From: Accumulibacter sp.
Lineage (GTDB): Bacteria > Pseudomonadota > Gammaproteobacteria > Burkholderiales > Rhodocyclaceae
Direction of reading: 5' to 3'
NCBI GenBank assembly: GCA_020049495.1
Contig: JAIFKU010000088.1
Location: 1 to 64,000 of the forward strand
DNA length: 64,000 nucleotides
Both the position numbers and the translations under genes were made by a program. Below, in pieces: positions 1 to 64,000 of the stretch (position 1 is its first letter; every line of letters begins with the position of its first letter). Below the pieces are notes generated by a model that saw nothing but the letters and a program-made list of their open reading frames with translations, made no database searches and was not told where the DNA came from.

Positions 1-494
1 CCCTGGCGATCATGGTCGGCGGCGACGAAAAGGCATTCGCCACGGTCAAGCCGATCCTCGAGAAAATGGGCTCATCAGCCGTCCATGTCGGTGATATCGG
101 CGCCGGCAACGTCACCAAGCTGGCCAACCAGATCATCGTTGCGCTCAACATCGCCGCCGTCTCCGAAGCCTTCGTCCTGGCCACCAAGGCCGGCGTCAAT
201 CCCGAAGCCGTGTTCAACGCCATCAAGGGCGGACTCGCCGGATCGACGGTGATGAACGCCAAGGTACCGATGATACTCGACGGCAACTTCAAGCCCGGCT
301 TCCGCATCGAGCTGCACATCAAGGATCTGCAGAACGCGCTCGACACGGCGCACGCCCTGAATGTCCCGGTCCCGCTCACGGCCAACATCATGGAAACGAT
401 GCAGGCCCTGAAAACCGACGGCATGGCGGTCAACGACCATAGCGCCATCGTCCGCTACTACGAGAAGCTGGCCAAGGTCGAGGTGCGGAAATGA
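1..494 (+). CDS. 2-hydroxy-3-oxopropionate (tartronate semialdehyde) reductase family protein, C-terminal part (5' truncated by window)
   Basis: Translation contains GDIGAGNVTKLANQIIVALNIAAVSEAF and KDLQNALDTAH motifs of the GarR/beta-hydroxyacid dehydrogenase family; frame is open to the window edge. Confidence 0.88.
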   Translation, partial: LAIMVGGDEKAFATVKPILEKMGSSAVHVGDIGAGNVTKLANQIIVALNIAAVSEAFVLATKAGVNPEAVFNAIKGGLAGSTVMNAKVPMILDGNFKPGFRIELHIKDLQNALDTAHALNVPVPLTANIMETMQALKTDGMAVNDHSAIVRYYEKLAKVEVRK

Positions 495-738
495 TCTACT
501 TAACATGATCCCTGCGTTGAACTGAATGACGCCCTGACAAAGACCGCTCAGTTCAATTCCCCGCAGGTAAATTCAATTCGGGTTGTGCTCCCGGGCCTCT
601 TTTTTGAAGAGGCGTGGGGAGTGTTTTAAACATTTTGCTGGAGTTGGCGTAAGTGGAAGTCGCATAAGCCTCATGTTTCGGGGTTGTTTTTTTTGAGTTT
701 CGTTTCTAACAGTTTCTAACATTTAGGGAGTGCTCAGC

Positions 739-1929
739 ATGAAAGTAAGAACTTCAGTAATTGCGTTGCTTGGCGTACTGTCCGTTATCGCCGGTTGTGC
801 CAGCATGCCTGATTCAACATCCGGAAAGCGCTCGTTGATGATCACGGGCAATGACGAAAAAGTCAGCTGGAACGATGTCGGGCAGGTTCTCAAGCCGGAC
901 GCCAAACACTCGGTGTCCATCGTGGACATCGGTACGAATCCGCTGGCGCCGAAGATCATCGTCGACCTCACGCTAGACAATACGATCATGGGACCACCGA
1001 CCAATCTGGCGATTTCGCCGGATGAAAGCATTGCCGTGGTGGCCAATTCCGTCAATGTCATCATGAAAGACGGAAAACCCGCACTCCAGCCCGATGACCG
1101 TCTGTGGGTTATTGATCTGACCACCAATCCGCCCAGGCTGATCGATACAGTAAAAGTTGGCAAGCAGCCTTCCGGCCTTTCCTTCAATCGCGCCGGCAAC
1201 CTCCTGCTGATCGCCAACCGTAACAGCAACGACATCAGCGTACTGCGCGTTGCCGGCAAGAAAGTCACTCTGATTGACACGGTCGCCATCGGTGAGCAGG
1301 TTGCACACGTTCGCTTTACGCCGGACGGCAAACGCGCGCTAGCCGCAAAATTCCCCGGGCACAAGGTTGCTTTCCTTGACGTTAATGGTGAGAAAGTCAC
1401 CTACAACAAGCTCGATGTGCCTGTTGGTTTCTGGCCGTACAACCTCGACGTGACGCCGGACGGAAAAATCGCGCTGACTGCTGATAATGGATTCTCCGGT
1501 GCCGCGGATGGCAATACCGATACGGTGAGCGTGATCGATATCGAAGCCAACCCGCCGCGCGTCATCGACAAGGTGGTTGTTGGCGATGCGCCGGAAGGTC
1601 TGGCGATCAGCCCGACCGGCAAGATGGCCGTCGTGGCTCTGATTGCGGGCAGCAATTCGCCGCACAAAGCCTTCTTCTATAACCGCGATGCCTATGTTGT
1701 GGCACTGAAGATCGACGGCAAGAAGGTGACACGCACGAATGAAGTCAAAGTGCGCGGTCTGCCTGAAGGCGTGGTGTTCAGCGATGACGGCCGTTACGTC
1801 TATGTCGGAAACTACAACGACCGCGACGTTTCCATCCTGCGCGTCGAGGGCGATCAACTAATCAATACCGGAAAATCGCTAACCTTGCCAGGGCAGCCCG
1901 GTTCCATGCGCGGCAAAACCTTGTTCTAA
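739..1929 (+). CDS. YncE-like beta-propeller repeat lipoprotein
   Basis: Signal peptide with lipobox (VIAGC) followed by repeated 'VIDL..NPPR.IDTV.VG..P.GL..' propeller blades. Confidence 0.8.
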   Translation: MKVRTSVIALLGVLSVIAGCASMPDSTSGKRSLMITGNDEKVSWNDVGQVLKPDAKHSVSIVDIGTNPLAPKIIVDLTLDNTIMGPPTNLAISPDESIAVVANSVNVIMKDGKPALQPDDRLWVIDLTTNPPRLIDTVKVGKQPSGLSFNRAGNLLLIANRNSNDISVLRVAGKKVTLIDTVAIGEQVAHVRFTPDGKRALAAKFPGHKVAFLDVNGEKVTYNKLDVPVGFWPYNLDVTPDGKIALTADNGFSGAADGNTDTVSVIDIEANPPRVIDKVVVGDAPEGLAISPTGKMAVVALIAGSNSPHKAFFYNRDAYVVALKIDGKKVTRTNEVKVRGLPEGVVFSDDGRYVYVGNYNDRDVSILRVEGDQLINTGKSLTLPGQPGSMRGKTLF

Positions 1930-1941
1930 AACGCAGAGAGT

Positions 1942-1969
1942 AGACCCCAGGCTCAGTTGCCTGGGGTCT
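1942..1969 (+). terminator. Stem-loop terminator after the beta-propeller gene
   Basis: Perfect 10-bp stem AGACCCCAGG-CTCAGTTG-CCTGGGGTCT just after the stop at 1929. Confidence 0.65.
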
Positions 1970-2003
1970 TGCCGAAAAATATGGCCATCAGGAGAGAAAC
2001 GAC

Positions 2004-2390
2004 ATGAATAACACAATCATAACGACCGACAAGTCGTCGCCCGCATTCGGGCCATTTTCACAAGCCGTGGTGAAAGACGGCTTTCTTTACACCTCCGGTC
2101 TGATGCCCTTTTTGCCCGGAAGCGGCGATCTGGTCAGTAACGACCTAGAAGAGCAGATGCACCAGTGCATGCGCAACATGAAGGCTATCCTTGCGGCTGC
2201 GGATATGAAAATGGAAGATCTGATCATGGTGACTATCTTCACCACCGATATGCAGGAATTCGCCAACCTCAACAAGGTTTATGGTTCCTATTTTGAAGGA
2301 ATTTCTGCCTACCCGGGCCGGGCTGCTGTTGGCATCACTGCGCTGGCCAAGGGTGCGAGAGTTGAACTGACAGCGATTGCAAAGAAATAG
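2004..2390 (+). CDS. RidA family (Rid/YjgF/UK114) protein
   Basis: 128 aa; GPFSQAVVKDGFLYTSGLMPF and YPGRAAVGITALAKGARVELTAIA motifs. Confidence 0.9.
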   Translation: MNNTIITTDKSSPAFGPFSQAVVKDGFLYTSGLMPFLPGSGDLVSNDLEEQMHQCMRNMKAILAAADMKMEDLIMVTIFTTDMQEFANLNKVYGSYFEGISAYPGRAAVGITALAKGARVELTAIAKK

Positions 2391-2426
2391 ACGTTAAGCA
2401 AGGCCCGTTTGATGTGAGGTATCGAT

Positions 2427-2456
2427 CCCGCCAGAAATCCTGATGGAACTGGCGGG
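2427..2456 (+). terminator. Possible hairpin terminator after ridA-like gene
   Basis: CCCGCCAG...CTGGCGGG inverted repeat, no strong T-tract. Confidence 0.4.
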
Positions 2457-2658
2457 ACTTGTATATCGAGTACGAAGTGGGCTTTATTCCTGACGTGGGT
2501 CATTTGCTCTCGCGTAGATACATGAGCCCTATCGTAGCGGCCTTCAGGGCCGCAAATCAACAATCCATGTATCTCGTTTTGGCGACTTGACGCCCGGTAA
2601 CTCGCCCTGTTGCTGGGGGTTAGTAAGAAATGTGCCTCGAAAGTATCAAACTCGGGTT

Positions 2659-3561
2659 TTATGGAATCCGGCTTTCAAGAGCGCATTGGTTTTTCGCCTG
2701 ATACTCGCGGACTGTTTCCAGCAACGCCTTGAGCAAGGGAGATCGTTCATCTGTGCGGTATGCGCAATGCAACTCGATCGATATGTCTGCATTCGTAATC
2801 AGCGGTCGATAAACCACATTCGGCAATTGTAGAGTCTGCAAGGAATCTGGCACGATAGCTGTGCCGAAGCCCCCGGCCACCATGACGACAGCGGAAATCA
2901 TGTCGGTGGCCTTTTGAACAAAAAGAGGCTCAAAATTGTGTTGGCTAAAGAGATTCCTTATGGCCGCGCTCGGATCCACTTCGCCGATTATCAGTTCGTC
3001 GCGCAGTTGGTCCACATGGATGAACGGCTGAGCTGCAAGCGGGTTGCGTTTATTGAATGCAACCCGCAGCGGTTCCTTGCTAACCAGTTCAATCTGCAGG
3101 CCCGGGGATTCCGCTATGTATCTTTCAAACGCGATCAGTATTCGCCCTTGATGCAGGGCTTCAATTTGGGGTCCTTTCCTCAACGTATGCAATACCACTT
3201 TTACATCAGGATGACCTGCCACAAAGGAATTGAGAATTTGCGGAACGATATTGAGCATTGCCGAGCCGTACATGCCAACATCAATTCGCCCGATCTGGCC
3301 ATTGCCTGCTCGTTGAGCGTATTCCTTGGCCAGGTCCACATGAGCTCTGATGTTGCGTGCGTGTTCGAGTAAAGACTCTCCTGCTTGCGTAAGCTTGACC
3401 CCCCAGTGGGTTCTGGTAAATAACAGTACCCCAAGTTCTTCTTCGAGGGCTTTGATTTGTCGTGTCAGTGGCGGCTGTGAAACATGCAGGCGCACAGCAG
3501 CACGGCCAATATTCTGCTCTTCGGCTACAGTGATGAAATACTTGAGTTGACGTATATCCAT
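2659..3561 (-). CDS. LysR family transcriptional regulator
   Basis: MDIRQLKYFITVAEEQNIGRAAVRLHVSQPPLTRQIKALEEELGVLLF HTH, 300 aa. Confidence 0.95.
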   Translation of the reverse strand: MDIRQLKYFITVAEEQNIGRAAVRLHVSQPPLTRQIKALEEELGVLLFTRTHWGVKLTQAGESLLEHARNIRAHVDLAKEYAQRAGNGQIGRIDVGMYGSAMLNIVPQILNSFVAGHPDVKVVLHTLRKGPQIEALHQGRILIAFERYIAESPGLQIELVSKEPLRVAFNKRNPLAAQPFIHVDQLRDELIIGEVDPSAAIRNLFSQHNFEPLFVQKATDMISAVVMVAGGFGTAIVPDSLQTLQLPNVVYRPLITNADISIELHCAYRTDERSPLLKALLETVREYQAKNQCALESRIP

Positions 3562-3772
3562 GTGATGCTTCGCTCAAACACGCCATAGTCAGGGCAGATC
3601 GCTCAGAGCGGGCTCGAAGCGTGAGATTTTTCTTGAACATCAAGACTGCATGGGGAAATCCTACACGACTTTCTTGCCATCATGTACCAAGAGCATCATC
3701 ACTGCAGGGCAATTGCATGAATGTTTTGTCATGCCGACATGGTTCCATATGGCAAATTTATCCAAAGCAAGT

Positions 3773-3870
3773 GTCGTCCCGGCGAAAGCGCCCCGCAGGA
3801 GGAGCCCTTGGGGTGCCGGGACCCAGTTTGCGCTGCAAAAACCTGGATTCCGGCTTTCGCCGGAATGACG
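3773..3870. repeat. Dispersed-repeat-like element with inverted GTC(A/C)TTCCCGGCGAAAGC / GCTTTCGCCGGAATGACG ends
   Basis: GTCGTCCCGGCGAAAGCG on the left and CCTGGATTCCGGCTTTCGCCGGAATGACG on the right, intergenic. Confidence 0.6.
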
Positions 3871-4057
3871 ATGCAAAATTTTGCAGACTGATGATGATTC
3901 TATTGGCATTCATGCAACCGCCCTGATCATCAATGCGCCACTAGCGCGAGGAACGACTGAATTACCGTAACCAAAACCCGGGAACAGGCTGGCTGATAGC
4001 CCTTTCATCTATCCTCTGGAGCTTCATGGACCTCGTGTCTGAACGACAAAAGCTGGC

Positions 4058-5032
4058 TTACTTGGTGTTGACAACCTTCTGAACAATGGCCTTCAGATCC
4101 GGGGCCGGAGAATATTTGTCCCAGACCGGCTTCATCGCAGCAACAAATTCTGCCTTGTTGACATCGGTTATGAATGTCGCGCCAGCTTTCTTGGCAATTT
4201 CCTTGGAAGCAGCCTCCTTTGCGATCCACAGCTTCGTAAAATACGGAACGGAATCTTTTGCTGCTTTGCGGATAATTGCCTGCTCTTCCTTCGTGAGGGT
4301 GTCCCATACTTTCTTGGAAAAGACGACAACGTCCGGAGCCATTACATGCTGGGTTTCGCTATAGACCGGTGCTGCTTCATAATGTTTCGAGGTTTCATAT
4401 GAGGGATAGTTGTTCTCGGCTGCATCAACCAGCCCCGTCTTCAACGCGGTATAAACTTCGGCGTACGGAATCGGAGTCGCAGTCATGCCCATTGCACTGG
4501 CAATACCCACCCATAAATCTGAAGGCTGCACGCGAATTTTCATTCCTTTCGCATCGGCCAGGGTGCGAACCGGTTTCTTTGCATAGACTGAACGTGCGCC
4601 GGCTTCATACATGCACAATCCGATGAAGCCATGTTTTTCGAAGGCGGCAAGTATTTCGTCGCCTACGGATCCGTACATCGCGTTGCGGAAATGATTGATG
4701 TCCCGGAAGATAAACGGGAACGACGGAATCAGGGTTTCCGGGATGATGCCATGAAATTCAGAAGTTGAAACACGGGTCATATCCAGCGCGCCAATCTTGA
4801 CTTGCTCGATTGCATCTTTTCCGGAACCCAATACGCTATTGCCAAAAACCTTGACGTTGTATTTTCCTTTGGTTGCTGCAGATACCTGATCTCCGATGAA
4901 TTTCTGGGCCAGTACAGTCGGATAATCCATCGGCTGGTTATCCGCAGCACGGAAATCACGCGCTATTGTTGCCGAGCCAAACACGGACAAGAACACTGTA
5001 ACAATGATTCCAGATACTTTTCTAATTCGCAT
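4058..5032 (-). CDS. TRAP transporter substrate-binding protein, DctP family
   Basis: Signal peptide MRIRKVSGIIVTVFLSVFGSATIA; ARSVYAKKPVRTLADAKGMKIRVQPSDLWVGIASAMGMTATPIPYAEVYTALKTGLVDAAENN motif. Start moved in from the ORF-track start at 5140. Confidence 0.92.
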   Translation of the reverse strand: MRIRKVSGIIVTVFLSVFGSATIARDFRAADNQPMDYPTVLAQKFIGDQVSAATKGKYNVKVFGNSVLGSGKDAIEQVKIGALDMTRVSTSEFHGIIPETLIPSFPFIFRDINHFRNAMYGSVGDEILAAFEKHGFIGLCMYEAGARSVYAKKPVRTLADAKGMKIRVQPSDLWVGIASAMGMTATPIPYAEVYTALKTGLVDAAENNYPSYETSKHYEAAPVYSETQHVMAPDVVVFSKKVWDTLTKEEQAIIRKAAKDSVPYFTKLWIAKEAASKEIAKKAGATFITDVNKAEFVAAMKPVWDKYSPAPDLKAIVQKVVNTK

Positions 5033-5279
5033 AGTGCCTCCAGAAAAAATTAAGAAATGGGATATAACAACCTTCAGGATTTGTATCAGAGATAAACAAC
5101 AGTCTTCATCTTGATAACCGGCGAATTCTTGCATTCGCAAAATGGCGCAAGATATTTATTCCCCACGTTCCTCACGGAGGGGTTTGCCATGGTGAACGTC
5201 GAACCGTTTGATTTCCTAAGCAAACGTATTCTTGATTTTTATTCCGTAACAAATCAAATACCATTTATGCTGCAACGCC

Positions 5280-5294
5280 ATACCTGCAAGGTAT
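5280..5294. promoter_or_regulatory. Candidate LysR-type regulator box ATAC-N7-GTAT
   Basis: ATACctgcaagGTAT, extended to a perfect 7-bp-arm palindrome CATACCT-GCA-AGGTATG (5279-5295), upstream of dctP. Confidence 0.4.
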
Positions 5295-5352
5295 GAAAGT
5301 AGTGCGCCCTGAACACCTTCTTCGGGGATTTGAACCGGAATCACCCGCGTGA

Positions 5353-6072
5353 TCAGGACTGTGCAATCGTTGAATCCCCGATTTGAGTTTTCAACACGTC
5401 GCTCAGAGTTTTTTCAAAGCGTCGGCAAGCGGCCGTGATTCCATCTTCTTGCTGAAATACGGTATAGATTCCTGTGACATAAACCTCGGCGCCTCTTCGG
5501 GCGCACTCGATGGCATTGGGGTAATCTACTCCGCCATCGATCGAAATGAGGAAATTGACGTCATGTTTCTTGCGCAGCCGGTCAAGTTCGGTGACGCGCG
5601 GCAGACTGTCAACCATGAACTTCTGGCCAGCATAGCCCGGCTCCACCGTCATCAAAACGACATAGTCGAGAAACCTGATAAAGGGCTCGATCACCGATAT
5701 GGACTGGCTGGGATTGATGACCACGCCGGCTTTCATTCCCAGTTCCCGAATGCTCACCAGGGTCCGGCGTGTAAAGTTGGTTGAGTCCACATGGAAACTA
5801 ACCCAGTCGGCTTTGTTTTGCTTCAGTAAAGGCAGGTAACTCATGGGGTCGGTGACCATGAGATGCACATCGATATCGATCGCGGGATATTTTTGCTTCA
5901 GTTCTCCCACTATCCTTACCGGGAAGCAGAGATTGGGGACATAGTGGCCATCCATGATATCGACGTGAAACCAGTGTGCGCCGCCTTGTACCAGTTCTTC
6001 GACTTGTTGCCCCATATCCATAAAACTGCAATTCGCCAGGGACGGTGCATTGATAATCCGGGTTGCGTTCAT
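5353..6072 (-). CDS. Ribulose-phosphate/allulose-6-phosphate 3-epimerase family protein
   Basis: APSLANCSF, WFHVDIMDGHYVPNLCF, DVHLMVTDP, VEPGYAGQKFM and DGGV motifs of the Rpe/AlsE TIM barrel. Confidence 0.88.
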   Translation of the reverse strand: MNATRIINAPSLANCSFMDMGQQVEELVQGGAHWFHVDIMDGHYVPNLCFPVRIVGELKQKYPAIDIDVHLMVTDPMSYLPLLKQNKADWVSFHVDSTNFTRRTLVSIRELGMKAGVVINPSQSISVIEPFIRFLDYVVLMTVEPGYAGQKFMVDSLPRVTELDRLRKKHDVNFLISIDGGVDYPNAIECARRGAEVYVTGIYTVFQQEDGITAACRRFEKTLSDVLKTQIGDSTIAQS

Positions 6073-6078
6073 AGGTCC

Positions 6079-6843
6079 TTACTCCAACTTGTCGCCGTAG
6101 ATCGCCTGCGTGTGCAAGTCCATGAATTTTCGATCTTCGGCGGTGGTGCTAACCATGCAATAAACGTAGCGAATGCCAGTTTTCGGGCAACCCACGTTGG
6201 GATGATAACCTGAAGGAATGGCAATCAAATGGCCATTCTGAACCAAGGCAATGGCGTCCGGATTTTGCATGTCTTCGTAAACGCACTGCAGAGCAAAGCC
6301 GTCGTCCATATTGAAATAGATATACACCTCTTCCCGCTTCACTCCATGCTCATGTGGCGGCCAGGCCGTCCAGCCACCGGGGGCACCGTAGCAAATCCCC
6401 ATGAGCAGGCGGCTTGAATCAAAACTTTCGTCAATAAAATTCCATACATCGCGACGCGTTCCCGATTCGACCTTTCCATACACTTTGTGGCGCTCGTCGG
6501 CATCGACATCCTTGAAGGCGATGTGAGCAAATGAGGTTTGACGTTTGCACGGCGCGCCGTAGCGGATCACAATCGCCGGGCCGTTGGTGAGGTCTATGGC
6601 GCTTTCAATGGGCAGATAGAGCATGTCTCCAAGGCCTGCGACCCCTGATCTGTCCTTGAAGCGGTAAGACACTTCGCCCTCGATAACCACGAGACAAAGC
6701 TCATTGCCCCCGCTCTTGACGGAGACAGTCGCCCCATTGATTTCCAGACGCTGCAAACTGGTGTACACAAGCCCAAGATCGCCTGGTTCGAGGAGCTTTA
6801 GCGTTTCACCCGGCTTGAAATGGTATTTCGACATTGACTGCAC
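6079..6843 (-). CDS. 5-deoxy-glucuronate isomerase (IolB/KduI-like) family protein
   Basis: WTAWPPHEHGVKREEVYIYF and SGYHPNVGCPKTGIRYVYCMV motifs. Confidence 0.82.
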   Translation of the reverse strand: MQSMSKYHFKPGETLKLLEPGDLGLVYTSLQRLEINGATVSVKSGGNELCLVVIEGEVSYRFKDRSGVAGLGDMLYLPIESAIDLTNGPAIVIRYGAPCKRQTSFAHIAFKDVDADERHKVYGKVESGTRRDVWNFIDESFDSSRLLMGICYGAPGGWTAWPPHEHGVKREEVYIYFNMDDGFALQCVYEDMQNPDAIALVQNGHLIAIPSGYHPNVGCPKTGIRYVYCMVSTTAEDRKFMDLHTQAIYGDKLE

Positions 6844-6944
6844 CGCCTCCTTTTGTACTCGGTTTTGATCTGTTCCGGCTCAATTCGCCAGCCAAGGCTC
6901 TTGAGTCTCTTCCTTGTTTCAGATTGTCGCCTGTGCCTGTCCAT

Positions 6945-7301
6945 TCACCTGGGAAAATGATAAAGAAATACATGCAAGTCTTCGCTGCCGACTTTTTTGA
7001 TGGCGTGCGGCATTCCCGCCGGGGCATACATCGCGCAACCGGGTTCCAGGTCGAATTCCTTGCCGTTTACAAGCATCTTGCCGTGGCCAGAAATGACATA
7101 AAACCCTTCGTTGTCATCGTGCACACCGGGTTGTGGATAGTCTTCACTGAAAAAGATGTTAAACATCGCGCAGCAAGCTTGTACCGGCGTATTTTCCTCA
7201 TTGAAGATGGGATAGCTGTACGCCCCCGGAAAGGTGAGGCGATTGTCTGCATCGGAGTGAGCAACATACGTCAGCGGCACTTCTTTCTCCCTGTTCATCA
7301 A
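6945..7301 (-). CDS. Cupin domain protein
   Basis: PGVHDDNEGFYVISGHGKMLVNGKEFDLEPGCAMYAPAGMPHAIKKVG cupin motifs. Confidence 0.85.
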   Translation of the reverse strand: MMNREKEVPLTYVAHSDADNRLTFPGAYSYPIFNEENTPVQACCAMFNIFFSEDYPQPGVHDDNEGFYVISGHGKMLVNGKEFDLEPGCAMYAPAGMPHAIKKVGSEDLHVFLYHFPR

Positions 7302-7820
7302 TGACTTGCAAATAGAAGGCGAGCTTTCGAATAAACCTGGCCAAGTGCGAAAGCGCCGGGACCCCTGTCTATGGTCGTTCCCTGAAAGATGGCCATGAAA
7401 TGGTTATTGTGGATTTTGTTCTTGCCCTCATCAAATACCATTTGCACCGTTTGTCCATACCCTATAGGTATCGGACTCCCCGATGATTGGGATCCATCGG
7501 CTTGTATCAGCCCTCGATAACGGTGTCGTTGATGGCGGCTCGCCACGGTTTTCGCCAGCGGCCCCCGCTTACAGCAACGACATCAAGACGCATTCAATAC
7601 TCTTGTGCTGCCATCGACCGCTGGACCGGAAACGCCGTGAAGCGATACTGAAGCCATCTTGCAGTCATCAGGGGAAAGCGCGAATCCACCACCTTCTGCC
7701 CATTCCTTGGCGGCCAATAGCTGTTGATTGCTTTCGTTTCGGCTGCAAAGGCAGGATTTATCCACTGGAGAACCATGGCAAGGTGAAGTGGACAAAGCAT
7801 CTGTATTGATGCGAATTGGA
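7298..7820 (-). other. Region with only short, disjoint minus-strand ORFs; possible decayed gene
   Basis: ORFs at 7298..7546 and 7583..7800 in different frames, none matching a family I recognise, between intact co-oriented genes. Confidence 0.3.
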
Positions 7821-7821
7821 A

Positions 7822-8601
7822 TTAAAGGACGCCTGGATAGGCCCCTCCATCCATAAGAAAATTCTGGCCAGTCACGTAACCCGCCTGCACGCTGCACAGG
7901 AAGGCACAGGCAGCCCCGAATTCCTCGATTCGCCCGAACCGGCCACAGGGAATGCCTTGCAACTGGCGCGCCGTCACTTCTTCGACGCTGAGATTGGAGG
8001 CTTCCGCCTGGGCGCGGGTTACTACAGCCAGACGATCGGTGGCAAACAACCCAGGCAGGATATTGTTGATCGTCACTCCGTGTGGCGCCACCTGGCGAGC
8101 CAAGCCGGCAACAAACCCGGTCAGGCCGGCGCGAGCACCGTTGGACAAACCCAGAACCCCAATCGGAGCCTTGACTGCGGCACTGGTGATATTGATGACG
8201 CGTCCGAAGCCGCGGCTCATCATCCCATCGACGGTCGCGCGAATGAGTGCGATGGGCGTCAGCATGTTGGCGCCCAGAGCCCGCTGCCAGTCCTCGTCGG
8301 TGAAATTTCGAAAATCCCCTGCCGGAGGGCCACCCGCATTGTTGATCAGGATGTCCGGCTGCGGGCAAGCTGACAAAGCCGCAACACGTCCTTCCTCCGT
8401 TGTAATGTCGCAAACGACGGTCGTGACCTTGACCGCAAACCGTTGGCGAATCTGCTCGGCCGCTTCCTCCAGTTCGACGGCACGGCGCGCAAGAATCACC
8501 AGTTCCACCCCTTCTGCGGCAAGCGCTTCGGCACAACCGCGTCCCAACCCCTTGCTGGCAGCACAGACAAGAGCCTTCTTTCCATTCAGACCTAAATTCA
8601 C
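7822..8601 (-). CDS. Short-chain dehydrogenase/reductase
   Basis: KALVCAASKGLGRGCAEALAAEG, ILINNAGGPPAGDF and C-terminal VTGQNFLMDGG SDR motifs. Confidence 0.92.
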   Translation of the reverse strand: MNLGLNGKKALVCAASKGLGRGCAEALAAEGVELVILARRAVELEEAAEQIRQRFAVKVTTVVCDITTEEGRVAALSACPQPDILINNAGGPPAGDFRNFTDEDWQRALGANMLTPIALIRATVDGMMSRGFGRVINITSAAVKAPIGVLGLSNGARAGLTGFVAGLARQVAPHGVTINNILPGLFATDRLAVVTRAQAEASNLSVEEVTARQLQGIPCGRFGRIEEFGAACAFLCSVQAGYVTGQNFLMDGGAYPGVL

Positions 8602-8781
8602 AGCGTTTCCTTTCAGTAAGTCAGTGTGTGGGGCCGACCGCTGCGCGGACAGCCCGGCAAGATGTTTGCTCGCCTCACGGGATAATTTGCCAAGGCCGTC
8701 TAAATCTGGCTAACAAACGACACTGCCGACCCGGGCAGAAGTTGGACGATGCAGAACACGGACGATCGCGGTGCTGCGAGA

Positions 8782-9165
8782 TTACCGGGCCCGGGCGCCC
8801 TTGACGAACTCAAGCGAAGCCCGAAACAATTCGAGATCTTGCTCGTAGTCCGCAGCGTCGGCCCGATCGATCTGAATCCATTCCCTCGTACTGGCCATCC
8901 CGCCGGGTTGAAATGGAACGACGTCGTTTCTCGAGAATTGCAACTCGGACGCAGTAGAGGCAGGCAAGCGCAGTCCAACGCCGTTTCCGCTTATACAGGC
9001 GAACATCTTGTCGCTGACGAAAAAGGCGTCAAGGTCGCTGATTTTTCTTGCGCTGACGCCTGGAAGTTTAAGGAGAAGAGCATCGATTTGCGCCTTGCGG
9101 CTTGACTTTTGGATAAGGGTATTCAAGTGGGCTCCATGGAGTGTGTCATGCCAAAGGCGATTCAA
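8782..9165 (-). CDS. Small protein resembling TfoX/YjbR or luciferase-like domains, function unknown
   Basis: LPGVSARKISDLDAFFVSDKMFACISGNGVGLRLP...EWIQIDRADAADYEQDLELFRASLEFV; weak family resemblance only. Confidence 0.5.
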   Translation of the reverse strand: MNRLWHDTLHGAHLNTLIQKSSRKAQIDALLLKLPGVSARKISDLDAFFVSDKMFACISGNGVGLRLPASTASELQFSRNDVVPFQPGGMASTREWIQIDRADAADYEQDLELFRASLEFVKGARAR

Positions 9166-9208
9166 TTTTGTAGCGGAATACGCCGGAAAAATCGAGGCTG
9201 CGAGAGAA

Positions 9209-11974
9209 TCAAGTTGGCGGCAGCAGCGTCAACGACGCCGACTGACGCGGGTCCTTATTCAAGAACCGCTCAACCCAGAACTGGCCGGAACGCGAACTGG
9301 TGACTGCGCCAAACAATCGCGCATCATTTTCAAGGCCCGCCGCAAACCCGCCGGCGTAGCCGGCTTGCATCGCCTCCAGAGCGACCCGACCCGCGTAGGC
9401 GCGCGCGGCTTTCAGGTCGCCAGCCGTGCCTTCATCAGGGGCGGGTGCGGCGAGCAGCCACGCGGTCTTTTTCGAGGACAGCAGTTCCGAAAGCTCGCCC
9501 ATTTGAGCGGCCGACAGACGATCCCAATCACGGCACGGAAGATCGATTTCACCCTCCGCAATCCGAAGCGCGGTTATGAACGCCAAACGCAAGGCGCTTG
9601 CCGCCGGACAGAACGCATCCGCCAGCCCGACAGAAACAGCGCGATGGCCATCGATCGGCTCTCCGTTCAGGGCGAGTTCAGCCGCCTTCCGGGGTCCGAT
9701 CAGTCTGGGCAGGCGCTGCATGCCGCCGTAACCTGGCATGATGCCCAGCTTGATTTCAGGCTGCCCCAACAGCGCATTCTCGGTAACAATCCGATAGTGA
9801 GCGCTCATCGCAAATTCGTTTCCGCCACCCAGGGCGACGCCATCGACCAGCGCAACGACAGGGACGCGTAAGCGCTCCATACGGCCAAAGACTTCGATGA
9901 CTTTCGCCGCGAGCCCGCCAACAACGTGTGCACTTGCCCCGAGGAATCCGGCGATGTCGGCGCCGGCCATGAACGCGCGGCCATACCCTCGAAGTACGAT
10001 GGCGCGGACCGGATTCCCTTTTATTGTTCCAGCAATTTCGACCTCGGCAACGATCTCCTCGAGTTGCGCTAGCAAGCTTTCACTCAGCGCATTCAGAGCA
10101 TCGGGCCGAGTGATCGTGACGATCGCCACGTCCTCGCACAGGCCCACCGACAGATTGCGCCCCTGACCCGGATCGGCGACCAGAAGAGACTTTCCGAGAT
10201 AATCCACTTCGTACTCGGCAATCGCGCGACCGGCGCAGTCAGCCTGAATCAAGGCGACGCCTTTGGGCTTGCTCATCTTGCCGTCCAGCATCTTTTGCTG
10301 GATTTCAGGCAGACCGGCTAGGCTTGTTATCTCCAGGTCGCTCTGGTCCATCACAATGCGCTTGTCCGCGAGCAGTCGGAGCACCTCCTGGGCTTGCCCG
10401 GCGCGGTACATGTGCGACCCGCATATGGAAAGGTTGAAGTCGCCTTTCACAATGATCCAGCTGGACGGCATTTCGTCCCGTTCGTTGTAGTCGCGGGCGA
10501 GGAAGGCAGACAGATGAAGGGTGCTCTGATCCGGCCGGTCAACGACGAAGTCGGGGCTGATGCCCGGACCGAACACCTGACGCACCGCAACGGCCAGTTC
10601 TCGCGCCGACTGCATGAAGTCCGGCCAATACTCCGGGTTCGGTGCGCCGGCGTCGGTAAGGGGATCCGGCATATCGTCGAGCAAGGAAAATTGATCCCGG
10701 TCGATAAGGTGTGTTTCCGCAATGCCCAGTTTCAGTAGATTCTGGATGCCTTTGGCGTCCTGTTTCCTGGAGGCAATGACGACGATCTCGGCACCACGCT
10801 GTAATGCCGCCCGGACAAATTCGGCCGCGTACGCGTCGGCACCCCAGACCAGTCCTCTGCGTCCGGGCAATAGCGACATTTCGTCAAAGATCGTCTCGGG
10901 CGAACCGTTGCGGAAAGCGATCTGCTTTTGCCGCATCCACACCCAGCGTGCATCGAAAACGTAGCGATTCTTTCCGTAGAAGAACGTCTCCTTGTATTCC
11001 CCTTTGAGGCCACTCCCCGTTGCTCCGAAGAACGCCAGATGTCCGCCATCGGCAAGCGCGGAAACCAGGAGCGGAAAATTCCGGCCGCCCGTATGCTCAA
11101 AAACCTTATCGATAAGTCGTCCTTTGTTGGCCACACAGACCGCTTGCCGAAAAGGCTCCGTAAGCTGACGCCAGGCGCTGAAGTCCTCGTCCGGCGACAA
11201 GACTCTGAACATCTCTGCAGGCAAGGTGCGACGATCAATAAAGGCGTCGGCGATGCCACGCTCGATCAGCGACTTTGCAAGTTCCGGACTGGATCCGAAA
11301 AGGATGACGCGCGCACCGAGAAGCTTGGCGATCTGTGCGCCGGGAAAGCTTGTACCTCTACCGCCACCCATCAGGAGAATGGAATCGCCGGGGCGAACCG
11401 CCAGCAATTGCACGACCGCGCGATACGCCGTGCCATAAGTCAGAAGCATCGCGGCAAGCTGCTCGGGGGAATGCTGCTTAAGTGCCTCTGGAATCAGAAT
11501 CGCATGTTGCTGGTCGATGGCCACGAACTGACCGTTGAAGCCATCATGCGTCTCGTAACCACGGATGTTCTGCTGCAACGTCCATGCATCGAGGATAACG
11601 GCTTGACCAAGACGAGGCGATTTCACCGCCGGTCCGGCATCAACCACGATGCCTAATGCATCGCTCCCCGGAATGTGGATCGTCGCCGGGTCCACCCGCC
11701 CGAACACCGGAACGGGCAAGCCGAGGGCAGCAAAATTCGTGTTGAAATTGGGTCCCGAGGCGAGAACGCTGACCAGCACCTTGTTGGCATCTTCGGGCCG
11801 CAATCTGGGCGTTGGAACCGATTCCATGCCAATCACTTCCGCGGGTGCGCCATAGCGGTCGCGATGTATGGTCAAGGCCTCCATGCGATCGGGAATTGCC
11901 ATCGCAATTGTGGGCGACTGACCGAGCAACCACTGGTCAGTCGAACGAGTTTCCATGATGTTTTCCTCTCCCAT
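9209..11974 (-). CDS. Fusion protein: tandem zinc-type medium-chain dehydrogenase/reductase (crotonyl-CoA-reductase-like) plus C-terminal enoyl-CoA hydratase/isomerase
   Basis: 921 aa in one frame; N-part has MDR features (VLVSVLASGPNFNTNFAALG, PGSDALGIVVDAG, GDSILLMGGGRGTSFPGAQIAKLLGARVI), C-part has crotonase motifs (GYGRAFMAGADIAGF, ALVDGVALGGGNEFAMSAHYRIV, LGQPEIKLGIMPGYGGMQRLPRLIG). Confidence 0.85.
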   Translation of the reverse strand: MGEENIMETRSTDQWLLGQSPTIAMAIPDRMEALTIHRDRYGAPAEVIGMESVPTPRLRPEDANKVLVSVLASGPNFNTNFAALGLPVPVFGRVDPATIHIPGSDALGIVVDAGPAVKSPRLGQAVILDAWTLQQNIRGYETHDGFNGQFVAIDQQHAILIPEALKQHSPEQLAAMLLTYGTAYRAVVQLLAVRPGDSILLMGGGRGTSFPGAQIAKLLGARVILFGSSPELAKSLIERGIADAFIDRRTLPAEMFRVLSPDEDFSAWRQLTEPFRQAVCVANKGRLIDKVFEHTGGRNFPLLVSALADGGHLAFFGATGSGLKGEYKETFFYGKNRYVFDARWVWMRQKQIAFRNGSPETIFDEMSLLPGRRGLVWGADAYAAEFVRAALQRGAEIVVIASRKQDAKGIQNLLKLGIAETHLIDRDQFSLLDDMPDPLTDAGAPNPEYWPDFMQSARELAVAVRQVFGPGISPDFVVDRPDQSTLHLSAFLARDYNERDEMPSSWIIVKGDFNLSICGSHMYRAGQAQEVLRLLADKRIVMDQSDLEITSLAGLPEIQQKMLDGKMSKPKGVALIQADCAGRAIAEYEVDYLGKSLLVADPGQGRNLSVGLCEDVAIVTITRPDALNALSESLLAQLEEIVAEVEIAGTIKGNPVRAIVLRGYGRAFMAGADIAGFLGASAHVVGGLAAKVIEVFGRMERLRVPVVALVDGVALGGGNEFAMSAHYRIVTENALLGQPEIKLGIMPGYGGMQRLPRLIGPRKAAELALNGEPIDGHRAVSVGLADAFCPAASALRLAFITALRIAEGEIDLPCRDWDRLSAAQMGELSELLSSKKTAWLLAAPAPDEGTAGDLKAARAYAGRVALEAMQAGYAGGFAAGLENDARLFGAVTSSRSGQFWVERFLNKDPRQSASLTLLPPT

Positions 11975-12113
11975 GTTTAGCTCCTGCCGCAGCTTGCGGA
12001 ACAGACGCTGACACAGACTTGGCGAAATATGCCCGCCCGTCCGGCATCCTGTGTTGAAATTTGATGACTGCTTTTACAAGTCGCCACGATTGGGCACGCG
12101 TTCGGGAGGAAGG

Positions 12114-12440
12114 GCGTGTCTGGAATTTTGTGCAAACGGGGCTGGGTTAAAGCGTGGTCATCCGTGAATTAAACCGGATAGTAAAGCAATTCAGAGCGGC
12201 TTTCCAATCGCGAATAGACATCGCGAATGGGCATCGTCCATTTCTGACCGATGTTTCATGACGCCAGGACTGGCTGATCGGTAGAGAGCAGTCATCCCAC
12301 TTATCTTCGAACTCGCTGAGCCTCTGTTCTGCTTCGTCAACGGTGCTGCAGGAATAAATCTGCCTCTATAATCTCTGGGAACACCTTCGGACAATCAACG
12401 CAGGCAAGCAGGATATTCTGTGCGCCACGGCTTTTCGGTT
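12114..12440 (-). pseudogene. Decayed IS256-family transposase remnant with one putative terminal-repeat end
   Basis: Minus-strand fragments in shifting frames: KSRGAQNILLACVDCPKVFPEIIEA, then IYSCSTVDEAEQRLSEFEDKWDDCSLPISQSWRH, then NIGQKWTMPIRD...WKAALNCFTIRFNSRMTTL*, matching IS256-type transposase segments; GTCTGGAATTTTGTGCAAAC at the 3' side resembles a terminal repeat. Confidence 0.75.
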
Positions 12441-12535
12441 TGATGACAAATAAATAATAACTAGACCACTGCGTTTGCATCCGGTCATTCAACACCCCGA
12501 TGGGTCCATGGCAGGTATTTGTATCAAACAGCCAT

Positions 12536-15223
12536 TCAATTACCGCGCTTCTCCAACCACCCCAGTATAGTTTTATACAGTCTCTCCGAATCGACTGGCT
12601 TGCTGATGTAGTCGTTTATTTTAGCGTTAAGGCAGACGTCGCGATCCTCTTCAAAGTCGTTGGCGGTCATGACCAGGATCGGGGTGGTCGTGTTGAGCGA
12701 GGCGGCGCGAATGGCTTGAGTTGTCTCCACCCCGTTCATCACCGGCATCTGCATGTCCATCAAGATCAGGGCGTAACGGTTCTGCCGCGCCAGTTCCAGC
12801 GCCTGTTGGCCGTCCTCGGCGACATCGACCAGCAAGCCGGCATACCCAAGGTGGAAATTCGCGAATTCGCGGTTGGCCGGCTCGTCTTCCGCTAGCAGGA
12901 TGCGCGTGCCGGCGTATTCGGCTTGCAGACGTTGTTTGGCCGTGAGTGCCATAAAAGTTGGCGCTGGCGCGACGGCATCTTGTTTCCGTTTCTTCAGCGG
13001 AACGACGAACCAGAATGTACTGCCTTGTCCGGGGGTGCTGTCCACGCCGATTTCGCCATCCATGTGCTGCACGATATGCTTACAGATCGCCAGCCCGAGT
13101 CCGGTGCCGCCGTATTTGCGGGTCATGCTGTTGTCGGCCTGCTCGAAGGACTGGAATAGCCGCGTCTGCGCCTCAGGCTCGATGCCGATGCCGGTGTCGC
13201 TGACGTCGAAGCGCACTTGCACGGCCTCGGGGGTTTCGCCGACTGCACGGGCGCGCAGGGTGACTTCGCCCTGCTTGGTGAATTTGATGGCGTTGCCGAC
13301 GAGGTTGAAGAGGATTTGACTCAGCCGCAGCGGATCGCCCTTGAGGGGTGCATGAGCGAGTTCAGCGGGCAGATCGGTTGCCAGCCGCAGGCCTTTCTCG
13401 GTGGCTTTATGGCCGAGTGTGCTGGTGAGATTCTCGACGACAACGGAGATCTGCAAGGGGATGTTCTCGACGACCATTCGCTCGGCTTCGATCTTCGAGA
13501 TCTCGAGGATGTCGTTGATAACGCCGAGCAAGTTGTTGGCCGCTCCCTTGGCCTTGTCGAGATACTCGAGCCCCTTGGGATCGGCCATGCGCCGCCTGGC
13601 TATTTCGACCATGCCCATCACACCGTTCATTGGCGTCCGGAGTTCGTGGCTCATGTTGGCCAGGAAGGCGCTCTTGGCACGGTTGGCAGCTTCTGCGGCA
13701 TCCTTCGCGGTGACAAGTTCAACGGTACGCATATCGACCAGTTGTTCAAGGTGGTGTCGATGACTGTCGAGTTCGGCTTCGGCCCGTTTTCGCTCGGTGA
13801 TGTCCATGATGTTGCCAATGACCCTCACTATCTTTCCATTCTCAAGCACCGGATGGGCAGTTGTGCGAATCCAAAGTCGGCGCCCCTTGGCGGTTGTGAA
13901 AGGAAACTCCAGATCATAGGGTTCCCCCTCCTCCATGCACCGTTGGAAGGCGGCCATGACCTTAGGGCGATCCTCTGGCCCATAGCATTCCGCACTCCTG
14001 TTGATGTGTTCCGTAGATCCCGGCTCAATCTCCCCCCACATGAGATCATGGATCCGATACGTTTCTTTCGTCCAATACATGGTTTGTGTTTCAACGTTCC
14101 ACACCCAACCACCAACCATGCTCAGGTGCTGACTTGCATTCAACAAATCCTCACTCTCCCGCAACAAATCCGCACTGCGCCGGATCTCTTTGGCCTGGGT
14201 ATCGGCGATTTCCCTGGCGCGGACCTGACGAGCCAAGGCGAGCATCAACCCGCAAAGCAGGCTGCTGAGCACAATGCCACCGGCCAGAGTTGCCCAGGCG
14301 CTCGCATGGCTGATGGGAACCACGTTCTCACCGGCATGGAATGCCAGTAACCAGCGCTGACCATTGAAATCAATGGTTCGCTGCTGGTAGAAGAGCGGAT
14401 CGATCTTATGGGTGCGGGATGGGTGGCTGTCATAGAGATGGTTATCGGCCTTAACTTCAAGGCCTGCGTAGATTTGCAGATGCACACGCTTGGTTTTGTT
14501 GTCATCCCAATTGGTAAGAATACCTTCCAACAGATCCTTCATCCGATAGGGGCTGTAAGCCCAACCGATCAGCGCGGCTTGACGTTGCTCGACCGTGTCT
14601 GTCGGTGCGCCATTGCGATAGACCGGGACGTACATCAGCGTTCCCGCCTGCACCTCCGTACCAGTCTCTTGAACAAGCTCGACCTTGCCAGACAATGCGG
14701 GCGCTCCGCTATCGCGCGCCTGTTCCATGGCGGCACGGCGCACCGGTTCAGAGAACATGTCGAACCCGAAGGCGCGCAGATTGCGATCGCTAAAAGGTTC
14801 CAGATAGATGATGGAGGTGTAGAGGGCTCTCTCTCCCGCCGGGCGCACCGTGTAGTCGGGAAAGCCTTCGGCGCGAATTCTGGCGACATGGCCAGCCAAC
14901 TGATGCGGTGGAATCACTTGCGAAAAACCGATGCCCTGAACCCCGGGAACGCTGTCTTGGGAACGAAGTTTCTTAACGTAGGCTTGCCACTCGCGGCGAC
15001 TAACCGCATTGGATGCAGCAAAGAGACCCGCTCCGCCCTTGAGAGTGAGCGCGTAGGCATCAAGGCGTTCCCGAATTTTGAGCGTGACCTGATCGCTGGT
15101 AAACGCGAATTCGTCCGCCGCATCCTGTTCAATGGCCTTCTTGACCTCAAGGCTTGCAATACTCGTCAATGCAAGCCCAGCGACAAGTGCAATCCAGGCT
15201 GACAAATACCGCTTCATATGCAA
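12536..15223 (-). CDS. Hybrid sensor histidine kinase: CHASE, PAS/PAC, HisKA, HATPase, receiver
   Basis: N-terminal TM and CHASE-like domain, [20 protein letters not shown]-box, [18 protein letters not shown]-box, [14 protein letters not shown]...ALILMDMQMPVMNGVE receiver. Confidence 0.93.
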   Translation of the reverse strand: MHMKRYLSAWIALVAGLALTSIASLEVKKAIEQDAADEFAFTSDQVTLKIRERLDAYALTLKGGAGLFAASNAVSRREWQAYVKKLRSQDSVPGVQGIGFSQVIPPHQLAGHVARIRAEGFPDYTVRPAGERALYTSIIYLEPFSDRNLRAFGFDMFSEPVRRAAMEQARDSGAPALSGKVELVQETGTEVQAGTLMYVPVYRNGAPTDTVEQRQAALIGWAYSPYRMKDLLEGILTNWDDNKTKRVHLQIYAGLEVKADNHLYDSHPSRTHKIDPLFYQQRTIDFNGQRWLLAFHAGENVVPISHASAWATLAGGIVLSSLLCGLMLALARQVRAREIADTQAKEIRRSADLLRESEDLLNASQHLSMVGGWVWNVETQTMYWTKETYRIHDLMWGEIEPGSTEHINRSAECYGPEDRPKVMAAFQRCMEEGEPYDLEFPFTTAKGRRLWIRTTAHPVLENGKIVRVIGNIMDITERKRAEAELDSHRHHLEQLVDMRTVELVTAKDAAEAANRAKSAFLANMSHELRTPMNGVMGMVEIARRRMADPKGLEYLDKAKGAANNLLGVINDILEISKIEAERMVVENIPLQISVVVENLTSTLGHKATEKGLRLATDLPAELAHAPLKGDPLRLSQILFNLVGNAIKFTKQGEVTLRARAVGETPEAVQVRFDVSDTGIGIEPEAQTRLFQSFEQADNSMTRKYGGTGLGLAICKHIVQHMDGEIGVDSTPGQGSTFWFVVPLKKRKQDAVAPAPTFMALTAKQRLQAEYAGTRILLAEDEPANREFANFHLGYAGLLVDVAEDGQQALELARQNRYALILMDMQMPVMNGVETTQAIRAASLNTTTPILVMTANDFEEDRDVCLNAKINDYISKPVDSERLYKTILGWLEKRGN

Positions 15224-15429
15224 TTCCTTTACCGAGAGCTAGGTCAGCTATCCGGCCGCCCCAGCCTCTTCAGCAGCATTCCCCTTGCGCCAGAGGGGGC
15301 ATATATTGTCATATTATCCTAAAACATCGACTCTCGATGAGAAAAAAATAACCGTTCCCGAAAAGATCACCCTCCGCCATTCAAGTATAAAAGTAAATTT
15401 GTCCTCTTGTCGTCACTGTCGGAATGTTG

Positions 15430-16455
15430 TTAATCCGTGCCCTCCGTCAAAGCTGCGAACTCGACGCAGATCGGATCGCGTCCGGTAGGATGGTTCTGCC
15501 GGGCGTTCAGGTGGCCAGTGGTCGGGTCGATGGCGTAGACGGTCAGGCTGTGGGACAGTTGTCCGGCGGCGATCAGCCAGCGTCCCGAAGGATCGATGCC
15601 CATGCCGCGCGGCTGCGTTTCCGTCGGGTAATGATCGATCAGCGTCAGCCGGCCGCTCTGCAGGTCAACCGCAAACGCGGCAATGACACTCGTTGTACGA
15701 TCCGTGGCATACAGGAAGCGGCCATCGGGCGTGGCACGCAGTTCAGCCGCCCACGCCTTGCCGGAAAAACCGGGCGGCAACAAGCTCTGCGACTGTTTCA
15801 GCGTCAGCGTGCCGGCATCGGCCGCGAAATCGAACAGGTCGATGCTGCCGTCAAGTTCGTTCAGGCAATGCACATGGCGGTTGTCGGGAGAAAAGACCAG
15901 ATGGCGCGGCCCGCTGCCGGGGCGTACATGGGTCATCGCCGGGTCGTTCGGCGTGATACGTCCGTCATTTTCAAGACGGTAGATCCGGAGCGCATCTGCA
16001 CCGAGTACCGGTACCAGCAGCCAGCGATTACTTGCATCCATCAGCGCCGCATGGACGTGCGGCAGATCCGATTCGGTCTGGCTGGCCGGCAACGCCGCGC
16101 AGTTCGCATCAAGCGGGAAAACGCTCAGGCAGTTACCGCCATAGGAGGCGAAAAACGCAACGCGCATCGCCTGGTCGCAGGACACATAGGTCGGGCCTGT
16201 AGCTGCCGGAGTGCTGCCCAGCAGGGTCAGTTCGCCATTGCTTGAGTCGATGGCGAAAGCCAGCAGGGCGTTCTCCGTGCGCGTTCCGACATACAGGACA
16301 CGCTGATCCTGGCGTACCTTCATCGGCAGCGGCGCATTGGTCATGCCCAGCCGCTGGCGCAAGCGTACTTCGCCTGAATGCGGGTCAAGCGAAAGAACGT
16401 GGATTTCCCGACTTTCAGCGCAGGAAACATAGACAACGGTCTGATTCATGATCAA
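15430..16455 (-). CDS. Lactonase family (YbhE-type 6-phosphogluconolactonase-like) protein
   Basis: Seven-bladed propeller with GSGPRHLVFSPDNRHVHCLNEL and LRATPDGRFLYATDRTTSVIAAFAVD motifs. Confidence 0.85.
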   Translation of the reverse strand: MIMNQTVVYVSCAESREIHVLSLDPHSGEVRLRQRLGMTNAPLPMKVRQDQRVLYVGTRTENALLAFAIDSSNGELTLLGSTPAATGPTYVSCDQAMRVAFFASYGGNCLSVFPLDANCAALPASQTESDLPHVHAALMDASNRWLLVPVLGADALRIYRLENDGRITPNDPAMTHVRPGSGPRHLVFSPDNRHVHCLNELDGSIDLFDFAADAGTLTLKQSQSLLPPGFSGKAWAAELRATPDGRFLYATDRTTSVIAAFAVDLQSGRLTLIDHYPTETQPRGMGIDPSGRWLIAAGQLSHSLTVYAIDPTTGHLNARQNHPTGRDPICVEFAALTEGTD

Positions 16456-16602
16456 TGGGCCCCGAAGGAAAAAAGTGCAGCGGGTGGGTAAGCCTTCATT
16501 CGTAACGAACAGAGAACGACAGTGTGTACGAAAAATGAATGATCTTGCCAGTGTTTTGAAACTGCATTGCTGCGCAAGCCCGTGTCACGGTGGAAAACCG
16601 AT

Positions 16603-17124
16603 TCAGCGATAGCCAATGAAACGCGCCGGATAACGCGCAGTCAGCCAGGCCAGAAAGACGTACTTCACAGCCTTGCCGATGCCGACGGCGATCAGCACGC
16701 CGAGTGTTGATGGATTGGCCAGGGAATAGAATAGAATCGCCGGCGTCTGCGGCAGGGGCGACCCGGCGATGACCGCCAGGGCGAACAGGCCGTAATCCTG
16801 CAGCCAGGCACTGGCAAGTTGCCAGCTTGCAGATTCGACCAGTTGCGGGAAGCGGGCGATAACAAGCTCCTGTCCCATGAAATGGAATATATTGACCAGC
16901 ACGGCGCCGCCTGCGCCACTGGCCATTCCGGTCAGCAGCCCGAGCATCAGCCAGTGGTGCGGTGCGAGGAGAACGGCGGGAATCAGTACCAGCGTAAAAG
17001 GAAAGGCGAAGGTCGCAGTCGAGACAAAAGCGATCAGGATTACCACCAGTACGTAGTAACGGTGTCCGGCGCTGGCATCGAGTATCTTGCGGATCCTGGC
17101 GGGGAGTCGTGGCGTGCTGAGCAT
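16603..17124 (-). CDS. Small integral membrane protein, YqaA/VTT-like
   Basis: 173 aa with several TM segments; GSPLPQTPAILFYSLA motif. Confidence 0.6.
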   Translation of the reverse strand: MLSTPRLPARIRKILDASAGHRYYVLVVILIAFVSTATFAFPFTLVLIPAVLLAPHHWLMLGLLTGMASGAGGAVLVNIFHFMGQELVIARFPQLVESASWQLASAWLQDYGLFALAVIAGSPLPQTPAILFYSLANPSTLGVLIAVGIGKAVKYVFLAWLTARYPARFIGYR

Positions 17125-17234
17125 TGTATTTTTTACCTTTACGTGACGAGATCACGCTGTTTTACTTGCCGGCAGGGCGAGCGCAGGATAGTCTCGTTTC
17201 TCGCACCGGGCGGCTGTTTTTCAGGGAGATACAC

Positions 17235-17945
17235 ATGGCTCATGATTCGAAGGTATTCAAGGCATTCAACATTCTGTGGATTGTATGCGCTTTGCTGTTC
17301 TGTGCGCAGGCATCGGCTGTCGGGATCAATGACCTGACAAGCAAGGATACAGCTTCCGGGCTCAAGGAGGCGCTGACCCGGGGCGCCGAACTGGCGGTCG
17401 GCCAGCTCGGCAAGCCGAACGGATTCCTGGGCGATGCACGAGTGAAAATCCCGCTGCCCGAGTCGGCCCGCGCCGCCGAGAAACTGATGCGTACCTTTGG
17501 CATGAAACAGCAGGCCGACGAGCTGATCGAGACGATCAACCGCGCGGCTGAAATGGCCGTTGTCGAGGCCAAGCCGATCTTGATCGGCGCGGTGAAGAGC
17601 ATGAGCTTTACCGACGCGCGCGGCATCCTCACCGGGGGCGAAGACTCGGCAACGCAGTATTTCAAGCGGACGACCTCGGGCGCCATCGGCGCCAGGTTCC
17701 TGCCCATCGTCAAAAAATCGACGGCCAAGGTCAATCTGGCCGGACAGTACAACCAGTATGCGGGCCAGGCCGCAAAACTCGGCTTGCTCAACAGGGAGGA
17801 CGCCGATCTTGACAGCTATGTGACGCAAAAGGCGATGGACGGTCTCTTCCTGATGATCGCCGAACAGGAAAAAGCGATTCGCAAGGATCCGATCGGCACG
17901 GGTTCGAGCATGCTGCAGAAGGTTTTTGGCGCGCTCGGAAAATAG
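17235..17945 (+). CDS. DUF4197 domain-containing secreted protein
   Basis: Signal peptide then ASGLKEALTRGAELAVGQLGKPNGFLGDARVKIPLPE; ATG at 17235 chosen over ORF start. Confidence 0.8.
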   Translation: MAHDSKVFKAFNILWIVCALLFCAQASAVGINDLTSKDTASGLKEALTRGAELAVGQLGKPNGFLGDARVKIPLPESARAAEKLMRTFGMKQQADELIETINRAAEMAVVEAKPILIGAVKSMSFTDARGILTGGEDSATQYFKRTTSGAIGARFLPIVKKSTAKVNLAGQYNQYAGQAAKLGLLNREDADLDSYVTQKAMDGLFLMIAEQEKAIRKDPIGTGSSMLQKVFGALGK

Positions 17946-18188
17946 GAGTCAGGCAGAGGATGCCTGTTCGGTGACGGTCACGCATCTTTCGGGGCGTCTC
18001 TGCGGTGGGTGTCATGGCGGCAATGCAATCGCCCTGATCTTTCCTTGAGCCTCTGGCGATCCATGATAAAAACCATGTACACTTCACAACCAGCGTCACC
18101 AGTCTGAAAGGCGTGCCGGATTGTTGATTCAGATTCAATCCGTAGCGCCCGATGATCCGAACAAATATCCCATCAGGAGCCTGAGCTA

Positions 18189-19133
18189 ATGAAACCCCTT
18201 GTCTTGTCCTTTGATCAATTTGCCCCATTTTTGACCGATCCACTGAATGCTCACTTCGATTTTCACCACGCGGTGGACAAGAACGATACGGCTGCACTGG
18301 AAAAACTGTCCGCAGAAACCCGCGCCTTCGTCGGCAGGGGCGAAACCATCCTGACCCGCGAGCAGATGCTGCGTTTTCCAAAGCTGGAAATCATTGCGAT
18401 CAATGGCGTCGGTTATGACGGCATCGATGTCGCGGCGGCCCGTGATCTTGGTATTGCAGTGACTCATACCCCGAACGTATTGACCGATGACGTAGCCGAT
18501 CTGGCCATGGCGCTGATGCTTGCGGTATCCCGCCGTGTGGTTTTCGCCGATCAGCATGTGCGCACACAGTCCTGGCTCAAGGGTGCTTTCCCATTAGGCC
18601 GCAAGCTCAGCGGTAGCCGTCTGGGCATTGTCGGGCTGGGGCGCATCGGCAAGGCGATTGCCCGGCGTGCCGTAGCCTTTGACATGTCGATTGCCTATAC
18701 TGATATTGCGCGCAGCGTGGATCCCGATCTGCCCTACGCCTTCTATCCCTCGCCCAAGACCCTGGCTGGTGAAGTCGATTTTCTGGTGGTGGCTGCTTAC
18801 GGCGGCCCCACTACGCGCGGGCTGATCAACAGCGAAGTCCTCAATGCGTTGGGACCGAATGGCTACCTGATCAATATTGCCCGCGGCTCGGTGGTCGACG
18901 AACCCGCCCTGGTTGCCGCCTTGCAGGAAAAGCGCATTGCCGGCGCTGCACTTGACGTGTTTGTCGATGAACCCAACGTCCCCGTCGAGTTGTTCGCCAT
19001 GGACAATGTCGTGCTGACGCCGCACATAGCCAGCGGAACGCTGCAGACCCGCACCGCCATGGCCAATCTGGCCGTTGCCAACCTGGTGGCGCATTTTGCC
19101 GGACAGCCGTTGCCGACGCCGATACCTCGCTGA
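18189..19133 (+). CDS. D-isomer-specific 2-hydroxyacid dehydrogenase
   Basis: LGIVGLGRIGKAIARRA, NIARGSVVDEPALVAAL, LDVFVDEP and LTPHIAS motifs. Confidence 0.92.
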   Translation: MKPLVLSFDQFAPFLTDPLNAHFDFHHAVDKNDTAALEKLSAETRAFVGRGETILTREQMLRFPKLEIIAINGVGYDGIDVAAARDLGIAVTHTPNVLTDDVADLAMALMLAVSRRVVFADQHVRTQSWLKGAFPLGRKLSGSRLGIVGLGRIGKAIARRAVAFDMSIAYTDIARSVDPDLPYAFYPSPKTLAGEVDFLVVAAYGGPTTRGLINSEVLNALGPNGYLINIARGSVVDEPALVAALQEKRIAGAALDVFVDEPNVPVELFAMDNVVLTPHIASGTLQTRTAMANLAVANLVAHFAGQPLPTPIPR

Positions 19134-19210
19134 TCGTGAGACTGCTGCCGCGCCGGCCTGGTTTGACGAGTCTGCCCGGTACGGCGGCAGTGCGCTGAGG
19201 GCAACTGGGA

Positions 19211-19684
19211 GTGCTCTCCACCTTGATTTCCGGCCTGCGGGCGGCTTTTCTGCCGGCCTTTGACGGCATCAATCTGGGCAAACTGAAGCCCGGCGTCTCG
19301 ACGCTGCACGAGGTGCGCAAGATCATGGGAGCGCCGGCCATGGAGTGGCAGGATGCGGATGGAACGCTGACCTGGGAATATCCGCGCACGCCGCAAGGCG
19401 TGGTCAATTACATGATCGACTTCGGCGCGGACAAACTGCTGCGCGAAGTTCGTCAGACATTGACCGGGGAGAATTTTTCCCGGGTCAGACCCGGAATGCG
19501 CAAGGATGATATCCGCCGTCTGCTCGGACAACCGGCGCATGAAGTGTATTTTTCCCTCAGCAAGGAACACGTCTGGGATTGGAAGACCCGGCTCGAAGCC
19601 GGCATGGACGGGTACTTCAACGTGCATTTCGACGAAGCCGGGTACGTGCTGCGGACAAGCACCAATCCGGATACCAGGAATTGA
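19211..19684 (+). CDS. BamE/SmpA-like small protein
   Basis: Two BamE-like repeats: LKPGVSTLHEVRKIMGAPAMEW and VRPGMRKDDIRRLLGQPAHEVYF. Confidence 0.65.
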   Translation: MLSTLISGLRAAFLPAFDGINLGKLKPGVSTLHEVRKIMGAPAMEWQDADGTLTWEYPRTPQGVVNYMIDFGADKLLREVRQTLTGENFSRVRPGMRKDDIRRLLGQPAHEVYFSLSKEHVWDWKTRLEAGMDGYFNVHFDEAGYVLRTSTNPDTRN

Positions 19685-19740
19685 GTCCGCTCAGAGAGTG
19701 CTTGCGCGGGCCTGTCATGTGCTGAACAAGGCTTTGTGGC

Positions 19741-19769
19741 TTGACAATCAAGGGCTTGCCGCGTAGATT
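19741..19769 (+). promoter_or_regulatory. Sigma70-like promoter for metH leader
   Basis: TTGACA-17 nt-TAGATT. Confidence 0.55.
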
Positions 19770-19874
19770 CACGCCCTCGACCGGCCTCATTGTCCGGCTC
19801 GCGCCGATTTGAAGTTCAGCTTGCGGGCGCGTAACAAATGCGGCTAAAGCGGGCGCGATTCGAAGCTTTTTCCG

Positions 19875-19898
19875 AAACCCGTTCGTCTGAACGGGTTT
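19875..19898 (+). terminator. Terminator-like hairpin in the metH 5' leader, ending 19 nt before the ATG
   Basis: AAACCCGTTC-GTCT-GAACGGGTTT followed by TT, then ctgagg (possible RBS) and ATG at 19918. Confidence 0.7.
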
Positions 19899-19917
19899 TT
19901 CATTTCTGAGGTTTCAA

Positions 19918-22900
19918 ATGCAGCCTGACCGTAGCGCCGAACTCTCCACCCTGTTGCAACAGCGCATCCTCATCCTCGACGGGGCGATGGGGACGATGAT
20001 CCAGCGGCACAAGCTGCTGGAAGCCGACTATCGCGGTACGCGCTTTGCCGACCACGCGCATGACCTGAAGGGCAACAATGATCTGCTGCTGCTGACGCGG
20101 CCCGATATCATCCGCGGGATTCACAGCGAGTATCTGGCGGCTGGTGCCGACATCCTTGAAACCAATACCTTCAATGCCACTGCTGTTTCGCAGGCCGATT
20201 ACAAGCTTGAAAACATCGTCTATGAGCTGAACTTCGCCGGAGCAAAGATTGCCCGTGAGGCATGCGACGAATTCACCGCCAGGGACCCGGCCCAGCCACG
20301 CTTTGTCGCCGGCGTGCTCGGCCCGACCTCGCGTACGGCGTCGATTTCACCCGACGTGAACGATCCAGGCTACCGAAATACAAGCTTTGACGAGTTAGTG
20401 GGCACTTACACCGAAGCTATTCGCGGACTGACCGACGGCGGTGCCGACATGTTGCTGGTCGAGACCATCTTCGACACGCTCAACGCCAAGGCCGCGTTAT
20501 TCTCGATCGAGCAGTTCTTCGAAAAGACTGGCCGACGCTGGCCGGTGATGATTTCGGGTACGATCACCGACGCCTCCGGGCGCACCCTCTCCGGACAGAC
20601 GGCCGAGGCCTTCTGGAACTCGCTCAGCCACATCCGGCCATTGTCCTTCGGCCTCAACTGCGCGCTCGGCGCGGCCGAACTGCGCCAGTACGTCGAAGAG
20701 CTCTCGCGCATTAGCGATTGCTTTGTTTCTGCACATCCGAATGCCGGCCTGCCCAATCCGCTATCGCCTACGGGTTACGATGAAACGCCCGAGCAACTGG
20801 CGAAAGAAATCGTCGACTGGGCCCGGAACGGTTTTGTGAATATCGTCGGCGGTTGCTGCGGTACTACGCCAGCGCATATTGCGGCGATTGCCCGTGGGGT
20901 TGCCGGCATCGTGCCGCGCGCCATCCCCGATGTCGAAAAGAAGCTGCGCCTGTCCGGCCTGGAACCCTTCAATGTCGGCAAGGAATCGCTTTTTGTGAAC
21001 GTCGGCGAGCGCACCAACGTCACCGGATCGAAGGCCTTTGCGCGCATGATTCTTGAAGGCCGGTTTGACGACGCGTTGGCGGTTGCCCGCCAGCAGGTCG
21101 AGAACGGTGCGCAACTGATCGACATCAACATGGACGAGGCGATGCTCGACTCGCAAGCGGCGATGGAGCGCTTTCTCAAGTTGATCGCCTCCGAGCCGGA
21201 CATCTCACGCGTGCCGATCATGATCGACTCGTCGAAGTGGGAAATCATCGAGACCGGCCTCAAGTGCATCCAGGGCAAGGGCATCGTCAACTCGATCTCG
21301 ATGAAGGAAGGCGAAGCCAGGTTTGTCGAGCAGGCGAAACTCGCGCGCCGTTACGGTGCTGCGGTCATTGTCATGGCTTTCGACGAAGACGGGCAGGCCG
21401 ACACCTATGCACGCAAGACCGAAATCTGCAAGCGCGCCTACGAATTGCTGATGAGCATCGGCTTTCCTCCCGAAGATATTATTTTCGATCCGAATATCTT
21501 CGCCATCGCCACCGGCATCGAAGAGCACAACAACTACGCCGTCGACTTCATCGAGGCCTGCCGCTGGATTCGCGCCAATTTGCCGTTCGCGCAGATTTCC
21601 GGCGGCGTCTCCAACGTGTCCTTCAGCTTCCGCGGCAACGATGCGGTGCGCGAGGCGATCCACACCGTTTTTCTCTATCACGCGGTCAGGGCCGGACTGT
21701 CGATGGGCATCGTCAACGCCGGCATGGTCGGCATCTACGACGACCTCGAACCGGCGCTGCGCGACAAGGTCGAGGATGTGGTGCTCAACCGCCATCCGGA
21801 AGCCGGCGAAGCCCTGGTCGAGTTCGCGCAGACGGTCAAGGAAGGCAAGGCGAAAGACACCGGCCCCGATCTTTCCTGGCGCGACTTGTCGGTCGAAGCG
21901 CGGCTCTCGCACGCGCTGGTCAAGGGCATTACCGACTTCGTCGTCACCGATACCGAGGAATGCCGCGCCGCGCTGGAGGCGGCCGGCCAGCCGCCGCTGG
22001 CAGTCATCGAAGGCCCGCTGATGAGCGGCATGAACGTCGTCGGCGACCTCTTCGGCGCCGGCAAGATGTTCCTGCCGCAGGTGGTCAAGTCGGCACGCGT
22101 GATGAAGCAGGCGGTGGCGCACCTGATCCCCTATGTCGAAGCCGAGAAGCTGCGCACCGGCGCCACCAGCAAGGGCAGGATCATCATGGCCACGGTCAAG
22201 GGCGACGTGCACGACATCGGCAAGAATATCGTCGGCGTCGTGCTCGGCTGCAACGGCTACGACGTGATCGACCTCGGCGTCATGGTGTCTTGCGACAAAA
22301 TTTTGCACGCAGCCAGAGAGCACGGCGCGCAGGCCATCGGGCTGTCCGGTCTGATCACGCCGTCGCTTGAGGAAATGAGCCATGTGGCCAGCGAAATGCA
22401 GCGCCTCGGTTTTGCCGGCGGTCACAGTGGCGAGGCCATTCCGTTGCTGATCGGCGGCGCGACGACCAGCCGTACCCATACCGCCATCAAGATCGCGCCA
22501 CATTTTTCCGGCCCGGTGGTCTACGTGCCGGATGCCTCGCGTGCCGTCGGTGTGGTCACCAAGCTGCTGTCTATTGACAACGCCGCCGGGTTTAAGGACG
22601 AAATAGCCGCCGACTACACCCGAGTACGCGAACAGCATGCGCACAAGAAAGGCGTGCCTCTCGTATCGCTGGCTGACGCGCGCCGCAACCGTTTTGTCTG
22701 GAATGCCGATCCCGCTTACCGCCCGCTGGCGCCGAACAAACCCGGCCTGCACGTGCTGCGCAATGTCGATCTGGCGACGCTGGCCGAGTACATCGACTGG
22801 GGACCATTCTTCCAGACCTGGGATCTGGCCGGCAGTTTCCCGAAGATTCTCGACGACGCTGTGGTCGGCGAATCGGCACGCTCGGTGTTTGCCGACGGCC

Positions 22901-23637
22901 AGGCCATGCTGCAGCAAATCATTGCGGAAAAGTGGATCACCGCCAATGCCGTCTTCGGTCTCTATCCGGCCAATGCCGTCGGCGATGACATCGAGATTTA
23001 CGCCGACGAAACACGCAGCGAAAAATGCATGACCTGGCACAACCTGCGCCAGCAGCACGAACGCCCGTCAGGTAAAGCGCACTACTGTCTGAGCGATTTC
23101 GTTGCCGAGAGGGAAGACAAAGGCGGAACTTCCGACTGGATCGGTGTTTTCGCCGTCAGCGCCGGTCACGGCATCGAGAAGAAACTTGCCGGATTCGATG
23201 CGGCGCACGACGACTACCGCGCCATCCTGCTCAAGTCGCTCGCCGATCGCCTCGCCGAGGCTTGCGCCGAATGGCTGCACGCCCGGGTGCGCCGCGATTA
23301 CTGGGCTTATGCCGCAGACGAGTCGCTGGACAAGGGCGCGCTGATCCGCGAAGAATACTGCGGCATCCGGCCGGCCCCCGGCTATCCGGCGTGCCCCGAT
23401 CACACCGCCAAGGGTCCGCTGTTCGCCCTGCTCGATGCCCCGGCCAACGCCGGCATGGGCATCACCGAATCTTTCGCCATGACGCCCGCAGCAGCGGTTT
23501 CCGGTTTCTATCTGGCGCACCCGCAGGCGCACTACTTCGCCGTCAGCAAGATCGGTCGCGACCAGCTTGAAGACTGGGCGCAGCGTGCCGGAATGAGCGT
23601 TGCCGAAGGCGAACGCTGGCTGGCGCCGGTACTCTAG
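19918..23637 (+). CDS. metH: Cobalamin-dependent methionine synthase
   Basis: 1239 aa; [66 protein letters not shown] and C-terminal activation domain. Confidence 0.98.
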
Positions 23638-23659
23638 GGCGATGGCCGCGGGCCGACTG

Positions 23660-24688
23660 ATGACACCAAGTCCTCTGATCGAACGCGACGTCGATCTGTC
23701 GACACGTACCACGCTGGCCCTGCCCGGCCATGCGGCACGCTTTGCTGAAATCAACTCGGCCGATCAGTTGCGCTCGCTTGCCGATGACCGCTATACGCCG
23801 CGTTTCGTCCTCGGCGGCGGCAGCAATCTGGTGCTGACCGGCGATTTCGACGGCCTCATGCTGCACATGGCGATGCGCGGGCGCGAACGGGTCGGTGACG
23901 ATGCCGGGGCCTGGTACGTGCGCGCCGGAGCCGGCGAGAACTGGCATGACTTCGTGCTCTGGACGCTGGCGCAAGGCTGGCCGGGACTGGAAAACCTGTC
24001 GCTGATTCCCGGCACGGTCGGCGCCGCGCCGATCCAGAATATCGGCGCCTACGGCCTGGAAGTGGCCGAACGCTTCCATTCGCTGAGCGCCTGCGACATG
24101 CGCAGCGGTGAGTTCGTGCGTTTCGACCGCGAAGCCTGCCGCTTTGGCTACCGCGACAGCGTGTTCAAGCAGGAAGGCTGGCATGTGGACGGGCGCTTTG
24201 TCATCACGGAAGTGACTTTCCGTTTGCCCAAGGCGTGGACGCCACTTGCCTGCTACGCCGATGTGGCCAGCGAACTCGACGCCCGGGGAATTGCGGCTCC
24301 TGATGCGCAGCAAGTGGCCGCAGCCATCATCGCCGTGCGCCAGCGCAAGCTGCCCGACCCGGCGCAACTGCCCAACGCCGGCAGTTTCTTCCATAACCCG
24401 ATCGTTGATGCGGCGACGGCAGATCGCCTGCGGGCAACTCATCCCGGATTGCCGTGCTACGCGCAGCCCGATGGCCGGGTGAAACTCGCTGCCGGCTGGC
24501 TGATCGAGCAGGCCGGCTGGAAGGGCAGGAATTTGGGCACGGCGGGGATGTACGAAAAACAGGCGCTGGTGCTGGTCAATCGCGGCGGCGCCACGGGCGC
24601 CGACGTGCTGGAACTGATGCAGGCCGTACAGCGCGATGTGCACGCCGGATTCGGCGTCGCCCTGACGCCGGAACCCATATTTCCCTAA
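23660..24688 (+). CDS. murB: UDP-N-acetylmuramate dehydrogenase
   Basis: [45 protein letters not shown] motifs; start could also be 23642. Confidence 0.96.
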
Positions 24689-24697
24689 GTCAGTACC

Positions 24698-25531
24698 CTA
24701 CTCGACGCGCTCGAAACTCATCTGCCCGTACATTTCCGGGTGCGTGCTGGCAATCCAGTAATCGGCTTCCGACTCGGCGCGTTCCCAGGTGGCGGCGCGC
24801 AACGGGATGGACTGCGCCTTGCCGTCGTCCTGTGGCCATTCGAGGGTGTAACTGCGGAAGCCGCCGCGTTCCTGCGAGAGTATCCGGCGTGTCCAGCGCG
24901 GCTCCTCGCGGCGCAGGGTGATGACGCCCGGCGCGAATTGCAGCCTGAAAAACGGTCCTTTGCCGCGATGCTGGACGAGGTATTCGTGGTCGATCTCGAT
25001 TTCGTCGACGATATTCCAGTTGGCACAGCCGTCGATGATGGCGCCGATGGCCTGGTGCTGACTGTCGCATACGATCTCGGCATGGACGGCGTGCGTTTCG
25101 TCCTGGCTCTCAAGCAGGTCGTGCCAGGGCAGGCCATGCCGGGTGGGCGGCGGGAAGGGCAGCGGCCGCTTGCCTTGCCGGATGCGGGCAAAGAGTGCCG
25201 ATTTGAGCACGTCTTCGAGTTCGACCAACGGGAAGGCCGAACGGGGTTGCGAGGGGAAACTGCCGGCCCCCATGTAGCCGACGTTCCACAAGGTTTTCAG
25301 CCACTCCGCCGCGTCCAGTGCCACCTGGGCAAGTTGGGCTTCGATCGTATTGCCGTTGCTGCCGGCGTCGCCCTCGACTGACCCGGACATCAGTTCGGCC
25401 TCATGCGTGCGCGCGCGCAGACACTCCACAAACAGGCGTGCCGCCCATTCGGCGTCAGCGGGGGGCAACTGTTCGATGCGATCGGCAATGTTCATCAAGT
25501 CGTCGGCGTCGAGCGGCGTTTCGTCATTCAT
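24698..25531 (-). CDS. Conserved hypothetical protein
   Basis: Open frame of ~277 aa with consistent coding character, start at MNDETPLDADD; no family recognised. Confidence 0.6.
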   Translation of the reverse strand: MNDETPLDADDLMNIADRIEQLPPADAEWAARLFVECLRARTHEAELMSGSVEGDAGSNGNTIEAQLAQVALDAAEWLKTLWNVGYMGAGSFPSQPRSAFPLVELEDVLKSALFARIRQGKRPLPFPPPTRHGLPWHDLLESQDETHAVHAEIVCDSQHQAIGAIIDGCANWNIVDEIEIDHEYLVQHRGKGPFFRLQFAPGVITLRREEPRWTRRILSQERGGFRSYTLEWPQDDGKAQSIPLRAATWERAESEADYWIASTHPEMYGQMSFERVE

Positions 25532-25783
25532 GATGAGTTTCCTGGCCCGTTGGAGGACTATTAGTGTAACGATAAATAGGGCTTCGGGACAGCGCCAGCC
25601 CCGATCAGGTGTAAAGGGCAATTGCATTCGGTCACCTCTGCGGTGGGTTTTTGAAGTCAGATGAGATCACCTTGCCCAGAGGATAATGTAGAGAATTCGG
25701 GAATTACCCTGATCGGGCGGCGAAGCGGGAAATCCGTTAAAATCCCTCTCCTTGTATTCGGCAGTAAGACTCGGGAGTCGGGT

Positions 25784-26521
25784 GTGATCGGCAAAACGGT
25801 ATTGGTGACCGGGGCGGCAAAGCGGGTGGGGCGATCGATCGCCCGCGAGTTGCATGCGGCGGGGGCCAACATCATGGTGCACTACCGAACGGCGGCGGAA
25901 GCGGCCGAAGCGATTGCCGCCGAACTGAACGCCGTACGACCGGGTTCTGCCCTCTGCCGGCAGGCCGATCTGCTGGACATTGAAGCGCTCTCTGCTCTGG
26001 TCGCCGCTACGGTGGTGCATTTCGGCCGGCTGGATGCGCTGGTCAATAACGCATCGAGTTTTTTTGCCACGCCGCTCGGCAAGATTACTCTGGCAGACTG
26101 GGACGATCTGCTGGGCAGCAATCTGAAAGCGCCGCTGTTCCTGATACAGGCGGCCGCGCCACATCTGAAGGCGGCACATGGCGCGGTGGTCAATATCACC
26201 GATATCCACGCCGAGCGCCCGCTGGCCGGATATCCGCTGTACTGTGCGGCCAAGGCCGGTCTGCTCGGGCTGACCCGGGCGCTGGCCATCGAACTGGCAC
26301 CGGAGGTACGGGTCAATGCCGTGGCGCCGGGGCCGATCCTGTGGCCCGACGATAGTGCCTTTGATGGCCAAGCGCGCGAGCGTATCGTGGCGCATACGCT
26401 GCTCAAGCACGCCGGAAGTCCGCAGGACATTGCTCTTGCCGTGCGCTTTCTGCTCAATGACGCGCCCTACGTCACCGGGCAGGTGATCAACGTCGATGGG
26501 GGGCGCACGGCGCATCTGTAA
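25784..26521 (+). CDS. Pteridine-reductase-like SDR
   Basis: GTG start; [68 protein letters not shown]. Confidence 0.85.
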
Positions 26522-26553
26522 TCGATCCAAGCGAAACAATCCGTAGAGGTCTG

Positions 26554-27420
26554 GTGGAAAATTCAAAGAATCTTCAGCGCTTGAAAAAGCGGCTCGAAAG
26601 CGACGTCGGCAAGGCTATCGCCGATTACAACATGATCGAGGATGGCGATACCGTTATGGTTTGCATCTCCGGCGGCAAGGATTCCTGCGCCATGCTGTCG
26701 ATTCTGATGGCGATGCAGAAGCGGGCACCGGTCGACTTCCGGCTGATTGCCATGAATCTGGATCAGAAGCAACCGGGCTTTCCCGCTGACGTGCTGCCGG
26801 CGTATCTTTCCGGTCTCGGTGTCGAGTACCGCATCGTCGAGCAGGATACGTATTCGATCGTCCGGGAGAAGATCCCCGAAGGCAAGACGACGTGCTCGCT
26901 CTGCTCACGCTTGCGGCGCGGCGTCATCTACCGCACGGCCAAGGAACTCGGGGCCAACAAGATCGCCCTCGGCCACCATCGCGATGACATTGTACACACC
27001 CTGTTCCTCAATCTTCTGTTCGGCGGCAAGCTCAAGGCCATGCCGCCCAAACTAGTCACCGATGACGGTGCGCATGTGGTGATTCGTCCGCTGGCCTACT
27101 CCAGCGAGAGCGACATCGCCCGTTTTGCCCGGGGCATGGCCTTCCCGATCATTCCCTGCAATCTTTGCGGGTCGCAGAACAACCTGCAGCGCCAGAAGAT
27201 TCGCGAGATGATGGCCGACTGGGATCGCCGTTATCCGGGACGTACCGAGTCGGTGTTTTCTGCCCTGCAGAATGTTGTCCCTTCACATCTGGCCGACAAC
27301 GCCCTGTTCGACTTCAAGGGTTTGCTCGTCGGCGCTGCACTGGCCGAACTCGATGGCGGCGACACGGTATTTGATGTCCCGCAGTTCGCTGTTGGATTGT
27401 CGCTGCCGGGACCCGTATGA
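26554..27420 (+). CDS. ttcA: tRNA 2-thiocytidine(32) synthetase
   Basis: GTG start; PP-loop [25 protein letters not shown] and CNLCGSQ cysteine motifs, 288 aa. Confidence 0.95.
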
Positions 27421-28307
27421 AAGATCCGGCTTTTCTGTGCTCAGTGCTTTGCGTCGCCGTATCGGGAAGCGAACAACTGCACGCCAAGCTCGGCAGTCGC
27501 GAAGCACTGCGCGCTGTCGAACGCTGTCTGAAGCGGATCGAGCGAACGGTAGAGGCTGGCGGCGGGCGCGTCATCAAAACCGCCGGCGATCAACTGCTGG
27601 CGGAGTTTGAGCTTGCCGACAGGGCCTTTCAGGCGAGCATCGAGATGCAGCAACGGGTGGCTGACCTGCCGCCGGTATCGGGAGTCAAGCTGGCACTGTG
27701 TGTCGGTTTTGCGCAGGGTCCGGTCAGCATTGAAGACGGAGCCGTCTTTGGCGAAAGCGTCGATGCCGCCGCCCGGCTTGCCGGTCTGGCCCGGACCGGA
27801 CAGGTGTTGATCAATGCTCAGGCGCACGCGGCGCTGTCACCGGCGCTAAGGAACATGACACGTGGCCCCGGCCTGGCTGGCGCCAGGGAAAGATCTTCAG
27901 GGACGCCGGTGTTCGAGCTTTTCTCGCTGGATTCGTCGTCGGCATTGAGCAATCCAGACAAGAGCGGGAAAGACGGTCTGCCGGATACCCGGCTTATGCT
28001 TCGTTATTCGGGCAAGGTCATCCTGCTTGAAGAGCGCAATCCGCTCATCCGACTGGGGCGAGAGGATGATAGTGATGTACTTATCCACGGTCGCCGGGTG
28101 TCACGCAACCATGCCCGGATTGAACGGCGGGGTAAGTGCTTCGTCATCACCGACACCAGTGCCAACGGCACCTACGTCACCCTGAATGACGGGACAGAGT
28201 CATTCTTGCACGGGCAGGAGTGCGTTCTTCACGGCCGGGGCGTACTCAGTTTTGCCGCTCCGGCAAGCAGTCCGGATGCCGACTGTGCGGAATTCGAGTT
28301 GCTCTGA
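27417..28307 (+). CDS. Class III adenylate-cyclase-like domain fused to FHA domain
   Basis: [29 protein letters not shown] cyclase-like motif; [48 protein letters not shown] motif; 4-nt overlap with ttcA. Confidence 0.88.
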
Positions 28308-28323
28308 GCGGTCCGGAAAATAA

Positions 28324-28345
28324 CGGCGGTGTGAAAACACCGCCG
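28324..28345. terminator. Hairpin between convergent genes
   Basis: CGGCGGTGT-GAAA-ACACCGCCG perfect stem-loop. Confidence 0.7.
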
Positions 28346-28359
28346 ATGCCCGGCTTCGC

Positions 28360-28566
28360 TTATTTCTTGTCAGCCTTGAGGCACTCGCTCATGAACTTCT
28401 TGCGTTCGTCACCCTTGAGTTCCTTTTTTCGGGCATCGGCATTACAGGATTTCATTTTTTCCTGTTGCGCCTGCTGTGCGGGTGATGGAGCTTTTTTCTC
28501 CTGGTCTGCAGCCATGGCATTGCCAGCAGCAAAAGCAAAAGCAACAAGAGCGATCGCGATTTTCAT
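28360..28566 (-). CDS. PsiF repeat family protein
   Basis: Signal peptide, then QQEKMKSCNADARKKELKGDERKKFMSECLK. Confidence 0.85.
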   Translation of the reverse strand: MKIAIALVAFAFAAGNAMAADQEKKAPSPAQQAQQEKMKSCNADARKKELKGDERKKFMSECLKADKK

Positions 28567-28616
28567 CAGGTACTCCTTGACAGGGTTTGGGAAGGTTCGA
28601 TGATTATAGGCGGGAA

Positions 28617-29561
28617 TCAGACCTCGTCGTCAAGCACGGCCTGTTGCTGGCGATTGATGAACTCGCTCATGCTGTCGATGCCGCGCAACTGCAGGATGCT
28701 GTTGCGGACGGCTGCTTCGAGCAGAACGGCGAGGTTGCGCCCGGGCGCGACATGGAAGATCACCCTGCGCACCGGGATGCCAAGTATTTCCTGCGCCTGG
28801 GAATCGAGCGGAAGGCGTGGCGTGTCGTCTCCGATGGTTTGCTTCTGCAGGTGGACAACCAGCTTGAGTTTCATTTTCCGCCGTGCCGCCGTTTCACCGA
28901 AGATGGTCCGGATGTTGAGCAGGCCGAGACCGCGGACTTCAAGGTAATCCCGCAACATGCCGGGGCACCGCCCCTCGATGGTCGTCGGCGCGATGCGTGC
29001 GAGTTCGACCACATCGTCGGCAACCAGCCCATGCCCGCGCGAAACCAGTTCAAGCGCCAGTTCGCTTTTTCCGACACCGGAATCGCCGGTAATCAGGACG
29101 CCCATGCCGAACACGTCCATGAACACGCCGTGCACCGATACCGTATCGGCGAACCGGCGGGCAAGGTAGAGGTGAAGAATGTCGATCACCGCCGAGCAGG
29201 CTTTCGGACTGACAAAGAGCGGCGTTCGCGTCGCTTCGCAGATCTCGCGGACGCCGGGCGGGATGTCCAGACCGTCGGCAATGATCAGAGCCGGTGGTTT
29301 TGATGCCATCAGATCATCGATCTGGCGGCACCAGCGTTCCACTCCGGCGTCTTCCAGCCAGCGCTGTTCGGCTTTGCCGATGACCTGCACGCGATGGCTA
29401 TAAATCAGATTGAGGTGACCGACGACATCGGGACCGAAAACTTCCTGATCCTTGAGTTCGACATGGCGCTCGACGCCCTCTGCAGCAACCCAGGTGAGTT
29501 TGAGCTTCTCGATATGGTCTTCGTAAAGCTGGGTAATGCTCAGGGTACGGGGAGTGTTCAT
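28617..29561 (-). CDS. hprK: HPr kinase/phosphorylase
   Basis: Walker A ITGDSGVGKSELALELVSRGHGLVADD and RGLGLLNIRTIFG motifs. Confidence 0.95.
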   Translation of the reverse strand: MNTPRTLSITQLYEDHIEKLKLTWVAAEGVERHVELKDQEVFGPDVVGHLNLIYSHRVQVIGKAEQRWLEDAGVERWCRQIDDLMASKPPALIIADGLDIPPGVREICEATRTPLFVSPKACSAVIDILHLYLARRFADTVSVHGVFMDVFGMGVLITGDSGVGKSELALELVSRGHGLVADDVVELARIAPTTIEGRCPGMLRDYLEVRGLGLLNIRTIFGETAARRKMKLKLVVHLQKQTIGDDTPRLPLDSQAQEILGIPVRRVIFHVAPGRNLAVLLEAAVRNSILQLRGIDSMSEFINRQQQAVLDDEV

Positions 29562-29574
29562 GCTGGCGGTCCTC

Positions 29575-30021
29575 TCAGTGGGCAAATATCTGGCGGATGG
29601 CGTCTGCACTGTCTGCAGTGCTCAACGCTTCACGGCAGCTACGATCAGAGAATCGTTCGGCGAGTTCGGACAGAATCTGCAGATGCTGCTCGGTAGCCTG
29701 TTCAGGACAAAGCAACACGAAAAGGAGAGTCACCGGTTTGCCGTCCGGCGAGTCAAACGGAACGGGCGCAGCAAGACGTACAAAGGCGGCCCGGGCCTCC
29801 TTCAGACCCTTGATGCGACCGTGAGGAATGGCGACACCCTGGCCGAGACCGGTCGAGCCGAGTTTTTCGCGGGCGAAAAGACTGTCGAACACCAGGCTGC
29901 GAGCAATGCCCTGATTGTTTTCGAACAGCAGGCCGACGGTTTCGAAAATGCGTTTCTTGCTGCTGACATCAAGATCAAGGACGATATTTTCAGTGGCTAA
30001 TAGTTGAGTGATCTGGCTCAT
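29575..30021 (-). CDS. ptsN: PTS IIA-like nitrogen regulatory protein
   Basis: EKLGSTGLGQGVAIPHGRIKGL phosphorylation-site motif. Confidence 0.93.
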   Translation of the reverse strand: MSQITQLLATENIVLDLDVSSKKRIFETVGLLFENNQGIARSLVFDSLFAREKLGSTGLGQGVAIPHGRIKGLKEARAAFVRLAAPVPFDSPDGKPVTLLFVLLCPEQATEQHLQILSELAERFSDRSCREALSTADSADAIRQIFAH

Positions 30022-30119
30022 ACAGGGTTAACAATGCGGTGAACGGGCAATGGAAGAAGGGAATATGGGTTTCACGGGCGGGTTTGACCAGAAAGGTGAA
30101 ACCCGTCGCTCGCGGTTTG

Positions 30120-30443
30120 TCAGTCCTTGACGATATGGCTGATCTTCTGTCCGCGGTGATGATCCTGGAGTTTCTGCTTGTGTTTCTGGACCTGGCGGTC
30201 GAGTTTGTCGACCAGGCTATCCACGGCGGCGTAGAGATCTTCGTCAATGGCTTCGACGAAAACGTCCTTGCCGGAGAGGTGGACAGTGACCTCGGCCTTC
30301 TGCTTCAGTTTGTCCACCGACAAAATCACGTTCACGTCGATGACGTTATCGAAGTGGCGTGTGACGCGCTCAAGTTTCCCGGTGACGTAGGCATGAATTG
30401 CCGGGGTGATCTCGAGATGGTGTCCACTGATTTGCAGGTTCAT
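30120..30443 (-). CDS. hpf: Ribosome hibernation promoting factor
   Basis: [41 protein letters not shown]. Confidence 0.93.
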
Positions 30444-30584
30444 GGTGTGGCTCCTTCTTAACAAGGTGATAGTCGCGACGGCGACTGTCGAATCTCCCTT
30501 TGCCCACTCGTGAGGGAAGGCGCGGGGGTGAGGGTGGCGGGCTTGGCTTTGATCATTGCAGAGATGTGATTTTGGCAATGCCCG

Positions 30585-31997
30585 TTAGATGGTTTTGCGC
30601 AGCTTTACCGGCGGAATGTTGAGCGCTTCCCGGTATTTGGCAATGGTTCGCCGGGCGACCATAATGCCCTGCTGACCAAGAATCTCGGAGATCTGGCTAT
30701 CCGAAAGCGGCGTCTTCGGGTCTTCCGCACCAATCAACTGCCTGATCAGTGCACGGATGGCTGTTGCCGAACAGGCGCCACCCGCTTCAGTGGCCACGTG
30801 GCTGCCGAAGAAATACTTCAATTCGAAAATTCCGCGCGGTGTCGCCATGTATTTCTGCGTCGTCACCCGCGACACCGTTGATTCATGCAGACCCAGAATG
30901 TCGGCGATTTCGCGTAGCACCAGCGGTCTCATGGCGACTTCGCCGTGATCAAAAAACTGGCGCTGCCGGTCGACAATGGATTGCGCCACGCGCAGGATGG
31001 TGTCGAAGCGCTGCTGCACATTCTTTATCAGCCAGCGCGCTTCCTGTAAGTGGCCGGCGAGTCCAGATCCGCGCTGTTTGGAAAGAATCTGGGCGTACAG
31101 GCTGTTGATGCGCAAGCGGGGAAAGGCGTCTGAATTGACGTTGACCGTCCACTGGCCGCGAATTTTGCGGACGACGACGTCGGGGGTTATGTAGCGGGCG
31201 TCAAGTGCCGCATATTTTGCGCCGGGCCGGGGATTCAGGCTGCGGATGAGGAATTGGGCTGCACGCAACTGGTCGTCGTCGCACTCGATGAATTTCTTGA
31301 TTTTCACGAAATCACGACCGGCGAGAAGGTCGAGGTGATTGCGCACTATTTGCAAGGCCAGGACCTGGGTGTCATCCGCCGGCAAGACTTCCAGTTGCAA
31401 GGCCAGGCACTCCTGTGCATTGCGCGCGCCGACACCGGTCGGGTCAAAATACTGCAGGTGCCTGAGCGCGATCTGCAGTTCCTCGGGTTCGATTTCCAGT
31501 TCGGGCGGCAGCGTTTCGGCGAGATCTTCGAGGGTCTGGGTCAGGTAGCCATCATCGTCGAGCGCTTCAATCAGACATTGCACCAGCGTCCGGTCGCGCT
31601 CGGGAATGTTCATCAGCCCGAGTTGCCACGACAGGTGCTCGCGCAACGAGGTGGTTGCAGCCTGCACGTCCTGAAAGTCGCTGTCATCGTCGTCGAACGA
31701 TCCGGAAGAGCTTGAGTAGCTGCTTTCTTCGCCTAGCCAACTCTCGTCATCAGCCGAGGAGGGAGGGGCTGGCTCGCTTTCGGGTTTTTCGGCCGTTTCG
31801 GCTTCGACCTCGCTGCTGGCGGCTTGCTGTGGGGCGTATTCCTCTTCCTCGCGTTCGAGCAAGGGATTTTCCTGCAGATATTTTTCCAGCTCCTGTTCAA
31901 GCTCGAGCGTCGACAGTTGCAGCAGACGTATCGACTGCTGCAACTGAGGGGTCAGTGCCAGATGCTGAGAAAGCTTGAGTTGGAGGGATGGTTTCAT
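30585..31997 (-). CDS. rpoN: RNA polymerase sigma-54 factor
   Basis: [30 protein letters not shown]-terminus and [15 protein letters not shown] RpoN box. Confidence 0.97.
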
Positions 31998-32077
31998 TTG
32001 CGGAGCCTGACCGGCCGCCGGAGTGGGGGAGAGTTTGCCCGCCTTGTTCTTGACATCTCGAAATGAAAGTACAGGGT

Positions 32078-32824
32078 TTAGAGGCGGAAATTTTCGCCCA
32101 GGTAAACTTTACGAACGTTTTCATTATAAATGATTTCGTCGGGTCGACCAGAGGCGAGAACACTGCCTTCGTTGAGGATGTAGGCGTGATCACAAATGCC
32201 CAGCGTTTCGCGTACATTATGATCAGTGATCAGGACGCCAATATGGCGTTCCTTGAGGAAACGGATGATTTTCTGGATATCGAGCACGGCAATCGGATCG
32301 ATGCCGGCAAAAGGCTCATCGAGCAGGATGAAACGCGGCTCGGTCGACAGGGCGCGGGCAATCTCGACCCGCCGGCGTTCCCCGCCCGAAAGCGCGGCGG
32401 CCGAACTGTTGCGGATATGGGCAATATGAAGTTCTTCGAGCAGTTGTTCGGCCCGCCGGTCAACCTCGTCAGGCTCAAGATTCTGCAGTTCCAGCACCGC
32501 CTTGATGTTTTCGATGACGCTCAGCTTGCGGAAGACGGAAGCCTCCTGCGGCAGGTAAGAAACGCCGAGTCGCGCGCGCTGATGGATGGGCAGATGGGTG
32601 ATCCTTTGCTCGTCGATATGAACTTCGCCGCCATCGCAGGCGACCAGACCGACGACCATGTAGAAACAGGTCGTTTTCCCCGCGCCGTTCGGGCCGAGCA
32701 GGCCGACCACTTCGCCGCTGCTGACCTCGATGGAGACGTCCTGTACGACCGTGCGCTTCTTGTAGCGCTTCTTCAGATTGTGCGTGGACAGCGTGTTCTT
32801 GCCGCTTCTGTTTTCGGACATCAT
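32078..32824 (-). CDS. lptB: LPS export ABC transporter ATP-binding protein
   Basis: [57 protein letters not shown]. Confidence 0.95.
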
Positions 32825-33271
32825 TCAATCGTCTTCAAAATTGCCGCGCAGGACGCGGCGGATGGTCTCGCCGGAAAATCCCCGGCTCATCAGAAATCGG
32901 GTCTGGCGGGCGCGTTCGGCGGCATCACCGCCCCCGGTCTTGTCACCAAACTTGCGCTGCCAGACCTGACGCGCCCGTGTCAGTTCATCCTCGCCGGCGG
33001 CCAGTGCGCCGGCTACCAGCGCTTCGGAAACGCCCTGGGTACGCAGTTCATGCGCCAGACGAGCGTTGCCAAAGCGTGCGCCGCGAGCGTTCATACGCAT
33101 CTCGACATAGCGTTCGTCAGAAAGCAGGCGACGTTCGCTCAGTTCATCCAGCAGCGCTTCAAGTGCTTCGGCCGACTCGGCGTACGGCGCCAGTTTCCGG
33201 GCCAGCTCGACCCGCGCGTGTTCGCGGCGCGCCAGCAGCCGCAATGCACGCTCGCGCAGCGAGCCGTTCAT
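32825..33271 (-). CDS. recX: Regulatory protein RecX
   Basis: 148 aa; ALRLLARREHARVELARKL, RYVEMRMNARGARFGNARLAHELRTQGV; immediately downstream of recA. Confidence 0.9.
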   Translation of the reverse strand: MNGSLRERALRLLARREHARVELARKLAPYAESAEALEALLDELSERRLLSDERYVEMRMNARGARFGNARLAHELRTQGVSEALVAGALAAGEDELTRARQVWQRKFGDKTGGGDAAERARQTRFLMSRGFSGETIRRVLRGNFEDD

Positions 33272-33277
33272 CTCCGC

Positions 33278-34297
33278 TTACTCGACGGGATTGAGCGCTT
33301 GCGGCGATGGTACATTCACCGCCGTACGAATCCTGGCTTCAATCTCCTCGGCGATTTGCGCATTGGCTTTCAGGTATTCGCGGGCGTTGTCCTTGCCCTG
33401 GCCGATTTTCTCGCCATTGTAGGCGTACCAGGAGCCGGATTTCTCGACCAGTTTATGAATCACGCCCAGTTCGACGATTTCGCCTTCGCGCGACGTGCCT
33501 TCGCCGTAAAGAATATCGAAAATGGCTTCGCGGAAAGGCGGTGCCACCTTGTTCTTGACGACCTTGACGCGGGTTTCATTGCCCACCACCTCGTCACCCT
33601 TCTTGATGCTGCCGATGCGGCGGATATCCAGGCGCACCGAGGCGTAGAACTTGAGCGCGTTGCCTCCGGTCGTGGTTTCCGGACTGCCGAACATGACGCC
33701 GATCTTCATGCGGATCTGGTTGATGAAGATGACCAGCGTGTTCGTCCGGTTGATGTTGGCCGTCAGTTTGCGCAGCGCCTGACTCATCAGGCGGGCTTGC
33801 AGGCCGGGCAGCGAATCGCCCATCTCGCCCTCGATTTCGGCTTTCGGCACGAGCGCGGCGACCGAGTCGATGACGACCACGTCCACACTCGCCGAACGCA
33901 CCAGCATGTCGGTGATTTCAAGCGCCTGTTCGCCGGTATCCGGCTGCGAAATGAGCAGATCATCAAGATTGACACCCAGCTTCTGGGCGTAAGTCGGATC
34001 AAGTGCGTGCTCGGCATCGATGAAAGCCGCGGTCCCGCCGAGCTTTTGCATCTCGGCGATGACTTGCAGCGCCAGCGTCGTCTTGCCTGAAGATTCCGGG
34101 CCGTAGATTTCAACGACGCGGCCTCGCGGCAAGCCGCCGATACCCAGGGCGATATCCAGTCCGAGCGAGCCGGTGGAAACGACCTGAATGTCCTTGACGA
34201 CACTGCCGTCCCCCATTTTCATGATCGAGCCCTTGCCAAACTGCTTTTCGATCTGAGCCAGTGCGGCGGCTAGTGCTTTTGCCTTGTTGTCGTCCAT
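33278..34297 (-). CDS. recA: Recombinase RecA
   Basis: [68 protein letters not shown]. Confidence 0.98.
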
Positions 34298-34445
34298 AGC
34301 GTGTCCTTTATTCTGAGTGGCGGGAATTATCTCATGTTCGACGTCGTAGAACCCGTAGCCTGCACCAGCGCCGAATACTGTAATTATATACAGCATTCAG
34401 CAAAAGGCGAATACTTCCGGAATCCAGGCTGCGCGAATTACATTT

Positions 34446-34955
34446 TCAGGCCGTCATTGTGACGCAACGCTCCAGCAGGCCTGCCAGGGCGTAGGCGACC
34501 GATTGCGCGCGAATCTCCTCGCGGCTGCCTGCGAAGCGGCAGCTTTCAACCGCGATGCACCCATCCGGCCCGGCCCAGCCGAAGCAGACGGATCCGACCG
34601 GCTTATCCGCCGAACCGCCTCCCGGGCCGGCAATGCCGGTGATCGCCAACGCCCAGTCGGCGTGACTGTGGCGCAGGGCGCCGGCGGCCATCGCCACCGC
34701 CGTCGCTTCACTGACCGCGCCGTGCATGGTCAGTGTCGCGGGCAGGACGCCGAGCATTTCCTGCTTGGCCGCATTCGAATAGGTGACAAAACCGCGCTCG
34801 AACCAGTCCGAACTGCCGGCAATGGCCGTAAGGCTTTGTGCCACCCAGCCGCCGGTGCACGATTCTGCCGTCGCCAGCCGCTGGCCGGTGCCGAGCAGCG
34901 CAGCGCCGACTGCAGCGGCGAGGGCTTCCAGCGCCTTCTGGTCGTAATCGCTCAT
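34446..34955 (-). CDS. CinA-family nicotinamide-nucleotide amidohydrolase (PncC-like)
   Basis: LATAESCTGGWVAQSLTAIAGSSDWFERGFVTYSNAAKQEMLGV, ITGIAGPGGGSADKPVG. Confidence 0.92.
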   Translation of the reverse strand: MSDYDQKALEALAAAVGAALLGTGQRLATAESCTGGWVAQSLTAIAGSSDWFERGFVTYSNAAKQEMLGVLPATLTMHGAVSEATAVAMAAGALRHSHADWALAITGIAGPGGGSADKPVGSVCFGWAGPDGCIAVESCRFAGSREEIRAQSVAYALAGLLERCVTMTA

Positions 34956-35497
34956 GACAGAATGAAGCGCAGCAGCGCCAGCACCAGCAGGGTGTAGAGC
35001 GCGGCGAAAAAGTCATCGGTCATGACGCCGAAACCGTTCTTCACCTGTTCGTCAAAATAGCGCGCCGGCTGCGGCTTGACGATATCGAAAAAACGGAAAA
35101 GCAGAAAGGCCGTGCCCTGCCACAGCCAGCCCGGAGGACAGAACACCAGCACCAGCCAGAAGGGAACGATCTCGTCCCAGACGATGCTGCCATGATCGAC
35201 GACGCCGAGGTCGGCGCCTGTCCGCTGTGCGGCCAGCACGCCGCCGATGAAGCAGACAAGAAGAAAACCGAGCAGTTCGAGGTCACTCATCCATGGTCTG
35301 AGCAGCGGAAGCGTGGCCCAGGCGAACATGGTTCCGACGGTGCCCGGGGCAAACGGTGAAAGACCGCTGCCGAAGCCACAGGCGATCAGATGCGCCGGAT
35401 GCGAGAAGAGAAAGGCAAGCGAAGGCGATTTACTGAATATCTTGAGCAAAATGATCGAATCCTTTGCGCGTGACCGGCAAAACTTCTCCGTTTTCAT
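34952..35497 (-). CDS. pgpA: Phosphatidylglycerophosphatase A
   Basis: GFGSGLSPFAPGTVGTMFA, DHGSIVWDEIVPFWLVL; exact start uncertain. Confidence 0.9.
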   Translation of the reverse strand: MKTEKFCRSRAKDSIILLKIFSKSPSLAFLFSHPAHLIACGFGSGLSPFAPGTVGTMFAWATLPLLRPWMSDLELLGFLLVCFIGGVLAAQRTGADLGVVDHGSIVWDEIVPFWLVLVFCPPGWLWQGTAFLLFRFFDIVKPQPARYFDEQVKNGFGVMTDDFFAALYTLLVLALLRFILS

Positions 35498-36398
35498 CGA
35501 GCAGGCGAACCTCGCCCCGGCCCTCCACCATGCGCCCGATGCGCCACAGCGGCAGATCGAGACGGATGGCCAGTTCGGCCAGCTCGCGGCGCTTGCCGGG
35601 CGAGGCGGTAAATATCAATTCGTAATCGTCGCCGCCGGCCAATTGACAGTGGCGTGCCAGCAATGGTTCGGCGCCGGCAGGCAAAGACGGCATCTGTGCC
35701 AGGAAAACTTCGCCATCGACGTCCGAGCGTTCGGCAATATGGCCAAGATCAGCGAGCAGGCCGTCCGAAACGTCGATGGCCGCGTGGGCAAGTTTCCCGT
35801 TCAGCAGGGCCTGTCCGAGTTCGACCCGCGGCAGCGGCTGCTGCAGGGCGAAAATGCAGCGGCTGGCAAGGGTTTCCGGCAACTGCGTCCGGCCTTGCAA
35901 CTGCGCCAGGCCAAGGGCGGCCAATCCGGGCTGGCCTGAAATCCAGAGGTCATCGCCGTCCTGCGCCTGGTCGCGGCGCAGCGCGCTACCGGCCGCTACC
36001 TCGCCCAGCGCGGTCAGGCACAGATTGAGTGGTCCGCGCGTGGTATCGCCGCCGACCAGGTCAACACCATAGCGTCCGGCGCAGGCAAAGAGACCGTCGG
36101 CGAAGGCGGCAATCCAGCTCTCGTCAGCCTGTGGCAGGCTGCCGGCGAGCAAAATCCAGCGCGGTCTGGCGCCCATCGCGGCAAGGTCGGAAAGATTGAC
36201 TGCCAGTGCTTTCCAGCCCAACTGGTAGGGGTCGGTGTCCGGCAGAAAATGGGTGCCGGAAACGAGCATGTCGGTGGTGATGGCCAGCTCCATGCCCGGC
36301 GAAGGTGCCAGTAGCGCGCAGTCGTCACCGGGGCCGAGGACGCTTTGCGGCGTCGGTCGCGCGAAGTAGCGGGCGATCAGGTCGAATTCGGAGGGCAT
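35430..36398 (-). CDS. thiL: Thiamine-monophosphate kinase
   Basis: MPSEFDLIARYFARP, GPGDDCALL, DMLVSGTHF, GGDTTRGPLNLCLTALGEV. Confidence 0.95.
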   Translation of the reverse strand: MPSEFDLIARYFARPTPQSVLGPGDDCALLAPSPGMELAITTDMLVSGTHFLPDTDPYQLGWKALAVNLSDLAAMGARPRWILLAGSLPQADESWIAAFADGLFACAGRYGVDLVGGDTTRGPLNLCLTALGEVAAGSALRRDQAQDGDDLWISGQPGLAALGLAQLQGRTQLPETLASRCIFALQQPLPRVELGQALLNGKLAHAAIDVSDGLLADLGHIAERSDVDGEVFLAQMPSLPAGAEPLLARHCQLAGGDDYELIFTASPGKRRELAELAIRLDLPLWRIGRMVEGRGEVRLLDENGEVLPVTRKGFDHFAQDIQ

Positions 36399-36413
36399 GT
36401 CAAGAACCTCTTT

Positions 36414-36497
36414 CAACGCAGAGAGCGCAGAGGCGCAGAGGTCGCGGAGAAAAACAAATAGATTGAATAGTTCATCTCTGCGCGCTCTGCGTCGAAG
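36414..36497. repeat. REP/BIME-like imperfect inverted repeat between thiL and nusB
   Basis: AACGCAGAGAGCGCAGAGGCGCAGAGGTCGCGGAGAAA...ATCTCTGCGCGCTCTGCGTCG. Confidence 0.6.
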
Positions 36498-36501
36498 GCG
36501 C

Positions 36502-37008
36502 TTAGCCCCCGGCGCGCGCCGCGCGCTTGGCCTCGACTTCGACCGGGCGCAGCTTGGCGGCCAGCTTGTCGAGCACGCCGTTGACGTATTTGTGGCCGTC
36601 GGTACCACCAAAGCCCTTGGTTAGTTCAATGGCTTCGTTGATGATGACGCGATAGGGGGTTTGCGGATAGCTGGCGAGCTCATAGGCACCGGCCAGCAAA
36701 ACACTGGCCTCGACAGGGGAAAGTTCGGAGAACGGACGGTCGAGGTACACCTGAAGCTGTTCCTGCAGCAACGCATGCTGGGCCAGCACGCCGTGCAACA
36801 GGCCGACAAAGAACTCGCGGTCGGCCTTGTCAAAGCCGGAGCTGTCGCGCAGGTGCGCTTCAATGGCGGCCTCGTCGTTGCCGCTCAACTGCCACTGATA
36901 AAGACCCTGCAGTGCAAATTCGCGGGCTCTGCGGCGCGGTGACTTGGCCGCTGGCTTGGCTGGGGACTTGAGCGCATTGGCGGCGGGGGTTTCCGGCTTG
37001 ATGCTCAT
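36502..37008 (-). CDS. nusB: Transcription antitermination factor NusB
   Basis: [52 protein letters not shown]. Confidence 0.96.
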
Positions 37009-37487
37009 GCTGGTTTTTCTCCAATGGCGCGCAGCAGATTGACCATTTCGACCACCGCACGGGCGCAGTCCGTTCCCTTTTCCTGACTGCGTGCCAGCGC
37101 CTGATCGTCGCTTTCGCAGGTCAGGATACCATTGGCGACGGGAATGCCGGTATCCAGTTGCACCTCCATCACGGCGCGGCAGGAGTCGTTGGAAACCACC
37201 TCGAAGTGATAGGTTTCACCGCGGATGACGGCACCGAGGGCAACCAGCGCATCGAAACGGTCGCTTTGCGCCATCGTCTGCAGCACCAGTGGTATTTCCA
37301 GTGCGCCGGGGACCGTGGCAATCTCGATATCGCCTTCGGCGACGCCCAGTTGCCGAAGTTCGGCGACGCAGGCGGTGAGCAGACCTTCGCCGATCTGTTG
37401 ATTGAAACGGCTCATGACAATGCCGACGTTCAGGCCCTTACCGGCCAGAGAGGTTTCGTACTCGAAAATGTTTGCGTAATGGGCCAT
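37005..37487 (-). CDS. ribH: 6,7-dimethyl-8-ribityllumazine synthase
   Basis: [46 protein letters not shown]. Confidence 0.97.
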
Positions 37488-37518
37488 GTCAGCGCCTTGG
37501 TAATTAGTGCGGGTTGGC

Positions 37519-38646
37519 TTATTCGAGTTCGGCGGGTGTGGCAATGTAGCCGGTCACCTCAAGGTCGAAGCCGGTCATGCTCGGCATGCGGCGCGGACTG
37601 GAGAGCAGCTTCATCTTGCGTACCCCGAGATCGCGCAGGATCTGTGCCCCGATGCCGTAGATGCGTGGGTCCCATTTTTTTGTGTGGGGCTTGTCCGCAT
37701 TGGGCGCGCTGAGTGCCGCGAGAATGTCCTGGCCAGTTTCGCTGCGCCGCAGCAGCACAATGACGCCGGATTCGGCACGCGCCAGCGCCTGCTGGGCGAG
37801 ATCAAGCGAAAACGTGTGGCGGCCGCTGGCCAAGTCGAGAAAATCGAGCACCGACAAGGGTTCGTGCACGCGCACCAGCGTTTCCCTGTCCGCGCAAATC
37901 TCGCCCTTGGTCAGTGCCAGATGGACTTCATTCGATGAGCGGTCGGTGTAGGCGTGCAGCAGAAACTCGCCATGTACCGACCTGACCGGTTTGGAGAAGG
38001 CCCGCTCGACCAGGGTTTCGTTACGGCTGCGGAAGTGGATGAGGTCGGCAATGGTACCGATCTTCAGACCATGCTCGCGTGCAAACTCGATGAGATCGGG
38101 CAGGCGGGCCATAGTGCCGTCGTCCTTGAGGACTTCGCAAATGACCGACGCGGGTTCGAGTCCAGCGATCTGGGCAAGATCGCAACCCGCTTCGGTGTGT
38201 CCGGCGCGCACCAGCACGCCGCCGTCCTTGGCGGTGATCGGAAAAATGTGTCCGGGCTGAACGATGTCCTCCGGCCGTGCGTCGCAGGCGACCGCCGCCT
38301 GGATGGTGCGTGCCCTGTCCTGTGCCGAAATGCCGGTGGTGACCCCGCTGGCGGCTTCGATCGAGACCGTGAAGGCGGTGTTGTACGGACTCTTGTTGTC
38401 GCGCGCCATCTGCGTCAGGCCGAGTTGTTTGCCGCGCGCTTCGCTGATGGTCAGGCAAACCAGGCCGCGCGCATGCTTGACCATGAAATTGATCGCGTCG
38501 GGCGTAACCATTTCGGCGGCCAGGACAAGATCGCCTTCATTTTCGCGATCTTCTTCATCGACCAGGATGACCATGCGTCCGGCACGCATCTCGACAATGA
38601 TCTCCTCGATCGGCGAGATTGCGGGTGAAGTACTTTGCGGTGCCAT
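37519..38646 (-). CDS. ribBA: 3,4-dihydroxy-2-butanone 4-phosphate synthase with GTP cyclohydrolase II-like C-terminal domain
   Basis: [37 protein letters not shown] RibB motif; [14 protein letters not shown] and [20 protein letters not shown] RibA-like part. Confidence 0.92.
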
Positions 38647-38889
38647 TTATGCGGCCTCCGGAGTGTCGGGATTGAGTATGTGCTCGGCGTAAAGTGCGCG
38701 GAGATCGAATAGCGTCATGAGAGATCCGCAGCTTGAATCGAATGAGCAGTAAAAAGTACTGCCACCGAACTGTTTAGGCTGAGCCACAAGAGTAAGCATG
38801 TATTTTCGCACGCCGACGCCCTGGGCGCCAGCATTACCGCTCCTCGAAGCATGCAACATTCTGATTATTTGAAAGTTATCTAACGCCAT
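38647..38889 (-). CDS. Possible small upstream ORF (80 aa) abutting ribBA
   Basis: ATG..TAA frame whose stop TAA directly abuts the ribBA ATG; no family recognised. Confidence 0.3.
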
Positions 38890-39046
38890 TGAGATCCTGG
38901 ATGCTTGCTCTACAGGTTGTTGCGAAATGCGCCCGCTCAATGAGTACACACCTTGGACTGTCGGCCTCCCGGCAAGCATTGACCGGTGGGGTGCGGTCGA
39001 CGATACTTCTCGGCTTTCTGTAGAGCTTTCCATTTCCGAGGCCATC

Positions 39047-40447
39047 ATGACCGTACTGAGCGTCAAACAAATCCTTGCAGCCCTCGCGCCTGCCGACATG
39101 TCGGTCACGGTCAGGGGCTGGGTACGCACGCGGCGCGATTCCAAGGCCGGCGTGTCGTTCGTTAACATTTCGGATGGTTCATGCTTCCAGCCGATACAGG
39201 TTGTGGCGCCCGAGACGCTGGAAAATTACGCTGCGCAGATACGACATCTCACCGCCGGGTGTTCGGTCGTGGCGACCGGCCTGATCGTGCCGTCGCCAGC
39301 CAAGGGACAACCCTTTGAGATGCAGGCGACGGCAATCGAAGTAATCGGCCGTGTGGATGACCCGGACAGCTATCCGATCCAGCCCAAGGCGCACAGCATG
39401 GAATACCTGCGCGAAGTGGCGCATCTGCGGGCGCGAACCAATGTAATCGGCGCCGTCACGCGCGTCCGCCACACCATCGCGCAGGCGATTCACCGCTTTT
39501 TCAACGAGCAGGATTTCTTCTGGATCAATACGCCGATCATCACCGCCTCCGATGCCGAAGGCGCCGGCGAACTGTTCCGCGTATCGACTCTGGACCTGGC
39601 TAACCTGCCGCGAAGCGAAACCGGCAAGGTGGATTTCTCGAAGGAATTCTTCGGCAACGAGGCCTTCCTCACGGTTTCCGGGCAATTGAACGTCGAGACC
39701 TACTGCATGGCGATGTCGAAGGTCTACACCTTCGGCCCGACCTTCCGTGCCGAAAACTCCAACACCAGTCGCCATCTTGCGGAATTCTGGATGATCGAGC
39801 CGGAAATCGCTTTTGCCGACCTCTCGGATGATGCCGCACTGGCCGAAGCATTGCTCAAATACGTGTTCAAGGCGGTGCTCAGCGAGCGCCCGGATGACAT
39901 GGAGTTTTTCGAGGAACGCATCGAAAAGGGCGTGATCGCCAAGTTGCAAGCCATGATTGACTGCCAGTTCGTGCGCATGGACTACACCGACGCAGTCAGG
40001 ATTCTCGAAAACAGCAAGGTAAAATTCGACTACCCGGTGAAATGGGGCACGGATCTGCAAAGCGAGCACGAGCGCTTCCTGGCTGAAACACACGTCAAGG
40101 CCCCGCTGGTCCTGATGAACTATCCGAAGGAGATCAAGGCGTTTTACATGCGTCTCAACGATGACGGGAAAACGGTCGCCGCCATGGATGTACTGGCTCC
40201 CGGCATCGGCGAAATCATTGGGGGTTCGCAACGCGAAGAGCGGCTCGAAGTTCTCGACAGGCGCATGATCGAAGTCGGTGTCTCCCCGGCACATTACGGC
40301 TGGTACCGCGACCTGCGCCGTTACGGCACCGTGCCGCATGCCGGTTTTGGCCTGGGCTTCGAGCGCACCATTTCGTACATCACCGGTCTGGCCAACGTGC
40401 GCGACGTGATTCCCTTCCCGCGTACGCCCGGCAACGCTAAGTATTAA
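39047..40447 (+). CDS. asnS: Asparaginyl-tRNA synthetase
   Basis: [57 protein letters not shown]. Confidence 0.97.
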
Positions 40448-40463
40448 ACGATAGTCCTGACCC

Positions 40464-40976
40464 ATGTCTTTGCGAATCATCATTACCGGAGGTACATTCG
40501 ACAAGCGCTACGATGCCATCCGCGGCCAGTTGACCTTCAAGGATACGCATCTTCCCGATATCATCGAGCAGGTGCGCACCTGTCTTCCGATCGCGCTTGA
40601 ATTGAACCAGATGGTGGACAGCCTGGACATGCAGGACGTTAACCGCCAGTCCATCCTTGGCGCCTGCCGTAATGCCGGAGAAGAACAGATCGTCATTACC
40701 CACGGAACCGACACCATGGCGGAAACGGCGACTGTTCTCGGGCAGGCCTTCTGCACGGGCGAACCGGCTCTCGCCGGAAAGCGCATCGTCCTGACCGGAG
40801 CCATGGTGCCGTATTCGGTTTCAGGTAGCGATGCCATGTTCAACCTCGGTAGCGCCATCATGGCGGCGCAACTGGTTGAAGCCGGTGTTTACATCGCCAT
40901 GAATGGCCGTTGCTTTCCCTGGCGCAGCGTACGGAAAAACCGCGTGCTTGGCGTTTTCGAAGGCGAAGCGCTGTGA
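40464..40976 (+). CDS. Asparaginase N-terminal-domain protein (single domain)
   Basis: IIITGGTFDKRYD and IVITHGTDTMAETA motifs; only 170 aa. Confidence 0.85.
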   Translation: MSLRIIITGGTFDKRYDAIRGQLTFKDTHLPDIIEQVRTCLPIALELNQMVDSLDMQDVNRQSILGACRNAGEEQIVITHGTDTMAETATVLGQAFCTGEPALAGKRIVLTGAMVPYSVSGSDAMFNLGSAIMAAQLVEAGVYIAMNGRCFPWRSVRKNRVLGVFEGEAL

Positions 40977-41063
40977 TTGCCGGCTGCAGGTCCGGAATTA
41001 TCTTTGTCCTTGACGGCAGAAAACGCGGTCTGTAGCATTGGCCGATTTATTTAAGGGGTTTTC

Positions 41064-42212
41064 ATGAAAAAGATTGCGTCTGCTCTGACGCTGGTTGCCG
41101 CGCTGGTGTCCGCTGCAGCCATTGTGTCCTGCTCCACTTCCAGTTCTGATAGCGATGTCATCAAGATTGGCGTATTCGAGCCACTTACCGGCGCCAACGG
41201 TGCCGGTGGCGCTGACGAAGTCGATGGCATCAAGCTGGCCAACAAGCTTTTCCCGAAGGTGTTGGGCAAGACGGTGCAACTGGTCGTCGTAGACAACAAG
41301 TCGGACAAGGTCGAAGCTGCCAATGCCGCTACCGTCCTCGTACAAAAAGAAAAAGTCAAAGCCGTTATCGGTTCCTGGGGCAGCTCGTTGTCGATGTCCG
41401 GCGGCCCGATCTTCGCCGAAGCCAAGGTTCCGGCAGTCGCCGTTTCAGCGACCAACCCGAACGTGACCAAGGGTAACGAATATTATTTCCGCGTCTGCTT
41501 CCTCGATCCATTCCAGGGCACCGTCAATGCGGCTTATGCGTTCAATACGCTGAAGGCCAAAAAAGTCGCCATCATCCGCGAAGTGTCCAATGACTATTCC
41601 GTTGGTTTGGCCAAGTTCTTTGTCGATGGCTTCGTCAAGCTGTCTGGCGATCCGGCATCTATCGTCGCAACGTCCGACTACAACACCGGCGATCAGGACT
41701 TCTCGGCGCAACTGACCAATATCAAGCAGTTCAACCCCGACGTGATTTTTGCTCCGGGCAACTACACCGAATCGGCCCTGATCATCAAACAGGCGCGCGC
41801 CCTCGGCATGACCGCACAGTTCCTCGGCGGCGACACCTGGGACTTCAATGCTTTCCTGGAAATCGGCGGCGCCGCGGTTGAGGGGGCGACCTTCTCGACC
41901 TTCTTCGCCAATGACGTGCCGATCAACAAGACGTCCGAAACTTTCCTCAAGGCTTTCCGTGAAGAGTACAAGAAGGAACCGGCTGCCGTTGCCGCCCTCG
42001 GTTACGATGCCTACATGGTGATCATGGACGCCATCACGCGTGCCAATTCGGCCGATTCGCAAAAGATTCGCGATGCCTTGACGCAGACCAAGAACTTTGA
42101 AGGTTCGGCGGGATCGATCACCATCAATGCCGAGCGCAATGCCGACAAGGATGCCGTGTTCAAGACCGTGAAGGGCGGGAAGTTCGTCTTCCTGACCACC
42201 GTCAAGCCCTGA
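41064..42212 (+). CDS. livK: Branched-chain amino acid ABC transporter substrate-binding lipoprotein
   Basis: Lipobox AIVSC; IKIGVFEPLTGANGAGG...SSLSMSGGPIFAEAKVPAVAVSATNP. Confidence 0.9.
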   Translation: MKKIASALTLVAALVSAAAIVSCSTSSSDSDVIKIGVFEPLTGANGAGGADEVDGIKLANKLFPKVLGKTVQLVVVDNKSDKVEAANAATVLVQKEKVKAVIGSWGSSLSMSGGPIFAEAKVPAVAVSATNPNVTKGNEYYFRVCFLDPFQGTVNAAYAFNTLKAKKVAIIREVSNDYSVGLAKFFVDGFVKLSGDPASIVATSDYNTGDQDFSAQLTNIKQFNPDVIFAPGNYTESALIIKQARALGMTAQFLGGDTWDFNAFLEIGGAAVEGATFSTFFANDVPINKTSETFLKAFREEYKKEPAAVAALGYDAYMVIMDAITRANSADSQKIRDALTQTKNFEGSAGSITINAERNADKDAVFKTVKGGKFVFLTTVKP

Positions 42213-42252
42213 CTGAAAGAGCTGCGGAGAGAACTTGCTTCGCGGTGACCCG

Positions 42253-42300
42253 AAATCCGGATGTGCTATAGCTGCCGCTGCTGTCGCATTCGGATTTTTT
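42253..42300 (+). terminator. Hairpin plus T-tract between livK and livH
   Basis: AAATCCG ... CGGATTT followed by Ts. Confidence 0.5.
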
Positions 42301-42399
42301 CTTGCCTGCACCTGGCGTTCTTCATGCTTGGCCAGGGCGCGGTCGCGCAGCCTGGCCAATCTGGCTGATTGACTTGGACGGCAGTTCCAGAAGGAAGAC

Positions 42400-43293
42400 A
42401 TGGATTTTCAGACTTTTCTGCAACAGTTCGTCAACGCCCTGTCGCTGGGCAGTCTGTACGCCCTGATCGCCATCGGTTACACGATGGTGTACGGGATCCT
42501 GCGCCTGATCAATTTCGCCCATGGCGACATTTTCATGGTCGGCGGGTATCTCGCCTTTTATGGCGTCAGCACTTTTCTCATGCCGTGGTGGCTGGCGGTC
42601 ATCGTGGCCATTGCGCTGACCACCATTTTCGGCGTCGGGCTTGAACGCGTTGCCTATCGGCCGCTACGCGATTCGCCGCGCATCTCGATCATGATCAGCG
42701 CCATCGGCGCGTCGTTCCTGCTCGAGAATCTGGCGATCGTGCTTTTCGACGCGCGCCCCAAGGCCTTTCACGTTCCCGAATTCTTCGCCACGAATTTCAT
42801 TCTCGGCGGTGTGCACATCGCCAGCGTCAGCCTGGTCATTCCCGTGGTGACTGCGGTCATCCTCGCCGTCCTGCTGTGGGTCGTCCACAGCACCCGCGTC
42901 GGCATGGCGATGCGCGCCGTGTCCACCGATATCGAGGCGGCGCGCCTGATGGCCATCGACGTGGACCGGATCGTCTCGATCACCTTCGCCATCGGTAGCG
43001 CGCTGGCCGCCATCGGCGGCATCATGTATGCGCTCAAGTATCCGCGCCTCGAACCGCTGATGGGCATCATGCCCGGACTCAAATGCTTTATTGCCGCGGT
43101 CATCGGCGGTATCGGCAGCATCGGCGGCGCGGTGCTCGGCGGGCTCCTGCTGGGCATCATCGAACTGATGACGGTGGCTTTCCTGCCGGAACTGACCGGT
43201 TACAAGGATGCCTTCGCCTTCGTCCTGCTGATTGTCGTTCTGCTCGTCAAGCCGACCGGTCTGCTCGGCAAGAACCAGGGAGAAAAGGTCTGA
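42400..43293 (+). CDS. livH: Branched-chain amino acid ABC transporter permease LivH
   Basis: GSLYALIAIGYTMVYGILRLINFAHGDIFM. Confidence 0.95.
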   Translation: MDFQTFLQQFVNALSLGSLYALIAIGYTMVYGILRLINFAHGDIFMVGGYLAFYGVSTFLMPWWLAVIVAIALTTIFGVGLERVAYRPLRDSPRISIMISAIGASFLLENLAIVLFDARPKAFHVPEFFATNFILGGVHIASVSLVIPVVTAVILAVLLWVVHSTRVGMAMRAVSTDIEAARLMAIDVDRIVSITFAIGSALAAIGGIMYALKYPRLEPLMGIMPGLKCFIAAVIGGIGSIGGAVLGGLLLGIIELMTVAFLPELTGYKDAFAFVLLIVVLLVKPTGLLGKNQGEKV

Positions 43294-44390
43294 TGAACCC
43301 AGGTCTGATCAACACCGGCAAGAAACTGCCCATGAGCCGAAATCAGATGCTCACTTTCGCGGCGGCCTGCATCGGTCTCGCCCTGCTCTTTGTTTTCGAC
43401 GCAACGTTCGACAGTTTTACCATGCAGATCTTCAAACTTTGCGCGATCAACATCATCCTGGCCCTATCGCTTAACCTGATCAACGGCTTTACCGGTCTGT
43501 TCAGTCTCGGACATGCCGGTTTCATGGCGGTCGGAGCCTATACCTGCGCGATTCTCACCATGTCGCCCGAGCAGAAGGAAGTCAATTACGTGCTGCAGCC
43601 CATCGTCCCCTGGCTGGCGCACGTGCAGTTGCCCTTCCTGCCGGGATTGCTGATCGGCGGCTTCCTTGCCGGTTTCATCGGCTGGTTGCTCGGCGTAATC
43701 TCGCTGCGCCTGCGCGATGACTACCTGGCCATCGCCACGCTGGGATTTTCGGAAATCATCCGGGTGCTGCTGACCAATGCCCAGACGGTGACCAATGGGG
43801 CGCTGGGCTTGAAGGGTCTGCCGCGCTTCACCACCATGTGGTGGGCCTGGGGTTCGGCCATCCTGATTACCGTGTTTCTGGTGTTCCTGATCAAGTCGAG
43901 TTATGGACGGGCGTTCAAATCGATCCGCGACAACGAGATCGCCGCCGAGTCCATGGGCGTCGATGTCTTTGGCATGAAGGTGCTATCCTTCACCATATCG
44001 AGCTTCCTCGCCGGAATTGCCGGTGGGCTGCTGGCGCATTATCTGACGACCATCGATCCCAAGCAGTTCATCTTCCTGAAGACTTTCGACATCCTGCTGA
44101 TCGTCGTGCTGGGTGGCGTCGGCTCGATCACCGGTTCGGTGATTGCGGCGATCGCCGTCACCATCTCGATGGAAGCGCTGCGCTTCCTCGACGGGCCGCT
44201 CAACCTAGGATTCGTCGCCACCACCGGCATACCCGGGCTGCGCATGGTCTTCTTCTCGGCCTTGCTGATGGTCGTGGTCATTTACCGCCAACAGGGACTG
44301 ATGGGCAAGGCTGAATTCAGTTGGGATGCACTGGCCAGAATCGGCCTGCTGCCGCGCCGCGGGCCGAAGTCCGGGAAAGGGGGTCGGTGA
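43293..44390 (+). CDS. livM: Branched-chain amino acid ABC transporter permease LivM
   Basis: [29 protein letters not shown] at 43293 overlaps livH stop. Confidence 0.95.
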
Positions 44391-45154
44391 TGGACGCCCT
44401 GTTGCGCACCACCGGCGTCGACAAATACTTTGGCGGACTGGCCGCCGTCAGCGCTTTCAACATCGACGTCCATGCCGGCGAGATCGTCGGACTGATCGGG
44501 CCCAATGGCGCCGGCAAGACTACCTCGTTCAACCTGATCACCGGCGTCTACACGCCAACCAGCGGACGCATCCAGTTCGAGGGCAAGGACATTGCCGGCA
44601 TGAAACCGCACGCGATTACCCGTCTGGGTGTGGCGCGCACTTTCCAGAACATCCGCCTGTTCAAGGAAATGAGTGTACTCGACAATATCCTGGTCGCCGA
44701 GCACATGCGCATGGGGACCAATCTGCTCGAAGCCACGCTGCGCCTGCCGTCCTACATGAGAAAGGAAAGGCACGTCCACGAGCGCGCCCGCGCCCTGCTC
44801 GATGAAGTCGGCCTCTCCGCCCATGAACAGGCCAGTGCGACCAGCCTGCCGTACGGTAAACAACGCCGCCTGGAAATCGCGCGCGCCCTGGCTACCGAAC
44901 CCAAGCTGCTGTTTCTCGATGAACCGGCGGCCGGGATGAATCCCCAGGAATCGGTCGAACTGATGAACTTCATCCTGAAGATTCGTGACCAGTTCAAGCT
45001 GACCATCGTGCTCATCGAACACCATATGCAAGTGGTCATGGGCGTCTGCAAGCGCATGTATGTGCTCGATTACGGTGTGACCATCGCGCAGGGAACACCT
45101 GAGGAAATACAGAATAATCCTGCCGTCATTGAAGCCTACCTGGGGGTGGGATAA
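44390..45154 (+). CDS. livG: Branched-chain amino acid ABC transporter ATP-binding protein LivG
   Basis: [38 protein letters not shown]. Confidence 0.95.
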
Positions 45155-45861
45155 TGCTGTCGATAAAGAACCTCTCCGTCCATTACGGTGGAATTCATGC
45201 GCTGCGCGGCATCAGTCTCGATGTTCCGGCCGGCAAGATCGTTACCCTGATCGGGGCCAACGGCGCCGGCAAGAGCACGACGCTCAATTCGATCATCGGA
45301 CTGGTCAAGGCGGGTTCGGGATCGGTCAACTGGAATGGCCGGGACCTCTTCGGCGCCAGGACCAAGACCATCGTCGAATCCGGCATCGTGCTGGTGCCGG
45401 AAGGCCGGCGGGTGTTCCCCAACCTCACTGTGGACGAAAACCTGACGCTCGGCGCCTATGCCCGCAACAATCGGACGGAGATCGAAGAGGACCGGCAGCG
45501 CATCTTCGGCCTGTTCCCGCGCTTGAAGGAACGTCACAAACAGAAAGCCGGAACCTTTTCCGGTGGCGAACAGCAGATGCTGGCCGTCGGTCGCGCGCTG
45601 ATGTCCAAACCGACGGTGCTGATGATGGACGAGCCGTCGCTGGGGCTCTCGCCGATTTTTGTCGGGATGATCTTTGACATCATCCGCGAGATCAACGCGA
45701 CCGGGGTCACGGTCCTGCTCGTCGAGCAAAACGCCAAAGCCGCGCTGAGCGTCGCCGACACCGGTTACGTCATGGAAACCGGCACCATAAGCTTCTCGGG
45801 CAGTGGCAAGGAGTTATTGGCCGACGACCGGGTGCGCCGGGCCTATCTCGGCGAAACTTGA
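45154..45861 (+). CDS. livF: Branched-chain amino acid ABC transporter ATP-binding protein LivF
   Basis: TLIGANGAGKSTTLNSIIGLV, FSGGEQQMLAVGRALM, MMDEPSLGLSPI. Confidence 0.95.
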   Translation: MLSIKNLSVHYGGIHALRGISLDVPAGKIVTLIGANGAGKSTTLNSIIGLVKAGSGSVNWNGRDLFGARTKTIVESGIVLVPEGRRVFPNLTVDENLTLGAYARNNRTEIEEDRQRIFGLFPRLKERHKQKAGTFSGGEQQMLAVGRALMSKPTVLMMDEPSLGLSPIFVGMIFDIIREINATGVTVLLVEQNAKAALSVADTGYVMETGTISFSGSGKELLADDRVRRAYLGET

Positions 45862-45957
45862 GGCTAGAGCGGATTACTCAACAGACAAGCCGATTAGGCC
45901 GTTACCGGAGACCCCGGCTGTACCGTTAACCGCAGAAGCCTGACTCTGGCGGGAACT

Positions 45958-46566
45958 TCATTCGATGGTATCCGACGCCGATAACATCCGCTCGACATAG
46001 CGCGCGATCAGGTCAATTTCCAGGTTGACCGCGCTTCCCGCCTGTAGCGAGCCCAGCGTCGTTGCTTCCAGTGTGTGCGGAATCAGGTTGATGGAAAAAC
46101 AGTCAGCGTTGACCGAATTGGTGGTCAGGCTCACCCCATTGACGGTAATCGAGCCCTTGCGGGCGATGTATCTGGACAGGGAGTGCGGGGCGCGGATTTC
46201 GAGCAGGCGGTTATCGCCAACCGGGTCGAAACGCAAGACTTCGCCAACGCCGTCGACGTGGCCGGAAACGAGATGGCCACCGAGACGATCAGCTAGGCGT
46301 AGCGCCTTTTCCAGATTGATCGCACCCGGTTGGTTCAGGCCGACGGTGCACGACAGCGTCTCCGGCGAGACGTCGACCGAAAACCGGCTGTCCTGCTTGT
46401 CGACCACGGTCAGACAGACCCCGTTGCAGGCGATCGAATCGCCCTTGGCCACATCGTCAAGGCCAAGACCTCCGGCCTCGACCGTCAGGCGAACCGTTGG
46501 CGTGCCATCGTGACGCGGCGTCAGTTCAGTGATCTGGCCAACGGCGGCAATGATTCCTGAGAACAT
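45958..46566 (-). CDS. ribE: Riboflavin synthase alpha chain
   Basis: MFSGIIAAVGQI, DDVAKGDSIACNGVCLTV, GHLVSGHVDGVG, SITVNGVSLT. Confidence 0.95.
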   Translation of the reverse strand: MFSGIIAAVGQITELTPRHDGTPTVRLTVEAGGLGLDDVAKGDSIACNGVCLTVVDKQDSRFSVDVSPETLSCTVGLNQPGAINLEKALRLADRLGGHLVSGHVDGVGEVLRFDPVGDNRLLEIRAPHSLSRYIARKGSITVNGVSLTTNSVNADCFSINLIPHTLEATTLGSLQAGSAVNLEIDLIARYVERMLSASDTIE

Positions 46567-46654
46567 AATGAAGATCAACCGGATAGGAATGGGCAGAGGA
46601 CATCATTCTATCACGTTGCCGTAATGCCCCCCGCCGATCTCCCTGCTGCATCGC

Positions 46655-48334
46655 TCAGGCCGCCCTGACCGTCGCTCCGTTCACGCTCAGACGGTTGACC
46701 CCGCTCATCAGCGCCTTGATCGAGGCCGTGACGATATTGGCGTCCATGCCCACCCCATAGCATTCGCGCTCGTTGCCGGTCTGCGTCACTTCCATGAAGG
46801 CACACGCCTTCGCGTCGCCGCCTTTGCCCATCGAGCGTTCCTCGTAGCTGCGCACCTGCAGGACGATGCCGAGTTTGCGCAAGGCATGGACAGCGGCATC
46901 AATCGGGCCGTTGCCTTCGCCAGATAAGACATGCGTTTCGCCGCTCATGCTCACCGTGAGGTGGATGCCTTGCGCCTGGCCGTCTTCAAAGAGATGGTGT
47001 TCGACGTAGCTCACGGAATTGCCGGTATCGAGATAGGTCTGAGCGAAAAGCGCCCAGATGTCGGTGGCCTCCATCTCGCCGCCGTGTTTGTCGGTGTAGC
47101 GCTGCACTTCGCCGGAAAACTCGACCTGCAGGCGACGCGGCATGACGACGCCGTATTCCGTTTCCAGCAGATAGGCCACGCCACCCTTGCCGGACTGGCT
47201 GTTGATGCGGATCACCGAATCGTAGCTGCGGCCGAGATCGGCCGGGTCGATCGGCAGATACGGCAGATTCCACAGGGCATCGGCTTCCTGTGCGGAAAAG
47301 CCTTTCTTGATGGCGTCCTGGTGCGAACCGGAGAAGGCCGTGAACACTAGGTCGCCGACGTAGGGATGGCGCGGGTGAATGGGCATTTGCGTGCAGTACT
47401 CGAAGTGCCGCGCGACGGCGTTGATGTCCGAGAAATCGAGATTCGGTGAAACGCCCTGCGTATAGAGGTTGAGCGCCAGCGTGACCAGGTCAACGTTGCC
47501 GGTGCGCTCGCCGCTGCCGAAGAGGCAGCCTTCGACGCGATCGGCACCGGCCATCAGGGCCAGTTCAGCGGCAGCGACTGCCGTCCCCCGGTCATTGTGC
47601 GGATGCAGGCTGACGATGATGCTGTCGCGATGCGCCAGATGGCGGTGCATCCATTCGATCTGGTCGGCGTAGATGTTGGGCGTGGCCATTTCAACCGTGG
47701 TCGGCAGATTGAGGATGATCTTGTTGTCCGGCGTGGCACCCCAGGCTTCGGTCACGGCGTTGCATACCTCCAACGCGAAGTCGAGTTCGGTCGCGGTAAA
47801 GTTCTCCGGGCTGTATTCAAGCACCCATTCCGTCTCTGGATTCTCCGTGCAGAGCTGCTTGACGAGTTTGACGGCGCTTACGGCCATGTCCACCACTTCG
47901 GCCTTGCTCATGCCGAAGACAATCTCGCGAAACGGTTTCGAGGTCGCGTTGTAGATATGCACGATGGCGCGGCGAGCACCCTTGAGCGCCTCGAAGGTGC
48001 GGCGGATGAGTGCTTCCCGCGCCGGTGCGAGCACCTCGATCGTCACGTCATCGGGAATGTGCCGGCCAGTGATCAGCTTGCGCACGAAGTCGAAATCGGT
48101 TTGCGAGGCCGACGGGAAGGCGACTTCGATTTCCTTGAAGCCGACCTGGCACAAGGTCTTGAACATGCGCATCTTGCGCTCGGCGTTCATCGGTTCGAAC
48201 AATGCCTGGTTGCCATCGCGCAGGTCAGTGCTCATCCACACCGGAGCATGGGTGATGGTGCGGCCTGGCCATTGACGATCGGCAATGCCGACCGGCGGGA
48301 AGGCGGTATATTTGCTGGCTGGATTCTTCAACAT
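46655..48334 (-). CDS. leuA: 2-isopropylmalate synthase, long form
   Basis: [87 protein letters not shown]. Confidence 0.96.
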
Positions 48335-48510
48335 GGTGGCTGACTCCTGGTCTCGGGGCGAATGCTTGTTCGGTATAGGGATCATAGCCGAAGCTGTACG
48401 GCAGGTGCTTGCGTTTTCAGGCGATAAAGTCAAATAAACAAGCATATAATTGCTATAAATATAGTAAATGAGAAAATATATGGCTAATAAAGTGAAACAG
48501 GAGGAATAAC

Positions 48511-48972
48511 ATGGAAATCGATCGTTTTGACCGGCAGATACTGCAGGTGCTGCAGGACGACGGACGCATCAGCAATCAGGATCTGGCCGACCGCATCGGT
48601 CTTTCTCCTTCGCCCTGCCTGAGGCGGATGCGTACGCTCGAAGAAGCGGGAATCATTACCGGCTACCGTGCGTTGCTCGATGCCAAGTCACTCGGCTATA
48701 CCCTGATTGCGCTGATTTATATCTCGATGGACAAACACACGCCCGAGCGCTTTGAGCACTTCGAAAAGGAAATCAGAAAAATCCCCGAAGTACTCGAATG
48801 CCTGCTCATTACCGGGCAGGATGCCGACTATCAGATGAAGGTATTCGTCAAGGACATGGACGCTTTCCAGGAACTTCTGCTCAACCGCATCACGCGCATC
48901 CAGGGCGTGACCGGCGTGCATTCGAGCTTCGTGCTGCGCCGGGTGGTCGACAAGACGGCATTGCCGGTGTGA
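48511..48972 (+). CDS. Lrp/AsnC family transcriptional regulator
   Basis: [54 protein letters not shown]. Confidence 0.95.
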
Positions 48973-48978
48973 TGCGGC

Positions 48979-49191
48979 TCACTGTTGCCTGACTACATCG
49001 AGTATCAGATAGGCCTTGCCGTCGAGAAACAGGGTGTGCCGGTAAAGCGAAATTTCCTGGGCGCGAACCGTTAGGGTCGTACGCGAGGACAACTCGCGTA
49101 CATCAAGCCATTCCTCTCCATCGTACGTGTACCGGCAGATCGGACCGCTGCTACCTTCTTCCCTGATCAGCAGTTGATATTGTGTGCTCAT
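48979..49191 (-). CDS. Small hypothetical protein
   Basis: 70 aa, convergent with the Lrp gene. Confidence 0.45.
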   Translation of the reverse strand: MSTQYQLLIREEGSSGPICRYTYDGEEWLDVRELSSRTTLTVRAQEISLYRHTLFLDGKAYLILDVVRQQ

Positions 49192-49383
49192 GGCGGGCTT
49201 CCTCTGAACGTCTGCGTCCATCACGGCAGACAGAGATCAGCCTACGCGAAAGGTGTAAATGAACAGGTAAGCGTTGGTAAGCAAATGTAAGCGCGACCCT
49301 ATGCCGGAAAGCCTGATCGAACAGGCAGGCGGATGTGGAAGATGAACTACTGGAACAACTGCGCGAGTAAGCGACCCGTAGCG

Positions 49384-52361
49384 TCAGTCAGCGGTCTTTT
49401 TCAGCCACTTGAGCAAGGTCGCAAAGAGGATGTCCGGATTGACCGGCTTACTGATGAAGTCGTTCATCCCGACCGCGAAGCAGCGCTCGCTATCCTTGGT
49501 AAACACGCTGGCGGTCAGGGCCAGGATCGGGGTCTGGGATTTGCCGGGAAGTGCACGGATCGCGCGCGTGGCTTCAATCCCATTGAGCCTGGGCATACGC
49601 AGATCCATAACAATCAGGTCATAGTCTTTGCGTTTCACCATTTCCACCGCCGCATCGCCATCGTCGGCCAGGTCGACCCACAGACCGGCTTCCTCCATCA
49701 GAAACTTGGTTACCTCCTGGTTGATCGGTTCATCCTCGGCCAGCAGGATCCAGGCCCCTGAATGGCGGGTTTTCAGTTCTTCTTCGGCCGACAGCGCGAC
49801 GTTCGGTGACAACGGTTTCCCGCGGCCTGCGCTCTTGCCCAGGCGGGCGGTGAACCAGAAGAGGCTGCCGGCACAGGGCTGGCTTTCGACCCCGATGCTG
49901 CCTCCCATGGCCTGCGCCAGCCGCTTGCTGATCGCCAGTCCCAGTCCGGTTCCTCCATGCTTGCGGGTCATTGAACTGTCTGCCTGTTCGAAAGCACTGA
50001 AGAGACGCTTTTGATTCTCCGTCGAAATACCGATGCCGGTATCGCTCACTTCGAAGCGTAACAGGACATCGTCCGGGGATTCCTCGGCCACCCGAACGCG
50101 TATGCTGACTGAACCGCAGGCCGTGAACTTGAGGGCGTTATCGGTCAAGTGGGCCAGCAGGTGTCGCAAGTGCAGTGCGTCGCCGTGCAGTGTCATTGCG
50201 GATAATTCAGGGGGTATAGCGATGACGAGTTGCAGCCCTTTCTCATGGGCCTGTTGTCGCAGCAGACCGAGCAGATCCTCCAGGGCAGCGTCAAGCTCGA
50301 AGTCTGTGAACGACAGGTTGAAACGCTCGGATTCAACCCAGGAGATGTCGAGAATCTTGTTGATGACGGAGAGCAAATGCTGAGCCGACTGCGCAACCTT
50401 GCTCAACTGGCTTTTCAGCAGCGGATCGTTGGTACCGCGCAGCGCTATCGCTGTCATGCCCATGATGCCGTTCATCGGTGTGCGCAATTCGTGGCTCATG
50501 TTGGCCAGGAAGGTGGTTTTTGCCCGGTTGGCCGCTTCCGCGGCATCCTTGGCGATGGACAGGGCGGCAGTACGTTCTTCGACCAGTTGTTGCAGATGGT
50601 GCCTGTGCTGTTCAAGCTCTGCTTGAACGAGTTTGCGCTCGGTAATGTCCTGCACGGAACCGCGCAGTTTCACAATGTGGCCGTCGTGATCTTTCACACC
50701 CTCACCAAAAATGCTGATCCAGCGGTGGTTTCCGTCGGGACGTATCAGTTCCGCATCACATTCATAAGCAACCCCGTCGACCAAGCACTTTTCTACGGTT
50801 GTGCACAGCAAACTCCTGCTTTCTTGGGTGAAGTGTTTCTGAATTTCGGGGTAATGGACTGGACCGAGGGCGGGTGGAAGGCCGAAGATGGTAAAACTTC
50901 GTCTGACCATTCGTGTGTATCGGTACGTATATCCCAGGCCCAGTTGCCGACATGAGCCAGATGCTGCAAAGCCGCCACTTCTAGCTGCGCCTTCTGCAAT
51001 GCTATTTCGGCATTTTTGCGCACAGTGATATCAAATGCGATGCCCATAATGCGCAGCGGGTTGTTTTCGCTGTCCCTATCGACAACCCTGCCCTGGCTTT
51101 GAATCCACACCCAGTGGCCATTCTTGTGACGTATTCGGTATTCGGCTTCATAAAGCGGGGTTTCACCCCGGTAGTTGCGCGCGAGCTTTTCCCTGAACTG
51201 CGGCAGATCCTCCGGAAAAATGTACGCTTCAAAGCTTTCGATGCGCCGGGGTAGTTCCGCCGGCGTAACCCCCATCATTTCTGCCCAGCGCTCGCTGAAA
51301 TGCAAGGCACCACTTGGAATATGACGATCCCAGGTGGCCATTGCGGCGCCGGACAGCGCCAGCTTGAGCCGCGATTCACTCTCGTGCAATAACTTTTCGT
51401 AAGCGTTACGCCGCCGCCTGATGCGTTGTCCCACGATACCGGTCAGGATCAGCGCGAAGGTTATTAATGCTCCGCCCGCCAGTGCCAGATGGGTCAGCGT
51501 GCGACGAATCGGTCCATTCACCTCCGCTGCGGGGACGCCAATGGCCACCGACCAGCCCGTCATCAGGGAGCGGCTGAAAACCGTATAGACCGTGTCCCCC
51601 TCCTGATTCAGCGCCTCGAACATTCCGCTTTCGCTGGCACTGATGGCATCGGCGAGTGTCGGCGTGGCCCGCCGGCCGACGAAACGCTCCGGTTCGCGGG
51701 ATCGACCGGCCAGCCGCATCTGGCTGTCGAGAATGGCACCAGTCCAGGACGTGGCCAGTTGCTGCTCGGTGAAGAGCCTGCTCAGCGTCTTCGTATCCAT
51801 GACCACCGCAAGCACATAGCGCACCTCGTTGTTGCGCATCACCGGCGCCAGGATACGGATAGTCGGTTCCCTGGTAATCCTGCCGGCAGGGAGCACGCCG
51901 ATAATCATCGGCTTGCGCGTCCGCGCGACTTCGTCCACCTCGGCCGGCGATGAGGTGGTTGGGGCTGGCGTAGCCAGCGGCAAGCTGCTGGCAATGATGA
52001 CATGCGATTGCGGATCGATGAGAACCACGTTGCGCCAGTCAACGCGTGCCTTGAGTGCCCGTTGAACACGGTCATTGAAGGCCGGCAGGTCGCCGGTGTC
52101 GAGGCCGGCATCGGTTAACAGAACGTCGATCGAGGCCAACTGGCTGGACAATTCGCGGTCGACGGCAACCTGCAGCGCGCGTGCCGTACCCATCAATCCA
52201 GCAGCCAGCGCCGCCTTTTCCTGGTGCACGGCCAGCCAGGCAACACCGCCGCCGAAGACCAGCACGGGAAGTACCGCAACCAGCACCAGGATTCCCAGAG
52301 AGAGTCCAACGCTTGCTTTCCCGGTATTGCCCTTCTCAGGAATAAACCAATACATGCGCAC
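49384..52361 (-). pseudogene. Hybrid sensor histidine kinase (Cache-like sensor, PAS domains, HisKA, HATPase, receiver) split by a frameshift into ORFs 50793..52361 and 49384..50910
   Basis: N-terminal ORF ends in a PAS domain at ...[23 protein letters not shown]; the other frame resumes with ...[17 protein letters not shown] and continues to H-box [15 protein letters not shown] and receiver [14 protein letters not shown]. Confidence 0.85.
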
Positions 52362-52444
52362 CGCCCCTTATTAGAGCTTTGCGGGATTGTAGGCGCAATT
52401 CAAAGCAGGTGTGTCTTATTCCGGCTCAAGGCCGGAGTTCCGGG

Positions 52445-53725
52445 TCAGAAGCGTTCGTTCTCGTGCAGGTAGCGCCATTGTCCGGCCGGGAGTTTGCCGA
52501 GCGACACGCTGCCGATGCGTATACGCTTGATACCGGTCACGCGCAGCCCGACCAGTTCGCACATGCGCTGAATCTGCTGCTTTCTGCTTTCGTGCAGGAC
52601 AAAGCGCAATTGCTCTTCACTTTGCCAGGAGACCTGCACCGGCTTGAGCTTGACGTCGTCGAGCGTGAGGCCGTGGTTGAGCAGCCTAAGGCCGTCCGGC
52701 GCCAGTTCGCCTTGCACGCGTACCAGGTATTCCTTTTCCAGTCGCGTTTCGTCGCCGTTAATACGGCGGGCAACACTGCCCTCCTGGGTAAACACCAGCA
52801 TGCCCGTCGCTTCGGCGTCGAGTTTGCCGGCCTGGACCAGACCACGCAAGTGGGTGGCCTTGAATGTAAGCCGTGATTCGTCTTCCGCCCAGTGATTTTC
52901 CGGGCTGATCTGCGGCAGTAAGGCGACAACGCCTTCCTCGGCCTGTCCGGCCGGTGAGTCGAGTGGCTTGTTGAAGACGATGGTCACGCTCTCCGTCCGG
53001 TGCTGGCGCGCCTCCTTGCTGATCTCGATGCGTGCGTCGGGATGTGCCCGCGTGCCGAGCGTGGCCAGTACCACGCCATCGACGCGTACCCAGCCGTTCT
53101 CAATCCATTCATCCGCCTCGCGCCGCGAACACTGAGCCATCTCGCTGATGCGCTTGGCCAGTCGCGGCGGTTCATTGAGCGGGCGGCGCGGTACGTTCGC
53201 CCCGGTCACCGGTGACGCGGGTGGTGCCTGGTGGCGGGGCACGGAAGCCGACACCGGGGGGGGCGACGGTGGTACGGCACGGCTTTCCCCGGGAGCCTGT
53301 CGAGATGACGCAATACCCGCGCTATCGGTGCGGGAAGGCGGGAAGGCGCGTGCGCCTGTGCTGCGTGCAATACCACGCTTGGGATAGGCTTTTGGGGTGG
53401 GGGTCTCTGTGCCACCTGCTGCCCGCGCGGGTGGCGCTTCCTTTTTCAATGCCGCAGTTTGTACACTTGCGCGGAACGGTGGACGGGAGACCTCCCGCTC
53501 GCGACGTGGCCGCTCGTCAGCTATATGCATTTTGTTCGTTTTCACCGCTTCGGCAGATGCGGCTTTGGTCGCGAGGCTGTTGGCGCGCTGGGCGACAGAC
53601 TGTTTTGCCGCCTTGAATCCGCCGCGTACCGGCTTGCGTGATGGTGATCTGGAGTGCTCGGCAGCGCTTTCCGTGGCCGGTTTGGCGGGCAATTTCAGGG
53701 TAGGACGGGACGGGGAGCGAGGCAT
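52445..53725 (-). CDS. RluB/RluF/RsuA-family pseudouridine synthase with long low-complexity N-terminal extension
   Basis: S4 domain RLAKRISEMAQCSRREADEWIENGWVRVDG; TIVFNKPLDSP; AGKLDAEATGMLVFTQEG; HESRKQQIQRMCELVGLRVTGIKRIRIG. Confidence 0.9.
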   Translation of the reverse strand: MPRSPSRPTLKLPAKPATESAAEHSRSPSRKPVRGGFKAAKQSVAQRANSLATKAASAEAVKTNKMHIADERPRREREVSRPPFRASVQTAALKKEAPPARAAGGTETPTPKAYPKRGIARSTGARAFPPSRTDSAGIASSRQAPGESRAVPPSPPPVSASVPRHQAPPASPVTGANVPRRPLNEPPRLAKRISEMAQCSRREADEWIENGWVRVDGVVLATLGTRAHPDARIEISKEARQHRTESVTIVFNKPLDSPAGQAEEGVVALLPQISPENHWAEDESRLTFKATHLRGLVQAGKLDAEATGMLVFTQEGSVARRINGDETRLEKEYLVRVQGELAPDGLRLLNHGLTLDDVKLKPVQVSWQSEEQLRFVLHESRKQQIQRMCELVGLRVTGIKRIRIGSVSLGKLPAGQWRYLHENERF

Positions 53726-53884
53726 GGCGGCAGACTTTCCGGTTCAATAGCCCGCCAGTTTACGCCAGTCGGCACGCGCAGCGGCATCAATTCGCTGATT
53801 AACTCCCGCAACGGAGGCTGTCAGGGCTGGTCCTTCGCCATCCTCATTGAAGTATGCCCGCCTTCGACAAGCCTGACTACGCAC

Positions 53885-56107
53885 TCACCAAATGCCCGGA
53901 GACACATCCTGCATCGCTTGTTTTTGCCGGGGAATCAAAATGGAATCCGGTTTGACACGAGCCGTGAGCGCGGCACTGGTTTTTAGCAACTCTATTGCAT
54001 CGCCGATGATATTGACGGCTTCATCCAGAAAGATGTCTTTGGCTTTCCTGCGCGATTTTTCGGCGGCCAGTTCACTATTCAGATTGCGTTCGGCCGCCTG
54101 CAGACCATCGTCCATGAGCGCGGGTTTTATTGCCGATCCGGTCTCTTGGGTGAGGTTAGTTTCATCGGCACTTTTCCCTTCTTTCCTCAGTACTTCACGG
54201 GAGACCTGCCGGGCCTCCTGAATCTGACGCTCCTTCTGTCGTTCGGCTGCGTTCAGCGAAACCTGGTTTTTCCTGCGTTGCAGTTTCAATTCGGCGAGAT
54301 CTTCCTGGAGAAACTGGAAATCCCTGTCCTTCTTCACGCGCTCCTCATGGCGGACCAGCAGCGTCGGCAGTAGATGTTTCAGGTTTGCGCTCGGCGTATA
54401 GCCAGCGGCCTTGATCTGCATCCAGGGGAGTGCATTGTCGTAACTTGATTCGCCAAGATTCTCTTCATCAGGAACCGTGGGGAAAAGGATGTCAGGCCTT
54501 ACGCCGCGCAGTTGTGTCGTTCCGCCATTGATGCGAAAAAACTGGGCAATGGTCATTTTCAGTTCGCCGAATTGTGGTTTGTCGTTTTTGACCAGTTGAT
54601 CGAGATTGATCATGGTTTGTACCGTGCCTTTACCAAAGCTCGGCTCGCCGATCACCAGTCCCCGACCGTAATCCTGAATGGCGGCGGCAAAGATCTCTGA
54701 CGCGGATGCCGAGCCGCGGTTGATCAGGACGCCAAGAGGGCCTGCCCACAGAGCCTTGGTCGTCGAGTCGTTTTCCACCGTGATCTTGCCCCGGGCGTTG
54801 CGTTGCTGAACAACCGGCCCCTTGCCGATAAACAAGCCGGTGAGTTCAATTGCTTCGCTCAATGAACCGCCGCCGTTATTGCGCAAGTCGATCAGTACGC
54901 CGTCGACCTTCTCCTGCTTCAACTCCCCTAGCAGGCGTGCCACATCCCGGGTGGCGCTCTTGAATTCCGGGTCGCCCTTTTGCCTGGCGTCGAAATCCTG
55001 GTAGAACGAGGGAAGCGATATCACGCCGACGTGACGGGTCGCTTTTCCGTCCATGACGGAGAGGACAGATTTCCTGGCTGCCTGCTCTTCGATCGTGATT
55101 TTTTTCCGGATCAGCGAAACCTGTTTAGGTCGGTCATTCGGGCCGGCCTCCGCCGGCAGTACGTCAAGCAGGACGACCGAATCGGACGCACCACGAATCA
55201 GGGTGACCGAGTCGTCCAGACGCCAGCCCAGGATGTCCGTCATGGCGCCGTTTGCCCCCTGGGCAACGCCGAGAATGCGGTCCCCGACTTTCACCTGGCC
55301 CGAAAGGGCCGCGGGACCTCCCGGTATCAGTTCCCGAATCGTGGTGTATTCGTCTTTCTCCATCAGTACCGCGCCTATCCCGACCAGTGAGAGTTTCATC
55401 GCAATGTCGAAATCTTCAGCCGCCCGCACGCCCATGTAATTGGTGTGCGGTTCGATGGCCATGGTATAGGCGTTCATGAAGGCCTGAAAGGCATCTTCAC
55501 TCTTTAACCGGGCATTGCGCTTCAGGGCGTGCTGGTAACGAGCGTCAAGCGTAGCGACGATACTCTTGTCGTCTTTCCCAGAGAGCTTGAGCTGCAGCCA
55601 GTCGTTCTTGACCCGTTTATGCCACAACTCGCGCATTTCGTCATCGGACCTTGCCCAGGCCGCTTTCCTGCGTTCGAACTGATAGCTTTCCTGCTGCTGG
55701 AAATCAAATCCATCCCTGAGCAAGCGGCGGGCATAAGTGAAACGCTCTGACACGCGCTGGGCGTAGAGATTGAAAATGACGAAGGGAGCGCCAAGGTTTT
55801 CTTCAAGAATGGCGTCGTCGAGCTTGCTGCGAAACGCAGTCAATCGGTCGATATCGGACTGAACAAAAAAAAGCTTTTCGGAATCAAGCAGCTTCAGATA
55901 GTTATCGAATATCTTTCCGGACAGGGCGTCGTCGAGAGGTTTCGGCTTGTAGTGGTAGCGGGTCAGTACTTCGGTCGCCAGGAATGCCGCCTGCGCCTGC
56001 TGCTGCTCCGGCCTCAGCTCCGGGGGGCGTGGCATCCCCGAGTCGGGAATCGCGGCCTGCACCGTCGTCGTCAGTGCAAACACGATCCATAGCAGTTTGT
56101 TTTTCAT
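53885..56107 (-). CDS. prc: Carboxy-terminal (tail-specific) protease
   Basis: 740 aa with PDZ region; GVLIDLRNNGGGSLSEAIELTGLFI, LINRGSASASEIFAAAIQDYGRGLVIGEPSFGKGTVQ. Confidence 0.95.
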   Translation of the reverse strand: MKNKLLWIVFALTTTVQAAIPDSGMPRPPELRPEQQQAQAAFLATEVLTRYHYKPKPLDDALSGKIFDNYLKLLDSEKLFFVQSDIDRLTAFRSKLDDAILEENLGAPFVIFNLYAQRVSERFTYARRLLRDGFDFQQQESYQFERRKAAWARSDDEMRELWHKRVKNDWLQLKLSGKDDKSIVATLDARYQHALKRNARLKSEDAFQAFMNAYTMAIEPHTNYMGVRAAEDFDIAMKLSLVGIGAVLMEKDEYTTIRELIPGGPAALSGQVKVGDRILGVAQGANGAMTDILGWRLDDSVTLIRGASDSVVLLDVLPAEAGPNDRPKQVSLIRKKITIEEQAARKSVLSVMDGKATRHVGVISLPSFYQDFDARQKGDPEFKSATRDVARLLGELKQEKVDGVLIDLRNNGGGSLSEAIELTGLFIGKGPVVQQRNARGKITVENDSTTKALWAGPLGVLINRGSASASEIFAAAIQDYGRGLVIGEPSFGKGTVQTMINLDQLVKNDKPQFGELKMTIAQFFRINGGTTQLRGVRPDILFPTVPDEENLGESSYDNALPWMQIKAAGYTPSANLKHLLPTLLVRHEERVKKDRDFQFLQEDLAELKLQRRKNQVSLNAAERQKERQIQEARQVSREVLRKEGKSADETNLTQETGSAIKPALMDDGLQAAERNLNSELAAEKSRRKAKDIFLDEAVNIIGDAIELLKTSAALTARVKPDSILIPRQKQAMQDVSPGIW

Positions 56108-56290
56108 GTGTTTTCCGTCACAAAGCGCTGCAATACTTTGCCGGCAGGGGTAATAGAGCGTTCAGGTATTAGCGCCGACTTGCTTATGACCACGAAGCCT
56201 GGAATTCGTTGCCCCACCATTGGCAAATACCGAATACGCTTGAGCCGATACCGAGTTGGACAAGACAGGCGGGGTGGGGCTTAAGCCGGA

Positions 56291-57127
56291 TTACATGCAC
56301 ATGCGGCGGATTTCATTTTCCCTGATGGCCCGTTCGACCTGTTGCAGAACGGCGTCGACGTCGGCGAGCCGGTCGTCAAGCGCGACCTGTCCGGTCAAGG
56401 CCTGTTCCGGGTGCAGTAGGCCCTTTTCATAGAGGCGCCAGATTTCCTTGCCGAACTGCGTCCCCTGGAGTGCCGGGGCGAAGCTGCTGAAGTAGGCTCT
56501 CAGATTGCTGACATCACGTTCGAGCATTGCGGCCGCATTGCTGTTGCCGGCGGCATCGATGGCCTGCGGCAGGTCGATGATGACCGGCCCGCTTGCGCCG
56601 ACGAGGATGTTGTATTCGGAAAGGTCGCCGTGAATGACGCCGGCGCAGAGCATGCGCACCACCTGATTGACGAGCATGGCGTGATACTCCAGCGCCAGTT
56701 CTTCGGAAAGCTCGACATCGTTGAGGCGCGGTGCCGCATGGCCGTCGGCATCGAGCACCAGATCCATCAGCAGCACCCCATCGAAGCAGAGGTGCGGCTG
56801 CGGCACGCGCACTCCGGCGGCAGACAGGCGATACAGGGCATCGACCTCGGCACTCTGCCAGACCTCCTCCTGCATCTTGCGCCCATAGCGGCTGCCCTTT
56901 TCCATGGCGCGCGCCTGCCGGCTGTTCTTGACCTTGCGCCCTTCCTGATAGGAGGCATTATTGCGGAAGCTGCGCTGGCTGGCTTCCTTATAGACCTTGG
57001 CGCAACAGATGTGTTCGCCACAGCGAACGACATAGACGGTGGCTTCCTTGCCGCTCATCAACTGTCCAACCACTTCGTCAACGAGGCCTTCTGCAACGAG
57101 TCCGGCGAGTCTTTTCGGGGTTTTCAT
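56291..57127 (-). CDS. RIO1-like serine kinase family protein
   Basis: MSGKEATVYVVRCGEHICCAKVYKEA, VIHGDLSEYNILVGASGPVIIDLPQAID. Confidence 0.92.
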   Translation of the reverse strand: MKTPKRLAGLVAEGLVDEVVGQLMSGKEATVYVVRCGEHICCAKVYKEASQRSFRNNASYQEGRKVKNSRQARAMEKGSRYGRKMQEEVWQSAEVDALYRLSAAGVRVPQPHLCFDGVLLMDLVLDADGHAAPRLNDVELSEELALEYHAMLVNQVVRMLCAGVIHGDLSEYNILVGASGPVIIDLPQAIDAAGNSNAAAMLERDVSNLRAYFSSFAPALQGTQFGKEIWRLYEKGLLHPEQALTGQVALDDRLADVDAVLQQVERAIRENEIRRMCM

Positions 57128-57376
57128 CGGGTGCTGGGATTTCGCTTTGTCGTACGTGAAATGCAAAAGTGATCGGCTTCCCTGCGCGAATCTCTGCGCG
57201 CTGGAATGATCGGCTTGTTTGACGAAGGTGAGCAGTTTAACCGGCATGGCGCGGCAACGCCGAAAAATAGCGAGAGCCAGGCGAGGTCGGTGACCCGCCG
57301 GGCAATCTCATTTGACTTCGAAACTCCGGGTCGCCGAAAGTCCAATGGCAGCGTGCCCGTTGATACGCGGAGGTGA

Positions 57377-58036
57377 CTATTGATACAGCCCCGGAAACTG
57401 TTTGCGCAAGTTTTCGAGTTTGGGCATGTCGTGGTAAACGATGTAGGGCTGATCAGGATGCAATGCCAGATAGTTCTGGTGATACGCTTCCGCGGGGTAG
57501 AACTCCTGCAGCGGGACCACCTGTGTCACGATCGGCCGGGGAAAGCTGCGCGCATCGGTAAGCTGCTTGATATAGCCCTGGCTCATCTTCTGTTGCTCGC
57601 TGTCGGTGAAAAAGATTGCCGAGCGATACTGGGTGCCGACATCCGGGCCCTGGCGGTTGAGCTGGGTCGGATCATGCGCCACACTGAAGAAGACCTGCAG
57701 GAGTTGCTGGTAACTGACCTGCGCCGGATTGAATTTGACGCGTACGGCTTCGGCGTGTCCGGTCGTGCCACTGGTGACTTTTTCATATGTAGCGGTGGCT
57801 GCCTTGCCGCCGGCATACCCGGACTCGACCTCGGCGACGCCCTTGACGTGCTTGAACACGGCATCGACGCCCCAGAAACAGCCTCCGGCGAAAACCGCGG
57901 TCTGGGTGCCTGTTCCCGTTGTCGTTGGCTTTCCGGGGGAGGCAGCCCCGGCGTTCAGGCACACAGCGAGTGCAATGGCAGCGAATGCCGCTTGAGTCCT
58001 GCTGATCGAAGCAGCGGAAGTTTTTTGTTCACTCAT
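57377..58036 (-). CDS. msrA: Peptide-methionine (S)-S-oxide reductase with predicted signal peptide
   Basis: AVFAGGCFWGVDAVFKHVKGVAEVESGYAGG; GTTGHAEAVRVKFNP; hydrophobic N-terminus RTQAAFAAIALAVCLNAGAA. Confidence 0.95.
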   Translation of the reverse strand: MSEQKTSAASISRTQAAFAAIALAVCLNAGAASPGKPTTTGTGTQTAVFAGGCFWGVDAVFKHVKGVAEVESGYAGGKAATATYEKVTSGTTGHAEAVRVKFNPAQVSYQQLLQVFFSVAHDPTQLNRQGPDVGTQYRSAIFFTDSEQQKMSQGYIKQLTDARSFPRPIVTQVVPLQEFYPAEAYHQNYLALHPDQPYIVYHDMPKLENLRKQFPGLYQ

Positions 58037-58066
58037 GATGACGGTCTCCTTGTTTGACCATGATGG

Positions 58067-58798
58067 TTAAAAGAGTGTTGTCGCATTGATCCAGGAATCC
58101 GGCAGCAGATCGACCACTCGGGCTTCGACCCACTTGTCGCCGCCAGTCAGTATGGCGATTCCGGTTACGAGGATCACGACGCCAAAGGCCTTCTTGATCG
58201 CGTCGATGCGCGCCAGTACCCAGCCGCGTGCGCGGGAAAACCCGCTGCGCGAAGCATAGGCCACGGCAACCAGTGGAATTGCAGCACCGATGCCGAACAG
58301 TCCGAGAATCAGCGCGCCGCGCGAGGCGCCGCCTTCGCTGGCCACCAGCGTCAGCGCCGAGGCCAGCAGCGGACCCGAGCAGGGGCTCCAGACCAGCCCG
58401 AGCACGCCGCCGAGCAGAAACGCACCGCCCAGCGAACCGCCATCGAGGCGCGAGGAAGCGGCATTGGCCGACGAGGCAATCGGCAGCATCCATTCGGAAA
58501 AACGCCGGTTGAGCAGCGGAACCAGCATGACCAGGCCAAAAACGATCAGCAGCAGCGCGCCAAATATGCGCACATTGTCCGAATCGATTCCCAGCGCCGG
58601 CCCCAGCGCGCCGATGACCAGACCGATCAGGGCAAACGAAACCGCCATCCCCGAGCCCATGGCCAGCGGCGCCAGACGGTTGCCCTGCACCGCCCCGCCC
58701 AGTACCAGCGGCAGGATCGGGAAAACGCAGGGCGAGAGCGTCGTCAGGCTGCCGGCCGCCAGACTGAGGCCGACATGGCTGAGGGAAAGCGCATCCAC
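58067..58798 (-). CDS. CcdA/DsbD-like membrane thiol-electron carrier
   Basis: Multi-TM with LSPCVFPILPLVLGG and VWSPCSGPLLASAL cysteine motifs. Confidence 0.9.
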   Translation of the reverse strand: MDALSLSHVGLSLAAGSLTTLSPCVFPILPLVLGGAVQGNRLAPLAMGSGMAVSFALIGLVIGALGPALGIDSDNVRIFGALLLIVFGLVMLVPLLNRRFSEWMLPIASSANAASSRLDGGSLGGAFLLGGVLGLVWSPCSGPLLASALTLVASEGGASRGALILGLFGIGAAIPLVAVAYASRSGFSRARGWVLARIDAIKKAFGVVILVTGIAILTGGDKWVEARVVDLLPDSWINATTLF

Positions 58799-58800
58799 GT

Positions 58801-59178
58801 TCAGTTGGCCGAGAGTAATGCGGCGCGCAGTTTGTCGGTGTCCGTATCACCGGCCAGGCGGGCTTTCTCGACGCTGCCGTGATAGGCGATCACGGTTGAT
58901 TGCGTACGTACGCCAAGCTGTTTCTTGAGTTCCTTTTCCTTGTCGTAGTCGACGACCAGCAAGGTGCCGGGAACGCTGGCATCGCCCTTCCATTGTTGGA
59001 ATACTTTTTCCTGCGCTCGGCAGGTCGGGCACCAGTTGGCATGAAAATGCAGCGTGACCGGCTTGCCGGCCTGCTGCTCGGCACTCAGCACCTGCGCCGA
59101 GTAGGGTTTGATGTCGAGCGCGAAGGCGGTGGCGCTGGCGGTCAGTAACAGTGCGGTGGCAATAATTCTGCTGATCAT
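58801..59178 (-). CDS. Periplasmic thioredoxin-like protein
   Basis: Signal peptide MISRIIATALLLTASATAFA; FHANWCPTCRAQEKVFQQW. Confidence 0.9.
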   Translation of the reverse strand: MISRIIATALLLTASATAFALDIKPYSAQVLSAEQQAGKPVTLHFHANWCPTCRAQEKVFQQWKGDASVPGTLLVVDYDKEKELKKQLGVRTQSTVIAYHGSVEKARLAGDTDTDKLRAALLSAN

Positions 59179-59253
59179 GATTTCTCCGGGTGGCTGGTTT
59201 TTCCGTTCCCCCGCATCGGGAAATGGGGGGTGGGCAACACAATGAGTCTGTGA

Positions 59254-59511
59254 TTATTTCTTCATTTCGTCCTTGGCCATGGCGTCCTTCTTCATGCCGC
59301 CCTTGGCCATGGTGTCTTTCTTCATTCCATCCTTGGCCATGCTGTCCTTCTTCATTCCGTCTTTGGACATGTGATCCTTGGTCATGGTTTCCTTTTTCAT
59401 GCCATCCTTGCCCATCCCGTCTTTCTTCATCTCGTCCATGGCGAGAGCGGAACCTCCGGCCAGCAGCAGGGAAAGGGCGAGCAGGCTTGAGGCAAAGGTC
59501 ATTTTGTTCAT
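59254..59511 (-). CDS. Exported methionine-rich repeat peptide (MrpX-like)
   Basis: Signal peptide MNKMTFASSLLALSLLLAGGSALA followed by ~61 aa of KDGMKKDxMAKD repeats containing 13 Met. Confidence 0.85.
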   Translation of the reverse strand: MNKMTFASSLLALSLLLAGGSALAMDEMKKDGMGKDGMKKETMTKDHMSKDGMKKDSMAKDGMKKDTMAKGGMKKDAMAKDEMKK

Positions 59512-59708
59512 GGTGAGCTCCTTTGGTGGTCATTGAATGGCAGAATTGCCTTTATTCAGGGCCGACGAGCGCTTCCGCTCAACGGCCTCCGAACCAGTTG
59601 TACCCCTGGTCTTCCCAGTAGCCCCCGGGGTAGGTATCCTTTCAGTTGGCAGGTCATGTTCCGTGTGCTCTTCAGTGGCGACTGATTTCAGCGCGTTGTA
59701 CTAGGTAG

Positions 59709-59734
59709 TTCGTGCGCAAGCGGCGATCGGTTAC
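59709..59734 (-). promoter_or_regulatory. ECF SigF-type promoter for the Met-rich peptide operon
   Basis: Minus strand GTAACC-GATCGCCGCTTGCGCA (16 nt)-CGAA. Confidence 0.8.
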
Positions 59735-59768
59735 ACGCGCTGGCAAATAAACCTTTTTTCATTTGGCT

Positions 59769-59794
59769 GTAACCAAAGACCTCGATGCAACGAA
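59769..59794 (+). promoter_or_regulatory. ECF SigF-type autoregulatory promoter
   Basis: Plus strand GTAACC-AAAGACCTCGATGCAA (16 nt)-CGAA. Confidence 0.78.
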
Positions 59795-60357
59795 TAACCA
59801 GAGAAGAGGGATGGCGTGCCAAAGAGGATCGCCTTCGCACGTTATTGATCGGCGGGCTCGCCGGCGACAGTCAGGACTATCAGGTCTTCCTCAAGGAATT
59901 GAGCGCGCACCTGAGAGCCTTTCTGCGCAAGCGCCTGGCGGGCTTGCCGGATGAGGTGGAGGATCTTGTGCAGGAATCACTGATTGCGGTTCATAACCAG
60001 CGCCATACCTACGACCCCGGGCAACCGCTGTCGGCATGGGTACAGGCGATTGCCAAATACAAGCTGATCGATCTTCTGCGTCGACGTGCAGCACAGGAGC
60101 TGCTGACCGATCCTTTGGACGATGAGCCCGATTTTTTCTCGACCGCCGACGCCGACGCCGCCGAAGCGCGCCGCGACCTGAACAAGCTGCTTGATGATCT
60201 GCCTGACCAGCACCGTCTTCCGATCATCTACACCCGGCTGGAGGGCTTGTCGGTGCAGGAAGCGGCAAGGATAACGGGCATGTCCGAATCGGCCATCAAG
60301 GTCGGAGTACATCGCGGTCTCAAGGTACTGGCCGCCAGGATACGAGGTAGTACATGA
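59785..60357 (+). CDS. sigF: ECF sigma factor (SigF-like); start codon doubtful
   Basis: [45 protein letters not shown] and [27 protein letters not shown]; the ORF-track ATG lies inside the predicted promoter. Confidence 0.9.
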
Positions 60358-60995
60358 AAACAGACGATCTGATCAGCATGCTGGCTACCGGCGCAAGCGC
60401 CGTGCCACCCCATGTGGCCGAGCGGCGCTACGCGACGGCCATCGGCGGCGGCGCGATCGGCGCGCTGGCCCTGGTGCTTTCCCTGCTGCGCATCCGTCCG
60501 GATCTTGCCGAAGCGGCCCTGCTGCCGATGTTCTGGCTAAAAATCGGATTTGTCGCCAGTCTGGTGCTTGTCAGCCTGTTCGCCGCCTTGCGTTTGTCCC
60601 GGCCGGGCGCGCGGCTCGACTGGGTGCCGGCAGTGATTGCTGCCCCGGTGCTGGTGATGTGGTGCATCGCCGCGTATGTCCTGATCCAGGCGGAACCGTC
60701 GCAACGTTCCGGCCTGTTCCTCGGATCAACGTGGAGTATCTGCCCCATCCTGATCGCCCTGATTTCGCTGCCGGTGTTTGTTGCCGTAACGTGGGCGATG
60801 AAAGGACTCGCCCCCACCCGGCCGCGCTTTGCCGGATTCGCTGCCGGGCTGCTTTCCGGAGCGACCGCCGCACTGGTGTACTGCCTGCACTGCCCGGAAC
60901 TGGACGCGCCATTCATCGGTTTCTGGTACGTGCTCGGCATGTTGATCCCGGCGGGCGCCGGTGCTCTCCTCGGGCGTACGCTCCTGCGCTGGTAA
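60354..60995 (+). CDS. nrsF: DUF1109/NrsF-family membrane anti-sigma factor
   Basis: Six-TM-like protein overlapping the sigma gene by 4 nt; cysteines in WSICPI and [32 protein letters not shown]. Confidence 0.88.
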
Positions 60996-61123
60996 CTGGC
61001 GGTGAATCCTTGCCGTGGGCGGAGCAAACCCCTGGCCTGGGCAAAAGCCCTGTAATCCCTATGTTCCTCAGGCTTCTTGCGGGTTAAGATATCGCCTCCA
61101 GTCCATCACCATCGAGACCCGTC

Positions 61124-62782
61124 ATGCCCGTGAAAATCATCCCGTCCACGCCGTCGGCCTATGCCTATCCGCTGCTCATCAAGCAACTGCTGCACACGCC
61201 ATTGGCCATTGCTCCGGACCAGGAGATCACGTATCAGGGAAAACTGCGCTATTCCTACAGAACCCTGCGCCAACGCATCGGGCGGCTGGCCGGCGGGCTG
61301 GCCGGGCTGGGTGTGGAAGCCGGGCAAACCGTAGCCATCATGGACTGGGACAGCCACCGCTATCTGGAATGTTTCTTTGCCGTGCCGATGATGGGCGCCG
61401 TGCTGCAAACGGTCAATGTGCGCCTGAATGCCGAACAGATCCTGTACACCCTCAACCACGCCCGGGCCGATGTGCTGCTGATCAATCGCGATTTCTTCCC
61501 GCTGCTGGCGCCTATCGCCGCACGCCTGGAAAGCGTGAACCGTTTCGTGCTGATCGATGATGAACAAACGCCAATCGACAGCCCGGTCAGCTTTGCCGCC
61601 GAGTACGAAGCCCTGCTCGCCGGCGGCGATGCCAATTTCGAATTCCCGGATTTCGACGAAAACGCCCAAGCGACGGTGTTCTACACCACGGGCACGACGG
61701 GGCTGCCCAAGGGCGTGCATTTCAGCCACCGCCAACTGGTGCTGCACACCCTCGGCGTCGCCACCTGCGTTGGCACTGCCGCCGCCCACGGGCGACTGCA
61801 CCGCGAAGACGTATACATGCCGATCACGCCGATGTTTCACGTGCATGCCTGGGGCTTCCCCTACATCGCCACGCTGCTTGGCCTCAAGCAGGTCTATCCC
61901 GGCCGGTACATGCCGGGCACCCTGCTGCAATTGATCAATGACGAGAAAGTCACCTTCTCGCACTGCGTTCCCTCGATCATGCAGATGCTGCTCAGCCATC
62001 CGGGTTCCGAGAATATCGATCTTGCCGGCTGGAAAGTGCTCATCGGCGGTTCGGCCATGTCGCCGGCGCTGGCCAATGCCTCGCTCAAGCGCGGCATCGA
62101 TGTGCTGACCGGCTACGGGATGTCCGAAACCTGCCCGGTGCTGACCATCGCCCATCTCGATAGCGCGGATCTGCAGAGTTTACCCGAACAGCAGACCACG
62201 TTGCGTTGCAAGACCGGTCTGCCGCTGCCGCTGGTCGACTTGCGCATTGTCACGCCGGAGATGAGCGATGTGGCTCACGACGGCAATGCCACCGGCGAGA
62301 TGGTGGTGCGTGCGCCGTGGCTGACCCAGAGTTACCTGCAGGCGTCGCAGGCTTCCGAGGAGTTGTGGATCGGCGGCTATCTGCACACCCAGGATATCGC
62401 CAACATCGACGCGCGCGGCTATGTAAAAATCACCGACCGGATCAAGGATGTGATCAAGACGGCTGGCGAGTGGACCTCATCGCTGCAGTTGGAAGATGTG
62501 GTCTCCAGGCACGAAGCCGTGCATGAGGTGGCGGTGATCGGCTTGCCCGACGAAAAATGGGGCGAGCGCCCGCTGGCGCTGGTGGTGCTGAAACCGGAAT
62601 TCGAGGGCAAGGTAAGCGAGCATGCGATCCGCAATTTTGCTGCACACCTGGTCGATACAACCGGCATTTCGCGCCACAGCGTCCTGCTGCAGGTGCGTTT
62701 CGTCAAGGCGCTGACCAAGACCAGCGTCGGCAAGATCAACAAGCGTGAAATGCGCGAAACCCTCGGGAAGCCGGCGCTGTGA
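61124..62782 (+). CDS. AMP-dependent acyl-CoA synthetase/ligase
   Basis: ATVFYTTGTTGLPKGVHFSHRQLVLHTL, GYGMSETCPVL, GYVKITDRIKDVIKTAGEWTSSLQLED. Confidence 0.95.
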   Translation: MPVKIIPSTPSAYAYPLLIKQLLHTPLAIAPDQEITYQGKLRYSYRTLRQRIGRLAGGLAGLGVEAGQTVAIMDWDSHRYLECFFAVPMMGAVLQTVNVRLNAEQILYTLNHARADVLLINRDFFPLLAPIAARLESVNRFVLIDDEQTPIDSPVSFAAEYEALLAGGDANFEFPDFDENAQATVFYTTGTTGLPKGVHFSHRQLVLHTLGVATCVGTAAAHGRLHREDVYMPITPMFHVHAWGFPYIATLLGLKQVYPGRYMPGTLLQLINDEKVTFSHCVPSIMQMLLSHPGSENIDLAGWKVLIGGSAMSPALANASLKRGIDVLTGYGMSETCPVLTIAHLDSADLQSLPEQQTTLRCKTGLPLPLVDLRIVTPEMSDVAHDGNATGEMVVRAPWLTQSYLQASQASEELWIGGYLHTQDIANIDARGYVKITDRIKDVIKTAGEWTSSLQLEDVVSRHEAVHEVAVIGLPDEKWGERPLALVVLKPEFEGKVSEHAIRNFAAHLVDTTGISRHSVLLQVRFVKALTKTSVGKINKREMRETLGKPAL

Positions 62783-62837
62783 GCGCCATTCTTCTTCTCC
62801 TGGGAAAACGCTGAAGGCATACGCACAAGGAAGAATC

Positions 62838-63638
62838 ATGCTCAAAGGTTATACGCTTCCGCGTACCCCTCGCGGCACCTCGAGCCTGGCACCCGCTCCG
62901 CCCTGGCACTACGTCGGAACTGCCCTGGCGGTCGAATTCGACGCCGACCCGTCGGCCGCAGCGAAGTTTCTCCCGGCAGGACTGGAGCTGCATTCGGGGC
63001 GCTGCGCCGCCTATTTCATTGACTGGCAATATGCCAGCGAAAGCGGTAACGAGTACCTCGATCCCGTGCGCAGCCAGTACCGTGAAACGATCATCCTGCT
63101 TTCGGCGCAGTTTGAAGGAACGCCAGTTGCCTATTGCCCGTTCATCTGGGTCGATCAGGATGTCTCGCTGATGCGCGGCTTGGCTCAGGGCTGGCCGAAA
63201 CAGATCGGCTCGATCTGGATTACCCGGGCTTACGAGTTGCCGTCAAAAGCCGCTCCGCTGGTAGGTCCGGGCGGCCGGTTCGGGGCCACGCTGGCGGCCA
63301 AGGACAGACGCCTGATCGAAGCGCAGGTTTGTCTGCGTGAACAGACCGATACGCTGCCCTCGCCGAGTTTCGCCAAGGCGGTCAATACACGGCTTTTCCC
63401 GGAGCTGAGCGCCGGCAAGCATGAGCAGCCGGCCGTGCACGAACTGGTTCAACTGAAATCGCGCGACGTGCGCATTTCGCCGATCTGGACAGGCGAGGCC
63501 GAGATGCAGATTTTCGACCACCCCTATCTCGAACTCCCCGACCTGAAACCGCTGGCGGTGATCGCGGGTTATCGCTTCACGTTTGCGCTCACCGTCGACG
63601 ATCTGCTCTTCCTGCGCGATTTGAGAACCCCGACCTGA
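62838..63638 (+). CDS. Acetoacetate decarboxylase family protein
   Basis: [53 protein letters not shown]. Confidence 0.78.
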
Positions 63639-63703
63639 GCCGGTTTGTCAGGCGCCGAGTACCCTTGGGGTCAGTTTTGCATGATGGATATTCACGGGAC
63701 GTG

Positions 63704-64000
63704 ATGGTGACTGACCGGACAGAGAAAACAGGCGCCATCGTCATCGGCGCCGGCATTGTCGGGCTGGCCTGCGCCCGTGCGCTTGCCGAAAAGGGCTTCG
63801 AGACCATCATCCTCGAACGCCACGCCGCTTTCGGGCAGGAAACCAGCTCGCGCAACAGCGAAGTCATTCACGCCGGACTCTACTACCCCAGCCATTCCCT
63901 GAAAGCCGGCCTGTGTGTCGACGGCAGTCGCCGTCTCTACGAATACGCGGTGGCAAGAGGCATTGCCCATAGACGCTGCGGGAAACTGATCGTCGCCACG
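63704..64000 (+). CDS. FAD-dependent oxidoreductase, LhgO (L-2-hydroxyglutarate oxidase)-like, truncated by window end
   Basis: [30 protein letters not shown]...[19 protein letters not shown]. Confidence 0.9.

Follow-up and report, generated by a model that had tools for sequence, protein, structure and literature searches.

The consensus of ECF16 promoters is tGTAACc-N16-CGAA (PMC3420878), and that of the Caulobacter SigF promoter is GTAACC-N16-CGAA; the Caulobacter SigF system responds to chromate and cadmium (PMC3511200). In Brucella melitensis, head-to-head ECF16 promoters separate bcrS-abcS from bcrXQP, which is induced by HOCl and encodes a Met-rich MXKDX peptide together with MsrQP; the bcrX promoter has been mapped by 5'-RACE (PMC8315932). 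In Azospira suillum, SigF/NrsF, the Met-rich MrpX and methionine sulfoxide reductase make up a hypochlorite scavenging cycle (cited in PMC4623255). In the EcfF regulon of Bradyrhizobium japonicum, MsrA proteins occur together with DsbD-like and thioredoxin partners, and transcription of ecfF starts 6 bp beyond the -10 element, overlapping the annotated start codon (PMC3420878).

The locus described here controls a system of this known kind, an oxidant response of the ECF16 (SigF/NrsF) type. It lies in a 64-kb window, i.e., the whole stretch of DNA analyzed, and has the following features.

57377..58036, minus strand: msrA, methionine sulfoxide reductase with an apparent signal sequence (PF01625, E 4.2e-62; TIGR00401 above cut-off)
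58067..58798, minus strand: DsbD/CcdA-type membrane electron carrier (PF02683, E 2.6e-22)
58801..59178, minus strand: thioredoxin-like periplasmic protein (PF00085, E 5e-9)
59254..59511, minus strand: mrpX, secreted Met-rich MXKDX repeat peptide of 85 aa with 15 Met (TIGR02953, 80.1 bits, cut-off 41; composition)
59585..59638, minus strand: yedY (msrP) remnant, last 18 codons, 17/18 identical to YedY of the relative L008
59709..59734, minus strand: ECF16-type promoter of the mrpX operon, exact match, -35 GTAACC at 59734-59729 and -10 CGAA at 59712-59709; divergent partner in 66/75 relatives
59769..59794, plus strand: ECF16-type promoter at the sigF 5' end, exact match, -35 GTAACC at 59769-59774 and -10 CGAA at 59791-59794; same register in relatives
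59785..59787, plus strand: sigF start codon ATG, at spacer positions 11-13 of the plus promoter, overlooked in the initial annotation
59785..60357, plus strand: sigF, ECF sigma factor of 190 aa (PF04542, PF08281; NF009188 above cut-off over residues 1-189 of 190)
60354..60995, plus strand: nrsF, six-helix anti-sigma factor (PF06532, E 6.9e-70; conserved C130 and C180)

The sigma/anti-sigma pair and the operon facing it

SigF is of the ECF type, having only regions 2 and 4. PF04542 and PF08281 are its sole domains, and region 2 covers residues 42-102. The sigF and nrsF genes overlap by ATGA, and GAGG is found upstream of the nrsF ATG at 60354. C130 of NrsF was present in 141/141 aligned relatives and C180 in 139/141; the two residues correspond to the two cysteines important in Caulobacter NrsF (PMC3511200). 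The NCBI NrsF equivalog NF042994 gave a full-length match under its cut-off (163.9 vs 300). As in the studied relatives, NrsF would retain SigF at the membrane as long as the conserved NrsF cysteines are unaffected, and the freed SigF would then activate both divergent ECF16 promoters. Two adjoining NrsF genes were seen in one genome (G537:C23:19611-20966), and likewise in another (G595:C1:3702773-3704640). Within sigF, an out-of-frame ATG at 59811, with the purine-rich GAGAAGAGGG directly before it, begins a frame of 47 codons (59811-59954, plus strand). It is common to the window and L008 and absent from the other relatives, and was taken as chance.

On the opposite side, the operon combines a secreted MXKDX peptide with a methionine sulfoxide reductase (MsrA), as MrpX-type operons do. 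The N terminus of MrpX is hydrophobic by eye, and TIGR02953 describes a pentapeptide MXKDX repeat. MsrPQ (YedYZ), present in the Azospira and Brucella operons, appears to be deleted, with 18 yedY codons left. The operon would work like the MrpX systems of Azospira and Brucella, with a different repair arm. Judging from its sequence and conservation, the minus-strand promoter would turn on mrpX-trx-dsbD-msrA, a putative periplasmic methionine-sacrifice and repair system.

The mrpX leader, about 190 nt from the minus promoter to mrpX (59512-59708), aligned to L008 as two separate segments. One, made up of the promoter with some 30 nt, matched the L008 region upstream of yedZ; the other, the remainder, matched the end of yedY plus the gap between yedY and mrpX. 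The YedY C terminus TYPGGYWEDQGYNWFGG is still readable at 59638-59585 on the minus strand. Six close relatives (L008, L012, L013, the congener L184, L185 and L186) carry intact yedZ and yedY between promoter and mrpX. From these alignments, the lineage of the window appears to have lost yedZ-yedY (MsrQP), the mrpX leader being the deletion scar; an assembly error at that spot may be an alternative source of the scar. Another molybdopterin oxidoreductase gene, whose product is 32% identical to L008 YedY, is present elsewhere in the genome. The yedZY scar is a natural example of losing the MsrPQ repair arm and keeping the MsrA-Trx-DsbD arm under the same promoter.

The divergent promoter pair

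The minus-strand site reads GTAACC-GATCGCCGCTTGCGCA-CGAA from 59734 to 59709, and the plus-strand site, pointing away from it, reads GTAACC-AAAGACCTCGATGCAA-CGAA from 59769 to 59794. Both spacers are 16 nt long. A T directly precedes GTAACC at each site, so that both conform to tGTAACc-N16-CGAA of ECF16. The initial annotation had reported two divergent exact sites here and likened them to the Caulobacter SigF consensus. Their sequence and coordinates proved exact, and the likeness agrees with the published Caulobacter SigF and ECF16 consensus (PMC3511200, PMC3420878, PMC8315932). Transcription from the minus promoter is expected to start at about 59703.

The window had no exact match apart from these two sites. 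In dinucleotide shuffles the mean was 0.05, and 0/100 reached two exact matches; an opposite-strand pair within 150 bp was obtained in 0/300 local shuffles. With one mismatch allowed, the window had 4 matches vs 2.57 by chance, which is no excess. The case is therefore built on the pair of exact sites, on how they are arranged and on their being conserved. In the assembly scanned (3.46 Mb, 85% complete), there were 7 exact matches vs 8 for a reversed control pattern, and this lack of a genome-wide excess speaks for a chance match of the pair. However, the position and orientation of the sites, their cross-family conservation and the adjoining cognate sigma factor oppose that explanation, as do the shuffles. 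A chance origin is extremely improbable, and we rejected it on the basis of the shuffles and the conservation. The five exact matches outside the locus were all within open reading frames, and the assembly held no further intergenic exact site. The exact-consensus regulon thus consists of these two promoters, and a larger one was rejected. The single regulon proposed in the initial annotation holds in this minimal sense and not beyond it.

Conservation was examined at loci around NrsF homologues, taken both from named genomes and from samples at the family, order and phylum level. Because the resulting 75 non-redundant sigF promoters were selected for the forward motif, the set is a measure of the divergent partner and not of the forward motif itself. 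Of these 75 relatives, 66 had one or more divergent GTAAC-N17-CGAA partners. The proposed link between the sigma/anti-sigma genes and the Met-rich operon is supported, as is a common promoter type on both sides. The divergent targets were YedZY/MrpX/Msr operons in the closer relatives of the window. In Pseudomonas- and Variovorax-type loci they were DUF2282/DUF692/DUF2063-like operons, resembling those of Caulobacter; these names were assigned by eye from the translations.

Other arrangements were also seen. In two loci (L040 and L041), a tandem of two divergent ECF16 promoters, spaced by about 120 bp, faces away from sigF. In a more distant SigF/NrsF group (31-41% identity; L103-L105 and L143-L154), most loci carry a divergent GTAAC-N17-CGAA on the target side, and none has a forward match to this pattern before sigF. 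A second architecture, of the Paraburkholderia/Herbaspirillum type (L043, L044, L050, L053, L056, L062, L065, L066 and L067), places the ECF16 promoter 150-280 nt further upstream, and its sigF has an N-terminal extension with the start codon after the promoter.

The sigF start codon and the sign of the feedback

The ATG at 59785 is the only plausible start of sigF, the TAA within GTAACC closing the frame upstream. A mis-called start is the obvious doubt, and the start was therefore tested by register, frame, coding constraint and alternative starts. In register, ATG or GTG occupied exactly the same spacer place in 52/75 frame-matched sigF promoters (10 clusters at 75% spacer identity), but among the divergent promoters that belong to these sigma factors in only 1/79 (46/63 vs 0/68 in a first pass). 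The near absence of the codon from the divergent promoters led us to reject it as an element of the promoter consensus. A class-wide scan for GTAACC-N10-ATG-N3-CGAA gave scattered matches in 17/274 genomes, barely over control, so the register is informative only beside sigF. Three loci (L130, L140 and L142) have an ATG within the spacer in other registers. In frame, the distance from promoter to sigma region 2 had eight distinct values among the beta/gamma loci (44, 89, 92, 95, 98, 101, 104 and 107), all in one frame; it was not bound to one frame at alphaproteobacterial loci, where the start codon lies about 13-19 nt past the -10 element, or at distant-promoter loci.

Coding constraint was assessed in sequences in which codon 10 cannot serve as a start, namely the window and six relatives. 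Codons 5-14 showed 74 synonymous vs 71 nonsynonymous differences in frame, and the ratios in the wrong frames (codons 6-14) were 3:121 and 15:117. As for alternative starts, no in-frame ATG, GTG or TTG occurs from the -10 element to codon 40 in five relatives (L008, L012, L024, L036 and L094). From these comparisons, we conclude that translation of sigF in the lineage of the window most probably starts within the promoter, at ATG 59785. A ribosome-binding site within the spacer has no clear support: RRRG at spacer positions 1-4 was commoner on the sigF side (29/52 vs 2/79), but anti-SD pairing in the spacer was no better than in shuffled spacers.

Since coding constraint on codons 1-4 could hold part of the overlapping sequence, the plus site might be an ancestral relic held by the sigF frame and unused in vivo, with the minus site alone active. 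This is quite unlikely: the -35 GTAACC has been retained despite being outside the reading frame, CGAA at -10 never varies though other Arg codons would serve, and both Caulobacter and B. japonicum have an active site at the equivalent place.

With the 6-bp offset of B. japonicum, transcription from the plus promoter is expected to start at about 59800-59802 (near 59801). This is past ATG 59785, and the plus-promoter message should therefore lack the sigF start codon. For that reason, the "compact autoregulatory switch" of the initial annotation is unproven and was not supported as stated, the plus promoter enclosing the start codon. The plus promoter would instead raise NrsF and not full-length SigF, giving negative feedback; nrsF could be translated from this message, given the GAGG upstream of its ATG, and SigF would be supplied by a separate upstream transcript. 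We regard this nrsF-only negative feedback as the simplest and most likely reading, at least as likely as the autoregulatory one, at just under even confidence. In Caulobacter, sigF expression depends on SigF only in part (PMC3511200), which would agree with a second source of SigF without proving one. A second ECF16 site upstream for a full sigF message was not found, the best upstream scores equaling those of shuffled sequence, which speaks for negative feedback. Against it, the window has no recognizable sigma70-like promoter upstream of sigF. In relatives, sigma70-like boxes upstream were only in slight excess over shuffles, and TAGAAT/TAAAAT boxes were clear only in some loci, e.g., in Cupriavidus and Paraburkholderia. 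The spacer result on anti-SD pairing also counts against negative feedback, as do the long untranslated stretch ahead of nrsF, which could invite termination, and the chance that TTG 59845 starts a shortened SigF.

Positive autoregulation would result if the plus promoter drives sigF and the induced message is translated from a downstream codon (TTG 59845 or a non-standard one), with ATG 59785 serving a basal transcript only. This is how EcfF of B. japonicum was read, a downstream codon being adopted after the mapped start was found to overlap the annotated ATG (PMC3420878). An NTG codon stands some 17 nt beyond the -10 element in many relatives, loci lacking the spacer ATG use a GTG or ATG at about that distance, and a start at TTG 59845 would retain sigma region 2. 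Against this, coding constraint acts on codons 5-14 in the lineage of the window itself, the five relatives named above offer no canonical start before codon 40, codon 10 of the window is TGG, and TTG 59845 is not conserved. We consider positive autoregulation a real but rather doubtful possibility. The best overall explanation is an oxidant-responsive ECF16 control region whose plus promoter spans the sigF start codon and most likely raises NrsF; we put it at about even confidence.

Relation to described systems

A divergent ECF16 control region is already known, and the window adds one more example. The value of the locus is in the start-codon overlap, the part worth testing. We propose, tentatively and with somewhat less than even confidence, that the sigF start codon is built into the SigF promoter in numerous beta- and gammaproteobacteria, activation yielding an anti-sigma message but not a sigma message. 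If true, the stress switch would limit itself, reversing the sign of the positive autoregulation usually assumed for ECF operons, and its promoter and start codon would occupy the same bases. If the overlap holds, the rule that a sigma factor with its own promoter means positive autoregulation would be wrong for a sizeable ECF16 group.

Brucella has a like arrangement, with exact head-to-head ECF16 promoters between a sigma/anti-sigma pair and an MXKDX peptide operon. In Brucella, however, msrQP follows bcrX, whereas the window has Trx-DsbD-MsrA and a yedY remnant only; the printed bcrS spacer, unlike that of the window, contains no ATG. Caulobacter crescentus sigF-nrsF shares the -35 and -10 elements and their spacing, the two critical NrsF cysteines and a promoter ahead of sigF, but its targets are DUF2282/DUF692/DUF2063 operons and a YedY (PMC3511200). 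The sigF-nrsF/yedYZ/mrpX locus of Azospira suillum (cited in PMC4623255) likewise combines SigF/NrsF with a Met-rich MrpX and a methionine sulfoxide reductase, and has the yedYZ apparently lost from the operon of the window. Bradyrhizobium japonicum ecfF-osrA resembles the window in its ECF16 type and in its MsrA, DsbD-like and thioredoxin proteins, and its mapped transcription start overlaps the annotated ecfF start codon; a downstream start codon is available there, whereas none is conserved in the lineage of the window.
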